A stretch of DNA of 64,000 nucleotides, from the NCBI RefSeq assembly GCF_901686465.1, contig NZ_LR594487.1, positions 3,237,773 to 3,301,772 on the forward strand, written 5' to 3'. Of this stretch, positions 1-64,000 are shown piece after piece. The notes below the pieces were generated by a model, which saw only the letters and a program-made list of their open reading frames with translations, was not told the origin of the DNA and ran no database searches. The translations under genes and the position numbers were made by a program. The first letter of the stretch is position 1; each line of letters begins with the position of its first letter. This DNA comes from Halorubrum sp. DM2. Lineage in GTDB: Archaea > Halobacteriota > Halobacteria > Halobacteriales > Haloferacaceae.

Positions 1-7
1 CCGACGA

Positions 8-1768
8 ATGACGGGGGTCATCCTACAGAGCGACCTCCTCCCGGAGGCACTCGACATCTCGTTCAAGCTGGTGCCGTCGCTCCTGGTGATCGGGATGCTG
101 GGGCTGTTCCTCATGATCGGATTCGTCTTCCGCGTGGCCGACACCGACGACATGTGGGTCGCCGGCCGTTCCATCGGGAACGTCGAGAACGGGATGGCGA
201 TCGGAGCGAATTGGATGTCGGCGGCGTCATACCTCGGGATGGCGGCGTCCATCGCGCTGGCCGGCTTCTACGGGCTGGTGTTCGTCGTCGGCTGGACGAC
301 GGGATACTTCATCCTGCTCATCTTCCTCGCGGCGCAGCTGCGCCGGTTCGGGAAGTACACCGCGCCGGACTTCGTCGGCGACCGGTTCAACTCCGACACC
401 GCGCGCGCCATCGCGGCGGTGACGACGTTCCTCATCGGGTTCGTCTACGCCATCGGACAGGCGAAGGGGATGGCGCTCGTCGGCCTGTACATCTTCGGTA
501 ACTACGGGGCATACGTCCCCGGCTTAGACGGGTACCAGGTGATGGTCGTCGCCATGATGGTCGTCACCGTCGGCTATCTGACGCTGTCCGGCATGCTGGG
601 CGCCACGAAGAACCAGACCGTCCAGTACACCATCCTCATCCTCGCGTTCGTCCTCGGGCTGTTCGCCGTCGGCTACACCAACGGCTACTCCACGGTACTG
701 CCGCAGCTCGAGTACGGGATGCTGATCAGCGAGCTCGGCAGCGAGTTCTCCGAACCGTTCGCCTCGTCGAGCTACTACCTGTGGGTCGCCACGACGTTCT
801 CGCTGATCGTCGGTACCTGCGGGCTCCCGCACGTGCTCGTCCGGTTCTACACGGTCGAAAGCGAACGGACAGCCCGCTGGTCGACCGTCTGGGGCCTGTT
901 CTTCATCTGTATCCTGTACTGGAGCGCCCCGGCGTTCGCGGCGTTCGGCACGGACCTCTACTCGCAGAACGTCGGCGCGACGTACGGCGACCCCGGCATG
1001 ACGAGCGCGGCCAGCGAGGTCATCGTCGTGCTTGCGGCGCAGCTGTCGGAGCTGCCGGAGTGGTTCGTCGGCTTCGTCGCGGCGGGCGGTATCGCCGCGG
1101 CCATCGCGACGGTCGCCGGGCTGTTCATCGCCGGTTCGTCGGCGATCAGCCACGACATCTACACGAACATCATCAACGAGGACGCGACGCAGCGCCAGCA
1201 GATCCTCGTCGGCCGCCTCTCGATCGTCGCGCTGGGCGCGCTGACCACGCTGGCCGCGCTCAACCCCGCGTCGTCGATCGCGGCGCTCGTCGGGTACGCG
1301 TTCTCGCTCGCCGGCTCCGTCCTGTTCCCGATGTTCTTCCTCGGCATGTGGTGGGAGAACGCCAACCGGCAGGGCGCACTCGCCGGCATGACCACCGGAC
1401 TGACGCTCTGGTCGATCCCGATGATCAACCAGATCGTCCCGACGTACATCGGCTCGCTCGAAGCGCCGCTGTCGGCCGGGCTCGCCACGTGGATGCCCGC
1501 CATCGGCTCGGCGCTCATTACGCTCCCGGTCGTGTTCGTCGTCACCGTCGTCGTCTCGATGGCGACCGACGAGCCGTCGCTGGAGACGAAGCGGATCGTC
1601 CGGCAGTGTCACAGCCCCGAGCCGATGGCACAGCAGGAGACCGCCGAGGACGTCGTCGCCGCGGACGGCGGCGAGGACGTGGCGACTGACGGCGGCCGCG
1701 CAGTTGACGACGCGGCCGCCGACGGTGACCGCGCAGTTGACGACGACGAAGCCACGGAGGAGCGATAA
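8..1768 (+). CDS. Sodium/solute symporter, acetate-permease-like (SSS family)
   Basis: A 586-residue integral membrane protein with about 13 hydrophobic helices over residues 15-515. It fits the sodium:solute symporter family and its cation/acetate (ActP-like) branch, which imports small carboxylates using the Na+ gradient. An early segment around residues 47-95 (DMWVAGRS, then NWMSAASYLGMA) is typical of the acetate-permease group. The last ~70 residues form a cytoplasmic tail rich in Asp, Glu, Ala and Gly, with a short repeat (GGRAVDD then GDRAVDD). The ATG lies only 7 bases from the window edge, so the small DUF4212-type partner often found upstream cannot be seen. Its stop overlaps the next start as TAATG, which implies co-translation with the UspA gene. 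Family assignment is firm; substrate is inferred. Confidence 0.85.
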   Translation: MTGVILQSDLLPEALDISFKLVPSLLVIGMLGLFLMIGFVFRVADTDDMWVAGRSIGNVENGMAIGANWMSAASYLGMAASIALAGFYGLVFVVGWTTGYFILLIFLAAQLRRFGKYTAPDFVGDRFNSDTARAIAAVTTFLIGFVYAIGQAKGMALVGLYIFGNYGAYVPGLDGYQVMVVAMMVVTVGYLTLSGMLGATKNQTVQYTILILAFVLGLFAVGYTNGYSTVLPQLEYGMLISELGSEFSEPFASSSYYLWVATTFSLIVGTCGLPHVLVRFYTVESERTARWSTVWGLFFICILYWSAPAFAAFGTDLYSQNVGATYGDPGMTSAASEVIVVLAAQLSELPEWFVGFVAAGGIAAAIATVAGLFIAGSSAISHDIYTNIINEDATQRQQILVGRLSIVALGALTTLAALNPASSIAALVGYAFSLAGSVLFPMFFLGMWWENANRQGALAGMTTGLTLWSIPMINQIVPTYIGSLEAPLSAGLATWMPAIGSALITLPVVFVVTVVVSMATDEPSLETKRIVRQCHSPEPMAQQETAEDVVAADGGEDVATDGGRAVDDAAADGDRAVDDDEATEER

Positions 1769-2229
1769 TGTACGAACGCATCCTCGTCCCCACGGACGGT
1801 AGCGACGTCGCGGAGGCCGCCGTCGACCACGCGCTCGACCTCGCGGAGCAGTACGACGCGGAGGTCCACGCGCTGTACGTGGTCGACATCGACTCGGTGA
1901 ACTTCAGTCTCGGAACCGAACAGGTCGACCGGCTCAAGCAGGGCCGGTTCGACGAGATGGGAGAGCTGAAAGATCAGGCCGACGAGGCGACGGGCGTGGT
2001 CGCCGAGCGCGGCGACGAACGCGGCGTCGACGTCGTCGAACACGTCTCCGGCGGGCGACCGCACAAGGTGATCGCCAACTACGCCGAGGACAACGACATC
2101 GACCTCATCGTGATGGGGAGCCACGGCCGCGCCGGCGTGCGCCGCGCGCTGCTCGGCAGCGTGACGGAGCGCACCCTGCGCTCGACGCACGTCCCCGTCC
2201 TCGTCGTCGACTACCTCGAAGAGGACTGA
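1768..2229 (+). CDS. Universal stress protein, UspA family
   Basis: A 153-residue single-domain UspA protein, the usual family length. It opens with YERILVPTDGS and carries the nucleotide-binding signature GSHGRAGVRRALLGSVTE near residues 113-130 (G-x2-G-x9-G-S/T), so it should bind ATP. The final strand VPVLVV is also typical. The start overlaps the symporter stop by one base (TAATG). UspA proteins placed directly behind transporters are common in haloarchaea and are thought to modulate the transporter; that link is inferred from position only. Confidence 0.9.
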   Translation: MYERILVPTDGSDVAEAAVDHALDLAEQYDAEVHALYVVDIDSVNFSLGTEQVDRLKQGRFDEMGELKDQADEATGVVAERGDERGVDVVEHVSGGRPHKVIANYAEDNDIDLIVMGSHGRAGVRRALLGSVTERTLRSTHVPVLVVDYLEED

Positions 2230-2356
2230 ACCGCTTCGACGGGGACCGACCCCCGACAAGCGCGGCCGCCCAGACGGTCGATGAACCGCTCCGTCGCGCG
2301 GCCGACGCCGCGCGATTCCGCAACACCGACGTACCCCCTCCGCACACACTCACTTC

Positions 2357-2632
2357 ATGCCCGACTCGGACGCCACGGAGCCGCCGGACGAGGAGCCGAC
2401 CGACCGGAGCGTCGCCGACCGCGCCCGGCACGTGCTCAGCGAGAACGGGACCGGAATGCTCCAAGACCTACTGTTCGCGCTCGTGTGGGTGGGGCTCGCG
2501 TCGGCGCTGTACAACGTCGCCTTCTCGACGGCCCCGCAATGGGTGTTGTACATGTTCATGCTCGCGGGGATCCCGGCGTACTTCGGCTTCTTCATCTCGT
2601 TGGAGATGGCGAAGGAACGCAGCGCGCGCTGA
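2357..2632 (+). CDS. Small haloarchaeal membrane protein, function unknown
   Basis: A 91-residue protein with an acidic N-terminus (residues 1-30), then two predicted membrane helices (about 37-55 and 60-80) and a short basic tail ending KERSAR. Residues around 45-62 contain SALYNVAFSTAPQWV. It is preceded by about 125 bp of non-coding sequence and stands alone on this strand. I recognise the general style as a conserved haloarchaeal small membrane protein but cannot give a function. Codon use matches its neighbours. Confidence 0.6.
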   Translation: MPDSDATEPPDEEPTDRSVADRARHVLSENGTGMLQDLLFALVWVGLASALYNVAFSTAPQWVLYMFMLAGIPAYFGFFISLEMAKERSAR

Positions 2633-2663
2633 GTCGGAGTCGGAGTCGGCTTTTTCTCCGGTC

Positions 2664-3320
2664 TCACCCGGCGAGATCGCGGATGTCGGAGACGTCGAGC
2701 AGCCGCTCGCCCGGGTCCAGCGCGGCGCGGTACGCCGCCCGCGCGACGGTGCCGACCGCGAGCGGCCGCGACTCGCCGAGCCGCGACGCGATCGGCGGCG
2801 CGCTCGCGGCGAACCGGAGGACCCGGTCGACGACGCCCGGGAGGTGTGGCTGCCCCTCTCCGTACACCGGTCCCGGCCGGAGGACGACGGTGTCGAGGTC
2901 GAGGTCGGCGACGGACGCCTCCGCGCGGCGCTTGGCCGTCAGGTAGGCGTTTCGGACGCCGGGCGGGTTCGCGGCGGCGGAGAGGAAGACGAACGTGTCG
3001 ACGCCGGCGCGCTCGGCCTCCAAGGCCGTGAGGATCCCCGCGTCGCCGTTGACGCGTTCGAAGGTGACGCCCTCCGTCGGCGACTCGGTAAGCGTTCCGA
3101 CCGAGTGGACCGCGGCGTCGACGCCGTCGAGGCGGTCGCGCCACGCGTTCGGTCGGAAGAGGTCGGCGCTCGTCCACGAGACCGCCTCGACCCACTCCTC
3201 GTCGAGGTCGGGGCGACCGCTCCGCGACACGCTGCGGACCTCGTGTCCGTCGCGGACCGCGAACCGACAGACGTCGCGTCCGATGAAGCCGCTGCCGCCG
3301 ACGACGAGGAGGGTCGACAT
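2664..3320 (-). CDS. NAD(P)-binding atypical SDR / epimerase-like protein
   Basis: A 218-residue Rossmann-fold protein. The N-terminal GGSGFIG dinucleotide-binding loop (residues 8-14) and a YLTAK motif (Y-x3-K) near residue 125 place it with extended/atypical SDRs such as NAD-dependent epimerases and the complex I NDUFA9-like group. It is shorter than true sugar epimerases (about 300), so a substrate-binding C-terminal domain is mostly absent. It lies about 70 bp downstream of copA on the same strand and may be read from the same transcript. No substrate can be named from sequence. Confidence 0.75.
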   Translation of the reverse strand: MSTLLVVGGSGFIGRDVCRFAVRDGHEVRSVSRSGRPDLDEEWVEAVSWTSADLFRPNAWRDRLDGVDAAVHSVGTLTESPTEGVTFERVNGDAGILTALEAERAGVDTFVFLSAAANPPGVRNAYLTAKRRAEASVADLDLDTVVLRPGPVYGEGQPHLPGVVDRVLRFAASAPPIASRLGESRPLAVGTVARAAYRAALDPGERLLDVSDIRDLAG

Positions 3321-3390
3321 ACGCCGCCGTACGCGCCGGGCCGTCTTGGGACTTCGGGACGGCGACCGAAAAGGAAGGGTCGGCGCGCGG

Positions 3391-6066
3391 TCAGCGTCGG
3401 AGGAACCCGAGGAGCGCGTAGTCGCGGTCGGGGTCGTACCGCCGGAACAGCAGACTGTTCGTCAGCACCGACACCGACGAGAACGCCATCGCGCCGGCCG
3501 CGAGGACGGGCTGGAGCAGCCCGAGCGACGCGAGCGGGATCATCGCGGTGTTGTAGCCGAGCGCCCACACGAGGTTCTGTCTGATCTTCTGGAGCGTCGC
3601 GTCCGAGACCCGGATCGCCTTCACCACGTCGAGCGGGTCGTCGCGCATCAGCGTCACGTCGGCCGCCTCGATGGCCACGTCGGTCCCGGAGCCGATGGCG
3701 GTGCCGACGTACGCCACCGCGAGCGCCGGGGCGTCGTTGACGCCGTCGCCGACCATCATCGCCTTCCGGCCGTCCGCCTGAATCGACTCCACCGCGTCGG
3801 ACTTGTCCTCGGGCAGGACCCCGGCGCGGACGTCGTCGGGGTCGATGCCGACCTGCTCGGCGACCGCGCGGGCCGTACGCTCGTTGTCGCCGGTGATCAT
3901 CATCACGTCGACGCCGCGGTCGCGGAGCTGGCTCACCGCCTCCGTCGCGCTCGGCTTCACCGTGTCGGCGTCGGCGACGACGCCGAGGAGCTCACCGTCG
4001 TCGGCTCCGGCGCGGACTCGCGCGACGAGCATCGCGGTCTTCCCCTCGCGTTCGAGCCGTTCCATCGTCTCCGCGGCTGGCTCGGGGTCGATCCCCGCGT
4101 CCCGCAGCAGCTTCCGGTTACCGACGAGTATCTCGTCCCCGTCGACGGTCGCCTTGACCCCGTGGCCGGGGACGTTCTCGAACGACTCGGGGTCGGAGAG
4201 GCCGATACCGCGCGCCTCGGCCCCCTCGACGATGGCGCGAGCGAGGGGGTGTTCGCTGCCGCGCTCCGCGCTCGCGGCGAGCCGGAGCACCTCGTCTTCG
4301 GCCGTCGGCCCGTCGACCGCCGCGTCGTTGCCGCCCTCGACGACCGCGCCGCCGTCGGGGGCGGCCTCGCCCTTGGTCCCGAGCGCGACCGCGTCCGTCA
4401 GCTCCATCTCCCCTTTCGTGAGCGTCCCCGTCTTGTCGAAGACGACGGTGTCGACGTCCTTCGCGCGTTCGAGGACGTCGCCGCCCTTGAACAGGACGCC
4501 GTTCTGCGCCCCGATGGTGGTCCCGACCATCGTCGCGGCCGGGGTCGCGAGGCCGAGCGCGCAGGGACACGCGATCAGGACCGAGGAGGCGAAGACGACG
4601 ACCGCGAACTCGAACACCGAGACGGTGCCGCCGACCGGCGCGGGCCCGCCGGCGACCTGCCCCCACAGCGGGAGCCGGTCGACGAACGCCGCGAGCGTCT
4701 CGGGGAAGGCGAACCAGACCACCCCCCACAGCAGGGCGTTCGCGATGACCGCCGGCACGAAGTACGCGGAGATGCGGTCCGCGAGGTTCTGGATGTCGGG
4801 CTGGCGCGACTGGGCCTCCTTCACCGTCCGGACGATCTGCTGGAGGGCGGTGTCCGCGCCGACCTTCGTCGCCTCGACGACGAGGAGCCCGTTCTCGTTG
4901 ATGGTCGACCCGACGACCTCGTCGCCCTCGGTCTTCTCGACGGGGACGGACTCGCCCGTGACCATCGACTCGTCGACGGCGGACTGCCCCTCGACGACGA
5001 CGCCGTCGGTCGGGATCCGCTCGCCCGGCCGGACCTTCATGCGGTCGCCGACCGCGACCTCGTCGATCGGGACCTCCTCCTCGGTGCCGTCCTCGTCGAC
5101 GAGGGTGGCGGTGTCTGCCTCCATCTCCAACAGCTTCCGGAGCGCCTCGCCGGCCTGCCCCTTCGAACGGGCTTCGAGGTAGTTGCCGAGCGTGATGAAG
5201 ACGAGGATGAGCGCGGCCGTGTCGAAGTAGACGCTCCCGGCGATCAGATCGAGGAGGACGGCGACGGAGTAGACGTACGCCGTCGTCGAGCCCAGAGCGA
5301 TCAGCACGTCCATGTTGGCGCGTCCGTTCGTGACGAGCGCCTTGTAGGAGTTCACGTAGAACGGACGGCCGAGCACGACCTGGACCGGCGTCGCGAGCGC
5401 GAACGCGACCCAGTGGATTCCGACGCCGAAGACCCGGTCCGGAACGACCGCGCCCCCGAGCAGGAGGGCGTCGACGAGGAAGAAGAGCAGCGGCGCTGAT
5501 AAGGCGGCCCCGAACAGCGTCAGCCGGCGCTGCTTGCGAATCTCGGCGTTCCGGGCCGCGTCGCGCGCGCTCTCGCCGGATCCGTCTCTGCCAGTGCCGT
5601 CGGTCCCCTCACCGTTGGCGTCCTCGCCGTCGCCACCGCTGCCGTCCTCGCGGACCGGCGAGTACCCCGCGTCCTCGACGGCGTCGTACAGCGCCGAGAG
5701 CGAGGTCTCGGCGGGGTTGTACCGCACCCGCGCCTCGTCGGTGGCGTAGTTCACGTCGGCGTCGACGACCCCGTCGACGGCTTCGAGGGCGTCGCGGTTG
5801 GCGTCCGCGCAGTTCGCACAGCTCATGTCGGTGATCGCCACGGTCACCGTCTCGGAGACCGCGCCGTAGCCCGCGTCCTCGATCGCCTCGTAGATCGCGG
5901 CGAGCGAGGTCCGCTCCGAGTCGTACTCGACGCTCGCCTCGTCGGTGGCGTAGTTCGCGTCCGCCCGCGATACCCCGTCGAGCGACTCCACGGCGTCGCC
6001 GACCGTCGCCGAGCAGTTGGCGCAGCTCATCCCCGTGATGTCGAGGCGGGTGGTTCTGGTGCTCAT
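3391..6066 (-). CDS. copA: Copper-exporting P1B-type ATPase CopA
   Basis: An 891-residue heavy-metal P-type ATPase that should export Cu+. Two N-terminal HMA domains carry CxxC metal sites (GMSCANC, Cys15/Cys18; DMSCANC, Cys83/Cys86). A Gly/Asp-rich linker follows, then eight membrane helices. Core motifs are all present: TGES in the actuator domain, the transmembrane CPC ion site (about residue 501, ACPCALG), the phosphorylation motif DKTGT (about 541), SEHPLA in the nucleotide domain and GDGVNDAP (about 771). The last helices contain YN and MAFSSV, the residues that define Cu+ rather than Zn/Cd pumps. The start at 6066 was chosen because residue 1 leads straight into the first HMA domain. 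The open frame extends further upstream to 6336, but that extension overlaps the divergent cold-shock gene. Confidence 0.95.
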
Positions 6067-6073
6067 CTTGGTT

Positions 6074-6089
6074 GGTACTACGGGGTACT
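6074..6089 (-). promoter_or_regulatory. Paired AGTACC direct repeat just upstream of copA
   Basis: On the minus strand the hexamer AGTACC occurs twice with a 10-base period, 8-23 bases upstream of the copA ATG. One helical turn between copies suggests a dimeric or tandem DNA-binding site, possibly a metal-responsive operator. The role is inferred; no metalloregulator gene is adjacent. Confidence 0.3.
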
Positions 6090-6210
6090 CCCTTAGTGCG
6101 TTTTCCCATTCGGAAGCAAAGTCAGCGGCGGGACGAAATTTGGAATCAAAACTGAACGGGGCTATCGGCCGATTTTTACCCGCGTTTTCCCGCCGTACGT
6201 GGCGCACGCA

Positions 6211-6220
6211 ACACTTATGA
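6211..6220 (+). promoter_or_regulatory. TATA-like element of the cold-shock gene
   Basis: The segment ACACTTATGA lies about 27-36 bases upstream of the cold-shock ATG at 6247, where an archaeal TATA box would sit. A GAGGTG purine tract at 6239-6244 could act as a Shine-Dalgarno site if there is a short leader. Confidence 0.4.
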
Positions 6221-6246
6221 CCACGTCGGGAGATCGTTGAGGTGCG

Positions 6247-6441
6247 ATGGCGACAGGCAAGGTCGACTTCTTCAACGACACCGGCGGCTACGGATTCATC
6301 GAGACTGACGACGCTGACGAGGACGTGTTCTTCCACATGGAAGACGTCGGCGGCCCGGACCTCGAGGAGGGACAGGAGGTAGAGTTCGAGATCGAGGAGG
6401 CGGACAAGGGTCCGCGCGCGACGAACCTCACTCGGCTGTAA
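6247..6441 (+). CDS. cspA: Cold-shock domain protein, CspA family
   Basis: A 64-residue cold-shock domain protein, the standard length for this single OB-fold family. It has the two nucleic-acid-binding motifs: RNP1-like GYGFIE (residues 15-20) and RNP2-like DVFFHM (residues 27-32). It begins with GKVDFFND and ends PRATNLTRL, both family hallmarks. It should bind single-stranded RNA or DNA and act as an RNA chaperone. It is transcribed divergently from copA across a 180-bp gap. The surface is very acidic, as expected for a high-salt cytoplasm. Confidence 0.95.
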
Positions 6442-6559
6442 CCCGTCCGGCGGTATCCGCTACCGGCTGACTCGGATAGCTCTCGAAACGCGTTCCGCGT
6501 ATATTCATTCCCTGAGCGACCCCGCCGCCGTTTTGGTCGCCGAACGGTGAGCGTCCCCC

Positions 6560-7174
6560 ATGGTGAGTGACGACACTCGCGCAGTCTCAGATGTTGACGA
6601 TGCGCATGCGGTCCCGGACGATGACGACGCTCGCGCGGTCTCGGACGACCTCGACGCGTTCGTCGACGAGAACCTCGACCGATACGCCGAGACGCAGGGC
6701 GTCCTCCCCGAGCGGCTCGACGAGTTCGGCGAGACGTACCGGTCGCAGGGACATCTGACTCGGGACCAGTTGTACGAGATCGCCTACGAGTCGTCGACGC
6801 GGAGCGCCTACCACGTCGAGAAGAATCCCGAGGCGCGGTGCCGGGAGGTGACCCGAAACGCTCGCGCGGTCGACGGCGACTTCTCGTCGATCCACCTGAT
6901 AACGGGACTCGCCGGGTTCAAAGCGCCGACCGCGTCGTGCGTGCTGGCCGCGCTCGACGGCGACCGCCACGCGGTCGTCGACACCCGCGTCTGGGCCTCG
7001 CTCGAACGATTGGGCTACCTCGACGGGCGCAAGGAGTCGTTCGACGCCGCCGACTACGTCGCGATGATCGGGCCGATCCGCGAGATCGCCGCCGAGACCG
7101 GCCACCGCGCCGTCGACGTGGGGTACGCGCTGTTCGCGCACGACGCGCACGTCCGCGAGGGGACGCTCCACTGA
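6560..7174 (+). CDS. Helix-hairpin-helix (HhH-GPD-like) protein, function uncertain
   Basis: A 204-residue protein. Residues about 110-150 contain ITGLAGFKAPTASCVLA followed by HAVVDTRVWASL. This resembles the helix-hairpin-helix plus Asp region of HhH-GPD DNA glycosylase-like proteins (a G-x-P-x-A-S run, then a V(V/I)D-x-R segment). That similarity is my reading of the pattern, not a search result, and no iron-sulfur cluster cysteines are present. The N-terminal 30 residues are an acidic repeat with three imperfect copies of DD-(T/A)(R/H)AV(S/P)D, so translation might begin later than the ATG at 6560. The gene stands alone; a short hairpin follows it. Confidence 0.5.
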   Translation: MVSDDTRAVSDVDDAHAVPDDDDARAVSDDLDAFVDENLDRYAETQGVLPERLDEFGETYRSQGHLTRDQLYEIAYESSTRSAYHVEKNPEARCREVTRNARAVDGDFSSIHLITGLAGFKAPTASCVLAALDGDRHAVVDTRVWASLERLGYLDGRKESFDAADYVAMIGPIREIAAETGHRAVDVGYALFAHDAHVREGTLH

Positions 7175-7184
7175 CCCGCGGACC

Positions 7185-7200
7185 GAGTCGACGGCGACTC
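7185..7200. terminator. Short inverted repeat between convergent genes
   Basis: GAGTCG-ACGG-CGACTC forms a perfect 6-bp stem with a 4-base loop exactly in the gap between the HhH-like gene and the SDR gene read toward it. It could stabilise or end transcripts from both sides. It has no T-run, so the terminator role is tentative. Confidence 0.35.
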
Positions 7201-8149
7201 AGACCGGGAACTCGACGCCGGTCGCTTCGGTCGAATACTCCCAGAGCCGCCGGGCGTCCGCGCGGTCGTAGGAGGCGTCGTTCGAGCGGCCGACCGTCGG
7301 GTGCCCGCGCATGTTCATCAGGCCGCCCGGCTCGACGTACGCGCCGCCGTCGACGTCGGCCGTCGCCGCGTACAGCATGGGTTCGACGCCGACCTCCGGC
7401 TCCTGTCCGAGGACGGCGTTCGCGGCCTTCATCCCGACCTTCATCAGGGGGTTCCCGCTCTCCGCGGCGGTCCGCATCTGGAGGTTCGTGTCGGTGTAGC
7501 CGGGGTGGCAGGCGACGCTGCGAACGCCGCTTACGTCCTCGAACGCGTCGAGACGCCGCTGGAGCTCGTAGGCGAAAAGCAGGTTCGACAGCTTGCTGCG
7601 CCCGTACGCCTTCCATTTTCCGTACGACCGCTCCCAGTTGAGGTCGGTGAAGTCCATCTCGCCCTGCTCGTGAGCGCCGGACGACTGGGTGACGACGCGC
7701 GCGTCGCCCCCGACTCCCTCGGCCGCGTCGAGGAGCGGGAACAGGCGGCCGGTGAGCGCGAAGTGGCCGAGGTGGTTGACGCCGAACTGCGTCTCGAAGC
7801 CGTCCTCGGTCTCGCCGCGGGGAATCGCCATCACGCCCGCGTTGTTACAGAGGACGTCGACCGCGTCGTAGTCGGCGGCGAGCCCCTCGGCGAACGACGC
7901 CACGGAGTCGAGGGAGGCGAGGTCGCACTCGCGTACGTCGAGTTCGCCGTCGACCTCGCCGCCCGCGTCGGCGCGGATCTCGCTCGCGGCGTCCTCCGCG
8001 CGCTCGACGCTGCGACACGCCATCACGACGGTCGCGCCGCGCGCGGCGAACGCGCGGGTTCCTTCGAAGCCGAGCCCGCTGTTCGCGCCGGTGACGACCA
8101 CCGTCTTCCCGTCCAGTCGCGGCATGTCGTCGGCCGTCCAGTCGGTCAT
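7199..8149 (-). CDS. Short-chain dehydrogenase/reductase
   Basis: A 316-residue classical SDR close to the retinol dehydrogenase/protochlorophyllide reductase-like group. It has the cofactor loop TGANSGLG (about residues 19-26), the NNAG structural motif, an active-site Ser in QSSGAHE, and the catalytic YGRSK (Y-x3-K). The start at 8149 gives the normal short lead before the first beta strand (MTDWTADDMPRLDGKTVVV). A longer in-frame extension to 8269 looks non-coding. Substrate cannot be read from sequence. The gene converges on the HhH-like gene and diverges from top6B. Confidence 0.85.
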   Translation of the reverse strand: MTDWTADDMPRLDGKTVVVTGANSGLGFEGTRAFAARGATVVMACRSVERAEDAASEIRADAGGEVDGELDVRECDLASLDSVASFAEGLAADYDAVDVLCNNAGVMAIPRGETEDGFETQFGVNHLGHFALTGRLFPLLDAAEGVGGDARVVTQSSGAHEQGEMDFTDLNWERSYGKWKAYGRSKLSNLLFAYELQRRLDAFEDVSGVRSVACHPGYTDTNLQMRTAAESGNPLMKVGMKAANAVLGQEPEVGVEPMLYAATADVDGGAYVEPGGLMNMRGHPTVGRSNDASYDRADARRLWEYSTEATGVEFPV

Positions 8150-8281
8150 GTCCGTACGGTGGGGCGTCACGGTGAGAAACCTGTCGGCCGGATCGGAGGT
8201 CGCCGCCGCGTGCGACACGTTCCCGGACAGGGCGACGAGACGCCGTCTGACGCCGATATCCACTTTCACCTCGCCGCCGGT

Positions 8282-8289
8282 GCGTTTTT
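8282..8289 (+). promoter_or_regulatory. TATA-like element upstream of top6B
   Basis: GCGTTTTTAGG lies 31-38 bases before the top6B ATG at 8320, in the correct window for a near-leaderless haloarchaeal promoter. Confidence 0.35.
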
Positions 8290-8319
8290 AGGTGCCTCGG
8301 TGGAAGGGACGGACACCGA

Positions 8320-10794
8320 ATGACGTCCTTCCAGTCGACGATCGGCGACGAGGAGGGGATCGCGGAGGAGCTGGCCGAGGGCCAGCGCGAGATCTCCATC
8401 GCCGAGTTCTTCGAGAAGAACAAACACATGCTCGGGTTCGACTCGGGCGCTCGCGGGCTCGTCACCGCCGTCAAGGAGGCGGTCGACAACGCCCTCGACG
8501 CGACCGAGGAGGCCGGCGTCCTCCCCGACATCTACATCGAGATCGAGGAGGTGGGCGACTACTACCGGCTCGTCATCGAGGACAACGGGCCGGGCATCAC
8601 CAAAGAACAGCTCCCGAAAGTGTTCGGGAAGCTCCTCTACGGCAGCCGGTTCCACGCCCGCGAGCAGTCGAGAGGGCAACAGGGGATCGGGATCTCGGCG
8701 GCCGTGCTCTACTCCCAGCTGACCTCCGGCCAGCCGGCGAAGATCACCTCGCGGCCGAAGGGGCAGTCGCGGGCGCAGTACTTCGAGCTCATCATCGACA
8801 CGGACACGAACGAGCCGGAGATTCAGGCGGACAGGGAGACGACGTGGGACCGCCCGCACGGCACGCGGATCGAACTGGAGATGGAGGCGAACATGCGCGC
8901 CCGCCAGCAGCTCCACGACTACGTGAAACACACCGCGGTCGTCAATCCCCACGCGCGGCTCGAACTGCGCGAGCCGGGGCTCGACGAGCCGCTGAAGTTC
9001 GAGCGCGCGACGGACGAGTTGCCCGCGGAGACTCACGAGATTCGGCCGCATCCCCACGGCGTCGAACTGGGGTCGCTGATCAAGATGCTGGAGGCGACCG
9101 AGTCGTACTCCGTCTCCGGATTCTTACAGGAGGAGTTCACGCGGGTCGGCAAGAAGACCGCAGACAGCGTCATCGACAACTTCCGCGACGTGTACTACGG
9201 CCGAGAGCTGTCGTGGTCGCCGCCGCGCGCCCACGACGACCGCGACCTCGCGAGCGCGGTCGCGGACGCGGTCGCCAACAAGGGCAAGGACGCGACGACC
9301 GCCTTCGCGGAGGGCGTCGCCGAGACCGTGTCGAATAACGACCGGCTCGCCCGCTCCGAACTCGCGGCGATCGTCGACGAGGTCGCCGAGACGGTCGAAG
9401 GCGACACGGGCAAGACGTTCGGCGGGACCGTCCGCGAGAACGCGGTCGACGCCGCGTGGCGGGCGATCACGGGAGCCGGCGGCGAAGGTGACGGCGAGAA
9501 CGCCAATGCGTCCGGCAAGAACGACGACGGCGACGGTAGCGACGCCCCGGAATCCCCGCTCGTCCCCGACGTCTACGCCCTGGTCGACGACGCGACGTCG
9601 ACCCGGAAGGACGACGCCGCGGTTCAGGCGATGGCCGAGGCGCTGGCCCGCCGGTTCGGGAACCTCGACGGCGACGCGTTCCGGGTCACGCTCGACGACC
9701 TCGAACGGCTCGTCGCGGACGCGGCGTCGTTCGTCGCCGAGCAGCGCGACGCGACGTTCGGCGAGACGGCCCGCGAGAACGTCGTCGAGGCGTTCTGGTC
9801 GCGGGCGCGGACGGTCCCGGACGACCCGCCGAAGGTGAAAGCGATCGCGGGAAGTCGCGACGCGGCCGCCGACCTGCTGGAGGCGATGCGGACGACGGAC
9901 ATCCTCGCGCCGCCGACCGACTGCCTCGCGCCGATCACGGCGGAGCTGGTCGAGGCGGGGCTGCGAAAGGAGTACGACGCGGACTTCTACGCGGCCGCGA
10001 CCCGCGACGCCGAGGTCCACGGCGGCGACCCGTTCATCGTCGAGGCCGGGATCGCCTACGGCGGCGAGATTCCGGCGGAGGGGTCGGTCGAGCTGCTGCG
10101 GTTCGCGAACCGCGTCCCGCTCGTCTACCAGCGCGGCGCGTGCGCGACGACGGACGTGATAAAGTCGATCGGCTGGCGCAACTACGGGCTGGACCAGCCC
10201 GGCGGCTCCGGGATGCCGAACGGGCCGGCCGTCATCTCGATCCACGTCGCCTCCACCAACGTCCCGTTCACGAGCGAGTCGAAGGACGCGCTCGCGAACG
10301 TCCCCGCGATCGAAGACGAGATCGAACTGGCGGTGCGCGAGGCGGCCCGCGAGCTGAAGTCGTTCCTCAACAAGCGGCGCTCGATGCAACAGCGCCGTGA
10401 GAAACAGGACGTGCTCGGCCGGATCCTCCCGGAGATGGCCGACAAGGTCTCGGAGGTGACGGGCCGCTCGCGCCCCGACATCGACGGTGCGCTGGCGCGG
10501 ATCATGAACAACGTCAGCGTCGAACGCGAGGTGAACGGCGAGACGGTGACGCTGGTCGTCGAGAACCACTCCGACGTGAACGAGGAGCTTGAGATCACGG
10601 ACATCGTCTCGACGGAGCCGAGCGACCTCTCGGACGGGACGGCCGTGGACATGGACGGCGAGTGGTTCGTCCAGTGGAAGCCCGAGGTTCCCTCGGGCGA
10701 CGAGCGGGAACTGACGTACGCGGTCGACGGCGACGCCGACTTCGAGGTCAGCGTCGGCGGCGTGGAGACGGAGAAACTGACGGTGAACGCATAA
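8320..10794 (+). CDS. top6B: DNA topoisomerase VI subunit B
   Basis: An 824-residue ATPase subunit of type IIB topoisomerase, which relaxes and decatenates DNA with subunit A. The GHKL ATP site is complete: Glu53-Asn57-Asp60 in EAVDNALDA, the G1 box DNGPGI (88-93), the G2 box GQQGIGIS (about 125-132), and the transducer switch lysine in FTSESKDAL. Compared with the roughly 530-residue crenarchaeal enzymes it has a long insertion at about residues 300-510 in the H2TH region. That insertion contains two related segments (around 364-383, [15 protein letters not shown]; and 477-496, [15 protein letters not shown]). The C-terminal ~110 residues form an extra beta-rich domain. It is followed immediately by top6A. 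Confidence 0.97.
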
Positions 10795-11880
10795 ATGACG
10801 ACCGAAAGCGACGCACGAGACGAGCTGATCGACCTAGCCGCGGACTTCTACGACCAGTTCGCGGCCGGGAAGATCCCCGAGATGACCCTTCCCACGCGGA
10901 CGAAGAGCAACATCGAGTACGACGAGGAGAGCGGCGTCTGGACGTACGGCGATCGCACCTCGACGCGTAGCGCCAACTCGGTGCGGGGCGCGCGCAAGCT
11001 GTTGAAGGCGGCGTACACGATCGAGTTCCTCGCGGACCAGCTCGACGACGACCGCTCGTCCACGCTGCGTGAGCTGTACTACCTCTCCGAGTCGTGGGAC
11101 AACGACGAGGCGCAGTTCAAATCGCAGGACGAGTCGAACGACCTCGTGGAGGATCTGGAGATCGTCACGGGCGTCACCCGCGAGGACTTCCACATGCGGC
11201 CCGAGGAGTCCGGCGCGAAGGTGATGGGACCGCTGGAGCTCCGCGAGCAGACGAACCGCGGCGACCGCGAGATCCACTGTCAGCTCGACGTGGGGCAGGG
11301 CGGCTACCAGATCCCGAACAACCCGGACACCATCGAGTTCCTCGACAACGACGCCGAGTTCGTCCTCTGCGTCGAGACCGGCGGGATGCGTGACCGGCTC
11401 GTCGAGAACGGGTTCGACGAGGAACACGACGCCTTGGTCGTCCACCTCGGCGGCCAGCCCGCCCGCGCCACGCGCCGGCTGACGAAACGGTTCCGCGACG
11501 AGCTCGACCTCCCCGTGGTGGTGTTCACAGACGGCGACCCGTGGTCGTACCGCATCTACGGCTCCGTCGCGTACGGCTCGATCAAGTCCGCGCACCTCTC
11601 GAAGTACCTCGCGACGCCCGAGGCGCGGTTCATCGGGATCCAGCCGGAGGACATCGTGGAGTACGACCTGCCCAGCGATCCCCTCGCCGACTCCGACATC
11701 AACGCGCTCGAATCGGAGTTGGAGGACCCGCGCTTCCAGACCGACTACTGGAAAGAGCAGATCGAGCTCCAGCTCGACATCGGGAAGAAGTCCGAACAGC
11801 AGTCGCTGGCGAGCCGCGGTCTCGACTTCGTCACCGACACCTACCTCCCCGAGCGGCTCGGCGAGATGGGCGTGCTGTGA
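10795..11880 (+). CDS. top6A: DNA topoisomerase VI subunit A (Spo11-like)
   Basis: A 361-residue catalytic subunit that makes the double-strand break. The 5Y-CAP (winged-helix) domain contains LRELYYLSE near residue 97, carrying the catalytic tyrosine. The Toprim domain has the metal-binding Glu in LCVETGGM and the D-x-D motif in [10 protein letters not shown]. Length is standard for the family. Its ATG follows the top6B TAA directly with no gap, so the two subunits are co-translated in equal amounts. Neither gyrA nor gyrB lies on either side in this window, although gyrase genes often adjoin this pair in haloarchaea. Confidence 0.97.
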
Positions 11881-11954
11881 ACCGCGTCGACCCGTCGCTG
11901 ACGGTCGTTTTCCCTGTCATCGCGGTTTCGAGCGGGCCGTAGCGCGCGACGCGC

Positions 11955-13430
11955 TCACTCGATCCAGTCTGCGAACGGCTCTCCCGTCTCCGCCCGCCGA
12001 ATGTACTCGCGCTGCATTCCGGTGACGGCGGTCGCAAGGTCGTCACCGGAATCGAGCCGCGCCCTGACCCGATCCCGCTTCCACGTCGCCGGAGTCGTCC
12101 GCGTCGTCCAGCGGCGCTCGATCGGATCGAGGAGGGAATCGATCCGGGCGGCGGCCAGCCCGCGGTCGCGGAGTCCGACGCGGGCGAGGGCGAACAGGTC
12201 CGGATAGACCGCCGCCGGATCGTCGGTTCGCTCACCGTCACGGGTGACCCACGCGAGGTCCGCCTCGAACCCGTCTCGGCTCGCGGCATACAGCGATTCG
12301 CGAGCGGCACGCCACGGGAGGCCGATCAGCGGGTGATCGGTAGTGACGGCCCCGTGTATCAGACCGGCGACCAGCAACTGGAGTCCGACGACGTCGGCCG
12401 CGGTCGGCTGGGCCGCGAGCGGTCGGTATTCGATCCGTGGTCCCTCGGGGCCGAACACGGGGCGGACCCAACGCCAGCAGGTCCCCTGCTTGTGGAGGAA
12501 CTCCCAGTGGTCGGCCTCGAACCCGCCGCGAGGAGCGTCCGCGAGCCACTCGCGAAGGTGCGGCGCACAGAGCCGGTCATCGACGATCCGATCGACGGCG
12601 TCGGTCGGTGCCTCGATATCGCGAGGGAATCGGACTTTCCCCGGACTGCGGACGTTCATCGACTCGAACACGGGAATCCGAAGTTCGACTCCGGCGGTCA
12701 TGACCGTCTCCGCGTCGGCGTCAGTGTACAGTTCCGGCGGGAGAAACGGGGCGTTCGCCGCCAAGGCGACCACCGGTCCGACCGTCCGTAGTGCCGCGTT
12801 GAAGTACCGCGCGTACTCGCTGGTCGGCGGCTGGAGGTGGACCTGTATCGAAGCCGCCAGCGACTCGACGAGGATGCTCTGGAACGCCCGCCGACAGCCG
12901 GGGAGATCCAACTCCACCGGACCGTCAGCAGTGATGTCGGCGTCTAGCGCGTAGTACCGCGCCTCCGGGGAGAGGTTCGCCGGGACCTCCGTCCCGCACT
13001 TCGTCTCGGTGGCAGACAGGTACGCTACCGCTCCCTCCGACGGGCCGATAACCCAGATCCCGTCCGTGACGAACCGCCTGTCGCGGGCCGCGAACGCCTC
13101 TCGGACGGCCGTGATCCGTTCGGTCAGTTCGTCCGCCTGTCGGACGACTCCGGCGGCGTCGAACCCCGTTACCGGAGTGTTGATCTCGGCGTTGTGTCGA
13201 CCGAGCTCGGGTTCGCAGACCGACGAAACCGCCGCTTCGGGGGCAGCCGCGAGCCGGCCGTCGCCGTCCACGGCGTAGCCCTCGAGCTCAAGGCCGAGTC
13301 GAAACCCTCCTTCGAACTCCCCGGTCTTGAGCGTGGCCCGAAGCGATCGCGCCTGTTCCTCGACACGGCGTCGGAACGCCCTCCGCGTCGCCGCTCGCCG
13401 ACTCCGCGAGACGGTTTCGCTCCAGTCCAT
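11955..13430 (-). CDS. GCS2-superfamily (glutamate-cysteine ligase-like) protein
   Basis: A 491-residue protein of the carboxylate-amine/ammonia ligase superfamily related to glutamate-cysteine ligase 2. Signs are GLELEGY near residue 45, HNAEINTPV around 80-88, the central run [18 protein letters not shown] and a downstream [10 protein letters not shown], which resemble GCS2 substrate and ATP-site segments. It is longer than the ~360-residue haloarchaeal GshA, so it may act on a different amino acid or glutathione-type substrate. It converges on top6A with a 74-bp gap. The superfamily call is good; the reaction is inferred. Confidence 0.65.
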
Positions 13431-13575
13431 ACCGTCCGTCCGAGCGCTACGAATATGATGCTTGTTGACAGTACACTCGGACAGCGTCCGAGTCGGCGGT
13501 CGGTGCGCCCCCTGTGTCCCGCAGGGCGTTCAAAACACAAACACCGGAGCACCGTCCGAACGTCCGCCCCGTAGC

Positions 13576-13812
13576 TCACCTCTCGTCGTCTGCTTTCTCG
13601 CCGACCTCGCGGCGCTCGCCGTCGGCGTCGTCGCCTTCGTACTTGTACACGACGCCCGCTTCCTCGTCCGCGGTCGCGTTGTGCGAGCCGTCACAGAGCG
13701 GCTTCGAGTCCGAGAGACCGCACCGACAGACGTAGATCTTTCCGTCGTCTCCCATATCCGATTCGTCGAGTATCGCCGGCCCGTCCTCCTCGTGTGTCAC
13801 TTCCCGAGTCAT
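13576..13812 (-). CDS. CDGSH iron-sulfur domain protein
   Basis: A 78-residue single-domain CDGSH protein that should hold a [2Fe-2S] cluster through three Cys and one His. The signature is complete: CRCGLSDSKPLCDGSH, with ligands Cys29, Cys31, Cys40 and His44. The start at 13812 (MTREVTHEED) was preferred over an in-frame upstream codon because it matches the usual short lead. The C-terminus is an acidic tail. It is divergent from msrB with an 84-bp gap, and both fit oxidative-stress or redox roles; that link is positional only. Confidence 0.9.
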   Translation of the reverse strand: MTREVTHEEDGPAILDESDMGDDGKIYVCRCGLSDSKPLCDGSHNATADEEAGVVYKYEGDDADGERREVGEKADDER

Positions 13813-13896
13813 GGATCGAGCGTCGGCCGCGACCCGCATACCCCTTGCGACGCCGACCGCCGCAACCCCCTTGCCCGTGGGGCGCGTATCGGTGGT

Positions 13897-14319
13897 ATGA
13901 GCGAGACGAGCGATTCGGCCGCGGACGCCGACCCGAAGGAACTGACCGACGAGGAGTGGCGCGAGCGGCTCACCGACGAGGAGTACCGCGTGTTACGCGA
14001 GAGCGGCACGGAGGCGAAGTTCTCGGGCGAGTACGTCGACCACCACCCCGACGACGGGGAGTACCGCTGTCGGGCCTGCGGGACCGTCCTCTTCGAGGCC
14101 GAGACGAAGTACGAGTCCGGTTGCGGCTGGCCCGCGTTCTACGCCGCCGAGGAGGAGTCGGTGACGACGACGGTCGACACCAGCCACGGAATGTCCCGCA
14201 CCGAGGTCCGGTGTGCGAACTGCGACTCCCACCTCGGCCACGTGTTCGACGACGGGCCGGAGCCGACCGGGAAGCGGTTCTGTATCAACTCGGTCGCGAT
14301 GGAGTACGACGACGAATAG
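13897..14319 (+). CDS. msrB: Peptide-methionine (R)-S-oxide reductase
   Basis: A 140-residue MsrB that repairs oxidised methionine (R-sulfoxide form). The zinc site is intact, with CRAC and CANC pairs. The catalytic cysteine sits in RFCINSVAM near the C-terminus. Other family marks are SGCGWPAF and DSHLGHVFDDGP. The start was set at 13897 (MSETSD) because the open frame before it is unrelated low-complexity sequence. The first ~15 residues are an acidic haloarchaeal lead. MsrA is not adjacent. Confidence 0.95.
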   Translation: MSETSDSAADADPKELTDEEWRERLTDEEYRVLRESGTEAKFSGEYVDHHPDDGEYRCRACGTVLFEAETKYESGCGWPAFYAAEEESVTTTVDTSHGMSRTEVRCANCDSHLGHVFDDGPEPTGKRFCINSVAMEYDDE

Positions 14320-14886
14320 CTCGGTTCGCCGCACGTATCGGGAGACGTTGTTTATAAAAGGATCTCGGGCACTGGTATCAACGATATATAGGCGATCGAC
14401 GACGAAAAGAAGACCTCTGAATCTCCGGCCGCTCACTTCTAAATCATTCTCAGTAGCTCTGCGGTGAGCACCTCCGAAGCCTCAGTTGCTCGGCCGTACG
14501 TCGCTACCACCGAGAACGCGACCGAGACCACCGAAGCCCCAGCCGCGAGGACTCGCGCGGCTCGCTGTGGTCCTCAGTCGCTCACTCCGTTCGCTCCTTG
14601 CGGTCCTTGCTTCGCCGTGCTTCGCCCTCGCGGCTGCCCCTTCGAGTCCCACCCGACCGCACAGCAACCGCACCTCACGCCTCCCCAACCTCGTCGGCGG
14701 CTCCCGTTGGTCGCCGCCGACTCCCTCGCGCGACGCTCCTCGGCCGCGATGCGGCCTCGGAGGCGCGCGCCACCGCGTTGTCCTTTATATACGATCGCCA
14801 CCGCTGCCGGCGATTATTTAAACATCACACAACCGCCGATCTGATTCACCAATTCCATCATCGATCACCGTCGAGTCTGGTGATTG
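14320..14886. repeat. Non-coding GC-rich block with simple repeated words and flanking TATA-like runs
   Basis: This 567-bp gap has no convincing gene. Its core (about 14470-14770) is built of repeated short words such as CTCGCT, GCGGTCCTTG and TTCGCC. On the minus strand it reads as purine-rich GAGCGAACGGAGTGAGCG-type sequence. I associate this style with dispersed intergenic repeats of Halorubrum-like genomes, from memory and unverified. It is bounded by AT-rich runs: GTTTATAAAAGG near 14350 and ATATATAGG near 14384 on the left; CCTTTATATACG near 14783 and ATTATTTAAAC near 14812 on the right. These look like promoter elements facing in or out. A segment CTTCGAGTCCC near 14640 resembles a tRNA T-arm, but no tRNA can be folded around it. 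Confidence 0.5.
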
Positions 14887-15657
14887 CTACCCGTCACAGA
14901 GCGGTAGCCTGACGACGAACACCGTTCCCTTCGGTTCGTTGTCCTCGATCCACACGTCGCCGTCGTATATCTCGACCAGCGACCGGACCAGGTACAGGCC
15001 GATCCCCGCCCCCGGGCTGTCGAGTCCCTTCTCGCCTTTCCCGAACACCTCGTCGCGCTGATCTTCGGGGATCCCCGGCCCATTGTCCGCGATCCGCACC
15101 TCCGCGACGCCGTCGGCCTTCTCGGCGGTCGCCGACACCGTCACCGTCGGCGGGGTCTCGTCGTTGTGCTGGACCGCGTTCCGCAGCAGGTTCCGGAACA
15201 CGGAGCTCAGCATCTCGTCGCCGACCACCTCAGCGGCGGGGAACGACCCTTCGACCGTGAAGACGGCCTCCGAGTACGCCGACCGGACCTCCTCGACCTG
15301 CTGTGAGAGGACGTGATCGAGCGAGACGCCGCTCGGCTCGGCGTCGTCCCGGAGCATCACCTCCGCGAGGTCGCGGACGGTCGTGGTGAGCGAGACGGCG
15401 CTCTGGGTGTTCCGTTTTATCACCTCAAGATACTCCTTCCCTTCCTCGTCGACGTGGTCGTCGAGCAGTTCGGCGTACGCGCCGACGAGCTGGAGGTCGT
15501 TACGGATATCGTGACGCATCACCTGATTCAACAGTCGCAGGTCGTCGCGCTGGCGCTTGAGACGCTCCTCCGGGCCCGCCTCGTCGCCGGCATGAACGTT
15601 CTCGCCGCCGACCCGAACGGTCCCGCTGCCCGCCTCGGCGTCCGCGTCGTCGCTCAT
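14887..15657 (-). CDS. Soluble sensorless histidine kinase
   Basis: A 256-residue histidine kinase with no membrane segment and no recognisable PAS or GAF domain. The H-box with the phospho-accepting histidine is VMRHDIRNDLQ near residue 48. The ATPase domain has the N-box NLLRNAVQHND, G1 DNGPGI, F-box FGKGEKG and G2 GAGIGLYL. Such short orphan kinases are abundant in haloarchaea and probably take input from other sensor proteins. No response regulator is adjacent. It faces the non-coding block at 14.3-14.9 kb with its 3' end. Confidence 0.88.
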   Translation of the reverse strand: MSDDADAEAGSGTVRVGGENVHAGDEAGPEERLKRQRDDLRLLNQVMRHDIRNDLQLVGAYAELLDDHVDEEGKEYLEVIKRNTQSAVSLTTTVRDLAEVMLRDDAEPSGVSLDHVLSQQVEEVRSAYSEAVFTVEGSFPAAEVVGDEMLSSVFRNLLRNAVQHNDETPPTVTVSATAEKADGVAEVRIADNGPGIPEDQRDEVFGKGEKGLDSPGAGIGLYLVRSLVEIYDGDVWIEDNEPKGTVFVVRLPLCDG

Positions 15658-15727
15658 GCCGGGATCGTACGTCCGCCCGTAGCTTCTACGTACCGATTTC
15701 GCTCGGGGTGTCGGTCCGGTTCGGTCC

Positions 15728-16882
15728 TCAGACTCCCTCGTCGAGCAGCTCCCGGGCGACGATGTTCTTCTGTATCTCGGTGGTTCCCTCGTAGATCTGG
15801 GTGATCTTCGCGTCGCGGTAGAGGCGCTCGACGTCGTGGTCGTTGACGAAGCCCGCGCCCCCGTGGACCTGGACCGCCTCGTCGGCGACCTCGACCGCGG
15901 TCCGGGAGGCGAACTCCTTGGCCATCGACGCGAGCGCCGTCAGGTCGCCGGCCTCGTTGTCGACCGCCCACGCGGAGCGGTAGGTGAGCCAGCGGGCGGC
16001 CTCCGTGTTCGTGTGCATCTCCGCGAGCTTGTGTTTGATCGCCTGAAAGTCGGAGATTGGGCGGTCGAACTGCTCGCGCTCCTCCGCGTACTCCAGCGCG
16101 CGCTCGGCCGCGCCGCGGGCGATCCCGACCCCCTGCGCCGCCACGGCGGTCCGGGTCTCGTCGAAGAACTGCATGAGTTGGAGAAAGCCCATCCCGCGCT
16201 GGCCGATCAGGTTCTCCTCCGGCACCCGCACGTCGTCGAAGCGCAGCTCCGCGGTGTCGCTCGCGCGGATCCCGAGCTTGCCGGTTATCTTGTCGGTGGT
16301 GAGCCCGTCGCGGTCGCCCTCGACGAGTATCTGCGAGTAGCCCGAGTAGCGGTCCTCGATCTCGGGGTCCGTCTCGCAGACGACGACGAAGTAGTCGGCG
16401 ACGGTACCGTTCGTGATCCACATCTTCGAGCCGTTTATCACCCACTCGTCGCCGTCCTTCTCGGCCCGGGTCGCGACCGAGGTCACGTCCGAACCCGCCT
16501 GCGGCTCCGAGATGGCCGATCCCATCACCGCGTCGCCGGCGGTCACTTCGGGCAGGACGCGCTCCTTCTGTCCGTCCGTGCCGAACTCCATCAGCGCCTC
16601 CGCGCCGAACCCGGCGCTGGAGATACACAGGCCGATCCCCGGGTCGGCCGCGAACAGCTCCTCGGTCAAGATCGCGTTCTCCAGCGACGAGTAGCCGATA
16701 CCGCCGTACTCGACCGGGACGTGCGGCGCTAACAGTCCCATGTCGGCGGCCTTGTCCATGATCTCGTGCGGGTACTCCTCTTCGACGTCGTACTCCGTGG
16801 CGACCGGTCGGATCTCCTCCTCGGCGAACTTCCGTACCTCCTCGCGTAGCTGCTTCTGCTCGTCCGTTAGCTGGAACTCCAT
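15728..16882 (-). CDS. acd: Acyl-CoA dehydrogenase
   Basis: A 384-residue flavoprotein of the standard acyl-CoA dehydrogenase length, carrying out the first oxidation of beta-oxidation or branched-chain acyl-CoA breakdown. Signatures are SEPQAGSDVTS and WVINGSKMWITNG in the middle domain, and RLYRDAKITQIYEGTTEIQ at the C-terminus, which includes the catalytic glutamate. The start was placed at 16882 (MEFQLTDEQKQLREEV), the classic opening; the in-frame extension to 16921 covers the putative operator. Chain-length preference cannot be deduced. No electron-transfer flavoprotein gene is nearby. Confidence 0.93.
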   Translation of the reverse strand: MEFQLTDEQKQLREEVRKFAEEEIRPVATEYDVEEEYPHEIMDKAADMGLLAPHVPVEYGGIGYSSLENAILTEELFAADPGIGLCISSAGFGAEALMEFGTDGQKERVLPEVTAGDAVMGSAISEPQAGSDVTSVATRAEKDGDEWVINGSKMWITNGTVADYFVVVCETDPEIEDRYSGYSQILVEGDRDGLTTDKITGKLGIRASDTAELRFDDVRVPEENLIGQRGMGFLQLMQFFDETRTAVAAQGVGIARGAAERALEYAEEREQFDRPISDFQAIKHKLAEMHTNTEAARWLTYRSAWAVDNEAGDLTALASMAKEFASRTAVEVADEAVQVHGGAGFVNDHDVERLYRDAKITQIYEGTTEIQKNIVARELLDEGV

Positions 16883-16893
16883 GCGCGGAGGAG

Positions 16894-16954
16894 AACGATC
16901 GAACGTGATAATCGTTCGCAAACGATCGGAAATTCGGATTTTGTTTATCGTTTA
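16894..16954 (-). promoter_or_regulatory. Palindromic operator-like region upstream of acyl-CoA dehydrogenase
   Basis: A perfect inverted repeat ATCGTT-CGCA-AACGAT lies at 16911-16926. The octamer AACGATCG also occurs at 16894-16901 and at 16921-16928, and a related GTTTATCGTTTAC lies at 16942-16954. The region is more AT-rich than its surroundings and contains plausible minus-strand promoter sequence. Stacked related half-sites suggest a repressor such as a TetR-type fatty-acid regulator; this is inference. Confidence 0.5.
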
Positions 16955-17023
16955 CTCTGCCGGCCGACTCACCCGTTCACCGAGTCGTTGGATCCTCTGG
17001 CCGGGTCGTTTCCCCGTCCCGGG

Positions 17024-18430
17024 TCAGAACACGACCTCGAAGCGGGCACCTCCCGTCTCACCGTCGGCGATCCGAACGTCCCAGCCGTGGGCGTTGACGA
17101 TGCGTTCGACGATCGCCAGCCCGAACCCGCTGCCGTCTTTCCGGGTCGTGTGGCCCTTCTCGAAGGTGCGGTCGCGCGCTTCGGGCGGGATCCCGGGACC
17201 GTCGTCTTCGATGTACAGGCCGCTCTCGTCGGGGAACACCCCGGCCGTGATAGTCACGTCGCTGCGGCCGTGTTCGACGGCGTTGCGGACGAGGTTCTCG
17301 AACGCCTCCGTGAGCCGGGCCGGGTCACACGAGAGTTCCACGCTCCCGGTGACCCGGAGCGTCGTCTCCGGCGCGCGGACGTTCTCGAAGCTCCGTGCGA
17401 CGACCCCCTCGAACGGTACCGGACGCCGTTCGCCGACCGTCTTCCCCTCCTTCGCGAGCGTCAGGAGTTCCTCGATGAGCGCGTCCATCCGCTCGATCGC
17501 GTCGAACGCCGTGTCGAGCGGCTCGCTCTCTCCCTCCGCGGCCGCGAGTCGGATGTTCCCGGCCGCGACGTTGATCGGATTCCGCAGGTCGTGAGACACG
17601 GTCGCGGTGAACTCCTCCAGCTGGTCGACCGTCTCGGTCAGCTCCCGCTGGTACAGCTTCCGGTCCGTGATATCGCGCGTCAGCCCGACGAGCGAGGTGA
17701 CCGTGCCGCTCTCGTCGGTGACGGGAGTACACCGCGACTCGACCCAGAGCCGGATCCCGTCGGACTTCGCGACCCTGTACTGAACGACCTGCGGGTCGCC
17801 CGCCGACACAGCTTCCATCGCCTGCCGCACGCGGTCCGCGTCGTCGTCGTGTATCCGTTCGAGAAACGAGGTCGGGTCGTCGCGGAGCTCCGCCACCGGC
17901 TGTCCGAATATCGCCTCGTGGCCGTCGTTGATGAAGCCCAGTTCGTCCCACGTCGGTGAGAACACCCACCAGACTTGGTCCGTCACGGCGGCGATCTCGC
18001 GGAGTCGCCCGTTCCGTCGGTCGACCTCCCGTTTCGTGCGATGGTGTTCGACGTAGGTGATGATCTTCCGCGCCAGCAGCGGCGCTTGGTTCTCGATGGC
18101 CTCCTGAATGATGTAGTCGGTGACGCCGGCCTCGATGCTCTCGCTCGCGACCGCCTCGTCTCCGGTCCTCGTGAAGAGGATGAACGGGAGGTCAGGGCGG
18201 TCCTCGCGGACCCGTTTCAGGAAGTCTAACCCCGTCTCCCCCGGCATGTGATGATCACAGAGTACGCAGTCGATCGCTCCGTTCGCCAACCGCCGGGAAC
18301 CGCTCGCGGCCGAGTCCGCCGTGCTGACGCGGATACGGTCGCTCTCGTCGCGCAGCTGCGTGGCGACCAGCTCGCGGAGCTGGTCTTCGTCGTTGACGTA
18401 GAGGACCTCGACGCGCGATTCGCTCTCCAT
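17024..18430 (-). CDS. Hybrid response regulator - PAS - histidine kinase
   Basis: A 468-residue cytoplasmic signalling protein with three domains. A receiver domain (about 1-120) carries the phospho-acceptor Asp in CDHHMPG. A PAS domain follows (about 145-265). The kinase has the H-box VSHDLRNPIN, N-box NLVRNAVEHG, G1 DDGPGI and G2 GSGFGLAI. The receiver's usual conserved lysine after the fifth strand seems replaced: the region reads TDYIIQEAIEN where a Lys is normally found. No membrane helix is present. It is a typical haloarchaeal multi-domain kinase without a cognate output regulator next to it. Confidence 0.9.
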   Translation of the reverse strand: MESESRVEVLYVNDEDQLRELVATQLRDESDRIRVSTADSAASGSRRLANGAIDCVLCDHHMPGETGLDFLKRVREDRPDLPFILFTRTGDEAVASESIEAGVTDYIIQEAIENQAPLLARKIITYVEHHRTKREVDRRNGRLREIAAVTDQVWWVFSPTWDELGFINDGHEAIFGQPVAELRDDPTSFLERIHDDDADRVRQAMEAVSAGDPQVVQYRVAKSDGIRLWVESRCTPVTDESGTVTSLVGLTRDITDRKLYQRELTETVDQLEEFTATVSHDLRNPINVAAGNIRLAAAEGESEPLDTAFDAIERMDALIEELLTLAKEGKTVGERRPVPFEGVVARSFENVRAPETTLRVTGSVELSCDPARLTEAFENLVRNAVEHGRSDVTITAGVFPDESGLYIEDDGPGIPPEARDRTFEKGHTTRKDGSGFGLAIVERIVNAHGWDVRIADGETGGARFEVVF

Positions 18431-18534
18431 GAGGTCACGGGCGCTCTCGCGTCGGAAAGAGATTCGTTCCCGAAAATCACCGGTGATAGCGGGCGCTCGC
18501 GCCGTCTCGCCGGACCGTCGGCATTCGGGTGCCG

Positions 18535-19677
18535 TCAGTCCCGCCCCTCGACGAACGCCACGATGCGGTCGGTCGCCTCCTTCAGCTCGCGCATCGAGGT
18601 CGCGTACGACACGCGGAGGTGGCCCGATCCGCCCTCACCGAAGACGGAGCCGGGGACGACCGCGACGCCCTGCGCCTCCAGTAGCTCCTCGGCGAACGCC
18701 TCGTCGTCGCCGCCGCAGTCGGGGAACGCGTAGAACGCGCCGCCCGGCTCGAACGTGTCGAGCCCCATCTCGTTGAACCGCGAGACGACCAGCCGCCGGC
18801 GGCGGTCGTACTCGTCGACCATCTCCGCCACCTCGTCGTCGCACCGGTCGAGCGCTTCGATCGCGGCGTACTGCGGCGTCGTCGGTGCCGACAGCATCGT
18901 GTACTGGTGGATCCGGTTCATCGCGTCGATGGCCTCGGCGGGCCCCAAGGCGTACCCCAGCCGCAGCCCCGTCATCGCGTACGCCTTCGAGAAGCCGTTG
19001 ACGACGACCGTGCGCTCGCGCATCCCCGGCTGAGTGGCGATCGAGGCGTGGTCGCCGCCGTAGGTGAGCGCGGCGTATATCTCGTCGGCGACCACCCGGA
19101 GGTCGTTGTCGCGGCAGAACGCGGCGACCTCCGCCAGCTGCTCGTCGGTCATCGTCGCGCCCGTGGGATTGTTCGGGTAACAGAGCACGAGGAGATCGGC
19201 CTCGGCCGCGCCCGCCGCTTCGAGCGCCGACCGCGTCAGCGCGAAGTCGTCTTCGGCCCGCGTCGGGACCGTCAGCTGCTCGCCGCCCGCGAGTTCGATC
19301 CCCGGGCCGTACGAGATGTACGTCGGCTCGTGGACCGCGACCGTGTCGCCGGGGTCGACCAAGGCCCGGAAGGCCAGATCGACCGCCTCGCTCGCGCCGG
19401 TCGTGACGAGGATCTCCTCGCCCGGGTCGTACGACTGGTCGTAGCGGCCGTGGTGGTCGGCGATCCGCTCGCGGAGCGCGGCCATCCCGCGGTTCGCGGT
19501 GTAGGAGGTCTTGCCGCGCTCCAGCGAGTCGATCGCGGCCGTGCGGGCGGTCCACGGCGCGGAGAAGTCCGGCTCGCCGACGCCCAAGGAGATCACGTCG
19601 TCGCGCGCCTCCGCGAGTTCGAAGAACTTTCGAATCCCCGACTCCGGGAGGGTGCGCGCGCGGTCGGAGAGCCTCAT
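18535..19677 (-). CDS. PLP-dependent aminotransferase, class I/II
   Basis: A 380-residue fold-type I aminotransferase, probably acting on aspartate, aromatic or branched amino acids. The PLP lysine is in VNGFSKAYAMTGLRLGY. The region also has CYPNNPTGA and VADEIYAAL (cofactor-binding Asn and Asp), and an arginine in LRVSYAT for the substrate carboxylate. The start at 19677 overlaps the Lrp gene stop as ATGA, so the two are translationally coupled. This pairing is a reason to think the regulator controls amino-acid metabolism involving this enzyme. Confidence 0.92.
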   Translation of the reverse strand: MRLSDRARTLPESGIRKFFELAEARDDVISLGVGEPDFSAPWTARTAAIDSLERGKTSYTANRGMAALRERIADHHGRYDQSYDPGEEILVTTGASEAVDLAFRALVDPGDTVAVHEPTYISYGPGIELAGGEQLTVPTRAEDDFALTRSALEAAGAAEADLLVLCYPNNPTGATMTDEQLAEVAAFCRDNDLRVVADEIYAALTYGGDHASIATQPGMRERTVVVNGFSKAYAMTGLRLGYALGPAEAIDAMNRIHQYTMLSAPTTPQYAAIEALDRCDDEVAEMVDEYDRRRRLVVSRFNEMGLDTFEPGGAFYAFPDCGGDDEAFAEELLEAQGVAVVPGSVFGEGGSGHLRVSYATSMRELKEATDRIVAFVEGRD

Positions 19678-20162
19678 GGCGACACGGAGAGGCGGTCGTC
19701 GTCGTCGCCGTCCTCGAACCGGATCCCGCCGTCCTTGTACGTCTCCATGATGTAATGGGTCACCGTCTGGGTGACCGCCGGCATGGGCGCGACCTGCTCG
19801 GAGATGAACTCGGAGACGTCCTGCATGTTCTCGCCGAGCACCTCGACGGCGAAGTCGTAGTCGCCCGAGACGAGGTGTAAGGCGTCGACCGCGGGGAACT
19901 TCGCGATCCGGTCGGCCACCTGCTCGTACCCCGTCTCGCGGTCGAGTTCGACGTTGATCTCGACGACCGCGCGGATCTTTCCCTCGTCGACGCGGTCCCA
20001 GTCGACGACGGCCTGATAGCCGTGGACGACGCCGTCCGTCTCCAGCGACTCGATCGCCGCCTCGACCGCGGCCGCGTCGAGGCCCGTCTGGGCCGCGATG
20101 TCGTCGATGTCCTCGCGGGCGTTCCGCGCCAACACGTCGAGTACCTCGCGCTCGGCGTCCAT
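19674..20162 (-). CDS. Lrp/AsnC family transcriptional regulator
   Basis: A 162-residue Lrp/AsnC protein. An N-terminal winged helix-turn-helix (residues 1-60, EREVLDVLARNAREDIDDIA) is followed by a ligand-binding RAM domain with VSGDYDFAVEVLG. Family length is normal. The stop overlaps the aminotransferase start. A TATA-like run lies about 26 bases upstream, implying a leaderless transcript. The effector is probably an amino acid, as for the family. Confidence 0.93.
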   Translation of the reverse strand: MDAEREVLDVLARNAREDIDDIAAQTGLDAAAVEAAIESLETDGVVHGYQAVVDWDRVDEGKIRAVVEINVELDRETGYEQVADRIAKFPAVDALHLVSGDYDFAVEVLGENMQDVSEFISEQVAPMPAVTQTVTHYIMETYKDGGIRFEDGDDDDRLSVSP

Positions 20163-20183
20163 ACGTCACGATCGCGCGGGGGC

Positions 20184-20193
20184 GGTTTATGCG
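20184..20193 (-). promoter_or_regulatory. TATA box of the Lrp-aminotransferase operon
   Basis: On the minus strand CGCATAAACC lies 22-31 bases upstream of the Lrp ATG at 20162. The spacing fits a leaderless haloarchaeal promoter. Confidence 0.45.
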
Positions 20194-20306
20194 TAGCGAC
20201 GGACGCAACACGGGCGAGCGAGGGCCGCGTCGACGGGGACCGTCTTCGGAACGCGTCTCCTTCCGCCATCCCCACGACTTTCCGCGTGGCGAGTGTTCCG
20301 CCGATC

Positions 20307-21170
20307 ATGGCTTCAGACACCAGCGGCAGGAGCGAGACGTTCGACATCGGCGGCGAGCTGACCGTCGACCGCCTCGGCTTCGGCGCGATGCGGATCACGG
20401 GCGAGGACATCATCGGGACTCCCGGCGACGAGGACGAGGCGAAGGAGGTCCTCCGACGGGCCGTGGACCTCGGCGTCGACTTCGTCGACACCGCCGACTC
20501 CTACGGGCCCGGCGTCTCGGAGCGCCTCATCGGCGAGGCGCTCGGCGACCCCGACGACGCCGTCGTCGCCTCGAAGGCCGGCCTACTCCGCAACCGCGAA
20601 GGCGACTGGCTCCCCCACGGCGACCCGGACTTCCTGAAGAACCAAGTCCTGTGTAGCCTCGATCGGCTCGGAACCGACGAGATCGACCTCTACCAGTACC
20701 ACCGCCCCGATCCGGACACCGACTTCGAGGAGTCGGTCCACGCGTTCGCGGAGATGAAAGACGCCGGCCAGATCGCCCACGTCGGCCTCTCGAACGTCAC
20801 CGTCGAGCAGTTGGAGACCGCGATGGAGATCGTCGACGTCGCCACGGTCCAGAACCGGTACAACGTCGGCCACCGCGACGACGAGGACGTGTTGCGCGCC
20901 TGTGAGGAGAACGACGTGGGGTTCATCCCGTGGGGACCGATGTACGCGGTCGAAGAGGGCGAGTCGGCCGAGACCTTAGCGGAGGTCGCCGCCCGGCGCG
21001 ACGCGACGCCCCAGCAGGTCGCGCTGGCGTGGCTGCTCGACCACTCCGACGTGACGCTGCCGATCCCCGGCACGTCGAGCGTCGACCACCTCGAATCTAA
21101 CGTCGCGGCCGCCGACCTGTCGCTGACCGACGAGGACCGCACCGCGCTGGACGCCGTCGACGCGCAGTAG
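20307..21170 (+). CDS. Aldo/keto reductase
   Basis: A 287-residue aldo/keto reductase, an NADPH-dependent TIM-barrel oxidoreductase. The catalytic tetrad can be traced: Asp and Tyr in DTADSYG, Lys in ASKAGL, His in YQYHRPD. The C-terminal nucleotide-binding part has IPGTSSVDHLESN. The start at 20307 (MASDTSGRSE) gives the normal length; the long open frame upstream overlaps the divergent Lrp gene. The physiological substrate is unknown. Confidence 0.9.
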   Translation: MASDTSGRSETFDIGGELTVDRLGFGAMRITGEDIIGTPGDEDEAKEVLRRAVDLGVDFVDTADSYGPGVSERLIGEALGDPDDAVVASKAGLLRNREGDWLPHGDPDFLKNQVLCSLDRLGTDEIDLYQYHRPDPDTDFEESVHAFAEMKDAGQIAHVGLSNVTVEQLETAMEIVDVATVQNRYNVGHRDDEDVLRACEENDVGFIPWGPMYAVEEGESAETLAEVAARRDATPQQVALAWLLDHSDVTLPIPGTSSVDHLESNVAAADLSLTDEDRTALDAVDAQ

Positions 21171-21198
21171 GCGCTGACGACTCCCCGCTCGGGACCCA

Positions 21199-22014
21199 TC
21201 ACCCGATGGTCTCGACGTCGGCCATCTCTGCGACCTTCAGCGCGGTCGCGACGTTGAACGCAAGTCCGAGCGGCGCGGCGACGAGCGCGGCCGCGACCGC
21301 CCCAGCCGGGCCGGCGTGCGCGAGGAGGCTCACGGGGACCGAACAGACCGCCGTGACGACAGCGATCGCGAGGAAGAACCCCAGTGGCTGGTCGTGCGCG
21401 ACGAGTTCGCGCGCCCGCCGCGCCGCGGACCCGATGTGCCGGTCCTCCAACGCGATGACGTACACCGTGGGGAAAAACAGGTACGAGAGCACGAGCGCCG
21501 CGAGGACCGCGACCACGAACAGCGGCGGAACGGCGAGCAGCGGGAGGAAGACGGCCGCGAACGCGACGATGACGATCGCTTCTAAGAGGACCATCCGGAC
21601 GCCGAACCGGCGGACCGCCGCGACGAAGTCGAACTCGCCGGCGGTGATCCCGTCCGCGATGCTCCCGAAGTACCCCGCGCTCAGCGCGCCCGAGACGACG
21701 ACGTACGCGCCGATCACGGGGACCAGAAGCGGCAGCGGCTCCAAGCCTCCGAACGGGAGCGACACCGTCAGACCGCCCCCGCTCGGAGCGTCGACGAAGC
21801 TCCAGAGGTCGTACCGGTAGACGGGAAAGGACGCGCGGAGCGAAAAACCGTTCGTCCGGGTCGTCGCGAGCAGGTCCCGCGTCCGGAACAGCGCCGTCGC
21901 CAGCGGGACGAGCGCCAGCGGGAGCAGCCGCGCGAGGTGAGCGAACGTGCGTTCGACGATCGGTTCAGCCGGATCGGGATCGCGGTCCTGCGGACCGCGG
22001 GAGGGCCGAGCCAT
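21199..22014 (-). CDS. Haloarchaeal multi-pass membrane protein, unknown function
   Basis: A 271-residue protein with about six predicted membrane helices (near residues 30-45, 90-115, 145-165, 165-185, 205-225 and 230-255). A loop reads FPTVYVIALEDRHIGSAARRARELV. This layout, with an amphipathic helix rich in Arg, resembles a family of haloarchaeal membrane proteins that includes the gene at 30.0 kb. No catalytic motif was seen. It converges on the aldo/keto reductase and lies upstream of nothing obviously related. Confidence 0.6.
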   Translation of the reverse strand: MARPSRGPQDRDPDPAEPIVERTFAHLARLLPLALVPLATALFRTRDLLATTRTNGFSLRASFPVYRYDLWSFVDAPSGGGLTVSLPFGGLEPLPLLVPVIGAYVVVSGALSAGYFGSIADGITAGEFDFVAAVRRFGVRMVLLEAIVIVAFAAVFLPLLAVPPLFVVAVLAALVLSYLFFPTVYVIALEDRHIGSAARRARELVAHDQPLGFFLAIAVVTAVCSVPVSLLAHAGPAGAVAAALVAAPLGLAFNVATALKVAEMADVETIG

Positions 22015-22079
22015 GGCGGCGGTTCACGTTCGAGCCTCAAAAACGTCGGTCGACCGCGGCAGTCGTTTACGAACGACCC

Positions 22080-23429
22080 CTACTCGTCGAACGGGTTCGT
22101 CAGCTCGACGGTCTCCTCGCGGTCGGGGCCGACGCCGACGGCGTAGATCGGGGTGTCGATCTCGTCGGCGACGAACTCCAGGTACTCGCGGGCGGCCGCG
22201 GGAAGCGCGTCGTACCCTTCCTCGGCGACCGCGGCCGAGTCGAACTCCTCCCACGTGTCGAGCTCAGCGAACACCGGCTCGCAGCGCTCCCACCGCTCGG
22301 TCGTAGTGGGGACGGTGTCGAGCTCTTCTCCGTCGAGTTCGTACCCCGTACATACCTTCAGCTCGTCGAGTCCGGCGAGCACGTCGACGTGGTTGACCGC
22401 GACGCCCGTGAAACCGGAGACGCGGGCGGCGTGTCGGAGCATTGGGAGGTCGAGCCAGCCGATGCGGCGCGGCCGTCCGGTGACCGTACCGAACTCGCCG
22501 CCCTTCTCGCGGATCTCGTCCGCGAGCGTCTCCTCGTCGGCGTCGCCGTCGAGTTCCGTCGGGAGCGGGCCCTCGCCCACACGGGAGAGGTACGCCTTCA
22601 CGATGCCGACCACCTCGCCGTCGCCCACCGTCGTGACACCGACGCCGGAGCCGACGGCCGCGCCGCCAGCGGTCGGGTTCGAGGAGGTGACGAACGGGTA
22701 GTTCCCGTGATCGACGTCGATGTGGGTCCCCTGTGCGCCCTCGAAGAGGATCTCGTCGCCCGCCTCGCGGCGGCGGTGGAGGTAGTCGGAGCAGTTGACG
22801 GTCATCCCCTCGTCGGCGAGGCGCTCGCCGATGGCGGCGTACGTCTCGTGGAGCGCGTCGACGTCGAAGGCGGCCTCCTGCTTGTCGTCGAGGTCGAGCC
22901 CGTACACGTCCTCGACGAGCGCGCGCTTCTGCGGGACGACGTACTCCAGCTTCTCGCGGAGCACCGCCGGGTCGAGCAGGTCGGCGATCCGGACCCCGCG
23001 CCGGCCGGCCTTGTCCTCGTAGGTCGGACCGATGCCGCGGCCGGTCGTGCCGACCGCGTCGCCGGCGTCGTCGTCCGCCTTGACCTCCTCCTCGATGCCG
23101 TCCAGCACGCGGTGGTACGGCATGATGACGTGCGCGCGACGGGCGACGCGAACGTCCGGGTCGAGTCCCCGCTCGCGCAGGTCGTCGATCTCCGTGAACA
23201 GCGTCTTGGGGTTGACGACGCAGCCGTTTCCGAGAATCCCGACGGTCCCGCGGACCGCGCCGCTCGGAACCAAGGAGAGCTTGTACTCCGCGCCGCCTTC
23301 GACGACGGTGTGGCCGGCGTTGTCGCCGCCCTGATAACGGACTACGACGTCCGCGTCCCCTCCCCATCGGTCGACGAGCGCGCCCTTGCCCTCGTCGCCG
23401 AGCTGGGAGCCGACGATGGTGAGTGTCAT
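22080..23429 (-). CDS. purA: Adenylosuccinate synthetase
   Basis: A 449-residue enzyme that joins IMP and aspartate using GTP, the first committed step to AMP. The N-terminal GSQLGDEGKGALVD is the GTP/IMP loop, followed by RYQGGDNAGHTVV. Further signatures are GTTGRGIGPTYEDKAGR and the C-terminal VTGRPRRIGWLDLP. Start at 23429 (MTLTIVGSQ) is the family-typical opening. It is divergent from a small winged-helix gene across 294 bp. Confidence 0.97.
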   Translation of the reverse strand: MTLTIVGSQLGDEGKGALVDRWGGDADVVVRYQGGDNAGHTVVEGGAEYKLSLVPSGAVRGTVGILGNGCVVNPKTLFTEIDDLRERGLDPDVRVARRAHVIMPYHRVLDGIEEEVKADDDAGDAVGTTGRGIGPTYEDKAGRRGVRIADLLDPAVLREKLEYVVPQKRALVEDVYGLDLDDKQEAAFDVDALHETYAAIGERLADEGMTVNCSDYLHRRREAGDEILFEGAQGTHIDVDHGNYPFVTSSNPTAGGAAVGSGVGVTTVGDGEVVGIVKAYLSRVGEGPLPTELDGDADEETLADEIREKGGEFGTVTGRPRRIGWLDLPMLRHAARVSGFTGVAVNHVDVLAGLDELKVCTGYELDGEELDTVPTTTERWERCEPVFAELDTWEEFDSAAVAEEGYDALPAAAREYLEFVADEIDTPIYAVGVGPDREETVELTNPFDE

Positions 23430-23689
23430 ACGACCTGCCGATTCCCGGCCGGGGGTAAAACCGATTACGGTCTGTGACCGCGAGACCACCACGGACATGG
23501 ATCGTAAAATTGTCACACGGATCCGAATACCCTTGTTCGTGTATTCTCGCGTCTCCGTGCGGCGACCGCTCCCCCGCCCCCGGTCGTCGCGGTCCGGTCC
23601 CCGGCCGCCGTGCCGCGATCGAACACGTTAACTACTATCACGTCAAACCGCCAGATCCGACGACGCGTTCTCCCGTCGCCGACAGCAAC

Positions 23690-23697
23690 TTTTAAAC
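23690..23697 (+). promoter_or_regulatory. TATA box of the winged-helix regulator gene
   Basis: CTTTTAAAC lies about 27-34 bases upstream of the ATG at 23724. This is one of the clearest haloarchaeal TATA boxes in the window and predicts a leaderless or nearly leaderless mRNA. Confidence 0.6.
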
Positions 23698-23723
23698 AGG
23701 GGCATGACGAGTTAACATGTGGC

Positions 23724-24029
23724 ATGATAGATCGACTAGAGAAAGAGGTAGACATGCTGGAACGCCACCTCCAAGTCCTGCGGATGGTCATTGAAAACGA
23801 GCCGATCGGCATCGTCAAGATGTCGAACGAGACGGGCTACCCGCACCACAAGGTCCGGTACTCGCTGCGCGTCCTCGAAGAGGAGAACCTCATCGAGCCG
23901 TCCAGCCAGGGAGCGATCACCACGGAGCGGACGCACGAGTTCGTCGACGAGCTCGACGAGAAGCTCGACGAGACCGTCGAGAAGCTCGGCTCCATGCGGA
24001 TCGACGACGCCGCCGAACTTGAGAACTGA
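23724..24029 (+). CDS. Small winged-helix transcriptional regulator
   Basis: A 101-residue protein. A short coiled N-terminus (MIDRLEKEVDMLERHLQVL) leads into a winged helix-turn-helix (about residues 20-65, GIVKMSNETGYPHHKVRYSL then LEEENLIEPS). An acidic helical tail ends the protein, probably for dimerisation. The start at 23724 is fixed by the strong TATA box just upstream. Conserved small regulators of this kind are found in haloarchaea; the target is unknown, though purA is its divergent neighbour. Confidence 0.75.
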   Translation: MIDRLEKEVDMLERHLQVLRMVIENEPIGIVKMSNETGYPHHKVRYSLRVLEEENLIEPSSQGAITTERTHEFVDELDEKLDETVEKLGSMRIDDAAELEN

Positions 24030-24112
24030 CCGGAATTCCGATTTCCCCCGCCGACGCACGCGTCGCGTTTTCTCTCCGCCCGTAGCCACAGATTCGAGAC
24101 GCCCGGTGACGG

Positions 24113-26362
24113 CTATAGGTCTGGAACCGTCATGTGGAACCCGCCGTCGCGCGCCTCGACGAGACACAGGTGGAACCCCTGCTTGCGCGAGAGCTTCACG
24201 AAGCTCGCCCGTTTCGACCGGCTGAACAGCCCCCCGCCGACCGCGTCGCTCGCGGTCTCTAGGGCTCCCGGCTCGAAGAAGCTCTCCGTCACGGCGAACG
24301 CGCCGGCGAACGTCTCGTTCGACTCCGCGATGTCGCGCCCGTTCCCGACGAGCGACTCCAGCGTCCCCTCGGGCGTCGGGTCCCGGCTGTCGTTCAGGTC
24401 GGCGACGAACAGCGGGTGGCCCATCCGGTCGCGCAACACGAGATCGAAGGTCCGCTGTTCTCTGGTCTCCTCGCCGCCCTCGCGGAGTTCGATCGACACC
24501 GTGCCGCCGATCTCCGCGCGGTCGACCTCGGGGAGCGCGTCGTAGAGGTCGCGAAGCGTCCCCTCGTTGCCGGTCCCGTGGATCTCGAACGGGAGGTCCT
24601 CGACGAGCCAGCGGGTGAACCCGTACTCGATGGTGTCCTCCAAGAACTCCGCGAACGGTCGTCCGTCCACCGCGAGCCCGTCGGTCTCGAAGCTCGTGTG
24701 GTGTTCGACCCGGAGGTTCTCGCGGAGCGTGTCGCGGTCGACGCTCCCGTCGTGGGCGTCGGCCAGCGTCGCGCCCTCCTTCGAGTCGTACCTGATGAAC
24801 AGGTTCGTCCCGTTGCGCGCCTCGTCCGGCGTGAGCGTGCGTTCGGCGTCCGGGAGGCGCTCCTTCGCGTTCGAGAGCTCGCGGCGGAGGCGGTCGCGCT
24901 CATCTCTGAGCTCCTCCGTCTCGGCTTCGAGCCGCTCGACCTCGTCGACGAGTTCGTCTCGCTCGGTCTCGATCTCGTCGCGCTCGGCCGCCAGCCGGTC
25001 GCGTTCCTCGGCCAGCGACTGCCGCTCCGTCTCGGTCCCCTCTAAGGCCGCTTCGAGCTTCCGAACCCGCTCGGGGTCCGCGCCACCCGCCGCGTCGCGG
25101 CCGTCGCGCTTCGAGACCGCGGAGGGCGTCGAGCCCGATTGGGCGGTCGAGCGCGGCGACGGCGATCCGCCCGCGCCGTTCGATCCCGACTCGCTCCGCC
25201 TCGCACGGCCGCGCTCGTCGGAGGATCGAGAGGGCTGCGACGACGCGGCGCGGCGATCGTCTGGCGTCCGAGGCTCGGCACCCGCTTCCGAGGGGTCGAG
25301 CGCGGGGATCGACTTCTGCTCGCGCCACTCCGCCTCCTCCGAGAAGACGTCCTCGGAGTCGGGCGCGTCGCCGGCGGCGGCCCCGTCGGCTTCGGTCGGC
25401 GACGGTCGCCTGCGGTCGGTGTCACCGGGACCGTCCTCGTCCGCGGAATCGGCGGCAGCGTTCGCGATCCGAGGCTCCTCCTGTGTCTGTCCCCCGACAT
25501 CCGCGACGGAGTCCGTCTCGGCGGCGTTCCCCCGCGTCGACGCTGACCCGTCGCCGCGACCGGCGCTCGGTTCGGAGTCCGCCGCGTCGGCGGACGCGCC
25601 GGCGTCATCCTCGGCAGCCGCGCTGGTCGCGTCGTCGACCGCCGGATCGGGGTCGTTCTCGACGTCTTCTGTCCCGCCGACCGCCTCTCCGTCGGCGTCG
25701 CTCTCGGCGTCAGAGTCGACCGAGGCGGTCGGATCGGCCGTCTCGATCGCGTCGCTCCCGTCGGTCGTTTCGGCGGTCTCGTCCGGAGCGGCGGTACCCG
25801 AGTCGTCCGCCGAGCGCTCCGCGCCGTCCGGGAGCGGGCGGACGTCCAAGTCGACCTCGTACACGGTGTAGATGCCGACCTCGTCGGCGGCGAGGTCGAA
25901 CGCCTTCTCGCCGGTCTCCAGCCGCCTCGCGTTGCCGACGTACGCCGCCGCCATCGACTCGCCGCCGGTGTACGCGACGTAGTAGTCGCCCGAGAGGACG
26001 TTCTCCGACAGCTCGATATAGCCGGTGAATCCCCCCTGCGAGAGCTTGCGGTCGGCCTCGGTCAGCGGCGTGTCGTTGGTGTAGTACTTCGCCCGCGGCT
26101 CACCGCCAAGCTCCTGCATCGCGAAGAGCACGGGGAGCGCCTCGTCCGGGGCCCGGTAGACGGTCCCCGAGGCGTCGGCGAAGGCGTCGAGCGTCCCGTC
26201 GACGACGCCGACGACCTTTCCGTCGACGAAGAACAGCCAGCCGGTCCCGTCGGTCGCCGCGCCGGAAAACCCGTCGCTGACGATCCGGCCGAGTCCCGCG
26301 AACCCGTCGGAAAACGACCGGTCGTCCCACTCGCCGATCGCTTCCCGTCGCTGTGCGTCCAT
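24113..26362 (-). CDS. Large haloarchaeal protein with acidic linker and coiled coil, unknown function
   Basis: A 749-residue protein in four parts. The N-terminal domain (1-180) is well ordered (GWLFFVDGKVVGVVDGTLDA, GGFTGYIELSENVLSGDYY). Residues about 180-420 are low-complexity Asp/Glu/Ala/Ser sequence. Residues about 430-500 form a heptad-rich coiled coil of Glu-Arg-Asp-Leu repeats. The C-terminal domain (500-749) includes GTNLFIRYDSKEG and FDLVLRDRMGHPLFVADLND, vaguely reminiscent of nuclease-fold strands but without a motif I can assign. I think this is a conserved haloarchaeal DUF family; cytoplasmic, no signal peptide. Function is not known. Confidence 0.65.
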   Translation of the reverse strand: MDAQRREAIGEWDDRSFSDGFAGLGRIVSDGFSGAATDGTGWLFFVDGKVVGVVDGTLDAFADASGTVYRAPDEALPVLFAMQELGGEPRAKYYTNDTPLTEADRKLSQGGFTGYIELSENVLSGDYYVAYTGGESMAAAYVGNARRLETGEKAFDLAADEVGIYTVYEVDLDVRPLPDGAERSADDSGTAAPDETAETTDGSDAIETADPTASVDSDAESDADGEAVGGTEDVENDPDPAVDDATSAAAEDDAGASADAADSEPSAGRGDGSASTRGNAAETDSVADVGGQTQEEPRIANAAADSADEDGPGDTDRRRPSPTEADGAAAGDAPDSEDVFSEEAEWREQKSIPALDPSEAGAEPRTPDDRRAASSQPSRSSDERGRARRSESGSNGAGGSPSPRSTAQSGSTPSAVSKRDGRDAAGGADPERVRKLEAALEGTETERQSLAEERDRLAAERDEIETERDELVDEVERLEAETEELRDERDRLRRELSNAKERLPDAERTLTPDEARNGTNLFIRYDSKEGATLADAHDGSVDRDTLRENLRVEHHTSFETDGLAVDGRPFAEFLEDTIEYGFTRWLVEDLPFEIHGTGNEGTLRDLYDALPEVDRAEIGGTVSIELREGGEETREQRTFDLVLRDRMGHPLFVADLNDSRDPTPEGTLESLVGNGRDIAESNETFAGAFAVTESFFEPGALETASDAVGGGLFSRSKRASFVKLSRKQGFHLCLVEARDGGFHMTVPDL

Positions 26363-26443
26363 CCTTGCGTCTACGTCGCCAGCACCGACCCAAATACCTT
26401 CCGGAGCGTGAGACGACCGTCTGACGCCGGGATTCCGGGTCGC

Positions 26444-26917
26444 TCAGTCGTCGCCGACGGCGGCGATCGCCTCCCGGCCGAGGTCGACGACGTCGGCGGG
26501 GAGATCGCTCGCCGCGAGTTCCGCCGGGGTGTACCAGCGCCAGCGCTCCGGGTCGACCTCGTCGTCGCCGTCGGGGGCGATCTCGCGGGAGTCGACCCGG
26601 GCGTAGTAGAGGTGATCGACGTGCTGGTGGCCCACGGACCCGTCCTCGTGGACGTTGATGTCGTGGAGCATGAGGTGGGCCGGCTCCGGGAGTCCGCGCG
26701 TGTTCGGGCCCGTTATCGACGACTCCGTCGCGACCAGTTCGGCCGCCAGCCCCGTCTCCTCGCGGACCTCGCGCCGCGCGGCCTCGTGCGGGAGTTCGTC
26801 GCGGTCGACGTGGCCGCCGGGCGGCAGCCGAATGCCGAGCCGCTCGTGTTCGTGAAGGGCGGTCGCCCCGTCGTTGACGATGTACGTCGTCGCCGTGAAG
26901 TGACGCGTCGTCTCCAT
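26444..26917 (-). CDS. Nudix hydrolase
   Basis: A 157-residue Nudix protein. The box is complete around residues 35-57: GGHVDRDELPHEAARREVRE then ETGL, matching G-x5-E-x7-R-E-U-x-E-E-x-G-U. These Glu residues bind Mg2+ to hydrolyse a nucleoside diphosphate linked to another group. The substrate is not predictable. It lies between the large coiled-coil gene and a divergent cupin. Confidence 0.93.
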   Translation of the reverse strand: METTRHFTATTYIVNDGATALHEHERLGIRLPPGGHVDRDELPHEAARREVREETGLAAELVATESSITGPNTRGLPEPAHLMLHDINVHEDGSVGHQHVDHLYYARVDSREIAPDGDDEVDPERWRWYTPAELAASDLPADVVDLGREAIAAVGDD

Positions 26918-27024
26918 ACGTTCGGATCGGGGCAGGCGTCCTTCGCGGTTTCGGCTCGCGGCGACCCGCGGAACCGATTCTGCCGGACGCGAAGACCTTT
27001 CAGACGGCCGGGCGACGGACAGCC

Positions 27025-27531
27025 ATGACTCCCGTCAACGCGGACGACCTGTCGTGGACGACGCCCGACGCCGAGAACGCCAACTGGCGGCGGAAGCAAC
27101 TCGGCGAGGCCGCCGGGGGCGACGCGCTCGGCTGTAGCCTCTACGAGCTCCCGCCCGGGGAACGCTCGTGGCCGTACCACTATCACACCGCCAACGAGGA
27201 GGCGCTGTACGTCCTCGCCGGAGAGGGGACGCTGCGGCTCGACGGGGAGACACACCCGCTCCGCCCGGGCGAGTTCGCCGCGTTCCCGGCCGATGCGTCC
27301 GGTGGCCACCGCGTCGTGAACGACGGCGACGCGACGCTCCGGTATCTCGTCGTCTCGACGATGCGCGAGCCGGAGGTGACGGTGTACCCGGACTCGGAGA
27401 AGTTCGGCGTGTACGTCGGTTCGCCGCCCGGCGGGCGCGGGTCGCGCTCGCTGGAGGGGTACTATCGGGTCGACGACGACGTCGACTACTGGGAGGGCGA
27501 AGCGGGCGGAACGGAGAGAACGAACGAATAG
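27025..27531 (+). CDS. Cupin-domain protein
   Basis: A 168-residue single-domain cupin. The metal-binding motif appears as YHYHTANEEALYVLAG (two His and Glu of motif 1) followed by FPADASGGHRVVN (His of motif 2). The C-terminal ~50 residues (ending around YYRVDDDVDYWEGE) extend beyond the barrel. Such proteins bind sugars or act as isomerases/dioxygenases; no specific reaction is evident. It converges on TFB with a 27-bp gap. Confidence 0.88.
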   Translation: MTPVNADDLSWTTPDAENANWRRKQLGEAAGGDALGCSLYELPPGERSWPYHYHTANEEALYVLAGEGTLRLDGETHPLRPGEFAAFPADASGGHRVVNDGDATLRYLVVSTMREPEVTVYPDSEKFGVYVGSPPGGRGSRSLEGYYRVDDDVDYWEGEAGGTERTNE

Positions 27532-27558
27532 GGACCGACGGCGGTCAGTTCGGCGCGG

Positions 27559-28533
27559 TCAGTTCAGTGCGACCGAGTCCTCGGCTTCGAGGAGCTCGTG
27601 GTACCGGTTTCGGATGGTGACCTCGCTGATGTTCGCGACCTCGCTGACCTCGCTCTGGGTCACCTTCTCGTTGACGAGGAGCGAGGCGGCGTAGACGGCC
27701 GCGGCCGCGAGCCCGACCGGCGACTTGCCGGAGTGGATCCCCTGTTCCTTCGCGGTTTCGAGCAGGCTGCGGGCACGGCGCTCGGCCTCGTCGGAGAGGC
27801 CGAGGTCGGAGGCGAACCGCGGGACGTAGCTCTCGGGGTCGGCGGGCTGGATCTCCAGTTTCAGCTCGCGGACGACGTAGCGGTACGTCCGGGCGATCTC
27901 GTCTTTCTCCACCCGGGAGACGGCCGCGATCTCGTCGAGACTGCGCGGCGTCCCCGCCTGCCGGGCGGCGGCGTACAGCGATGACGTCGAGACGCCCTCG
28001 ATGGAGCGGCCGGGAAGCAGGTCCTCGTCGAGCGCGCGACGGTAGATGACGGAGGCGGTCTCGCGGACGTTGTCCGGGAGGCCGAGCGCGCTCGCCATCC
28101 GGTCGATCTCGCCGAGCGCCTGCTTGAGGTTGCGCTCTTTCGAGTCGCGGGTGCGGAACCGCTCGTTCCACGTCCGCAGCCGCTGCATCTTCTCGCGCTG
28201 GCGGCTGGACAGCGACTTGCCGTAGGCGTCTTTGTCCTGCCAGCCGATGTTCGTCGACAGCCCCTTGTCGTGCATCATGTTCGTCGTCGGGGCCCCGACG
28301 CGCGACTTGTTGTCCTTCTCCTTGGAGTCGAAGGCGCGCCACTCCGGGCCGCGGTCGATCTCGTCTTCCTCGACGACGAGCCCGCAGTCGACGCAGACGG
28401 TCTCGCCGTGCTCCGTGTCGGTCGCTAACTGTCCGCCGCACTCCGGGCACCGAAGCTCCTCCTCCTCGGTTTCCGACTCGGTCTCGCTCTCGTCGACGTG
28501 CTCTGTCGTGTACGTTCGAAGGTTCTCGCTCAT
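27559..28533 (-). CDS. tfb: Transcription initiation factor TFB
   Basis: A 324-residue archaeal TFIIB homologue that bridges TBP and RNA polymerase. The N-terminal zinc ribbon has CPECGG and CVDCG (four Cys, about residues 29-51). The B-finger region reads RGPEWRAFDSKEKD. Two cyclin-like repeats follow (about 120-215 and 220-315), the second with a helix-turn-helix (VTQSEVSEVANISEVTIRNRY) that would read the BRE. Haloarchaea carry many TFB paralogues, so which one this is cannot be told. The start at 28533 was chosen at the first Met before the zinc ribbon. Confidence 0.96.
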   Translation of the reverse strand: MSENLRTYTTEHVDESETESETEEEELRCPECGGQLATDTEHGETVCVDCGLVVEEDEIDRGPEWRAFDSKEKDNKSRVGAPTTNMMHDKGLSTNIGWQDKDAYGKSLSSRQREKMQRLRTWNERFRTRDSKERNLKQALGEIDRMASALGLPDNVRETASVIYRRALDEDLLPGRSIEGVSTSSLYAAARQAGTPRSLDEIAAVSRVEKDEIARTYRYVVRELKLEIQPADPESYVPRFASDLGLSDEAERRARSLLETAKEQGIHSGKSPVGLAAAAVYAASLLVNEKVTQSEVSEVANISEVTIRNRYHELLEAEDSVALN

Positions 28534-28562
28534 TGGTTTGGTACGTGGAGGGAACAACGGAA

Positions 28563-28580
28563 CCGAGAGACGATTCTCGG
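28563..28580 (-). promoter_or_regulatory. Inverted repeat in the tfb 5' leader
   Basis: A perfect 6-bp inverted repeat, CCGAGA-N6-TCTCGG, lies 30-47 bases upstream of the tfb ATG, inside the predicted untranslated leader. It could be an RNA hairpin or a DNA-binding site. Confidence 0.4.
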
Positions 28581-28610
28581 TGTTTTCCTCACCCTTAGGT
28601 AAGTGACCCA

Positions 28611-28620
28611 AATACTTAAA
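28611..28620 (-). promoter_or_regulatory. TATA box of tfb
   Basis: On the minus strand TTTAAGTATT is a good archaeal TATA element. It lies about 78-87 bases from the ATG, so the predicted leader is about 50 bases, which is unusual next to the many leaderless candidates here. The remainder of the 334-bp gap to the next gene (28621-28867) shows only a weak TATAGTCG run near 28754. Confidence 0.5.
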
Positions 28621-28867
28621 TGTTCGTGTGTCTGGCGTCACAGAGACACGGCCGAAAACGGCGTGTAAAACCCTGTAAGATTCGGGATTAGCGATGAGGT
28701 GGACGGAAGAAAATCGAGAGCGGAACTGACGCGTCCCGAGCAGGGGTGTAGTATATAGTCGTTTCGCGGCGTCGTCGCGGTCTCGGCTCGGGTGCCGTCG
28801 CGCTCTCCGCTCCGCTCGCGGTTCCGCGAGGACAACCGCTTTGAGCGTCGCCCGAGCAGTGTGACGC

Positions 28868-30043
28868 ATGAACCGAACGCGGCTCGACGAGACGCTCTCC
28901 GATCTGGACACCGACGGCTACCTGCTCGACGCCTCGCAGGACGACGCCAACCAGCTGTACCTCTCCGGGTTCACCGGTCCCGACCCGTTCCTCACGCTGT
29001 ACGCCGACGGCGAGGTCCACGTCCTCGTCAGCGGGCTGGAGTACGGCCGCGCGAAGGCGGAGGCGACGGCCGACACCGTCGAGCGCCACGCCGACTACGA
29101 CTACGAGTACGGCGGCCGCGAGGCGCGGAACGACATGTACGCCGCGTTCGTCCGCGAGAAGGGCGTCGAGTCCGTCTCGATGCCGCCCCGCGGGCCGGTC
29201 GGCACCGCCGACGCCCTCCGCGAGCGCGGCGTCGACGTGGCGGTCGACACGGACGACCGGCTTCGGGAGGTCCGCGCGGTCAAGACCGACGAGGAGATCG
29301 ACGCGATCCGCGAGGCCCAGACGGCGAACGAGGCGGCGATGCGGGCCGCCGAGGAGCTGATAGCCGGAGCCGACGTGGCGGGCGAGAGCGACGACGCGGA
29401 GGCGGGCGTCCTGCTCCGCGACGGCGAGGCGCTCACGAGCGAACGCGTGACCGAGGAGATCGAGGTGACCCTCCTGCGACACGGCTGCGCGCTCGACGAG
29501 ACGATCGTCGCCGGCGGCGCGCAGGCTGCGGACCCGCACGACCGCGGCTCCGGGCCCCTCCGAGCGAACGAGGCGATCATCGTCGACATTTTCCCGCGCT
29601 CGAAGGCGACGAAGTACAACGCCGACATGACGCGCACGTTCTGCGTCGGCGAGCCGAGCGAGACGCTCCGCGAGTGGTACGACCTCACCGAGCGCGCGCT
29701 GGACGCCGCGCTCGACGCGGTCGAACCCGGCGCGACCGGCGAGGACGTTCACGCCGCCGCCTGCGAGGTGTACGAGGAGGCGGGCGAACCCACCTTCCGA
29801 ACCGACCCCGAGACGGAGACCGGGTTCATCCACTCGACCGGTCACGGCATCGGCCTCGACGTCCACGAGTCGCCGCGGCTCGCGAGCGGTGGGGGGGAGC
29901 TGGAGCCGGGCCACGTGATCACGGTCGAACCGGGCCTCTACGACCCCGCGGTCGGCGGCGTCCGGATCGAGGACCTCGTCGTCGTCACCGAGGACGGGTA
30001 CGAGAACCTCACCGACTACCCGCGGAAGCTGGTCGTCGACTGA
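28868..30043 (+). CDS. M24 family metallopeptidase, Xaa-Pro aminopeptidase-like
   Basis: A 391-residue peptidase with a creatinase N-terminal domain (1-130) and a pita-bread catalytic domain. The five metal ligands are visible: Asp in VDIFPRS, Asp in YNADMTR, His in HSTGHGIGLDVH, Glu in TVEPGLYD and Glu in GVRIEDLV. It should remove an N-terminal residue preceding proline. It is cytoplasmic with normal length. An acidic insertion (GADVAGESDDAEAGV) sits near residue 170. Confidence 0.93.
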   Translation: MNRTRLDETLSDLDTDGYLLDASQDDANQLYLSGFTGPDPFLTLYADGEVHVLVSGLEYGRAKAEATADTVERHADYDYEYGGREARNDMYAAFVREKGVESVSMPPRGPVGTADALRERGVDVAVDTDDRLREVRAVKTDEEIDAIREAQTANEAAMRAAEELIAGADVAGESDDAEAGVLLRDGEALTSERVTEEIEVTLLRHGCALDETIVAGGAQAADPHDRGSGPLRANEAIIVDIFPRSKATKYNADMTRTFCVGEPSETLREWYDLTERALDAALDAVEPGATGEDVHAAACEVYEEAGEPTFRTDPETETGFIHSTGHGIGLDVHESPRLASGGGELEPGHVITVEPGLYDPAVGGVRIEDLVVVTEDGYENLTDYPRKLVVD

Positions 30044-30052
30044 TTCCGGGGG

Positions 30053-30820
30053 TCAGATCGCTCGTGTACCGGCGTCGGTCGCGTCGCGTGCCCCGGGCGC
30101 GGGCTCCCGGCCGCGCTCGTCGCGGAGCCGGAGGAACGCCTCGGCGAGCACGCCGAGGATCACGATGCTGAACGGCATCGAGAGGGTGACGGTAGCGAGC
30201 GTCGGCACGGCGGACGCGGGGCCGAACGCGATCGCGAGCCCCGCCGACAGGACGCTTATCACGACGGTGAACGGGACGATCACGACGAGAAGCAGCCCGA
30301 ACAGGCGGAGCCAGTTGCCGCGGGTGAGCCGCCAGCTGTCGCGCATCGCGGCGACGAAGTTCTCGTCCTCGACGGCGACGAAGACGGTCATGAACAGCAG
30401 GGAGACGTAGACGACGATCCCCGGGATCACGAGCAGGAGCGTGCCGACCATGAGCAGCGCGCTGAAGGCGAGACCGCCGACGGCGAGGTTCGCCACCACC
30501 CAGACCATCCGTCGGGTGAAGAACTCGCGCGGGATCCGGTCGGTCTCGCCCGCGACGAAGGTCCGGACCGCGGCGATCGAGAGCACCGGCAGGAGCAGGA
30601 ACGTCGCGACTGCGAGGGCGACGAGGACCGGGAACGGCCCGTCGATCGCGGGAGCGAGTTCGCCGGCGATCTCGGGCGGGAGCGCCGCGGCGGCGGCGCT
30701 GTTGAACGCGACCTGCCACGCCGTTCCTAAGACGACGGACGCGAGGACCAAGAGCAGGCCGTTCCGATTCGCGACGCGGCGGAGACCGTTCGCTATCGTC
30801 GCACCGATCTGGAGGGACAT
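30053..30820 (-). CDS. Haloarchaeal multi-pass membrane protein (GDPD-type membrane domain-like)
   Basis: A 255-residue protein with about six membrane helices. The loop AMRDSWRLTRGNWLRLFGL, with an amphipathic Arg-rich segment between helices, is typical of the membrane domain seen in glycerophosphodiester-phosphodiesterase-associated proteins and many haloarchaeal proteins of unknown function. The last 30 residues are cytoplasmic and polar. It converges on the peptidase with a 9-bp gap. The function is unknown. Confidence 0.6.
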   Translation of the reverse strand: MSLQIGATIANGLRRVANRNGLLLVLASVVLGTAWQVAFNSAAAAALPPEIAGELAPAIDGPFPVLVALAVATFLLLPVLSIAAVRTFVAGETDRIPREFFTRRMVWVVANLAVGGLAFSALLMVGTLLLVIPGIVVYVSLLFMTVFVAVEDENFVAAMRDSWRLTRGNWLRLFGLLLVVIVPFTVVISVLSAGLAIAFGPASAVPTLATVTLSMPFSIVILGVLAEAFLRLRDERGREPAPGARDATDAGTRAI

Positions 30821-30949
30821 ACGGATCGGCGTTCTCCCGCCCGTCAGGTAAATCTACTGAAACGGCGGACGACGGTCCGAGAGCGCCACCGGAGCTGAAG
30901 CACCGGCCGAGATCGGAACTCGCTTTCCGGGCCGCCAGCAACGTCGAAC

Positions 30950-32134
30950 GTGAACTGGCGGTACGAACACACGGCGCTCGCGCTCTGTACGCTCGCGTTC
31001 ACGGGGACGATGGTGGCGCGGCTGGTCGTCAGCCCGCTCGTCCCGGAGATAACGACGGAGTTCGACGTGACCAACGGGACCGTCGGGCTCGCGCTCAGCG
31101 GGATGTGGCTCACGTACGCGCTGGCGCAGTTCCCCTCCGGCGTCCTCGGCGACCGCTACGGCGAGCGCCGCGTGATCCTCACCGCGGTCGGTGCCACCGC
31201 GGTCGCGTCGGTGCTCCTCGCGGCGTCGCCGTCGATGCTCGCGTTCGCGCTGTTCGCAGCCGTACTCGGGGTTGGAGCGGGACTCCACTACTCGGTCGCG
31301 ACGACGTTCCTCACGCGGCAGTTCGCCGACACCGGCCGCGCCGTCGGCGTCCACGTCGCCGGGGGGCCGCTCGCGGGGCTGGCGGCACCGCCGGCCGCGG
31401 CGCTCGTCGGGTCGCGGTACGGCTGGCGCGTCGGCGTCCTCCTCGGGGCCGCCGTCGCGGTCCCCGTGTTCGTCCTGTTCGCGTGGCGGGTCAGGCCGAC
31501 CGAACCGCTCCGCCCCGACCAGCCGATGGGCGAGCGGTTCGCGCTCGGCCCGCTCGTCGAACTGCTCTCGCGGCCGCGGATACTCTACACGACCGCGCTG
31601 GCGACGATGGGGGCGTTCGCGTGGCAGGCGACCGCCTCCTTCCTCCCGACCTTCTTGGAGGTCGGAACGGAGCTGTCGAGCGCGCTGTCGGCGTTGCTGT
31701 TCTCGGTGTACTTCCTCGTCCACGGCGGCACCCAACCGGTGACCGGATCCGTGTCCGACCGGATCGGCCGCGACGCCACCGCGATGGTGACGATGGCCGC
31801 GGGCGTCGTCGGCTACGGGACCCTCGTCGCGGCCGCAACGTTCGAGTTGGGGCTGCCCGTCGCCGTCGCCGGCGTCGGCTTCGTCGGCCTCGCGATGTCG
31901 TGGGGCGCGCCGGTCCAGTCGCGGTTCATGGACCTGCTGTCCGACGAGGAGCGCGGGGCCGGGTTCGGGCTCGTTCGGACCGCCTACATGGTCACGGGCG
32001 CGTCCGGCAGCGTCGTCGTCGGGAGCATCTCGGACATCGCGGGGTGGTCCGTCGCGTTCGGGCTGCTCGCCTGCGTGATGGCGCTCGGACTGGCGACGCT
32101 GACGGCGAACCGACTGCTGGGGCTGGGGTACTGA
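30950..32134 (+). CDS. MFS transporter
   Basis: A 394-residue carrier with 12 predicted helices. The motif GVLGDRYGERRVIL between helices 2 and 3, and SVSDRIGRDATAMV in the second half, are the duplicated MFS loop motifs (G-x3-D-R-x-G-R-x). It begins with a GTG codon at 30950; no better ATG lies upstream. The substrate is not deducible; the general shape is that of drug or small-anion exporters and nitrate/oxalate-type carriers. Confidence 0.88.
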   Translation: MNWRYEHTALALCTLAFTGTMVARLVVSPLVPEITTEFDVTNGTVGLALSGMWLTYALAQFPSGVLGDRYGERRVILTAVGATAVASVLLAASPSMLAFALFAAVLGVGAGLHYSVATTFLTRQFADTGRAVGVHVAGGPLAGLAAPPAAALVGSRYGWRVGVLLGAAVAVPVFVLFAWRVRPTEPLRPDQPMGERFALGPLVELLSRPRILYTTALATMGAFAWQATASFLPTFLEVGTELSSALSALLFSVYFLVHGGTQPVTGSVSDRIGRDATAMVTMAAGVVGYGTLVAAATFELGLPVAVAGVGFVGLAMSWGAPVQSRFMDLLSDEERGAGFGLVRTAYMVTGASGSVVVGSISDIAGWSVAFGLLACVMALGLATLTANRLLGLGY

Positions 32135-32171
32135 ACCGACGAAAACTCGGGAAGAGAGCGGTCTCGGCGTC

Positions 32172-32408
32172 TCAGAGGCGGTCGTCTTCGAGGCTGCCGG
32201 GGTCCTCTGCGGTGTCGAACATGTTGTTCTCGGCACCGTCGAGCATCTCGTCGCGGCGGTCGTCGTCCACGACGCTCACGTTGTACGCCTCGATGCCGGA
32301 CGCGATGAGGTCTTCGGCGGCCTGCTCCTCCGAGACGAACTCCTGTTCCGCGAGCTGCTGGAACTCCGCGTACACGTCGTCCGAGAGGTTCAGCTCGAAA
32401 GTGGGCAT
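32172..32408 (-). CDS. Small acidic haloarchaeal protein (DUF7120-like)
   Basis: A 78-residue protein beginning MPTFELNLSDDVYAEFQQLA, a beta strand followed by helices, as in ribbon-helix-helix DNA-binding proteins, then an acidic tail (DGAENNMFDTAEDPGS). The likeness to RHH regulators is only architectural. It has a strong TATA box about 25 bases upstream and is probably leaderless. It converges on the MFS gene. Confidence 0.65.
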   Translation of the reverse strand: MPTFELNLSDDVYAEFQQLAEQEFVSEEQAAEDLIASGIEAYNVSVVDDDRRDEMLDGAENNMFDTAEDPGSLEDDRL

Positions 32409-32430
32409 ACCCTCCGTTCCGACCGGACGC

Positions 32431-32438
32431 TTTTAAAT
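32431..32438 (-). promoter_or_regulatory. TATA box of the small acidic protein gene
   Basis: On the minus strand ATTTAAAAG lies 23-30 bases upstream of the ATG at 32408, a textbook haloarchaeal leaderless promoter position. Confidence 0.6.
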
Positions 32439-32539
32439 CGTTCCCTCGTCGCGGTCGGCGACATCGGCGGGTCGACCGCGTCGACGCCCCGAACGTCTTC
32501 GGGGTCAGGAGTACCCGGCGGGAACGGTAACCCCTCGGC

Positions 32540-33175
32540 ATGCCGGGTTTCCCCTCTCCGTTCGGCTCCGACGACGACGGCCTGTTCGACGGCTACGACG
32601 AGTTCGCCCCTGCGAGCGTCCCCCGTCCGGGCGATTTCCTCGACGGCCACGACGTCCTCACGGGCGCGGACCACCTCGCGTTCCACCGGCTCACCCGCGA
32701 CTGCTTTGAGGAGCGGAAGGTGTACGACATGACGTTCGACTACAACCTCGCGCGGCTGAACCTCGACACCCGCCACGAGGACGCCGGGTTCCGCTACGCC
32801 GTCGAGCGGAGCGACGCGCCGGACGCGACGGACTCCGTCGCGATCGAGGACGCCGCCGTCGACGCCGACCGCGTCCTCCGCGCGGAGTTCACGCCGACGA
32901 CGGCGTTCTGCCCCCAGACGCACACGCTGACTATCGGCGCGTTCCGCGCGTGGAACGGGCTCGCGGACCGCCACGAGTACGACCTCGTCCGGGTCCGCGC
33001 GGCCCCGATGCACAACCAGAGCGAGGCGGTGAACGACCGGCTCGCGGAGTTGGAGACGAGCTACCTCGAAACGGGCGACGTGGAGGCGGACGACGGCCCC
33101 GGAGTCGGAGCGCCGGCGGCGGGCGGAGCGACCGAGACGGAGACGCGGGAGCGCTCGACCGACGCGCCGTTCTGA
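32540..33175 (+). CDS. Conserved haloarchaeal protein, unknown (weak MIP18/DUF59-like hint)
   Basis: A 211-residue cytoplasmic protein. The middle (about residues 105-145) reads EFTPTTAFCPQTHTLTIGAF, where a Cys-Pro follows a hydrophobic strand. This weakly recalls the SPxCP/Cys region of MIP18/PaaD-like (DUF59) proteins used in Fe-S or metal-centre assembly. That resemblance is a guess. A second Cys sits in TRDCFEERKVYD. The last 45 residues are acidic and end DAPF. It converges on the four-repeat DUF2249 gene with a 16-bp gap, and the two may be functionally associated. Confidence 0.55.
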   Translation: MPGFPSPFGSDDDGLFDGYDEFAPASVPRPGDFLDGHDVLTGADHLAFHRLTRDCFEERKVYDMTFDYNLARLNLDTRHEDAGFRYAVERSDAPDATDSVAIEDAAVDADRVLRAEFTPTTAFCPQTHTLTIGAFRAWNGLADRHEYDLVRVRAAPMHNQSEAVNDRLAELETSYLETGDVEADDGPGVGAPAAGGATETETRERSTDAPF

Positions 33176-33205
33176 GTCGGGATCAGTCCGGTCAGAACGG
33201 GGCGC
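33164..33205. terminator. Inverted repeat spanning the stop codons of two convergent genes
   Basis: GCGCCGTTCTGA (33164-33175) pairs with TCAGAACGGGGCGC (33192-33205), apart from two unpaired bases, across a 16-base loop. Each arm contains one gene's stop codon, so it is placed to end transcription from both directions. It has no poly-T tract, so the terminator role is inferred from position and symmetry. Confidence 0.5.
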
Positions 33206-34295
33206 TCGTCCCCTCCGTCGCGCCGTGGTCGTGATTCTCGGCGTCGGCCGCGCGTTTCCCGATCAACACACGGAACTCGCCCGGCTCCTGACGGCGGTAC
33301 TCCCAGTGGAACTCCGGCCCGGCCTCGGCCTCGAACTGGTGGTACAGCGGCTTCGGGTCGTGGTCGTTCACGAGGACGAACCCGTCCCCGTCGTCGAGGG
33401 CCGCGTACGCGTCGAATATCTCCTCGTGGCGCTGGGCCGGCGGCAGGTCGCGCACGTCGAGTTCCCGCGTGACCGCGGGCGACCCGTCGCTCGCTGTCGT
33501 CGCCTCGTTCTCCGACGCGGTTTCTGCGTCGTCGATCTCCGAGTCCGCGGCCTCGGACGTCGCCTCCGCCGACGCCGAGCCCTCGGTCTTCGTGATCCGG
33601 ACGCGACACCGGCCGGGTTCCTGCTCGACCACCTCCCACCGGAAGGCGTCGCCGTAGCGCTCGCGGAACTCCCCGTGGAGCGGCCGCGGCTCGTGGGGGG
33701 CGATCAGCTCCATCGTCTCGCCGTCGGGGATCATCCGGTACCGGTGGTGGATCGTCTCGTGGCGGTCCGCCTTCGGGATCTCGCGGACGTCGAACCGCGT
33801 GAACGCCTCGGACTCGGCGGCCGTCGCCTCGTCGGTCTTCTCGATCGCGACCCGCCACTCGCCCGCCCCGCGGCTCGCGTACTCCCACCCGACGACGTCG
33901 CCGTACGTGGACCGCAGTTCGTAGTACAGCGGCTTCGGGTCGTGGTCGTTCACGAGGACGAACCCCTCGTCCGGTTCGAGGCGGTCGAACGCCTCCACCA
34001 AGGCCGCGTGTCGCCGCCGCGGCGGCAGGTCGCGCACGTCGGCCGTCCCCGACGCCGGGCCGTCGAGTTCGCCGCGGTCGACCGCGCGGACCTCGCGGGG
34101 CCCCGCGTCGCCGCCGTCGTGTTCCCACTCCACGTCGCGGCCGCGGTCGATCTGGTACCGGATCAGGTGGACGTCGACGTCGCGGTCGGCGGCGATCAGG
34201 AGCTCTTCGCCCGGCTCGACCCCGTCGAGCGCGTCGCGGATTCGGTCTCGGTACTCGTCGTCCGGCCGGTCTCGGAGGTCGATATCGGTAGTCAT
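33192..34295 (-). CDS. Four-repeat DUF2249 protein
   Basis: A 367-residue cytoplasmic protein made of four DUF2249 units joined by acidic linkers. Repeats 2 and 4 (about residues 86-155 and 278-350) are near-complete: DVRDLPP then RH, then GFVLVNDHDPKPLY, then WEY and RV(A/L)I. Repeat 3 (about 168-235) has the variant APHEPRPLHGEF. Repeat 1 (5-75) is degenerate and lacks the HDP core (IAADRDVDVHLIRY). DUF2249 proteins are often encoded near nitrogen-oxide and hemerythrin genes and are thought to bind a redox or metal ligand, unproven. A palindrome shared with nosZ lies 44 bases upstream. Confidence 0.85.
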   Translation of the reverse strand: MTTDIDLRDRPDDEYRDRIRDALDGVEPGEELLIAADRDVDVHLIRYQIDRGRDVEWEHDGGDAGPREVRAVDRGELDGPASGTADVRDLPPRRRHAALVEAFDRLEPDEGFVLVNDHDPKPLYYELRSTYGDVVGWEYASRGAGEWRVAIEKTDEATAAESEAFTRFDVREIPKADRHETIHHRYRMIPDGETMELIAPHEPRPLHGEFRERYGDAFRWEVVEQEPGRCRVRITKTEGSASAEATSEAADSEIDDAETASENEATTASDGSPAVTRELDVRDLPPAQRHEEIFDAYAALDDGDGFVLVNDHDPKPLYHQFEAEAGPEFHWEYRRQEPGEFRVLIGKRAADAENHDHGATEGTSAPF

Positions 34296-34338
34296 CTCTC
34301 GGATCGGGGACGCTCCCGTACGGGGATGGTCTCTCGCC

Positions 34339-34350
34339 CGAATGTGTTCG
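34339..34350 (-). promoter_or_regulatory. CGAA-N4-TTCG palindrome upstream of the DUF2249 repeat gene
   Basis: The 12-mer CGAATGTGTTCG lies 44-55 bases upstream of the ATG at 34295. It matches the sequence before nosZ (CGAACGTGTTCG) at 11 of 12 positions, and is flanked by C and G, extending the arms to CCGAA/TTCGG. It is a candidate activator site at about -45 to -50 if transcription begins close to the ATG. Confidence 0.5.
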
Positions 34351-34417
34351 GCTCGCCGGTCGCTGCCGCGGGAGTTCCGACAGACAGTCGGCGGTTACCA
34401 TCCCGCGGACCGACCGC

Positions 34418-35020
34418 CTACAGGTCCCGCCAAGCACCGAGGAACCGCTGGACCGCGGTGAGGTGTCCCACGACCGCGAACAGTGCGAGCAGGAGGCCGA
34501 CGACGTTGAGTCCGGCGACGATCGGCGCGGAGTACGCGGCGGCGACGACGCCGACGATGCCCATGAGCGCGAGCCGGTCCGCCCGGCCGAGGAGGCCGCC
34601 GTACTCGCGGCCGATGCCGACCGCCTGGATCTGCGTGCCGAGGTACGAGGTGAGGAGGACGCCCGTGACGGCGGCGAAGCCGAGCGCGTACGCCTCGATC
34701 CCGGCCGTGAGGCCCGCGATGACCGCCACGTCGGCGTAGCGGTCGAGGACGTGGTCGAGGAAGTCGCCGCCGTCGGAGGCGATCCCCTGACGGCGCGCGA
34801 GCGCCCCGTCGACGAGGTCCAGCCAGCCGTTGAGGAGGACGAGCAGCGCGCCGGCCGCGTAGAGCGCGGCCGACCCGCCGGCGAACGCGACCGCGGCCGC
34901 GACCGCGACGAGGAAAGCGATCACGCTCACCTGGTCGGGCGAGAGGCCGAGCCTGTCGGCCGCCGACACCCACGGGCCGAGCAGGCGGTCCGCCACGGAG
35001 CGGTACTGGTCGAGGGTCAT
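34418..35020 (-). CDS. CDP-alcohol phosphatidyltransferase family protein
   Basis: A 200-residue membrane enzyme with about six helices. The signature D-x2-DG-x2-AR-...-G-x3-D-x3-D is complete: DLVDGALARR followed by GDFLDHVLD (about residues 68-92). The aspartates bind Mg2+ and the CDP-activated lipid. In archaea such enzymes join CDP-archaeol to an alcohol (glycerol phosphate, serine or inositol phosphate). The acceptor is not certain. It is the last gene of the hisC-kinase group, 26 bp behind the kinase. Confidence 0.9.
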   Translation of the reverse strand: MTLDQYRSVADRLLGPWVSAADRLGLSPDQVSVIAFLVAVAAAVAFAGGSAALYAAGALLVLLNGWLDLVDGALARRQGIASDGGDFLDHVLDRYADVAVIAGLTAGIEAYALGFAAVTGVLLTSYLGTQIQAVGIGREYGGLLGRADRLALMGIVGVVAAAYSAPIVAGLNVVGLLLALFAVVGHLTAVQRFLGAWRDL

Positions 35021-35046
35021 CTACCGTCTCGACGCTCGTAGTCGGC

Positions 35047-35640
35047 TCATATATATTCGATGAAGTCCACGGTGCCGGCGCTCGGCTCGCGGTCGCCCTC
35101 GATCGCCGCGCGGACCGCGTCGGCGACCGCGTCCGGGTCGCGGTCAGTCGCGTCGATCTCGTAGACGTTCTCCGCGCCGTGTTCCGCGACCGCCTCCGAG
35201 AGGATCACGTCGAGCGCCTCGCTCTCCGCGTTCTCCGCGGCCGTCTCGGGCGACTCGCCCCGCGCTTCGAGTCGGGACTCGATCGTCTCGGGGTGACAGC
35301 GCAACACGACGACGCGGTCGACGTCGAACCGATGTGCGAGGTGGGAGTCGAGGACGCCGGACCAGTCGCCGAGGTGCTCCCGGACCGCGTCGAGGTCGGC
35401 GACGAGCGTGTCGCGGTCGGCGTCGCGCTCGGTCCAGAGGTCCTCGTCCGACTTGATCCGCTCGTTGAGGTGGATCACGTCGTACTCGTCTCCGAGCAGC
35501 GCCGTCGCCGTGGTCTTGCCCGTTCCGGGGGTCCCCGTGACGGCGACGCGGTCGGGGCGGTCGGAGCGGTCGGCGTCGTCCGCGCGGTCGGCATCGTCCG
35601 CACCGGAGCGGTCGGCGGACTCGTTCGCGTCGCCGCTCAC
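35047..35640 (-). CDS. Adenylate kinase-like P-loop protein (Fap7/AK6 family)
   Basis: A 197-residue P-loop kinase of the small adenylate-kinase/Fap7 type. Walker A is TGTPGTGKTT after an acidic 30-residue lead. The middle has LDSHLAHRFDVDRVVVLRC, which resembles the SHL..L segment of Fap7-type enzymes that act in ribosome maturation as well as AMP phosphorylation. It starts at a GTG codon overlapping the hisC stop (GTGA), so it is translationally coupled to hisC. The N-terminal acid tail is unlike the bacterial enzymes and fits haloarchaea. Confidence 0.82.
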   Translation of the reverse strand: MSGDANESADRSGADDADRADDADRSDRPDRVAVTGTPGTGKTTATALLGDEYDVIHLNERIKSDEDLWTERDADRDTLVADLDAVREHLGDWSGVLDSHLAHRFDVDRVVVLRCHPETIESRLEARGESPETAAENAESEALDVILSEAVAEHGAENVYEIDATDRDPDAVADAVRAAIEGDREPSAGTVDFIEYI

Positions 35641-36731
35641 GCGCTCACACCGAGTTCGAGGTCCGCCAGCGTCTCGTTGAGCAGCGCGACCGCCTCGCGG
35701 GTCTCCTCGCGGGTGCCGGTCGAGATCCGAACGTGTTCCGGGAGGCCGAACGAGGTACAGTCCCGGATTATCACGCCGCGCTCCTGTGCCGCCTCGGCGA
35801 CGCGCTCGCCGTCGCCGACCGCGGCGAGGACGAAGTTCCCGGCGGAGTCGACGGTCGGCGCGGCGAGCTCGTCGGCGATGTACCCGCGGGCCCAGCGGGA
35901 GGTCTCGACCGTCTTCTCGACGTGTTCGTCGTCGTCGAGCGCGGCGAGCGCGGCCCGGCAGGCCAGCTCGTTCGCCGCGAACGGGGTGTTAACCCGGGCG
36001 TACGCCTCCCCCCACGCCTCGGGGACGACGCTGTAGCCGATCCGGAGCCCGGCGAGCCCGTACGCCTTCGAGAAGGTCCGGAGGACCGCCACGTCGTCGC
36101 GCTCGTCGACGAGCGGGATCGCGCTGTCGATATCAGCGAACTCGCCGTACGCCTCGTCGACGACGACGAGCGTCTCCTCGGCGGTCGCGTCCGCGATTGC
36201 CTCGACCTCGTCGAGCGGCATCGTGGAGCCGGAGGGGTTGTGCGGCGAGGTGACGTAGACGATCCGCTCGCCGCCGTAGGCGGACAGCACCGTCTCTGCG
36301 TCCTGCGCGAACCCGTCTGCCGGAGAGAGGTCGTACTCCGTCACCTCGCCGTGGTGGTACCGCGACGACATCGCGTAGTAGGCGAAGCCGGGACTCGGTA
36401 CCAACACCTCGTCGCCCGGCTCAAGGGCGGCGCGCGAGAGGTAGTCGATAGAGCCGTCGGCCCCCGGCGACACCCACACCTGCTCGTCGTCGACGCCCCA
36501 CTCCGCCGCGATCTTCGCGGTGAGGTCCGTATGCGAGGACTTCGGGTACTGGTTCACCCGGTCGGCGTGCTCGCGGATCGCCTCGACGGCCGCCGGACTC
36601 GGGCCGTGCGGGTTCTCGTTCGAGGAGAGCTTGATGAGGTCGTCGGAGTCGATCCCGCGCTCGCGGGCGACCTCCTCGACGCCCCGCCCGGGCACGTACG
36701 GCGAGTGATCGGAGAGATCACGTGGTTCCAT
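35637..36731 (-). CDS. hisC: Histidinol-phosphate aminotransferase
   Basis: A 364-residue PLP enzyme that transfers an amino group to imidazole-acetol phosphate in histidine synthesis. The opening LSSNENPHGPSPAA and GRGVEEVARERG are typical of HisC. The PLP lysine is in RTFSKAYGLAGLRIGY, and the SPHNPSG motif binds the cofactor. Its stop overlaps the next gene's GTG, making the three-gene hisC-kinase-CDP-alcohol transferase unit. The C-terminus ends TLADLELGVSA. A phenylalanine/tyrosine role is also possible. Confidence 0.93.
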   Translation of the reverse strand: MEPRDLSDHSPYVPGRGVEEVARERGIDSDDLIKLSSNENPHGPSPAAVEAIREHADRVNQYPKSSHTDLTAKIAAEWGVDDEQVWVSPGADGSIDYLSRAALEPGDEVLVPSPGFAYYAMSSRYHHGEVTEYDLSPADGFAQDAETVLSAYGGERIVYVTSPHNPSGSTMPLDEVEAIADATAEETLVVVDEAYGEFADIDSAIPLVDERDDVAVLRTFSKAYGLAGLRIGYSVVPEAWGEAYARVNTPFAANELACRAALAALDDDEHVEKTVETSRWARGYIADELAAPTVDSAGNFVLAAVGDGERVAEAAQERGVIIRDCTSFGLPEHVRISTGTREETREAVALLNETLADLELGVSA

Positions 36732-36842
36732 ACACCGAACTCGGAGAGCGTCGGGCTTAAGCGTGGTCTTGGCGACCGCCGAGCTCCGCCGAACCGTCGC
36801 CCGTTACTCGGCCGAGCAGTCGCCTGCCACTCCGCCGAACCG

Positions 36843-38360
36843 TCATCCCTCCGTCAACCGTCGCTCCGCCTCGTCGACGACGGCGGGCCGCCCCGCGAGG
36901 TCAACGGCGACGGTGTCGCCCTCGTAGTCGACGCGCTCGACGACGCCGCGGTCGTACGCCCACGAGAGCGCGGCCTGCGCGTCGCCGCCGTTCGGGGCCT
37001 CGACGGTCGCCGTCGCGGTCGGGAGCGCGTCCGCCACCGCCGCCGCGAGATCCGCGAAGCCTGCTTCGTCGCGGACGCTTACCGGAACCGGGTCGCGGAG
37101 CGACTCGACGACCGGGGACTCCTCCGGGTCGAGATCGGCGACGGCGGCGTCGTACGCCTTGACCGCCGCCGCGAGGGGGTCCGCCTCGGTCTCGTCTTCC
37201 GCCTCGACTTCGCCTTCCGTACCGACCTCGTCCGCCTTCGATAGCACGGGGATCACCGGGGCGTCGGTCGACTCGATCGCCGACAGCGACGCCCGGAGCT
37301 TCCGGCGAATGGCGTCGGGAGGGTCGCTCGCGTCGACGACAAGCAGCGCGCAGTCGGCGCGTCGGATCGCCTCGATCGTCGCGCGGAACGAGCGCACCGC
37401 CTCGTGCGGCAGTCCGTCGAGGAAGCCGACGGTGTCCGTGACCAGCGCGCGTCGGTCGCCGATCGTCGCCCGACGCGTCGTCGTCGAGAGCGTCTCGAAC
37501 GGGCGGTCGTCCACGGAGAGGGAGGCCGCGAGGTCGGTCGGCTCGGCGTCCGGTCCCGCCGCTTCTGACTCCGAGTCCGCTACGTCCGACTTCGGATCGT
37601 CCACCTCGTCCGCGAGCCGCCGCGCGAGCGTCGACTTCCCGGCGTTGGTGTAGCCCGCGAGTGCGACGAGGTCGAACCCGGCGTCCCGGCGCTCGGCCCG
37701 CCGCGCCGCCCGGTCGTCGGCGACCTCGTCGAGGGCGCGCTCGGCCGACTCGATCCGCTTTTCGACGTCGAGGACGCGGCTGTCTCCCTCCGGCCGGAGG
37801 CGCACGTCCTCGCCGCTGTCGCGGGCGACGGCCTCGCGGAGCCGCGGGAGCTCGTAGCGGAGCCGCGCCAGCTCCAGCTGTCGGTCGGCTGCGCGCGAGT
37901 CGGCGGCGTCGGCGAACAGCTCCAACACGAGCCGCGGCCGGTCGATCACCGCGGTCCCGGTCGGCAGCAGGTCCCCGAGCGAGAACGTCTGTCCCGGCGA
38001 CAGCGAGCCGTCGTAGATCACCGCCTCCGCGTCGGTGTCAGCGACCAACCGCATCAGTTCCTCGGCCTTTCCGCGCCCGAGGTCGTAGGTCGGGTCCTCG
38101 CGCCGCCGCTGGGTGACCTCGCCGACCACCGCGTAGCCGGCCGCCGCGGCCAGCTCGCAGATCTCGGCCGTGTCAGGTGGTTCGTCGTCGGCCCGCGCCG
38201 CGACGACAGCGGGCGTCGCGTCGGCGGAGGGTGCGTCGGAGTCGGTCAGTGTACCGGAATCGGTCGGCGCGTCGGATTCGGTCGGTGTGTCAGAGTCGGT
38301 CGATGCGTCGGGATCAGTCGATGCGTCGCGTTCGTTCGTCGTGGCGTCGTCTCGTGACAT
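36843..38360 (-). CDS. hflX: Ribosome-associated GTPase HflX
   Basis: A 505-residue HflX GTPase that binds the 50S subunit and rescues or splits stalled ribosomes. The N-terminal HflX domain (about 75-240) includes DPTYDLGRGKAEEL and YDGSLSPGQTFSLG. The G domain has G1 GYTNAGKST, G3 DTVGFLDGLP and G4 SKADEV. A haloarchaeal acidic insertion of about 30 residues sits just after G1. Residues about 11-45 are an imperfect Asp-Ala-Ser-Thr repeat (DASTD, DTPTES, DAPTDS). The start at 38360 (MSRDDATTNE) precedes this repeat; a longer frame upstream seems non-coding. Confidence 0.93.
   Translation of the reverse strand: MSRDDATTNERDASTDPDASTDSDTPTESDAPTDSGTLTDSDAPSADATPAVVAARADDEPPDTAEICELAAAAGYAVVGEVTQRRREDPTYDLGRGKAEELMRLVADTDAEAVIYDGSLSPGQTFSLGDLLPTGTAVIDRPRLVLELFADAADSRAADRQLELARLRYELPRLREAVARDSGEDVRLRPEGDSRVLDVEKRIESAERALDEVADDRAARRAERRDAGFDLVALAGYTNAGKSTLARRLADEVDDPKSDVADSESEAAGPDAEPTDLAASLSVDDRPFETLSTTTRRATIGDRRALVTDTVGFLDGLPHEAVRSFRATIEAIRRADCALLVVDASDPPDAIRRKLRASLSAIESTDAPVIPVLSKADEVGTEGEVEAEDETEADPLAAAVKAYDAAVADLDPEESPVVESLRDPVPVSVRDEAGFADLAAAVADALPTATATVEAPNGGDAQAALSWAYDRGVVERVDYEGDTVAVDLAGRPAVVDEAERRLTEG
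38229..38340 (-). repeat. Imperfect 18-base tandem repeat encoding the HflX N-terminal acidic tract
   Basis: About six imperfect 18-base units of the form (G/T)CG(G/A)ATCGGTCG(G/A)(C/T) on the plus strand encode an Asp-Ser-Asp-Ala-Pro-Thr-like repeat in HflX. The periodicity suggests replication slippage, so this tract may vary in length among strains. Confidence 0.5.
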
Positions 38361-38557
38361 GCGGTCGGGCGCTCGCGTCGGCCCGAGGAGGGGAGCGTCT
38401 CGCTCCGTGTGCGGTCGAGGGCGATACTCGCGGACGGGCGACGAACGAACTGGTCTCCACACTGCCGAGTCCGACGGAGACAATATAAGCGTTCACCGGA
38501 AGCGAGGTGTGGTAGCGGACACCGAGACGGGCGGGTGGTTGGTCGAAACGGACCGCG

Positions 38558-39301
38558 TCAGGGCACGCATACGTCGTGTTCGAGGGTGCCGACGCCCTCG
38601 ATCTCCACCTCGACGGTGTCGCCGTCGGCGAGGGCACCGACGCCCTCGGGAGTGCCAGTCGCGATCACGTCGCCGGGTTCGAGCGTGAGGTACGTCGTGA
38701 TCTCCTCGATCAGCGTCGGTACGTCGAAGATCATGTGTTCGCGGTCGCTGGACTGCTTCGTCTCGCCGTTGACCCGGAGCTCGACGCTCGCGTCGGCGGG
38801 CACCTCGTCGGGCGTCGCGAGGACGGGGCCGAGCGGGGCCGCGCCGTCGAACGCCTTCCCGCGCACCCAGTTCTGTTCCTTGTTCTGGTCCTCGCGGTTC
38901 GACACGTCGTTCATACAGGTGAACCCGGCGACGACGTCCATCGCGTCGGCGGCGTCGACCGCCTTACACTGTTCGCCGATCACGACCGCGAACTCCGCCT
39001 CCCAGTCGATCCGCTCTTTCCCGGCCGGGACGGTCACGGTGTCGCCGTGGCTCGCTACCGCGTTCGGCGGTTTGAGGAAGAGCAGCGGGCGGTCGGGCAC
39101 GTCGTTGCCCAGCTCCTCGGCGTGGTCGGCGTAGTTGCGCCCGATACAGACGATCTTCGAGGGGTCGCTCGGCGCGAGCACGTCGATGTCCGGGTCGTCG
39201 AGGGCGTACTCGTCGCCGCCGAAGGCGACCGTGTCGGTCGCCGGGTCGTACTCGCCGTCGCGGATCGATCCGGCCGGGTCGCGGAACCGTGCGCGGTACA
39301 T
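38558..39301 (-). CDS. Fumarylacetoacetate hydrolase family protein
   Basis: A 247-residue FAH-fold enzyme. The region KIVCIGRNYADHAEELG and the metal site in RIDWEAEFAVVIG (with the E-x-E pattern) are typical, followed by GFTCMNDVSNRE and the C-terminal GDVIATGTPEGVG. Family members hydrolyse or decarboxylate acyl-pyruvates (e.g. oxaloacetate, 2-hydroxyhepta-2,4-diene-1,7-dioate). The exact substrate is not determined. Length and start (MYRARFRDP) are standard. Confidence 0.92.
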   Translation of the reverse strand: MYRARFRDPAGSIRDGEYDPATDTVAFGGDEYALDDPDIDVLAPSDPSKIVCIGRNYADHAEELGNDVPDRPLLFLKPPNAVASHGDTVTVPAGKERIDWEAEFAVVIGEQCKAVDAADAMDVVAGFTCMNDVSNREDQNKEQNWVRGKAFDGAAPLGPVLATPDEVPADASVELRVNGETKQSSDREHMIFDVPTLIEEITTYLTLEPGDVIATGTPEGVGALADGDTVEVEIEGVGTLEHDVCVP

Positions 39302-39376
39302 ACGGAAGCGATCGGCCGGCCGCCCGAAAAGGGTTCCCGGAGAGGCAAGCGACGGGAGCGACCGTCCCCCGCCGGC

Positions 39377-40624
39377 TCACTCGGTCGAGTCGGTCGCCTC
39401 GCGGACCGACGTACCCGTCGTCTCTCCCGTCGGCTCCTCGTCGCTCGCGTCGCCGTCGAGCGTCTCGGCGTCGTCGGTCGCGCCGCTGTCGAACGATCCC
39501 TCGTCGCTCGTGTCGGGGGTGAGCGTCTCCTCGTCGCTCGCGTCGGCGTCGAACGTCTCGTCGCCGGTCAGTTCCGCTTCGAGCGCCGCGTCGTCCGCGA
39601 GTTCGTCGAGCGACAGTTCCCCGACGTCGTCGCCGCCGAACACCTCCGAGCGCGCGCAGTCGGCGCAGTAGTGGTTGTGACGGATCGAGTGGGTGCGGAC
39701 CGGAACGCCGGCGACGACCGTCTCGTCGCGCCGCCGCCGCACGAGGCCGCGCTCGAACGCCTCGCCACAGACGACGCAGGTGTCCTCGACGGTCTCGGGC
39801 GGGCGGACGATCCGGTGGTCCACCGTCTTCCGTCGGCCGAACTTCGTGATCCCGTGGCGGCGGTCCAGCCGACTGCGAACTGGCGGGGCGATACCCAAGC
39901 CGAGTCCGGCGAACGCGAGCGCGATCAGGGCCACGGGCAGCGAGCCGGTCACGGATCCGAAGAACGCGATGAAGCCGCCGATAAGCAGGAGTAACGCCGT
40001 CAGGAGGTACGCGGTGACTTTCTCCACTCGTTCCGCGGACTCGTGGCTGGAGGGGGCGCGGGCGGGGGTCTCGTCGCCGCGAACGAGCCGACGGCGCTCG
40101 GCCAGCTTGGAGTAGTGCCACCAGCCGTACAGCAGGTTTCCGATGCCGCTGGTGAAGATGAACAGGAGGAGGTGGAGACCGACGGAGCCGATCCCCCTGT
40201 CGACGAGGACGACGCGGTCGCCGTCGTCCCGCTCGATCTCCCACCCGGCGTCGAGGTGATCCTGAACCCGGCGGCGGAAGGCGCGGGAGCTCTCTTCCGG
40301 GGTCGACGCCGAGGCGGCCGGACGGGCGGAGTCGGTTCCGCTCGACCGGGCGGAATCGATCTCGCCCGACCGGTCGGATCGGGTGTGCGACCGACCCGAT
40401 CCGACCGCCGTCGCTCCTCCGCCCGGCCGCGACGCGCCGCAGTTCGAGCAGAACCGGTCGTCGTCGTCGAACGCCTCGCCGCACTCCGGGCAGTACGCGG
40501 GGTCGCCCGGGTCGCCGAGGTCGGCACCGCAGTCGGGACAGAAGCTCGCCCCGGCCGGCACCGGGTCCCCGCAGGCGGGGCACGCGGCGGAGGGACCGTC
40601 CGGGTCGCTGGTCTCGGAGGGCAT
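39377..40624 (-). CDS. Zinc-ribbon membrane protein, unknown function
   Basis: A 415-residue protein. The N-terminus has two zinc ribbons (CPACGD...CPDCGA and CPECGE...CSNCGA, about residues 15-65). An acidic, Ser-rich linker follows, then a basic helical segment near 115-130. There are membrane helices at about 150-165, 205-225 and 225-245. A cytoplasmic stretch contains CVVCGEAFERGLV and HNHYCADC (a further four-Cys ribbon, about 290-335). The C-terminus is a repeat-rich Asp/Glu/Ser tract. Zinc ribbons around a membrane core suggest scaffolding or sensing; no enzyme motif is seen. Confidence 0.7.
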   Translation of the reverse strand: MPSETSDPDGPSAACPACGDPVPAGASFCPDCGADLGDPGDPAYCPECGEAFDDDDRFCSNCGASRPGGGATAVGSGRSHTRSDRSGEIDSARSSGTDSARPAASASTPEESSRAFRRRVQDHLDAGWEIERDDGDRVVLVDRGIGSVGLHLLLFIFTSGIGNLLYGWWHYSKLAERRRLVRGDETPARAPSSHESAERVEKVTAYLLTALLLLIGGFIAFFGSVTGSLPVALIALAFAGLGLGIAPPVRSRLDRRHGITKFGRRKTVDHRIVRPPETVEDTCVVCGEAFERGLVRRRRDETVVAGVPVRTHSIRHNHYCADCARSEVFGGDDVGELSLDELADDAALEAELTGDETFDADASDEETLTPDTSDEGSFDSGATDDAETLDGDASDEEPTGETTGTSVREATDSTE

Positions 40625-40695
40625 TCGCCCCGTAGTTCGCGCTCGGCGCGGTTAATTGCTTTCGCCGACCGCCGACGCGGCTCCGCGGTGTCGAG

Positions 40696-40703
40696 TTTTA
40701 TTA
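40696..40703 (+). promoter_or_regulatory. TATA box of the metallo-hydrolase gene
   Basis: GTTTTATTACC lies 29-36 bases upstream of the ATG at 40732, fitting a leaderless transcript. Confidence 0.5.
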
Positions 40704-40731
40704 CCGCTCGCCGAGACGTTGTACCCGAACC

Positions 40732-41454
40732 ATGGAACTCACCTGGCACGGCCACTCCACGTGGCACGTCGTCGTCGAGGACACGGAGCTGCTCATCGAC
40801 CCGTTCTTCGACAACCCGAAGACCGACGTCGACCCCGAGGAGCTCGACCCCGACTACCTGCTCTTGACCCACGGACACTCCGACCACATCGCGGACGCCG
40901 ACCGGTTCGAAGGCGCGACGGTGGTCGCGACTCCGGAGCTGACCAGCTACGTCCAAGAGAACTTCGGCCACGAACACACGCTCCCGGCCGCCGGAATGAA
41001 CATCGGCGGGACCGCCGAGTGCGGCGACGCGTGGGTGACGATGGTCCGCGCGGACCACTCGAACGGCATCGACAACGGGTACGGCACCTCCGCCGGGATG
41101 CCGGCCGGGTTCGTCATCGGCGACAAGAAGCCGACTCAGGAGTCAGACGCCGACTGTACCACGTTCTACCACGCCGGCGACACGGGCCTGATGTCCGAGA
41201 TGGTCGACGTGATCGCGCCGTACCTCGAACCCGACGCGGCCGCCCTGCCCGCCGGCGACCACTTCACGATGGGACCCGCGGGGGCCGGCATCGCCGCCGA
41301 CTGGGTGGGGGCCGACGTGGTCTTCCCGATGCACTACGACTCGTTCGGACCGATCGAGATAGAGACCCGCGAGTTCGTCAACGAGGTCAAGGCCGCGGGC
41401 GCTGCCGCCGAACCCGTCGTCCTCGACGGCGACGAGACGTACACGCTGGAGTAG
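40732..41454 (+). CDS. Metal-dependent hydrolase, UPF0173 metallo-beta-lactamase fold
   Basis: A 240-residue beta-lactamase-fold hydrolase. It starts [13 protein letters not shown], as UPF0173 proteins do, and has the metal motif THGHSDH (H-x-H-x-D-H, about residues 47-53). Later ligands lie in YHAGDTGLM and FPMHYDSF. Binding of two divalent metals is expected; the natural substrate is unknown. Length is normal. The insertion [12 protein letters not shown] is an acidic haloarchaeal feature. Confidence 0.92.
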
Positions 41455-41606
41455 CGCGACCCGCGACGCGGAACCGCCCGAGACGACGCCCCGCCGGTTC
41501 CACACCGGTGACGATCTTTCTTCGGCGAGAGCGTGGCCGACGAGCGGGAGGTCCGCGGACGGATTGCGTTCCGGCGTCGAAGGCGAGAGTTCCTGACTGA
41601 CGAGAC

Positions 41607-41735
41607 AGAATACTATTCGACTCCGAATAAATATTATTTCTGGGTGAGTAGATTTTGTGCGACTAAATTGGTAGAAATATATTGTATGTATTTAAATTAA
41701 TAATAAATCAGAAGCCTTCTAAATGAAAGATGGTT
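41607..41735 (+). promoter_or_regulatory. Very AT-rich upstream region of the sugar transporter
   Basis: About 130 bases of strongly AT-rich sequence (runs such as AATAAATATTATTT, GTATTTAAATTAATAATAAA) stand out in this GC-rich window. They fill most of the 300-bp gap before the ATG at 41755. Several TATA-like elements are present, the closest about 40-65 bases upstream. It may hold a strong or regulated promoter, or mark inserted DNA; nothing else is seen in 41455-41754. Confidence 0.5.
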
Positions 41736-41754
41736 AGCGCCGAATTGGCACACC

Positions 41755-43152
41755 ATGTCAACCGCAGATATGCGGGCTGTGATCCGCGGGGAAGGCGGGC
41801 GGTTCGTGTACGTCGTCTCCGCGCTCGCGGCGCTCAACGGCCTTCTGTTCGGGTTCGACACGGGGATCATCTCCGGAGCCATCCTCTTCATCGACACCAC
41901 CTTCGAGCTGAGTCCCTTGGTGGAGGGGATCGTCGTCAGCGGCGCGATGGTCGGGGCGGCCGCCGGCGCGGCCGTCGGCGGACAGATTTCCGACCGCGTC
42001 GGTCGCAAGCGGTTCATCTTGCTCTCGGCCGGGGTGTTCTTCCTCGGCTCGTTCCTCATGGCGGTCGCGCCGACCGTCGAGGTGCTCGTCGCGGGGCGGA
42101 TGATCGACGGGATCGCCATCGGGTTCGCGTCGATCGTCGGTCCGCTGTACATCTCCGAGATCGCGCCGCCCTCCGTCCGCGGCGGCCTCACGTCCCTGAA
42201 CCAGCTGATGGTCACCGTGGGGATCCTCTCGTCGTACTTCGTCAACTACGCCTTCTCCGGCTCCGGGTCGTGGCGGATCATGCTCGGCGCGGGGATGGTT
42301 CCCGCCGTCGTGCTCGCGATCGGGATGGTCCGGATGCCCGAGAGCCCGCGGTGGCTCTACGAGCAGGGCCGGACCGACGAGGCCCGCGCGGTGCTGCGTC
42401 GCACGCGAGACGGTGACATCGAGTCGGAGCTGTCGGAGATCGAAGCGACGGTCGAGGCGCAGTCCGGGAACGGGGTGCGGGACCTGCTTAGCCCGTGGAT
42501 GCGTCCGGCGCTGATCGTCGGGCTGGGGCTCGCCGTCTTCCAGCAGATCACCGGGATCAACGCCGTGATGTACTACGCCCCGACGATCCTAGAGTCGACC
42601 GCGTTCGGCAGCTCGCAGTCGATCCTCGCGTCGGTCGCCATCGGGACCGTCAACGTCGTCATGACGGTGGTCGCGATCCTCCTCGTCGACCGCGTGGGTC
42701 GCCGCCCGCTCCTGCTCGTCGGGACCGGCGGGATGATCGGGTCGCTGGCCGTCGCCGGCCTCGTCTTCCAGTTCGCCGACCCGACCGGCGGGATGGGGTG
42801 GCTGGCGACGCTCACGCTCGTGTCGTTCGTCGCGTTCTTCGCCATCGGACTCGGGCCGGTGTTCTGGCTCCTCATCTCCGAGATCTACCCGCTCGCCGTC
42901 CGCGGGAGCGCGATGGGACTCGTGACGGTCGCCAACTGGCTCGCGAACCTCGTGGTGGCGCTGTCGTTCCCCGTGCTGCTCGACGGGATCGGCACGCCGA
43001 TGACGTTCTGGCTGTTCGGAGCCTGTAGCGTCGTCGCGCTACTGTTCACCTACCGCACCGTCCCCGAGACGAACGGGCGGACGCTGGAGGCGATCGAGGC
43101 GGACCTCCGAAAGGGGACCGGAGCGGTCGGCGGCGCTCGCGGCGACGACTGA
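41755..43152 (+). CDS. Sugar:proton symporter, MFS sugar transporter family
   Basis: A 465-residue 12-helix sugar porter. Family signatures are all there: LFGFDTGIISGA in helix 1, GQISDRVGRKRFIL after helix 2, RMPESPRWLYEQGR before the central loop, QQITGINAVMYYAP in helix 7, LLVDRVGRRPLLLV in the second half, and the C-terminal PETNGRTLEAIE. It should import a hexose or pentose. No catabolic gene is adjacent. The ATG at 41755 was chosen because the next conserved segment begins only 25 residues later. Confidence 0.95.
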   Translation: MSTADMRAVIRGEGGRFVYVVSALAALNGLLFGFDTGIISGAILFIDTTFELSPLVEGIVVSGAMVGAAAGAAVGGQISDRVGRKRFILLSAGVFFLGSFLMAVAPTVEVLVAGRMIDGIAIGFASIVGPLYISEIAPPSVRGGLTSLNQLMVTVGILSSYFVNYAFSGSGSWRIMLGAGMVPAVVLAIGMVRMPESPRWLYEQGRTDEARAVLRRTRDGDIESELSEIEATVEAQSGNGVRDLLSPWMRPALIVGLGLAVFQQITGINAVMYYAPTILESTAFGSSQSILASVAIGTVNVVMTVVAILLVDRVGRRPLLLVGTGGMIGSLAVAGLVFQFADPTGGMGWLATLTLVSFVAFFAIGLGPVFWLLISEIYPLAVRGSAMGLVTVANWLANLVVALSFPVLLDGIGTPMTFWLFGACSVVALLFTYRTVPETNGRTLEAIEADLRKGTGAVGGARGDD

Positions 43153-43223
43153 CGCGTCGCCGACGCGAGTCGGCGGGCGTCACGCCGCCTTTCGGTGCGG
43201 TTTCGCCGTGCCGATGCCGATAA

Positions 43224-43231
43224 CCTTTATC
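43224..43231 (+). promoter_or_regulatory. TATA box of the OsmC gene
   Basis: AACCTTTATCC lies 28-35 bases upstream of the ATG at 43259, at leaderless promoter distance. Confidence 0.5.
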
Positions 43232-43258
43232 CGCGCGCGACCGAACCGACACTCGACT

Positions 43259-43657
43259 ATGGCAGACATCGAGACATCCACGGTTTCCGAGGAAGGGTAC
43301 GCCAGCACCAGTCAGGTCGGCGAGTTCGACCTCCGGATCGACGCGACAGACGAGACGGGGCCGAACCCGAACGCGACGCTCGTCGCGACGTACGCCTCCT
43401 GTTACCTCCCGGCGTTCCGCGTCGGCGGGAGCCAGCGCGGCGAGGAAGAGCTCGGCAAGATCCAGATCGACGCGAGCGCCGAACTGGACGACGACGACGA
43501 CCTCGAATCGATCGCCTTCGACGTCCACGTCGAGGCCGACCTCGACGACGAGACCGCCGCCGATGTCGCCGAGCGCGCTGAGGGCATCTGTCACGTCCAC
43601 AGCGCGCTCCGCGAGGGACTCCACGCCGACATCAGCGTCTACCCCGGCGCGTTCTGA
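43259..43657 (+). CDS. OsmC/Ohr family protein
   Basis: A 132-residue OsmC-type protein, thought to reduce organic hydroperoxides with a pair of cysteines. The first Cys lies in TYASCYLPAFRVG (about residue 48) and the second in EGICHVHSALREG (about 112), the standard spacing. The first 17 codons of the longer open frame were rejected because the TATA box fixes the start at 43259. The acid-rich loop EELDDDDDLES-type segment is a halophilic adaptation. It lies just before the nos operon but has its own promoter and is probably independent. Confidence 0.88.
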   Translation: MADIETSTVSEEGYASTSQVGEFDLRIDATDETGPNPNATLVATYASCYLPAFRVGGSQRGEEELGKIQIDASAELDDDDDLESIAFDVHVEADLDDETAADVAERAEGICHVHSALREGLHADISVYPGAF

Positions 43658-43675
43658 GCCGGGCCGCCGATTCCG

Positions 43676-43686
43676 CGAACGGTTCG
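43676..43686. promoter_or_regulatory. CGAACGGTTCG inverted repeat followed by a T-run
   Basis: This 11-base inverted repeat lies 19 bases after the OsmC stop and is directly followed by TTTTTG. The T-run favours termination of the OsmC transcript. Its arms also match the CGAAC/GTTCG half-sites of the palindrome 71 bases further on, so a regulatory role is possible. Confidence 0.35.
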
Positions 43687-43756
43687 TTTTTGACCCTTTT
43701 CCTGCGGCAGTACCGGATCCGCGTTCTCACGTCCTCGAAACGCCGATACCGATCGC

Positions 43757-43768
43757 CGAACGTGTTCG
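43757..43768 (+). promoter_or_regulatory. CGAA-N4-TTCG palindrome upstream of nosZ
   Basis: CGAACGTGTTCG lies 35 bases upstream of the nosZ TATA box and 98 bases before the ATG. Related 12-mers occur upstream of both DUF2249 genes. The half-sites recall the CGAAC/GTTCG motif I remember being reported for denitrification promoters bound by NarO in Haloferax volcanii; the spacing there may differ. A candidate activator site. Confidence 0.5.
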
Positions 43769-43802
43769 CGCGCTTCCTACCGCACAGGGAGCCGCTTGAC
43801 GT

Positions 43803-43810
43803 GATTTATA
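43803..43810 (+). promoter_or_regulatory. TATA box of the nos operon
   Basis: TGATTTATACC lies 56-63 bases upstream of the nosZ ATG, predicting a leader of about 30 bases. Confidence 0.5.
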
Positions 43811-43865
43811 CCGGAGCCCGCAACGTCCGCCTGTCGCGAGGGAATCGCCGCTCGCGGATTCACCA

Positions 43866-45785
43866 ATGTCAAATGACACACAGCGGTCCACGGACGCGGA
43901 ATCGGGCAACCAGACGACCGGCTCGACCGACGGGTTCGACTCGCTGCTCCCCGGCGTCCGTCGCCGCGACTTCATGAAGGCCGGCGCTGCGGTCGGCGGG
44001 ATCAGCGGGCTGGCGGGCTGTTCCAGCCTGCTGAACGAGGACGACGGCGTCGACGGAACGGCCTCGGCGAGCGGCGTCGACAACTCCGTCCCGCCGGGCG
44101 AACACGACGAGTACTACGCGCTGCTGTCCGGCGGGCAGGCCGGCGACGTCCGCGTGTACGGGCTCCCGTCGATGCGCGAACTCATCCGGATCCCGGTGTT
44201 CAACCCGGACGCCTCGCGCGGCTACGGGTTCGACGACGAGAGCAAGCAGATGCTCGAAGACGCCGGCGGCTACTCGTGGGGCGACACCCACCACCCGCGG
44301 ATCAGCCAGACCGACGGCGACTACGACGGCCGGTTCGCGTACGTCAACGACAAGGCGAACGGTCGGATGGCCCGGATCGACCTGACGTACTTCGAGACGG
44401 ACGCCATCGTCGACATCCCGAACCAGCAGGGGACCCACGGCGCGTGCGCCCAGCTGCCCGACACCGACCTCATCTTCGGCGTCGGCGAGTTCCGGACGCC
44501 GATCCCCAACGACGGGAGCGGGAACCTCGAAGATCCGGACTCCTACGGCTCCGTGCTCGCCGCGATCAACCCCGAGTCGATGAACGTCGAGTGGGAGGTC
44601 CTCATCGACGGCAACATGGACAACGGCGACGGGAGCAAGGAGGGTCGGTACTTCTTCACGAGCGCGTACAACACCGAGGAGGCCGCGACCGAGTCGGGGA
44701 TGACCCGCGCCGACCGCGACGACGTGAAGGCGTTCGATATCCCCCGGATCGAGGCGGCCGTCGAGGCCGGCAACTACGAGACGATAAACGAGGTGCCGGT
44801 CGTCGACGGGCGGAAGGACAGCCCGCTCAACCAAGGCGACGAACCTATCGTCACCTACATCCCGACGCCGAAGAGCCCGCACGGAGTCAGCGTCACCCCG
44901 GACAACGAGTACGTGATCGTCAGCGGGAAGCTCGACCCGACCGCGTCGATCATCGACATCGACAAGATCGACGAGGTCGACGACCCGACCGACGCCATCG
45001 TCGGCCAGCCGAAGCTCGGTCTCGGGCCGCTCCACACCGCCTACGACGGGCGGGGCCACGCGTACACGACGCTGTTCATCGACTCGCAGGTCGTCAAGTG
45101 GGACATCGAGGAGGCGGTCAACGCCGAGCCGCGCTCCGAGAGCCCGGTGATAGAGAAGATCGACGTGCACTACAACCCCGGCCACCTCATCGCCGCGGAG
45201 TCGTACACGGAGGACCCGGCGGGCGACTGGCTCATCTCGCTGAACAAGCTCTCGAAGGACCGGTTCCTCCCGGTCGGTCCGCAGCACCCGGAGAACGACC
45301 AGCTGATCTACATCGGCGACGACGAGAACGGGATGGAGCTGGTGAAGGACTCGCCGGCGCAGGCCGAGCCGCACGACGCGTCGATCTGTCACAAATCGAA
45401 GCTCGACCCGAAGGCGGTCTACGACCCCGAGGACCTCGAACTCAGCCACACGGCCGAGGGCGAGTCGTCGATGGAGCGGGTCGGCGACGACCGCGTCGAG
45501 ATCGAGATGTACTCGACCCGGAACCACTACGGGTTCCAGGAGATGGTCGTCCAGGAGGGCGACGAGGTCGAGATGCAGGTGACGAACATCGAGACCACGA
45601 GCGACATGCTCCACTCGGTGGCGATCCCGGACCACGATGTCCACATGCGGATCGCCCCGCAGGAGACGCGCAAGGCGACGTTCACCGCGGACGAGCCGGG
45701 CGTCTACTGGATCTACTGCGCGCACTTCTGCAGCGCGCTGCACTTGGAGATGCGCTCGCGGCTCATCGTCAAACCGGAGGAATAA
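43866..45785 (+). CDS. nosZ: Nitrous-oxide reductase NosZ
   Basis: A 639-residue copper enzyme that reduces N2O to N2 outside the membrane. A Tat signal (RRRDFMK, residues 32-38) ends in a lipobox-like LAGC (Cys52), so it may be a lipid-anchored protein. The CuZ-type His ligands are visible in DTHHPRIS, SPHGVSV, LHTAYDGRGH, HYNPGHL and EPHDAS across a beta-propeller. The C-terminal cupredoxin has the CuA site CAHFCSALHLEM (Cys618, Cys622, His626, Met629), plus His in MLHSVAI. Length matches known NosZ. It is first in a five-gene coupled operon. Haloarchaeal NosZ is known to be Tat-exported. Confidence 0.97.
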   Translation: MSNDTQRSTDAESGNQTTGSTDGFDSLLPGVRRRDFMKAGAAVGGISGLAGCSSLLNEDDGVDGTASASGVDNSVPPGEHDEYYALLSGGQAGDVRVYGLPSMRELIRIPVFNPDASRGYGFDDESKQMLEDAGGYSWGDTHHPRISQTDGDYDGRFAYVNDKANGRMARIDLTYFETDAIVDIPNQQGTHGACAQLPDTDLIFGVGEFRTPIPNDGSGNLEDPDSYGSVLAAINPESMNVEWEVLIDGNMDNGDGSKEGRYFFTSAYNTEEAATESGMTRADRDDVKAFDIPRIEAAVEAGNYETINEVPVVDGRKDSPLNQGDEPIVTYIPTPKSPHGVSVTPDNEYVIVSGKLDPTASIIDIDKIDEVDDPTDAIVGQPKLGLGPLHTAYDGRGHAYTTLFIDSQVVKWDIEEAVNAEPRSESPVIEKIDVHYNPGHLIAAESYTEDPAGDWLISLNKLSKDRFLPVGPQHPENDQLIYIGDDENGMELVKDSPAQAEPHDASICHKSKLDPKAVYDPEDLELSHTAEGESSMERVGDDRVEIEMYSTRNHYGFQEMVVQEGDEVEMQVTNIETTSDMLHSVAIPDHDVHMRIAPQETRKATFTADEPGVYWIYCAHFCSALHLEMRSRLIVKPEE

Positions 45786-45789
45786 CGCC

Positions 45790-46572
45790 ATGCGCTCGTC
45801 GCTCGCGCGGCTGACCGAGATCCGACGCGCGCTCCCGCTGGCAGCGGCGGCGCTGCTCGTCGGCGCGCTGTTGGTCCCGATGTGGCAGATCACGCTCACG
45901 GCACCGCAGTACCCCGGTCAGGAGCTGCTCATCGAGCTGTACGCCTACCCGCGTCTGGGCGGCGACTTCGCCGAGGTACAGGGACTCAACAAGTACGCAG
46001 GGTTCTACTACCCCGATCCGGTGTTCATCGACCCGAACTACGAGGTGGCGGCGGCGGCCATCGACGTCCCCGAGTGGCTGCTCGGTCCGGTCGTGTTCGT
46101 CGGGCTGGCGCTGACCGGCGCGTTCGTCGCGTTCGCGCCGACTGTCCGCAAGCTGAAGGCCGGACTCACCGCGCAGTTCGTCGGGACGATCACCGTCTTC
46201 GTCGGGATGTTCGCGTTCATCCAGTACCGGCTCTATCAGGCCGGCCACTCGCTCGACCCCGACGCGCCGCTCCGGGGTATCGAGGGGTTCACGCCGCCGC
46301 TTCTGGGGGCCTACGAGGTGGCCAACATCAGCGGCTTCGCGTGGTTCGGTCCCGGGGGGTACATGACCGTCGTCGCCCTCGCGCTGCTCGCGACCGCGTA
46401 CCTCGCGCGGGACATCGAGGCGACCGTGAGCGAACTCCCGGCGCTCGCGGTCGCGCTCCCCGGCGCGGTCCGCGAACGGGTCGCGAGCGGTGAGGGCGGC
46501 GACCGAGGCCAAAACGACGCCGACTCGACCACCACCGATCGCGACATCGGCGGAGGTGACCATGCCCGATGA
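45790..46572 (+). CDS. NosB-like membrane protein in the nos operon
   Basis: A 260-residue protein with about five membrane helices (near residues 15-35, 95-115, 130-150, 185-200, 200-215), no Cys or metal motif. The extracytoplasmic loops contain APQYPGQELLIELYAYPRLGG and YYPDPVFIDPNYEV. It starts 4 bases after the nosZ stop and overlaps nosD by 11 bases. Clade II N2O-reduction clusters often encode a membrane protein of this size, called NosB, at this place. I infer equivalence by position and shape only. The C-terminal 40 residues are polar and acidic. Confidence 0.6.
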   Translation: MRSSLARLTEIRRALPLAAAALLVGALLVPMWQITLTAPQYPGQELLIELYAYPRLGGDFAEVQGLNKYAGFYYPDPVFIDPNYEVAAAAIDVPEWLLGPVVFVGLALTGAFVAFAPTVRKLKAGLTAQFVGTITVFVGMFAFIQYRLYQAGHSLDPDAPLRGIEGFTPPLLGAYEVANISGFAWFGPGGYMTVVALALLATAYLARDIEATVSELPALAVALPGAVRERVASGEGGDRGQNDADSTTTDRDIGGGDHAR

Positions 46573-48058
46573 CCGCGTCGAGGCCGGCTTCCTCGCGGCC
46601 GCCTGCGTCGTCGCGGCGCTCGGGATCGCGCTCGCCCTCGGGGTCCCTGCCGCCGGCGTGGGTGCGGCGGACGCGAGCGAGGCGGGAGCGACGCTGAACG
46701 CCGCCACCGACTCCGGACTCACCGTCGCGACCGACGTGGCCGCGACGGGCGCGACCGCGCCCGACCGCGACGGGACCGCGACGCTCGACGGAGAGTCGTT
46801 CGCGTCGGCGCAGGCGGCGGTCGACGCCGCCGAGCCGGGCGACACGGTCGTCCTCGACGGGCGGTTCGACGAGCGCGTGAACGCGAGCGTCGACGATCTG
46901 CGGCTCGTCGCGAGCGACGGCGGCGCGGTGATCGACGGCGGCGGCGAGGGACGCGTGCTCACCGTGAGCGGCGAGAACGTCACCGTCTCCGGCGTCTGGA
47001 TACGCGGCTCTGGCAGCGACCTCGGGACCGAGGACGCCGGCGTCTTCGTCTCCGGGGACCGCGCCCGGGTCGAGTCGGTCCGGATCACCGACACGGCGTA
47101 CGGGATCTGGATCGATTCGGCCGACGAGGCCGTCATCGAGGACGTTCGAATCGACGGCCGCGAGGAGGTGTTCCCGCGGACCGACCGCGGGAACGGGATC
47201 CACCTGTACGAGACGACGGGCACGGTCGTCCGCGACAGCGAGATCGCGGACGCCCGTGACGGGATCTACTTCTCGTGGGCGGCGGACGTGCTCGCCGAGA
47301 ACAACACGATCCGGAACACGCGGTACGGCGTCCACTACATGTACTCGGACGACAACCGACTCGTCGACAACGTCGCGGCCGACAACGGCGTCGGCTACGC
47401 GCTGATGGTGAGCGAGGGGCTGACGGTGCGGAACAACACCGCCCTCCGAAACGACGACAGCAGCGGCCACGGGATCATGGCCAAGGACATCGAGGACTCG
47501 ACGATCGCGGGTAACCACCTCGTCGCGAACCGGAACGGCCTGTACCTCTACAACGCGCAGGGGAACCGGCTCGTCGACAACCTGATTTACCGCAACGGGA
47601 TCGGGGTCCACAGCGCCGCCGAGAGCGGGAGCGAGGTCGTCGCGGGCAACAGCTTCGTCCGCAACGACCGAGCCGTCGAGACCGTGCGGAACTCGCTCGC
47701 CGCGTGGAACGGCACCGACCGCGGCAACTACTGGTCGGGCGCTCGCGTCGCCGACCGCGACGGCGACGGCGTCAGCGAGATCCGACACCGACCCGTCGGG
47801 ATTGTCGAGAACCTCGTGGCCGACCACCCGCAGGCCGCGGCGTTCGTCGACAGCCCGGCGTTCGAGGCGGTGCGGATGGCCGAGAGCTCCTTCCCGGTCA
47901 TCGAGACGCCCGGCGTCATCGACCGCCACCCCCTCGTCGAGCCGAACCACGACTGGCGGGCGTACGAGCCGGACGGCACGGCGAACGCCGGCGGGCGCAC
48001 CGGCGACGGGACGGCCCGCGCCGCGAACCGAACCGCGGACACGGAGGACACACCATGA
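46562..48058 (+). CDS. nosD: Copper-site maturation protein NosD
   Basis: A 498-residue exported protein with a right-handed beta-helix built of repeats with short Asn/Gly-rich turns (e.g. GIYFSWAADVLAENNTIRNT and later NRNGLYLYNAQGNRLVDN). NosD works with NosF and NosY to load or assemble NosZ's tetranuclear copper site. The N-terminus has a hydrophobic signal segment (about residues 10-33). The C-terminus has a short Ala/Arg-rich tail. The ATG at 46562 overlaps the preceding gene by 11 bases, and its TGA overlaps nosF as ATGA. Confidence 0.92.
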   Translation: MPDDRVEAGFLAAACVVAALGIALALGVPAAGVGAADASEAGATLNAATDSGLTVATDVAATGATAPDRDGTATLDGESFASAQAAVDAAEPGDTVVLDGRFDERVNASVDDLRLVASDGGAVIDGGGEGRVLTVSGENVTVSGVWIRGSGSDLGTEDAGVFVSGDRARVESVRITDTAYGIWIDSADEAVIEDVRIDGREEVFPRTDRGNGIHLYETTGTVVRDSEIADARDGIYFSWAADVLAENNTIRNTRYGVHYMYSDDNRLVDNVAADNGVGYALMVSEGLTVRNNTALRNDDSSGHGIMAKDIEDSTIAGNHLVANRNGLYLYNAQGNRLVDNLIYRNGIGVHSAAESGSEVVAGNSFVRNDRAVETVRNSLAAWNGTDRGNYWSGARVADRDGDGVSEIRHRPVGIVENLVADHPQAAAFVDSPAFEAVRMAESSFPVIETPGVIDRHPLVEPNHDWRAYEPDGTANAGGRTGDGTARAANRTADTEDTP

Positions 48059-48861
48059 AAATCGACGCGACCGACGTGCGGAAGACGTACGATGACGTGA
48101 CCGCCCTCGACGGGCTCTCGCTTTCGGTCCCGAGCGGCTCGACGTTCGGGATCATCGGCACCAACGGGGCCGGCAAATCGACGCTGTTCCGGCTGCTCGT
48201 CGGTCACGACCGGCCGGACACCGGGACGGTCGCCGTCGGCGGCACCGACGTGACCGAGAACGGGCGGCAGGTCCGCGAGCGCGTCGGCTACCTTCCGGAA
48301 CACATCGGCTTCCCGGACGGGCTCACCGGCCGGGAGGTGCTGGGGGTTCACCGGGCGATCCGCGGCCTCCCGACGGACGGTCGGACCGCCGAGGCGATCG
48401 AACGGGTCGGACTGACCCCCGACGAGGCCGACCGCCGCGTCTCGGGCTACTCGAACGGGATGTGCCGCCGGCTCGGGCTGGCGACGGTGCTGTTGCCCGA
48501 CCCCGACATCTTGATCCTCGACGAGCCGACCGCGGGACTCGACCCGCGCGGCGTCGACGAGTTCCACGCCATCGTCGAGGAGATAGCGACCGACACCGAC
48601 GCGACGGTGGTGTTCTGTTCGCACGTGCTCGGCGAGGTCGAGCGTCTCTGCGACCGCGCGGCCGTCCTCCACGCCGGTCGCGTGTGCGCGGCGGGCCCCG
48701 TCGGCGAACTCGCGACCTCCGAGACCGGAGGGCCCGGCGAGTGCGACGGCGACGCGGCGGACAAGACGAACCCCGACGGCGGTCTCCGCGCCGCGTTCCG
48801 CGAGGCGGTCGGGGACCGGCCACGCGACGCCAGCGCCGAGCGCGAGGAGGTGACACCATGA
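48055..48861 (+). CDS. nosF: ABC transporter ATP-binding protein NosF
   Basis: A 268-residue ABC ATPase. Walker A is GTNGAGKST (about residues 40-48), the signature is SGYSNGMCRRLG and Walker B is DILILDEPTAGLDP. It should power NosDFY transport of the sulfur species or metal needed for NosZ's copper centre. Its start overlaps nosD, and its stop overlaps nosY (ATGA), so the three are translationally coupled. The signature has SNGM in place of the common SGGQ, as often seen in the NosF/CcmA group. Confidence 0.94.
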   Translation: MKIDATDVRKTYDDVTALDGLSLSVPSGSTFGIIGTNGAGKSTLFRLLVGHDRPDTGTVAVGGTDVTENGRQVRERVGYLPEHIGFPDGLTGREVLGVHRAIRGLPTDGRTAEAIERVGLTPDEADRRVSGYSNGMCRRLGLATVLLPDPDILILDEPTAGLDPRGVDEFHAIVEEIATDTDATVVFCSHVLGEVERLCDRAAVLHAGRVCAAGPVGELATSETGGPGECDGDAADKTNPDGGLRAAFREAVGDRPRDASAEREEVTP

Positions 48862-49877
48862 GTGACCCGACTGAGCGACCGACAGCGGAGCCAGAAGTGG
48901 AGGAAGCTGCGAAGAGAGATGAACGGGAGGGAACCCGCCCCGACGGCGGCCACCCCGACGCGACGGCCGCGGTGAGCGCGCTCGACGGCGGCACGGACGC
49001 CGAGGCGACGGACTCGATGTCGCAGGCGACCGCGGACGCCGCCGAGACCGAGGCGAGCGACGGCGTGCGCGATGCGCTCCGCCACGTCTTCGTCGTCGCC
49101 GTCACCGAGTACCGGCTGGCGGTCCGGAGCCGGTGGGCGCTCGCGTTGACCGGGCTGTTCGTCGTCTTCGGCGGGGTGATCATGACGTTCAGCGGCTCCG
49201 CGGTCGGGCCGGCGGGCGCGGAGCGCGTCGTCGCGTCGCTGACGAGCCTCGCCGCCTACCTCGTCCCGCTCGCGGCGCTCGCCTTGGGCTACGACGCGAT
49301 CGTCGGCCGCGAGGACGAGGGGTGGCTCGCGGTCGTGTTCTCGCTGCCGGTCCGCCGGAGCGAGGTCGTCGCCGGGACGTACCTCGGACGGGGGACCGTG
49401 CTGGCGGGCGCGACGGTCCTCGGGTTCGCCTTCACCGGCGCGCTGATCGTCCGCGAGTTCGGGATCGGCGCGTTGTCCGCGTTCCTCGGGTTCCTCGGCG
49501 GCGCGGTCGCCGTCGGGGCCGCGTTCCTCTCGGTCGCGATCCTGCTGTCGACCGTCGCCAGCGAGAAGACCCACGCGCTCGGCGCGTCGCTTCTGGTCTG
49601 GGTGTGGTTCGTGTTGGTCCACGACCTGCTCGCGCTCGGCGTCGTCGCGGCCGTCGAACTGCCGGACGCCGCGCTGTCGGCGCTAGTCCTCTCGAACCCG
49701 GTGAGCGCGTTCCGCGTGCTCGTCTTGAGCGGACTGGGCACGACGGCCGGCGGCGGGTTCACCGCCGTCCTCGCCGGCAGCGGGCTCTCGACGGTCTCGC
49801 TGTCGCTCGCGCTCGTCGCGTGGTGCGTCGTCCCCCTCGCCGCCGCGGCCGTGCTGGTTCGGCGACGGCGGCTGTGA
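48858..49877 (+). CDS. nosY: ABC transporter permease NosY
   Basis: A 339-residue permease with an unusually long acidic cytoplasmic N-terminus (about residues 1-70), then six membrane helices. The region RWALALTGLFVVFGG begins helix 1, and VFSLPVRRSEVVAGTYLGR is the typical coupling-helix segment of NosY/ABC-2 permeases. It overlaps nosF by 4 bases and is the last gene of the operon. No nosL or nosR is found before or after the operon within this window. The acidic lead may be a halophilic extension. Confidence 0.9.
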   Translation: MSDPTERPTAEPEVEEAAKRDEREGTRPDGGHPDATAAVSALDGGTDAEATDSMSQATADAAETEASDGVRDALRHVFVVAVTEYRLAVRSRWALALTGLFVVFGGVIMTFSGSAVGPAGAERVVASLTSLAAYLVPLAALALGYDAIVGREDEGWLAVVFSLPVRRSEVVAGTYLGRGTVLAGATVLGFAFTGALIVREFGIGALSAFLGFLGGAVAVGAAFLSVAILLSTVASEKTHALGASLLVWVWFVLVHDLLALGVVAAVELPDAALSALVLSNPVSAFRVLVLSGLGTTAGGGFTAVLAGSGLSTVSLSLALVAWCVVPLAAAAVLVRRRRL

Positions 49878-49945
49878 GCGCCGTCGACCGTCCGTGATTC
49901 CCGACTCCGGTGGAGTTATCCGACATACGGTCGGAACTGGTGGCG

Positions 49946-50188
49946 ATGCCCTCCGAAACGGACGAACAACTCGAATCGGTCCGTCGTCTCCTCTGGGTCG
50001 TCGTGTTCCTGCTCGGAATCGGAGTCGCGGCGCTCGGCGACGTCGCCGCCGCGGTCCGCGGCTACGGGACTCTGATATCGACCGTCGCCCGCGCGACCGG
50101 AATCCTGACCGTGATCGCGGTGCTTGCGCTGCTCTACTGGCGACTGTTCCGGATCGAGCCGGAGCCGGAACCGGAGGAAGCGGACTGA
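49946..50188 (+). CDS. Small two-helix membrane protein downstream of nosY
   Basis: An 80-residue protein if started at the ATG 49946 (MPSETDEQLE); an in-frame GTG at 49910 would give 92 residues. Two hydrophobic helices (about 15-35 and 45-65) flank a short Arg-Gly loop, and the C-terminus is an acidic PEPEPE run. It lies 68 bases after nosY on the same strand and might be part of the nos transcript. No similarity is recognised. Possibly an accessory of the nos complex, on position only. Confidence 0.5.
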   Translation: MPSETDEQLESVRRLLWVVVFLLGIGVAALGDVAAAVRGYGTLISTVARATGILTVIAVLALLYWRLFRIEPEPEPEEAD

Positions 50189-50214
50189 CCGGAAGAAGTT
50201 CGGAGTTTGACCGC

Positions 50215-50898
50215 CTACTGAATCCGCTCGATCCCGTCGTCGTCCGGCGAGTCGAAGTCGACGGGGCGGCGCGGGAGGTCGTCGACGAACTCCCGGACGA
50301 TGGTGCGCTCGACGCGCTGGAGCACCTCGCTACAGGTCGATTTGGCGATACCGACGTGGTCAGCCACCTCGGTGAGCGTGGTCTCCCGGGGCACGTCGTA
50401 GTAGCCGCGGTCGACCGCCTCGAAGAGGACCTCGCGCTGGCGTTCCGTGAGCGATCCGCCGGGGTTCACGCGCTGTTGGACGTACTCGACCTCGAAGTCG
50501 GCCCCCACGTCGCGGAGCGCGTCGCCGAACTCCGCGACGCGCTCGTGGTCGCCCGTGACGTCGACGCGGGCGACGCCGTCGCGGATCTCGACCGGCATCT
50601 CGATGGGAACCCCCGCCCGCTTGGCGACGGTCTGGAGCAGCGGGACGAGCGCCTCGACCTGAACGGTGACCATCCCGTCGTCTTCGGCCATCACCGAGGA
50701 GTGCGTGATCGTGTTGTGGTCCGCGATCGCGTCGAGGATCGGGTCCGTGTCGTCGTCGGTGATCCGGACCAGCGCGAACCCCGCGCCGTCGTCGGGCGTC
50801 GCCGTCAACACCTGAAACCGCACGTCCGGGAACTCCCGCGAGACGTCGCCGACCCACGGGCCCTCCGGGATGTCCACGCGGAGGCGTGCCTGTGCCAT
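50215..50898 (-). CDS. HTH-10 (Bat-type) transcriptional regulator
   Basis: A 227-residue haloarchaeal regulator. A sensory N-terminal domain (1-155, with RFQVLTATPDDGAGFALVRI and the IEMPVEIRDGVARVDVTGDH segment) precedes the HTH-10 domain: LTERQREVLFEAVDRGYYDVP then TLTEVADHVGIAKSTCSEVL. No Cys-rich cluster is present, unlike NarO-type regulators. The start at 50898 precedes MAQARLRVDI. It diverges from a DUF2249 gene and sits next to the nos operon. Between them is a palindrome related to the nosZ upstream site, so it may regulate both. Confidence 0.85.
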   Translation of the reverse strand: MAQARLRVDIPEGPWVGDVSREFPDVRFQVLTATPDDGAGFALVRITDDDTDPILDAIADHNTITHSSVMAEDDGMVTVQVEALVPLLQTVAKRAGVPIEMPVEIRDGVARVDVTGDHERVAEFGDALRDVGADFEVEYVQQRVNPGGSLTERQREVLFEAVDRGYYDVPRETTLTEVADHVGIAKSTCSEVLQRVERTIVREFVDDLPRRPVDFDSPDDDGIERIQ

Positions 50899-50949
50899 GC
50901 GCGTGCGTTCGGTGCCGGCGTGAAAGTACCTTCGGCTCCGCGACCGTCG

Positions 50950-50960
50950 GAACATGTTCG
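50950..50960. promoter_or_regulatory. GAACATGTTCG palindrome between HTH-10 and DUF2249 genes
   Basis: A perfect 10-base palindrome GAACATGTTC, continuing as TTCG, lies 52 bases from the HTH-10 start and 40 bases from the DUF2249 start. It resembles the nosZ and DUF2249-repeat sites (GAACGTGTTC, GAATGTGTTC). It overlaps an in-frame ATG at 50954, which suggests that ATG is not the true start. Confidence 0.5.
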
Positions 50961-50998
50961 TCACAAACGACCCGGGGCCGGCGTCCGTCTCTTCGGGT

Positions 50999-51382
50999 AT
51001 GGCATCCGAGACCGGCGATCCGGCGGCGATCGAACGGGCGGTGGCCGAGCGGACGGACGCTCCCGCGGGCGGGGAGACGGTCCCCCTCGACGTCCGCGAG
51101 CTGGGGCCGCCGAAACCGCTCCGCGAGACGCTCGAACGCGTCGAGACCCTCGGCGACGACGACGTGTTGGTCCAGTACAACGACCGGGCCCCGCAGTTCC
51201 TCTTCCCGCGGCTTGACGACCGCGGGTTTGCGTACGCCGCGGTCGAGACCGACGCGACCGACGCGGTCGTCACGGCGATCTGGCCGGCGGACGGCGAGGG
51301 CGGCGTCTCGGCGGGCGAGGAGGCGGCGTCGGACGGCCCCGGCGCGACCGATCCGTCTCCGGGCAGCGCGCCGAACCCGTAA
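50999..51382 (+). CDS. Single-domain DUF2249 protein
   Basis: A 127-residue protein if started at 50999 (MASETGDPAA); an earlier ATG at 50954 would add 15 residues. The DUF2249 core is recognisable: PLDVRELGPPKPLRETLERVE, then a VQYNDRAPQFLFPRL segment in place of the HDP core, then AVVTAIWPA. It is transcribed divergently from the HTH-10 regulator. The palindromic site overlaps the earlier start, so the later ATG is preferred. The last ~25 residues are a Gly/Ala/Ser tail. Confidence 0.7.
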   Translation: MASETGDPAAIERAVAERTDAPAGGETVPLDVRELGPPKPLRETLERVETLGDDDVLVQYNDRAPQFLFPRLDDRGFAYAAVETDATDAVVTAIWPADGEGGVSAGEEAASDGPGATDPSPGSAPNP

Positions 51383-51501
51383 CAGAAAGGGTGTTGTGGA
51401 ACGATTCCCGCGGCGGACATCCCGACGCGACGGTTCTCTGATTACAAATGCCTCCGCCATCGTTGCCGGCTATTCGAGAACCGCATCGTCGTCGGTTCGG
51501 G

Positions 51502-52164
51502 TCACCGTCGTGTACTCCGCCGGAGACGGCCCAAGAGCAGCGCGCCGACTCCGCCGGCGAGCCCCGCGGAGCCGACGAGGACGACCGCGGTCGCGACCCC
51601 GCCGTACCGCGCGGCCGCCGCGTCGATGCCGACCCGGATCCAGCCGAGATTCGGCACCGCGAACAGCGCCTTCCCGGCGATCCACTCCTCGGGGACGACC
51701 GGGGCGATACCCGCACTCTGGTCGTACAGGTCGTTCGCGTCGCCGTAGGTGACGTACCCGTCGTAGGGGGCCGGACAGGTCGAGAGCTCGACGCAGTCGC
51801 CGGAGAGGAGCGCCGGGTCGGCCCGGTCCGTCCAGTCCTCGCCGGCGGAGACGCGGAACGCCAACCGGTGGAACACCGGTCTGCCCCCGGCACCCGGAAC
51901 GGTGTACACGACCACGTCGCCGGCTCCGCCGAGCCGCGTCGGCGCGTCGGGGTCGGCCGCCGTCGCGAGGTCGCCCCACGGCGGCCGGTCGGTCGCGGTG
52001 ACGACGACGAGGTCGCCGCGCTCGACGCCGGGGGCCATGCTGCCGCTCTCGACCGCGACGAACGGGGGCCACGTCCCGACGAGCGCGCCGAACAGGAGCG
52101 CGATCAGGAGGATCGCGACCGCAGGCGCGATCGCACCGGTGCGATCGGGGCGGGGGCTGCTCAC
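51502..52164 (-). CDS. Signal peptidase I, archaeal/ER type (S26B)
   Basis: A 220-residue membrane protease if started at GTG 52164. The in-frame frame extends to another GTG at 52263, but that extension reaches into the gcvT promoter region. A hydrophobic N-terminal helix (AIAPAVAILLIALLFGAL) precedes VESGSMAPGVERGDLVVV with the catalytic Ser. His replaces the bacterial Lys in PVFHRLAFRV, the ER/archaeal Ser-His arrangement. A YVTYGDAN segment follows. A second helix closes the C-terminus. It removes signal peptides from Sec-exported proteins. Confidence 0.85.
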   Translation of the reverse strand: MSSPRPDRTGAIAPAVAILLIALLFGALVGTWPPFVAVESGSMAPGVERGDLVVVTATDRPPWGDLATAADPDAPTRLGGAGDVVVYTVPGAGGRPVFHRLAFRVSAGEDWTDRADPALLSGDCVELSTCPAPYDGYVTYGDANDLYDQSAGIAPVVPEEWIAGKALFAVPNLGWIRVGIDAAAARYGGVATAVVLVGSAGLAGGVGALLLGRLRRSTRR

Positions 52165-52296
52165 GCCCGGTAGGGGGACCGGCGACCGCTTGAGGCTGTC
52201 GGCCGAGCGGTCGTCGTCCCGCCCGAGGACTCGCTCTTCCCGTCCGCCGACCGCCGATGTCACAAAACCTTAGGTACGTCCGAGAGAGGTTCGGGT

Positions 52297-53496
<1,200 letters not shown>

Positions 53497-53552
53497 GACC
53501 GCCGTCGGCCGTCGTCGGTCGCCGCCGGCTGCCGTCTTCCAGACCGAGCCGA

Positions 53553-54092
53553 CTACTCGCCGACCGTCTCCTTCCGCTTCTCGACGACCTCGACGCCCGC
53601 AATTCCGGTGTCGGGGTACCCGCCGTCCGCGTCCTTCTCGGCCGCCTTCACCATGTCCCAGACCGTGTTGAGTCCTGTCGTCACTCCCTCCAGCGCCTCC
53701 ATTTCACAGCCCGTCTTCCCGGTGGTCTCGACCGCGACCGTCAGCTCGATCCGGTCGTCGCCGACCGAGAAGTCGGTGTCGACGTTCGTGATCGGGATCT
53801 GGTGACACATCGGGATCGTCTCCCACGTGTGTTTCACGGCCTGAACCGCCCCGATCCGCGCGGTGGCGAGCACGTCGCCCTTCTCGACCGCGTCCGCCTC
53901 GACCGCGGCGATCGTCTCCGGCGTCAGTCGTATCTCGCCGCGCGCGACCGCGCGACGGCTGCTGTCGGGCTTGTCGCCGACGTCGACCATCTGGACGTCG
54001 CCGTCGGCGGTCGTGTGCGTCAGTTCGTCGCCGTCGGCGGTCGCACGGGCCGAGCCGTTCGGTTCGGCGTCGGTCTCGGGGTCCTCACTCAT
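53553..54092 (-). CDS. moaC: Cyclic pyranopterin monophosphate synthase MoaC
   Basis: A 179-residue MoaC acting in molybdenum cofactor synthesis with MoaA. The lead (residues 1-33) is an acidic haloarchaeal extension. Signatures: MVDVGDKPDSSRRAVARG, KHTWETIPMCHQIPIT and KTGCEMEALEGVTTGLN, which carry the active-site residues. It overlaps nnr by 8 bases (54085-54092). No moaA is adjacent. Confidence 0.96.
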   Translation of the reverse strand: MSEDPETDAEPNGSARATADGDELTHTTADGDVQMVDVGDKPDSSRRAVARGEIRLTPETIAAVEADAVEKGDVLATARIGAVQAVKHTWETIPMCHQIPITNVDTDFSVGDDRIELTVAVETTGKTGCEMEALEGVTTGLNTVWDMVKAAEKDADGGYPDTGIAGVEVVEKRKETVGE

Positions 54093-55539
54093 TACGCATC
54101 GCCTCCGGCAGCCGGTCGGGTAAGTCCGTCGCCACCAGTCCGGTCCCGTTCGCGTCCGCGGCCGCGTCGCCGGCGCGCCCGACGACGTACGCGCCCACCG
54201 CGGCCGCTCGGAACGGGTCGGTCACGGCCGCCAGCGCGCCGACCGTTCCCGCCAGCGCGTCGCCGGTCCCGCCGACCGTCATCCCCGGGTTCCCGGTGCG
54301 GTTCAGCCGGACGTCGTCCCCGTCGGAGATCACGTCGACCGCGCCCTTCACGAGCAGCGCGTGGCCGAGGTCGGCCGCGAACTCGCGGACCAGTTCGGCG
54401 CGCTCGTCGGGGTCCGTCGCCGTCTCGCCGCCCATGTCGACGAGTTCGCCTTGGTGCGGCGTACAGATCAGGTCGGCGTCGGTGTCGACCTCGGGGACGA
54501 CGCGGAGCGCGTCGGCGTCGACGACCGCGCGGCCCCCGTACCCCGTCAGGAACTCGCGGACGAACGCCTCGGTCCCGTCGTCGTCTCCGAGTCCCGGGCC
54601 GAGGACGACGACGTCGCTGCCGACCGCGAGCGACGCGATCCGCTCCGCGTGCGACGGACCGACGCGGTCGCCGGGGAGCGCGCGGACGATGAGGTCCGGC
54701 GAGAACCCCTGAACCTCGCTCGCGACCGACTCGGGACAGGCCACGCGGACGAGGTCCGCGCCCGCCCGGAGCGCCGCGAGCGCCGAGAGGGTGGGCGCGC
54801 CCGCGTACGGTCCGCCGCCGACCACGAGGACCTCGCCGTTCTCGCCCTTGTGCGAGTCCGGGTCGCGGCCGAGTCCGAGGAGGTCGCCCGGCCCGGTGTA
54901 CCGCTCCGCCGCGGCCGGGATCCCGATATCGGCGACGGTGACCGCGGCGTCGAGCGCGCCGAGGCCGGGCTTCTCGTCGTGGAACGTCACCACGCGGTCG
55001 GCGTTCACGGCGACCGAACCCGGGCCACCGGTCGGGTCGCCGGTGTCGGCGTCGATCCCGGAGGGAACGTCGACCGCGACCACCGTCGCGTCGCTCGCGT
55101 TGATCGCCTCGGCCGCCGTGCGTTCCGGCTCGCGGAGCGCGCCCGAGACGCCCGACCCGAGCATCGCGTCGACGATCACGTCGGCGTCGTCGCCTGCGCC
55201 ACCGAGGTCGAGCGCCATCGAGTCCGTCGCCGCCTCCGTCGGGACCTCCGCGTTTCGGAGCGCGTCCCAGTTCTCTCGCGCGATATCGGTCCGGATCGTC
55301 TCGGGGCGACCGAGCAGGTGGACCGTCACGTCGTACGCGTCGAGGAACCGCGCCGCGACGAGGGCGTCGCCGCCGTTGTTCCCGCGGCCGCAGACCAGCG
55401 CGACCGTCGCGCCCGGGTCCGCGACGGCCCGCACCTCGCGGGCGACCGCGTTGCCGGACGACTCCATCAGCTGTTTCCGCGGCACGCCGAGCGCGGCCGC
55501 GTTGGCGTCGACGGCCGCCATGCGGTCGGTCGTGATCAT
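54085..55539 (-). CDS. nnr: Bifunctional NAD(P)H-hydrate epimerase/dehydratase
   Basis: A 484-residue two-domain repair enzyme. The N-terminal YjeF_N domain (1-220) has ALVCGRGNNGGDALVAARFL and VDVPSGIDADTG. The C-terminal carbohydrate-kinase-like domain has GENGEVLVVGGG, LGPGLGDDDG and the NPGMTVGGTGDALAG motif. It corrects hydrated NAD(P)H. It is the first gene of a unit with moaC, whose start lies inside its 3' end. The start at 55539 is a Met closely followed by DRMAAVDA. Confidence 0.96.
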   Translation of the reverse strand: MITTDRMAAVDANAAALGVPRKQLMESSGNAVAREVRAVADPGATVALVCGRGNNGGDALVAARFLDAYDVTVHLLGRPETIRTDIARENWDALRNAEVPTEAATDSMALDLGGAGDDADVIVDAMLGSGVSGALREPERTAAEAINASDATVVAVDVPSGIDADTGDPTGGPGSVAVNADRVVTFHDEKPGLGALDAAVTVADIGIPAAAERYTGPGDLLGLGRDPDSHKGENGEVLVVGGGPYAGAPTLSALAALRAGADLVRVACPESVASEVQGFSPDLIVRALPGDRVGPSHAERIASLAVGSDVVVLGPGLGDDDGTEAFVREFLTGYGGRAVVDADALRVVPEVDTDADLICTPHQGELVDMGGETATDPDERAELVREFAADLGHALLVKGAVDVISDGDDVRLNRTGNPGMTVGGTGDALAGTVGALAAVTDPFRAAAVGAYVVGRAGDAAADANGTGLVATDLPDRLPEAMRNE

Positions 55540-55799
55540 GGTCGGCGGTTCGAGCGCCCGGGGATTAAGCGGGCGGGTTCGACGGACCCGGACCGCGACG
55601 CCGACGGTGAGATCGGAAATGAAAATGTTGAAGCGGTCAGGTGGTGAAGCCCGCAGATAACCGTGGTATCGGCACTACTCGTCGGCGCGGCCGCCTCGCG
55701 CACGTCCTCCGCGGCCGATACGCCCAGCGCCGTCCCTCCACTCCGGGTCCGCCGCGACTGCCGCGGCCGACCGCGACCGCTCGACCGCCAGACGCCACC

Positions 55800-56864
55800 A
55801 TGAACATCGGCTTCTTCACCGACAGCTACTTCCCCGGGATCGACGGCGTCACCTACACCATTCAGGCGTGGCGCGACCGTCTCGAAGCGCGGGGTCACGA
55901 CGTGTACGTCGTCTACCCCGCGAGCAGCCACGATCCGGACGACCACGAGATACCCGTCCGGTCGCTGCCGAACCCCTTCTACAGGCAGTACCGCTTCCCG
56001 CTGTACCGCCGCCTGTCGACGCTTCCCGACCTCGACGTCGTCCACTGTCACGGCCCCGCGTCGACCGGACTGATGGGGCTCCGCTACGCGAAGCGGTACG
56101 GCGCGACCTCGGTGTACACCCACCACACCCCCGTCGAAGACTACTTCGTTCAGGGGCTCAGATCCGAGCGGCTCGCCGCCCTCGCGGGGAAGGCGTACGT
56201 CGCCTACGAGAACCGCTTTTTGAACGCGTTCGACTGCGTCACGGCCTCGACCTCGCGGATCCGCCGCGACGTGGAGCCGTACAAGCTCCCGGTCGGTATC
56301 GAGATGGACCGCTTCCGCCCCAACGAGGACGGCCGAGTCGCGGCGCTCGCCACCGACGGCGGGCCGACCGCGGCCGACGCGCCGGTAGTCGGGTACAGCG
56401 GCCGGATGACCCACAAGAAGAACGTCGACGAGATCCTCCGGCTCGCGGAGCGACTGCCCGAGCTGCGGTTCGAGCTGGTCGGCGAGGGGCCGGTCCGCGC
56501 CGAACTGGAGGCGGACGCGCCCGCGAACGTCCGGTTCCACGACTTCCTGCCGCGCGAAGACCTCTCCGACTTCTACGGCGCGCTCGACGTGTTCGTCACC
56601 GCCTCGACCTGCGACACGCTGGGGCTTTCGACGCTGGAGGCGAACGCCTGCGGCACCCCCGTCGCCGCCGCGGACGTGGCCCCGTTCGACGAGACGATCG
56701 GTCCCGAGAACGGCGTGCGGTTCGCGCTGCGGGACCTCGATGACATGGAGCGGGCGGTCCGCGACTGCCTCGACGGCGACCGAGACACCCGGGCCGCGGT
56801 CGAGCGGTTCTCCATTTCCGAGACGATAGACGAACTCGAGTCCATCTACGGGGTGACCGCGTAG
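55800..56864 (+). CDS. Glycosyltransferase, GT4 family
   Basis: A 354-residue retaining glycosyltransferase with GT-B fold, cytoplasmic. The N-terminal MNIGFFTDSYFPGIDGV and the THHTPVEDYF segment, then VGYSGRMTHKKNVDEIL in the donor domain and CDTLGLSTLEANACGTPV (the E-x7-E-like motif) identify it. It is probably a sugar transferase for lipids or surface glycans (some relatives make glucosyl or mannosyl diacylglycerol-like lipids). The next gene starts immediately after its stop (TAG-ATG), so they are co-expressed. Confidence 0.9.
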   Translation: MNIGFFTDSYFPGIDGVTYTIQAWRDRLEARGHDVYVVYPASSHDPDDHEIPVRSLPNPFYRQYRFPLYRRLSTLPDLDVVHCHGPASTGLMGLRYAKRYGATSVYTHHTPVEDYFVQGLRSERLAALAGKAYVAYENRFLNAFDCVTASTSRIRRDVEPYKLPVGIEMDRFRPNEDGRVAALATDGGPTAADAPVVGYSGRMTHKKNVDEILRLAERLPELRFELVGEGPVRAELEADAPANVRFHDFLPREDLSDFYGALDVFVTASTCDTLGLSTLEANACGTPVAAADVAPFDETIGPENGVRFALRDLDDMERAVRDCLDGDRDTRAAVERFSISETIDELESIYGVTA

Positions 56865-58616
56865 ATGGGCGCGGACAACGTCGATGCCTTCCAGCGGCTC
56901 GTGTTCTCCGTGCCCCGGCTTCGGGTTCAGGCGGCGGCGCTCGTCGTCCTCAGCGGGGTATACAGCCTCGTCACGTTCGCGTCGGTCTGGCTCTTCACGC
57001 CGTTCGAGCCGGGCCCCTCTCAGATCGTTCCCGGGGCGGCGCTCATCTTCCTGCTCCCCTTCCTCGTCGCCGCCGAACTGTTCCCGCGCGTCCTCGACGG
57101 CTACCCGCGGTCGTGGAGCTACTTCCTCGCGCTCACCAACCAGTTCGTGCTGTTCGTGTACGCGCTGGTGCTCTCCGGCGCGAACGACGTCGGGAACGCG
57201 TGGAGCATCATCTGGCTGAGCTTCATCACGCTGTATCTGATCAACATCCTGGTGCTCGTCGTCTCTACGGGCATCGACCGCTCCGACCGGATCCTCCTCG
57301 TGTCGCTCGCACAGCCGGCCGCGCTCATCGCCGCCTTCTACGCGCTGGGCGGCAGCGAGTTCGGCTTCTCGACGTACCGACACGTGTTCGCGTTCGCCTC
57401 GCTGGGCATCGCGGCGGGCTTCCTCGTCTTGGTCCTCGTCGTCGTCGACTACCTCATCCGGAGCAACACGAACGTCTCCGCGTTCGCGCTCACCTCCGGG
57501 CTCCTTCGGAACGACCGGGAGTCGCTCGACCTGGGCGTCGAGGCCCGCCCGTTCGTGGAGACGCTCGCGGTCGACAACGGCGACCGCCTCACCCTCGCCG
57601 CGCCGTGGGTCCACCCCGGTCCACTCGGCGGGTTCGGCGGCGGCCAACTGAGCGGGAACCTGATCGACGCGCTCAACGGAAACCGTGACGGGCGAGGCGA
57701 CAGCGTGGACGCCGGCGAGCGTCCTCACGACGGAGACGCCGACCGAGTGGGTGCGGACCCGTCGGCGGAGTCGGCCGGCTTCTTCCTCCATGTCCCGTGT
57801 ACGCACAAAGAGGACCTCTCGGACCCGGCGGACGCGGAGCGGATCCTCGACGCGGTCGCGGAGCCGGAGCGGACCGACCGAGCGTCGCGGCTCGTGACCG
57901 AGTCGTACGGCGAGCGGGAGGGGTACGCGGACATCCGGTTTCACGGGCGTCGGATCGGCGACAAGGAGGTGATCGTCCTCCACGGGGAGGGGATCGACGA
58001 CTACGACACCGGGGTGTTCATGCGGGATGTCGACCACGGCGAGGTGCTGTTGATCGACCAGCACAGACACGACATCCAGAACGGCCCCGACGTGGAGATC
58101 CAGTACGGCTCGGACCGGGCGGACCGGCTGAAGCGCGGGTTCGACGACTTCCGCGACCGGCTCGCCGAGGCCCCCCTCGACGACTACGCCGCCGGCTTCG
58201 CGCTGGCGGACTCGGACCAGCACGCGCTGGCGTTCGTCGAGGAAGTGGACGGAGAGGAGACCCTGTGGATCGGCGTCGACACGAACGGGCTCACGCCGGA
58301 CGTGCGCGCGACCGCCGACGAGTACCGCGAGTCCTTCGACGCCGTGATCCCCTTCTCGACGGACACGCACGCCTCGATCCACGAGCTGGCGAACGCCCGC
58401 GAGTCCGACACGGAGGCCATCGAGCGCGCGGTCGACCGCGCCGCCGCCGACGTCGCGCCCGCGACCGTCGGGCTGGCGAGTCGTCGCACGGAGCCGGTGA
58501 AGCTCCTCAAAAACGACTACAACGGGCTCGTGTTCAGCGTCAACATCCTCATCCGGCTGACGATAATCGCGCTGGTGGCGCTGTACGCGCTGCTCGTGTT
58601 GTGGCTGTTCTTCTGA
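56865..58616 (+). CDS. DUF2070 family membrane protein
   Basis: A 583-residue protein with about seven N-terminal membrane helices (residues 20-205), a large soluble domain (about 215-555) and one C-terminal helix (about 560-583). The soluble domain has WVHPGPLGGFGGGQLSGNL and FLHVPCTHKEDLSDP, which are conserved in DUF2070, a family found in many archaea. Its His/Asp motifs suggest metal binding, but the activity is unknown. It follows the GT4 gene directly, consistent with work on the same lipid or glycan. Confidence 0.85.
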   Translation: MGADNVDAFQRLVFSVPRLRVQAAALVVLSGVYSLVTFASVWLFTPFEPGPSQIVPGAALIFLLPFLVAAELFPRVLDGYPRSWSYFLALTNQFVLFVYALVLSGANDVGNAWSIIWLSFITLYLINILVLVVSTGIDRSDRILLVSLAQPAALIAAFYALGGSEFGFSTYRHVFAFASLGIAAGFLVLVLVVVDYLIRSNTNVSAFALTSGLLRNDRESLDLGVEARPFVETLAVDNGDRLTLAAPWVHPGPLGGFGGGQLSGNLIDALNGNRDGRGDSVDAGERPHDGDADRVGADPSAESAGFFLHVPCTHKEDLSDPADAERILDAVAEPERTDRASRLVTESYGEREGYADIRFHGRRIGDKEVIVLHGEGIDDYDTGVFMRDVDHGEVLLIDQHRHDIQNGPDVEIQYGSDRADRLKRGFDDFRDRLAEAPLDDYAAGFALADSDQHALAFVEEVDGEETLWIGVDTNGLTPDVRATADEYRESFDAVIPFSTDTHASIHELANARESDTEAIERAVDRAAADVAPATVGLASRRTEPVKLLKNDYNGLVFSVNILIRLTIIALVALYALLVLWLFF

Positions 58617-58680
58617 GCGGTCAAGAGTCAGTTCGTCGCACGGCGACCGTCCCGAGGCTTTTGTCCGTCCGCCGTGACGC

Positions 58681-59163
58681 GTGAACGTGTCTACGAGAGC
58701 CCTCCTCCTCGGAACGGGCCGACCCGGTCGCCGCACGCTCGGGGCGGTCGCGGTCGCCGTCGCGGTCGCGTCCCTCCTCGTCGCCCTCCCGTGGGAACCG
58801 ATTCGGACGGTCGGTAGGTACCCGATCTGGCTCGCGCTCGTCGCGGTCGGACTCGCCCTCGCGGCCCGCGCCGGCCGGCACCGCAGTGGCCTCCTCACCG
58901 GCTGGGCCGCCACTTTCTCCGCGACCTGCTGGATCTTCGTGGTCCCGCCGCTTGCGGCGCTCGTCCGCGGCGACGTGTTCGGCGACGGCGGCTACGCGGT
59001 CCCGCGGCCGTCCGCGGTCGGGCTGTCGCCGCGCGCCGAACTGCTCACCGGGCTCCGGATCGGGCCGGTCGTCGCGCTGGCCGTCGCGCTCACGCTCGGG
59101 AGCGCGGCGTACGCGCTCGGCGCTGGGCTACGGCAGCGCTCGGAGCGATCACGCGACGCGTAA
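58681..59163 (+). CDS. Small membrane protein, function unknown
   Basis: A 160-residue protein starting at GTG 58681, with four predicted hydrophobic helices (about residues 18-38, 48-63, 70-95, 125-150). It contains SLLVALPWEPIRTVGRYP and TCWIFVVPPLAAL. No family is recognised. It lies 64 bp behind the DUF2070 gene on the same strand and may belong to the same transcript. Confidence 0.55.
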   Translation: MNVSTRALLLGTGRPGRRTLGAVAVAVAVASLLVALPWEPIRTVGRYPIWLALVAVGLALAARAGRHRSGLLTGWAATFSATCWIFVVPPLAALVRGDVFGDGGYAVPRPSAVGLSPRAELLTGLRIGPVVALAVALTLGSAAYALGAGLRQRSERSRDA

Positions 59164-59277
59164 CACCTCGCCACGCTCGAACTCTCCCGCTTTATTGAAC
59201 TTCTCAGCAGTTGGTGGTTTTACCGCTTGAATCGCTCGATACTGGTACCGAGATATCGACCAGTACGATCCCCGACC

Positions 59278-59442
59278 TTAGACCTCTATGATACTCGATC
59301 TGATATTTTCGACGGTTTCGTCGTCCAGTTCGAGTTCGGGGTGTGAATCGTTTGCGTGTTCTTCGGCTTGGGCCATAACCTCCTGTTCAGTCTCGGACTC
59401 AATCGTCGCGCTACACCCGTCCACGGGGCATTCAAGTCTCAT
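59278..59442 (-). CDS. Small DUF1059-like protein (too short for routine gene calls)
   Basis: A 54-residue gene on the minus strand, with an alternative ATG at 59445. It begins MRLECPVDGCSATIESETEQ, with a CPVDGC metal-like pair, then EVMAQAEEHANDSHPELEL. This C-x3-GC plus helical H-x4-H pattern matches the DUF1059 family of small cysteine-containing proteins. It uses AGA, ATA, AAT and TTT/CTT-type codons that its neighbours rarely use, and sits in an AT-richer patch (about 59170-59630), suggesting recent acquisition. No promoter is certain. Function is unknown. Confidence 0.6.
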   Translation of the reverse strand: MRLECPVDGCSATIESETEQEVMAQAEEHANDSHPELELDDETVENIRSSIIEV

Positions 59443-59445
59443 CAT

Positions 59446-59635
59446 AGTCCAATCATAGGTCAGAAGTTACCGCATAATTGCTATTCGGTCCCTAATGGAA
59501 TATACGCACACCCTACCGGGCCAACTCCCAAATCTCAACGATGCTTGGCAGGGTTACTGGCGAGAGGTTCACAGGTCTCATCGACTAGCTGTTTCAGACG
59601 AGGAGGTGGCTAAAGAAAGGCCGAACAGAGCCGCC
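59446..59635. other. AT-richer non-coding patch, possible gene remnant
   Basis: This 190-bp gap is noticeably less GC-rich than the window average. The plus strand frame beginning at 59495 (MEYTHTLPGQ) remains open into the next gene's antisense sequence and cannot be shown to be real. It may be the fragment of a lost gene. The remaining sequence of 59164-59277 shows only a T-rich run near 59195. Confidence 0.35.
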
Positions 59636-60649
59636 CTACTCGAACGCTTTGACGCCCAGTGCCGACGCCGACGCGCCGCCGATGACCATCGGCAGCCAGT
59701 AGACCGCGCCGCGGAAGACCAAGACCGCGGCGGTGATCGCCGAGGCGGCCACGCCGGTCGTGGGGACGAGCAGGCCGACGAGCGCGGCCTCGATGCCGCC
59801 GAGGCCGCCGGGGAGCGGCGTCGCGCCCGCCACGTACGACAGCGGGACGACGAAGACGGGGATCAGCGGCGAGATCGGGTGGCCGACCGCGGCGAACGCG
59901 ACCGTGAGCGCGGCCGCCTGAAACAGCCAGCCGACGAGCGAGAGCGCGACGATCCCGACGAGTCGCCGGCGGTCGGTGGCGACGCGCTCGATGTCGGCGA
60001 AGAAGTTCCCCAGTCGGTCGGCGAGTCCGGCCTCGATCGTCTCGGCGTCGAACCGGTCGAAGCGGCCGAGGAGCGGCCCGATCGCGCCGGGGACGCGGTC
60101 GACGACCGCGACGCGGTAGCGCCAGACGACGGCGATCGCCGTGACGATCGCGGTGACCAGCGCGACGGCGCTCGCGACGGCGACGACGACCCGGTCGCCG
60201 ACCGCCGTGGTGGCCGCGTACGACCCCACGCCAAGGAAGACGAGCGACACCGAGGGGACGACGTTGAGCACGTCGACGCTCGCGATCCCGACGAGTCCGG
60301 TCTCGTAGCGCGCCTCCCCGACCTTCGAGATGAGCGCGGCCGCGACCGGCTCCCCGCCCGCCTGCCCGAACGGCGTGACGTTGTTCGCGAAGGCGGCACC
60401 GCTGTACACGAGGAACGCGGTCCCGACCGACATTCCGACGTCGAGCGCGCCCAGCACGGCGCGCAGCATGAGGCTCCACGCGGCGAGCCAACAGAGACCG
60501 AGCGCGGCGGTCGCGGCGACGAGGACGGGGTCCGCCGCCGCGAGCGCGTCGACGACGCGGTCGACCCCGACGACGACGAAGAGCAGCGCGAGGAGGACGA
60601 CCGCGCCGGCCGTCCCGAGGATCAGCGCGCGCCGTTGTGGGCCTTCCAT
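59636..60649 (-). CDS. Flippase-like / LPG-synthase transmembrane-domain protein
   Basis: A 337-residue membrane protein with about eight helices and no extra domain. Its conserved blocks are NNVTPFGQAGGEPVAAA and PLPGGLGGIEAALVG, which mark the flippase-like membrane domain (UPF0104/AglD-type C-terminal domain, related to LPG synthetase). Such proteins probably move lipid-linked material. The start at 60649 (MEGPQRRALIL) is chosen as the frame's upstream extension overlaps the divergent sulfatase-like gene. It is divergent from the latter. Confidence 0.87.
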   Translation of the reverse strand: MEGPQRRALILGTAGAVVLLALLFVVVGVDRVVDALAAADPVLVAATAALGLCWLAAWSLMLRAVLGALDVGMSVGTAFLVYSGAAFANNVTPFGQAGGEPVAAALISKVGEARYETGLVGIASVDVLNVVPSVSLVFLGVGSYAATTAVGDRVVVAVASAVALVTAIVTAIAVVWRYRVAVVDRVPGAIGPLLGRFDRFDAETIEAGLADRLGNFFADIERVATDRRRLVGIVALSLVGWLFQAAALTVAFAAVGHPISPLIPVFVVPLSYVAGATPLPGGLGGIEAALVGLLVPTTGVAASAITAAVLVFRGAVYWLPMVIGGASASALGVKAFE

Positions 60650-60787
60650 AGACGACGTGACGCGGTAGCGAACTTGAAACGTCTGCTTCGCGTCGGCTCC
60701 CGCGAGCGGTCGGTTCGGTCCGTACAGCGATCGCGAACGGAGACCGAAAGGGAATACATACGTACCGGCGGGCCGACGGACCACCCA

Positions 60788-61651
60788 ATGGACGATCAGC
60801 GGTTCCTCGAGTCGGAGTGGGACTACTGTCTGGTACTCGACGCGTGCCGGTACGACGTGTTCGCGGACGTGTACGACGAGTACCTCGACGGAACGCTCGA
60901 AAAGCGGCGGAGCATCGGCTCGTCGACGCCGGAGTGGGCGTACCGGAACTTCACCGGCGAGCACGACATCGCGTACTTCTCCGGGAACCCCTTCATCAAC
61001 GACCTGGGGATCCCGCTGAACGAGCTCAAATGGGGCGCGAGCTGCGACTACGAGTGGACCGCCTCCGACCACATCAGCGACATCCACGACGTCTGGAAGA
61101 CCGACTGGGACGACGACCTCGGGACGGTCCCGCCGGAGGGGCTCGCCGACGCGTTCCACCGCAATCAGGACGCCGTCGAGCGCGCCGAGCGCACCGTCCT
61201 CCACTACATGCAGCCGCACGCCCCCTACCTCTCGCGGGGGAAGGGCCAGAAGCTCAAACAGATCCAGAAGGGGATCAAACGACAGGAAGAGGAGGAGGCG
61301 AACGGCGGCGGCGACGACGGCGGCCTGCTCTCCTCGCTCAGCGACTCGGTCCGGCCGAAGATCGAGAGCCGACTGGACGACAGCGAGTTCGCCCAGAAGG
61401 CCGGGCTATGGCTCGAACTCGACCCGAAGGACCTCGTGAAGGACGGCACCCGCGTGACCGCCTTGAGCATGTACGAGGAGAACCTCCGGATCGCCTTAGA
61501 GAGCGTCGCCGAGCTCGTCGACGAGCTCGACGGCGACGTGGTCGTCACCGCCGACCACGGCGAGGCGTTCGGCGAGGAGGGCGTCTGGGAACACCACATC
61601 GAGACGTACATCCCCGCGCTGATGGAGGTCCCGTGGCTCGAAGTCGAGTGA
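60788..61651 (+). CDS. Sulfatase/alkaline-phosphatase-fold protein
   Basis: A 287-residue protein of the alkaline phosphatase superfamily, shorter than normal sulfatases (450-550). The N-terminal metal motif is YCLVLDACRYDVFADVY (D-A-x-R-x-D type) and the C-terminal one VVTADHGEAFGEEGVWEHH. Between them the acidic-basic segment KLKQIQKGIKRQEEEEANGG is variable. No signal peptide is seen, so it is cytoplasmic. Because it is placed between the flippase and a GT4 gene, it may process a polar group of a surface glycan. The reaction is not known. Confidence 0.78.
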   Translation: MDDQRFLESEWDYCLVLDACRYDVFADVYDEYLDGTLEKRRSIGSSTPEWAYRNFTGEHDIAYFSGNPFINDLGIPLNELKWGASCDYEWTASDHISDIHDVWKTDWDDDLGTVPPEGLADAFHRNQDAVERAERTVLHYMQPHAPYLSRGKGQKLKQIQKGIKRQEEEEANGGGDDGGLLSSLSDSVRPKIESRLDDSEFAQKAGLWLELDPKDLVKDGTRVTALSMYEENLRIALESVAELVDELDGDVVVTADHGEAFGEEGVWEHHIETYIPALMEVPWLEVE

Positions 61652-61688
61652 GCGCGGTCGGTTCGCGCGCTCGCACCCGCCCCCACCG

Positions 61689-62741
61689 ATGAAGGTCAGC
61701 CACTACTTCGAGTTCGAAGAACACGTCACCGGCGGCATCGCCGCCTCCGTCGACCACCAGCGGAAGATGCTCGACCGGGTGGGGATCGAGTACACCACGG
61801 AGCCGACGCTCGACGCCGACGTCCTCCACTGTAACGTGATGGGGCCGCGCTCGGTCTGGCACGCGCGCCGCGCCCGGAAGGCGGGCGTCCCGGTCGTCGC
61901 CCACACCCACGTCACCGCCGAGGACTTCGGGGACAGCTTCCGGTTCACCAACGCGCTCGCGCGGCCGCTCAAGCCGTACCTCCGGCGCGCGTACGGGCTC
62001 GCCGACCTGCTCGTCTGCCCCTCCGAGTACAACCGCGACCTAATCCGCGAGTACGCGGACGTGCCGACGACGGTGATATCGAACGGCGTCGACACCGAGA
62101 AGCTGGCGGGATTCGAGTCGCTCGAAGCCGAGTACCGCGAGCGCTACGACCTGTCCCCGCCGACGGTGTTCCTCGTCGGCCACGTGATCAAACGGAAGGG
62201 GTTGGAGACATTCGTCGAGACCGCCCACCGGATGCCCGACATCGACTTCGTCTGGTTCGGCCCGATAGACCGGTCGCTGAAGGGCAGAGACACCACGCGG
62301 CTCATCGACGAGGCCCCGTCGAACTGTACGTTCACCGGCTTCGTCGACGACATCCGTGGCGCGTACGCCGCGGGCGACGTGTTCTGTTTCCCCACCCACG
62401 AGGAGAACGAGGGCATCGCGCTGCTGGAGGCGATGGCGGCCGGAAAGCCGGTCGTCGTCCGCGACATCGAGACGTTCTCGTGGCTGGAAGACGGCAAAGA
62501 GTGCCTGAAGGTGGGCGGGAGCGCGAGCGACGACGGTAGCGGGCGCGACGGCGCTGCGACGGGAGCCCGGGACGACCGCGCTCGCGGGGACGACGTGGAG
62601 GGCTTCGTCGAGGCCATCGACGAGCTCCGCGACGCAGACCGACGGGCCGAACTCGGCGCGAACGCCGCCGAACGCAGCGAGTCGTTCTCGCTTTCGGCGA
62701 TCGCCGAGCGGTATCAGTCGCTGTACGCGGATCTGGCGTAG
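61689..62741 (+). CDS. Glycosyltransferase, GT4 family
   Basis: A 350-residue GT-B glycosyltransferase. The N-terminus MKVSHYFEFEEHVTGGIA contains the acceptor-side glycine loop. The donor domain has LVGHVIKRKGLETFVE and the E-x7-E motif in EENEGIALLEAMAAGKP. A variable Asp/Gly-rich loop of about 25 residues sits at 275-300. It lies 37 bp behind the sulfatase-like gene on the same strand and probably forms an operon with it. Confidence 0.9.
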   Translation: MKVSHYFEFEEHVTGGIAASVDHQRKMLDRVGIEYTTEPTLDADVLHCNVMGPRSVWHARRARKAGVPVVAHTHVTAEDFGDSFRFTNALARPLKPYLRRAYGLADLLVCPSEYNRDLIREYADVPTTVISNGVDTEKLAGFESLEAEYRERYDLSPPTVFLVGHVIKRKGLETFVETAHRMPDIDFVWFGPIDRSLKGRDTTRLIDEAPSNCTFTGFVDDIRGAYAAGDVFCFPTHEENEGIALLEAMAAGKPVVVRDIETFSWLEDGKECLKVGGSASDDGSGRDGAATGARDDRARGDDVEGFVEAIDELRDADRRAELGANAAERSESFSLSAIAERYQSLYADLA

Positions 62742-62829
62742 CACGCGTCGAGACGGGCCGAAACGTCGGAACCCGGAAACTTGCGAAAACCGCAGTTGGT
62801 ATGTCCGCCGACCGACTCCGTAGAGGCAA

Positions 62830-63606
62830 ATGACTCGAGTGAGCGTTATCGGCTGCGGGAACATGGGGAGTGCCCTGCTCAAGGGGCTCGCCCGCGCAGG
62901 GGGGTACCATCTCACGGCGATCGACCTCGACCCCGAGGCGCTCGCCGCGATCGAAGACGTCGTCGACGAGACGACCGACGACTCGGCGGCCGCGCGCGAC
63001 GCCGACATCGTCGTCCTCGCGGTGAAGCCGGATATCGCGCCGGCGGTGCTCGACGACCTCGACCTCCGCGAGGACCAGCAGCTCGTCACGCTGGCCGCCG
63101 GCCTCCCCCGCAGGTTCGTCGCCCAGCGGACCGACGCGTCCGTCGTCCGGATCATGCCCAACCTCGCGGCGGAAACGGGGAACATGGCCGCGGCGGCGAC
63201 GAACGAGGGCCTCACCGACGAGGTGCGCGCCATGCTCGACGCGGTCGGCGAGTTCGTCGAGGTCGACGAGTCGCTGATGGACGTCTCGACCGCCGTCAAC
63301 GGCAGCGGTCCCGCGTTCGCCTTCTTCCTGATCGACGCGGTGAAGCAGGCCGGAATCGACGGCGGACTCGACCCCGAGCAAGCCGAGACGCTGGCCGCCC
63401 AGACGTTCAAGGGGGCCGCCGAGACCGTGCTCCGCGACGACCGCAGCGTCGACGAGCTGATCGACGCGGTCTGCTCGCCGAACGGGACGACGATAGAGGG
63501 GATGGAGGTGCTGTGGGACAGCGAGGCGGACGCGGCCGTCGAGGACGCCGTCGCGGCGGCCGAACGCCGGTCCCGCGAGCTCGCGGAGGCGTTCGATGAC
63601 GCCTGA
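62830..63606 (+). CDS. proC: Pyrroline-5-carboxylate reductase
   Basis: A 258-residue ProC, last step of proline synthesis. The opening [16 protein letters not shown] is the NADPH loop. It has [28 protein letters not shown] and the C-terminal signature [16 protein letters not shown]. Length is slightly short of bacterial ProC (about 270). Its end overlaps the proB start by 11 bases, so the two are coupled. Confidence 0.96.
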
Positions 63607-64000
63607 GGACGCGGGTGTCGATCCGGCGGACGAGACGGACGGAGCGACCGTGGCGGCCGCCGACGCCGAGCGCGTCGCCGCCGCCCGGGACCTGGCGGCC
63701 GCGGCCGACCGCGTGATCGTCAAGGCCGGGACAAACTCGCTGACCGACGACGAGTCGCGGCTCGACCGCGTGAAACTCGACAAGCTCGTCGCCGACGTGA
63801 TGGACCTCCGCGAGCGCGGAACCGAGGTCGTGTTGGTCTCGTCGGGCGCGGTCGGGGCCGGGACGGGACGGCTCGACGCCGGCCCGGAGTCGCGTGACGA
63901 CGTCGACTCGATCGTCGAGAATCAGGCCCTCTCGACGGTCGGACAGGGGCTCCTGATGCGCCACTACACGCAGAGCTTCGAGCGGTTCGACCAGGACGTC
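63596..64000 (+). CDS. proB: Glutamate 5-kinase, 5' part (continues beyond the window)
   Basis: The first 135 codons of ProB, which phosphorylates glutamate in proline synthesis. An acidic lead (about 40 residues) precedes [35 protein letters not shown] and [19 protein letters not shown], all typical of the amino-acid kinase domain. The ATG at 63596 overlaps the proC stop by 11 bases. The gene runs off the right edge, so its C-terminus and the presence of proA are not visible. Confidence 0.93.

Follow-up and report, generated by a model that had tools for sequence, protein, structure and literature searches.

The palindrome located upstream of nosZ and two DUF2249 genes in the analysed stretch of DNA (64 kb, referred to below as the window) is rather likely to be an operator of a haloarchaeal denitrification/NO regulon, in which an activator of the HTH_10 family would act at core promoters that include a two-dyad type. 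This explanation, taken as a whole, is built on the observed sites, their spacing, their enrichment and the identities of the genes behind them.

The first-pass annotation had placed three palindromes upstream of nosZ and the two DUF2249 genes, about 40-100 bases before a start codon, and all three were found there: CGAACGTGTTCG at 43757-43768, CGAATGTGTTCG at 34339-34350 and GGAACATGTTCG at 50949-50960. The form CGAA-N4-TTCG that it gave them holds for the first two; the third begins with GGAA, i.e. it lacks the outer C and carries one mismatch. The operator-like site CGAACGTGTTCG (plus strand) is separated by 97 bp from the ATG (43866) of the nitrous-oxide reductase gene nosZ (43866-45785, plus strand; TIGR04244, 704.8 bits against a cut-off of 625), and is kept at 96-97 bp in four congeners. 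On the minus strand, the copy at 34339-34350 reads CGAACACATTCG and lies 43 bp from the ATG (34295) of a gene for a 367-aa protein with four DUF2249 domains (33192-34295, minus strand; PF10006 in four stretches, 276.6 bits). The third copy is placed between two divergent genes, 38 bp from the ATG (50999) of a gene for a 127-aa single-domain DUF2249 protein (50999-51382, plus strand; PF10006, 52.2 bits) and 50 bp from the ATG (50898, minus strand) of an HTH_10 gene; its sequence is identical in four congeners. Both DUF2249 proteins exceed the PF10006 cut-off of 29.5. Another copy, CGAACGTCTTCG (32490-32501, plus strand), absent from the earlier list, is intergenic and precedes a 211-aa ORF by 38 bp.

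Within the window, CGAA-N4-TTCG occurs five times against 2.27 expected, a number reached by 5 of 100 shuffles, and two of the copies are intragenic (8615 and 22088). The count is close to chance, so the window alone proves nothing. The 10-mer GAAC-N2-GTTC occurs seven times (1.36 expected), and five of the copies, including the one at 35729, lie in coding sequence, in agreement with the earlier caveat that this 10-mer is not unique to promoters. By themselves, the CGAA-N4-TTCG figures for the window would suit an origin by chance or from the composition of a GC-rich haloarchaeal genome, in which CGA and TTCG are common words. The significance of the motif derives instead from its refined centre and its spacing, the window statistics being too weak.

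The refined form, CGAAYRTRTTCG, is present in nine copies in the 3,454,955-base (3.45-Mb) genome, and all nine are intergenic; with about 10% (9.7%) of the window being intergenic, the chance of this is 0.097^9, or ~1e-9. CGAAYRTRTTCG was written after viewing the copies of the window and the motif from the literature and so is a description fitted to this genome; the tests in relatives were performed with the plain CGAA-N4-TTCG of the first-pass annotation. The genome-wide counts were obtained from pattern searches and the stretches around the matches, and are valid for the stated patterns only. CGAAC-N2-GTTCG as such has 48 genomic copies, and among 12 sampled copies with other centres just four were intergenic, which indicates that the centre matters. 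Copies of CGAAYRTRTTCG are located upstream of nosZ (97 bp), the four-domain DUF2249 gene (43 bp), a 78-aa DUF2249 gene (38 bp), a gene for a DUF2249-cupin protein (41 bp), a ThiS-like gene divergent from norB (38 bp), and genes for a haloarchaeal 2Fe-2S ferredoxin (77 bp), a two-cupredoxin protein (64 bp) and a plastocyanin/azurin-type protein (70 bp). The site is thus present at every one of the genome's four DUF2249 genes (seven domain matches), in exact form at three and with a single mismatch at one. The ninth copy, an exact CGAACGTGTTCG at genome position 2713427 (L118:4928-4939), lies in an AT-rich region; a tRNA-like gene follows after ~110 bp, and the copy has no adjoining protein gene. 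It matches no promoter of a protein gene and may be due to chance.

A similar motif at denitrification promoters of Haloferax, given in the first-pass annotation as CGAAC/GTTCG with a spacing that might differ, is real. It has been described as CGAAYATDKTYG in Haloferax mediterranei, and a similar motif has been credited to Hattori et al. 2016, with Halorubrum included (PMC10062603, PMC11218638). Its half-sites and N4 spacing are those of the window sites, and it likewise lies upstream of nosZ, nor, nirK, DUF2249 genes and a Bat-like gene. Each of the window sites differs from it by one mismatch, namely G for A at position 6 (43757 and 34339) or G for C at position 1 (50949). Being within one base of the published motif, they are probably not a new element. 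In the present genome, the motif stands before nosZ and in the vicinity of norB (genome position 363238, where a weaker copy is near the start of norB), and CGAACATGTTCG, the exact form of H. mediterranei nosZ and nor, is found in two copies elsewhere. The norB frame apparently starts upstream of the called start (L115:2758-5250), and the weaker site, CGAACATGTTGC, shortly precedes that ATG.

Of 146 genomes of the haloarchaeal order, 85 gave a DUF2249 match. Among the 149 distinct DUF2249 genes of this set, 115 carry CGAA-N4-TTCG 25-130 bp upstream, compared with 0 for each of 11 other arrangements of the half-site letters; these genomes are related and non-independent, and permuted or reversed controls address composition, not ancestry. 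The motif thereby passed the enrichment check that the first-pass annotation had proposed. With gene starts taken from a simple purpose-made caller, the distance from site to start is 36-46 bp in 92 of the 149 genes, peaking at 38-41 bp, and 24 of 28 genera have at least one site-bearing DUF2249 gene. In a set of 80 named haloarchaeal loci, 242 copies are intergenic (226 kb) versus 49 in coding sequence (725 kb), and the commonest other half-sites fall mostly in coding sequence. The order-wide enrichment, the fixed spacing, the absence of permuted half-sites, the nine intergenic copies of the refined site and the composite element presented below (44 matches versus 0 in the control) leave chance or composition practically no room as the explanation. 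Alignment of the haloarchaeal DUF2249 proteins revealed at least three sequence types, NDHEPKPL, NSFEPxPLY and NDRxPQFLF.

When the DUF2249 promoters were aligned on the site, G was found at +1 and +2 (80% and 64%), and A at +5 and +6 (83% and 75%) and at +12 (68%); no clear TATA box was seen in these aligned promoters. In the 40-bp class, position -12 relative to the start codon is an A. This layout suggests leaderless promoters with a BRE-like element directly after the site, which would then be in an activator position. According to the proposed mechanism, the DUF2249 genes, the 211-aa gene and the regulator gene of many relatives would have the site immediately before a promoter with the conserved AA (BRE-like), ~40 bp from the start codon; the mRNA would probably be leaderless, and the bound activator would recruit TFB/TBP.

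An operator bound by a repressor, which would block the DUF2249 and denitrification genes in air and free them in low oxygen or NO, is an improbable alternative. In about ten relatives the site directly adjoins the start codon of the regulator, a repressor-like place that suggests negative autoregulation, and autoregulated divergent pairs are common among repressors. However, most DUF2249 promoters have an activator layout, with a poor TATA box and a site that stops short of the AA element instead of covering it. Moreover, mutations of the motif in H. mediterranei lowered, rather than raised, the activity of the nosZ and nor promoters, the two for which this was shown (PMC10062603). In the active promoters of that species the motif is located 66-79 bp before the start. 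All four of its DUF2249 genes rise under denitrification, and two of them, together with a Bat-like gene, carry the motif (PMC10062603, PMC11218638). Activation is the preferred reading.

The best, albeit unproven, candidate for the protein that binds the palindrome is the clade of the HTH_10 (Bat-type) regulator encoded next to the single-domain DUF2249 gene (227 aa; 50215-50898, minus strand; PF04967, 66.1 bits against a cut-off of 23.1), since the divergent HTH_10/DUF2249 pair with a site between the genes recurs across haloarchaeal families. Almost all of the 44 intergenic sequences of such pairs (some loci giving more than one pair) contain one to three exact or one-mismatch sites. Among the 72 regulator genes in the 80 loci, 54 have a site within 300 bp, with favoured gaps of 37-38 bp, and for 33 a DUF2249 gene is found in divergent orientation no more than 1.2 kb away. 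Loci L111, L048, L108, L163, L175, L184 and L189 have a further copy that abuts or nearly abuts the HTH_10 start. A strong HTH_10 homologue is present in 79 of the 85 genomes with DUF2249, compared with 28 of the 61 without it (relatedness uncorrected).

Against the explanation stand 27 genomes that encode a strong HTH_10 homologue in the absence of DUF2249, the sites at the regulator start codon mentioned above, the one-base difference of each window site from the published consensus, and the promoter of the window regulator itself, which has just the one-mismatch site, 50 bp from the start; the nearest relatives of this regulator in other Halorubrum and in Halopenitus have neither the site nor a DUF2249 neighbour. 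In a tree of 160 HTH_10 homologues the site label takes 16 changes, and the window-type regulators with a divergent DUF2249 gene form a small group beside relatives lacking both. An independent-pairs test of DUF2249 neighbour against site gave the same direction wherever both differ, with too few pairs for significance.

The window regulator resembles the NarO/DmsR/Bat activators in its C-terminal HTH_10 domain, its short two-part organization and its anaerobic-respiration targets. It differs from them in that no match to DmsR_N (PF24277) was found in this protein or in 10 relatives, and in the weak match to the BAT domain, shared by its close relatives. Comparison of its structural model (pLDDT 87) with the PDB gave no meaningful neighbour (best TM 0.44 over the query), and no sensor function is therefore claimed for it.

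It is conceivable, with perhaps a quarter of the weight, that the palindrome is a true operator bound by another HTH_10 paralogue, of NarO/DmsR type and encoded elsewhere in the genome, and that the adjacent HTH_10 gene is merely a target. The genome holds some 16 HTH_10-like genes, and no regulator of the pathway other than NarO of H. volcanii has been described. Furthermore, sites precede several more distant HTH_10 homologues, and in locus L304 an HTH_10 gene whose product does match the DmsR_N profile has a site 50 bp upstream. On the other hand, the recurrent divergent DUF2249 pair and the promoter site belong to the clade of the window regulator, and the motif works in H. mediterranei, although the authors of that study, to whom its binding protein was not known, found no NarO homologue there (PMC10062603). 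In the explanation that we favour, the product of 50215-50898 would most likely bind CGAAC-N2-GTTCG as a dimeric activator.

The nosZ promoter has a different arrangement from that of the DUF2249 genes. A second dyad, TTCC-N9-GGGA (43774-43790, plus strand), begins 5 bp after the site and is followed by a TATA-like box, TTTATA (43805-43810, plus strand). The dyad also follows the site in the other site-bearing nosZ promoters, where an AT-rich box is found at ~ +37 from the site. TTCC-N9-GGAA was intergenic in 61 of 72 distinct cases, 41 of them within 60 bp of a CGAA site; the loci concerned had been selected on other grounds and over-represent regulator promoters. Spacers of 7, 10 and 11 bases gave no link to the CGAA site, and a spacer of 8 a weaker one.

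An unbiased whole-genome search of the 146 genomes was performed with a composite pattern (CGAA-N4-TTCG, 4-7 bases, TTCC-N9-GGRA). It returned 44 matches in 35 genomes, versus none for the reversed pattern, and the sole match in the genome studied here was the nosZ promoter. Behind the composite in 30 loci (L385-L414) were genes for copper-oxidase/nirK-type proteins (7), norB (6), nosZ (2), halocyanin (2), hybrid-cluster protein (2), molybdopterin oxidoreductase (2) and DUF2249 (1); the remaining loci had uncharacterised genes, no called gene, or an apparently chance match. By eye, weaker two-dyad versions were recognized in Haloferax larsenii, Natronorubrum aibiense and Natronococcus occultus, in front of nosZ or its operon.

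We propose that at nosZ, and in relatives at norB, nirK-type, halocyanin and hcp genes, the site would be distal and would work together with TTCC-N9-GGRA, placed 5-6 bp downstream of it and just upstream of the TATA-like box. Given the two dyads, such genes may read two regulators. A full two-input promoter code is a tentative extension that we regard as possible but doubtful: it would combine the HTH_10 activator on CGAAC-N2-GTTCG, a DUF2249 partner, encoded divergently from the activator and tuning it as sensor or co-factor, and a putative second regulator on TTCC-N9-GGRA, about two helical turns away, at nirK-type, norB, nosZ and hcp genes.

The sites are not confined to genes of N2O reduction. 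The exact CGAACATGTTCG was located between genes in 26 of 28 loci (from 59 genomes), with HTH_10, DUF2249, ThiS-like, cupredoxin, SCO1, Cu-ATPase, AhpC and copper-oxidase genes behind it and, in four genomes, a gene for a hybrid-cluster protein (Prismane). The first-pass annotation had suggested a small regulon tying DUF2249 proteins to N2O reduction. The link between DUF2249 and nosZ stands, given the site at every DUF2249 gene of this genome and at 115 of the 149 in the order; the restriction to N2O reduction was too narrow, as the set extends to norB, cupredoxin and ferredoxin genes in this genome and to hcp and nirK-type genes in relatives. The presence of hybrid-cluster protein and NorB among the targets, with the known roles of these families, suggests that NO is part of the signal, which would be low oxygen and/or NO.

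In the window, nosZ is followed on the same strand by nosD (46562-48058; PF05048) and by nosF/nosY-like ABC transporter genes (48055-49877, comprising 48055-48861 and 48897-49877; PF00005, PF12679). With nosZ and norB but no match to copper nitrite reductase (NirK) over the family cut-off in its genome (G000:C1:3446023-3446613), the organism may be a partial denitrifier, and the full denitrification chain is therefore not claimed. The NarH C-terminal domain profile gave no match; as it was also silent in Haloferax volcanii, this result carries no information.

The 211-aa ORF (32540-33175, plus strand) encodes a conserved haloarchaeal protein with no Pfam or NCBIfam match, whose homologues were identified in 26 of 59 haloarchaeal genomes. 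An exact site precedes the gene in 9 of 20 loci, mostly at 37-38 bp, and several of the other loci carry a one-mismatch site in the same place. The gene is a candidate member of the regulon.

A DUF2249 protein has been studied in Thermus thermophilus, where DrpA, a proposed nitrate sensor, is under the control of a denitrification regulator and feeds back on the expression of the pathway (PMC6282519). Unlike drpA, the single-domain DUF2249 gene of the window has no visible DrpB partner, but a divergent HTH_10 gene instead, and its product belongs to the NDRAPQFLF rather than the NDHEPKPL type.

Already known are the motif and, in one species, its link to DUF2249 genes and a Bat-like gene; the published work on CGAAYATDKTYG describes one motif and no binding protein. 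What looks new is the generality of the site and its spacing across the order, the recurrent divergent HTH_10/DUF2249 pair, the second dyad and the 211-aa gene. For the dyad TTCC-N9-GGRA the novelty is apparent and provisional: no mention of it was found in the two open papers on the CGAAYATDKTYG motif, to which the search was confined.

How archaea switch denitrification, and whether it is completed to N2 or leaks N2O, is poorly known. The conserved HTH_10/DUF2249 pair provides one concrete candidate protein for binding of the motif, and common promoters link the DUF2249 proteins and the 211-aa protein to nitrogen-oxide metabolism. The second dyad, if confirmed, would mean that a second regulator acts on the gas-handling enzymes.
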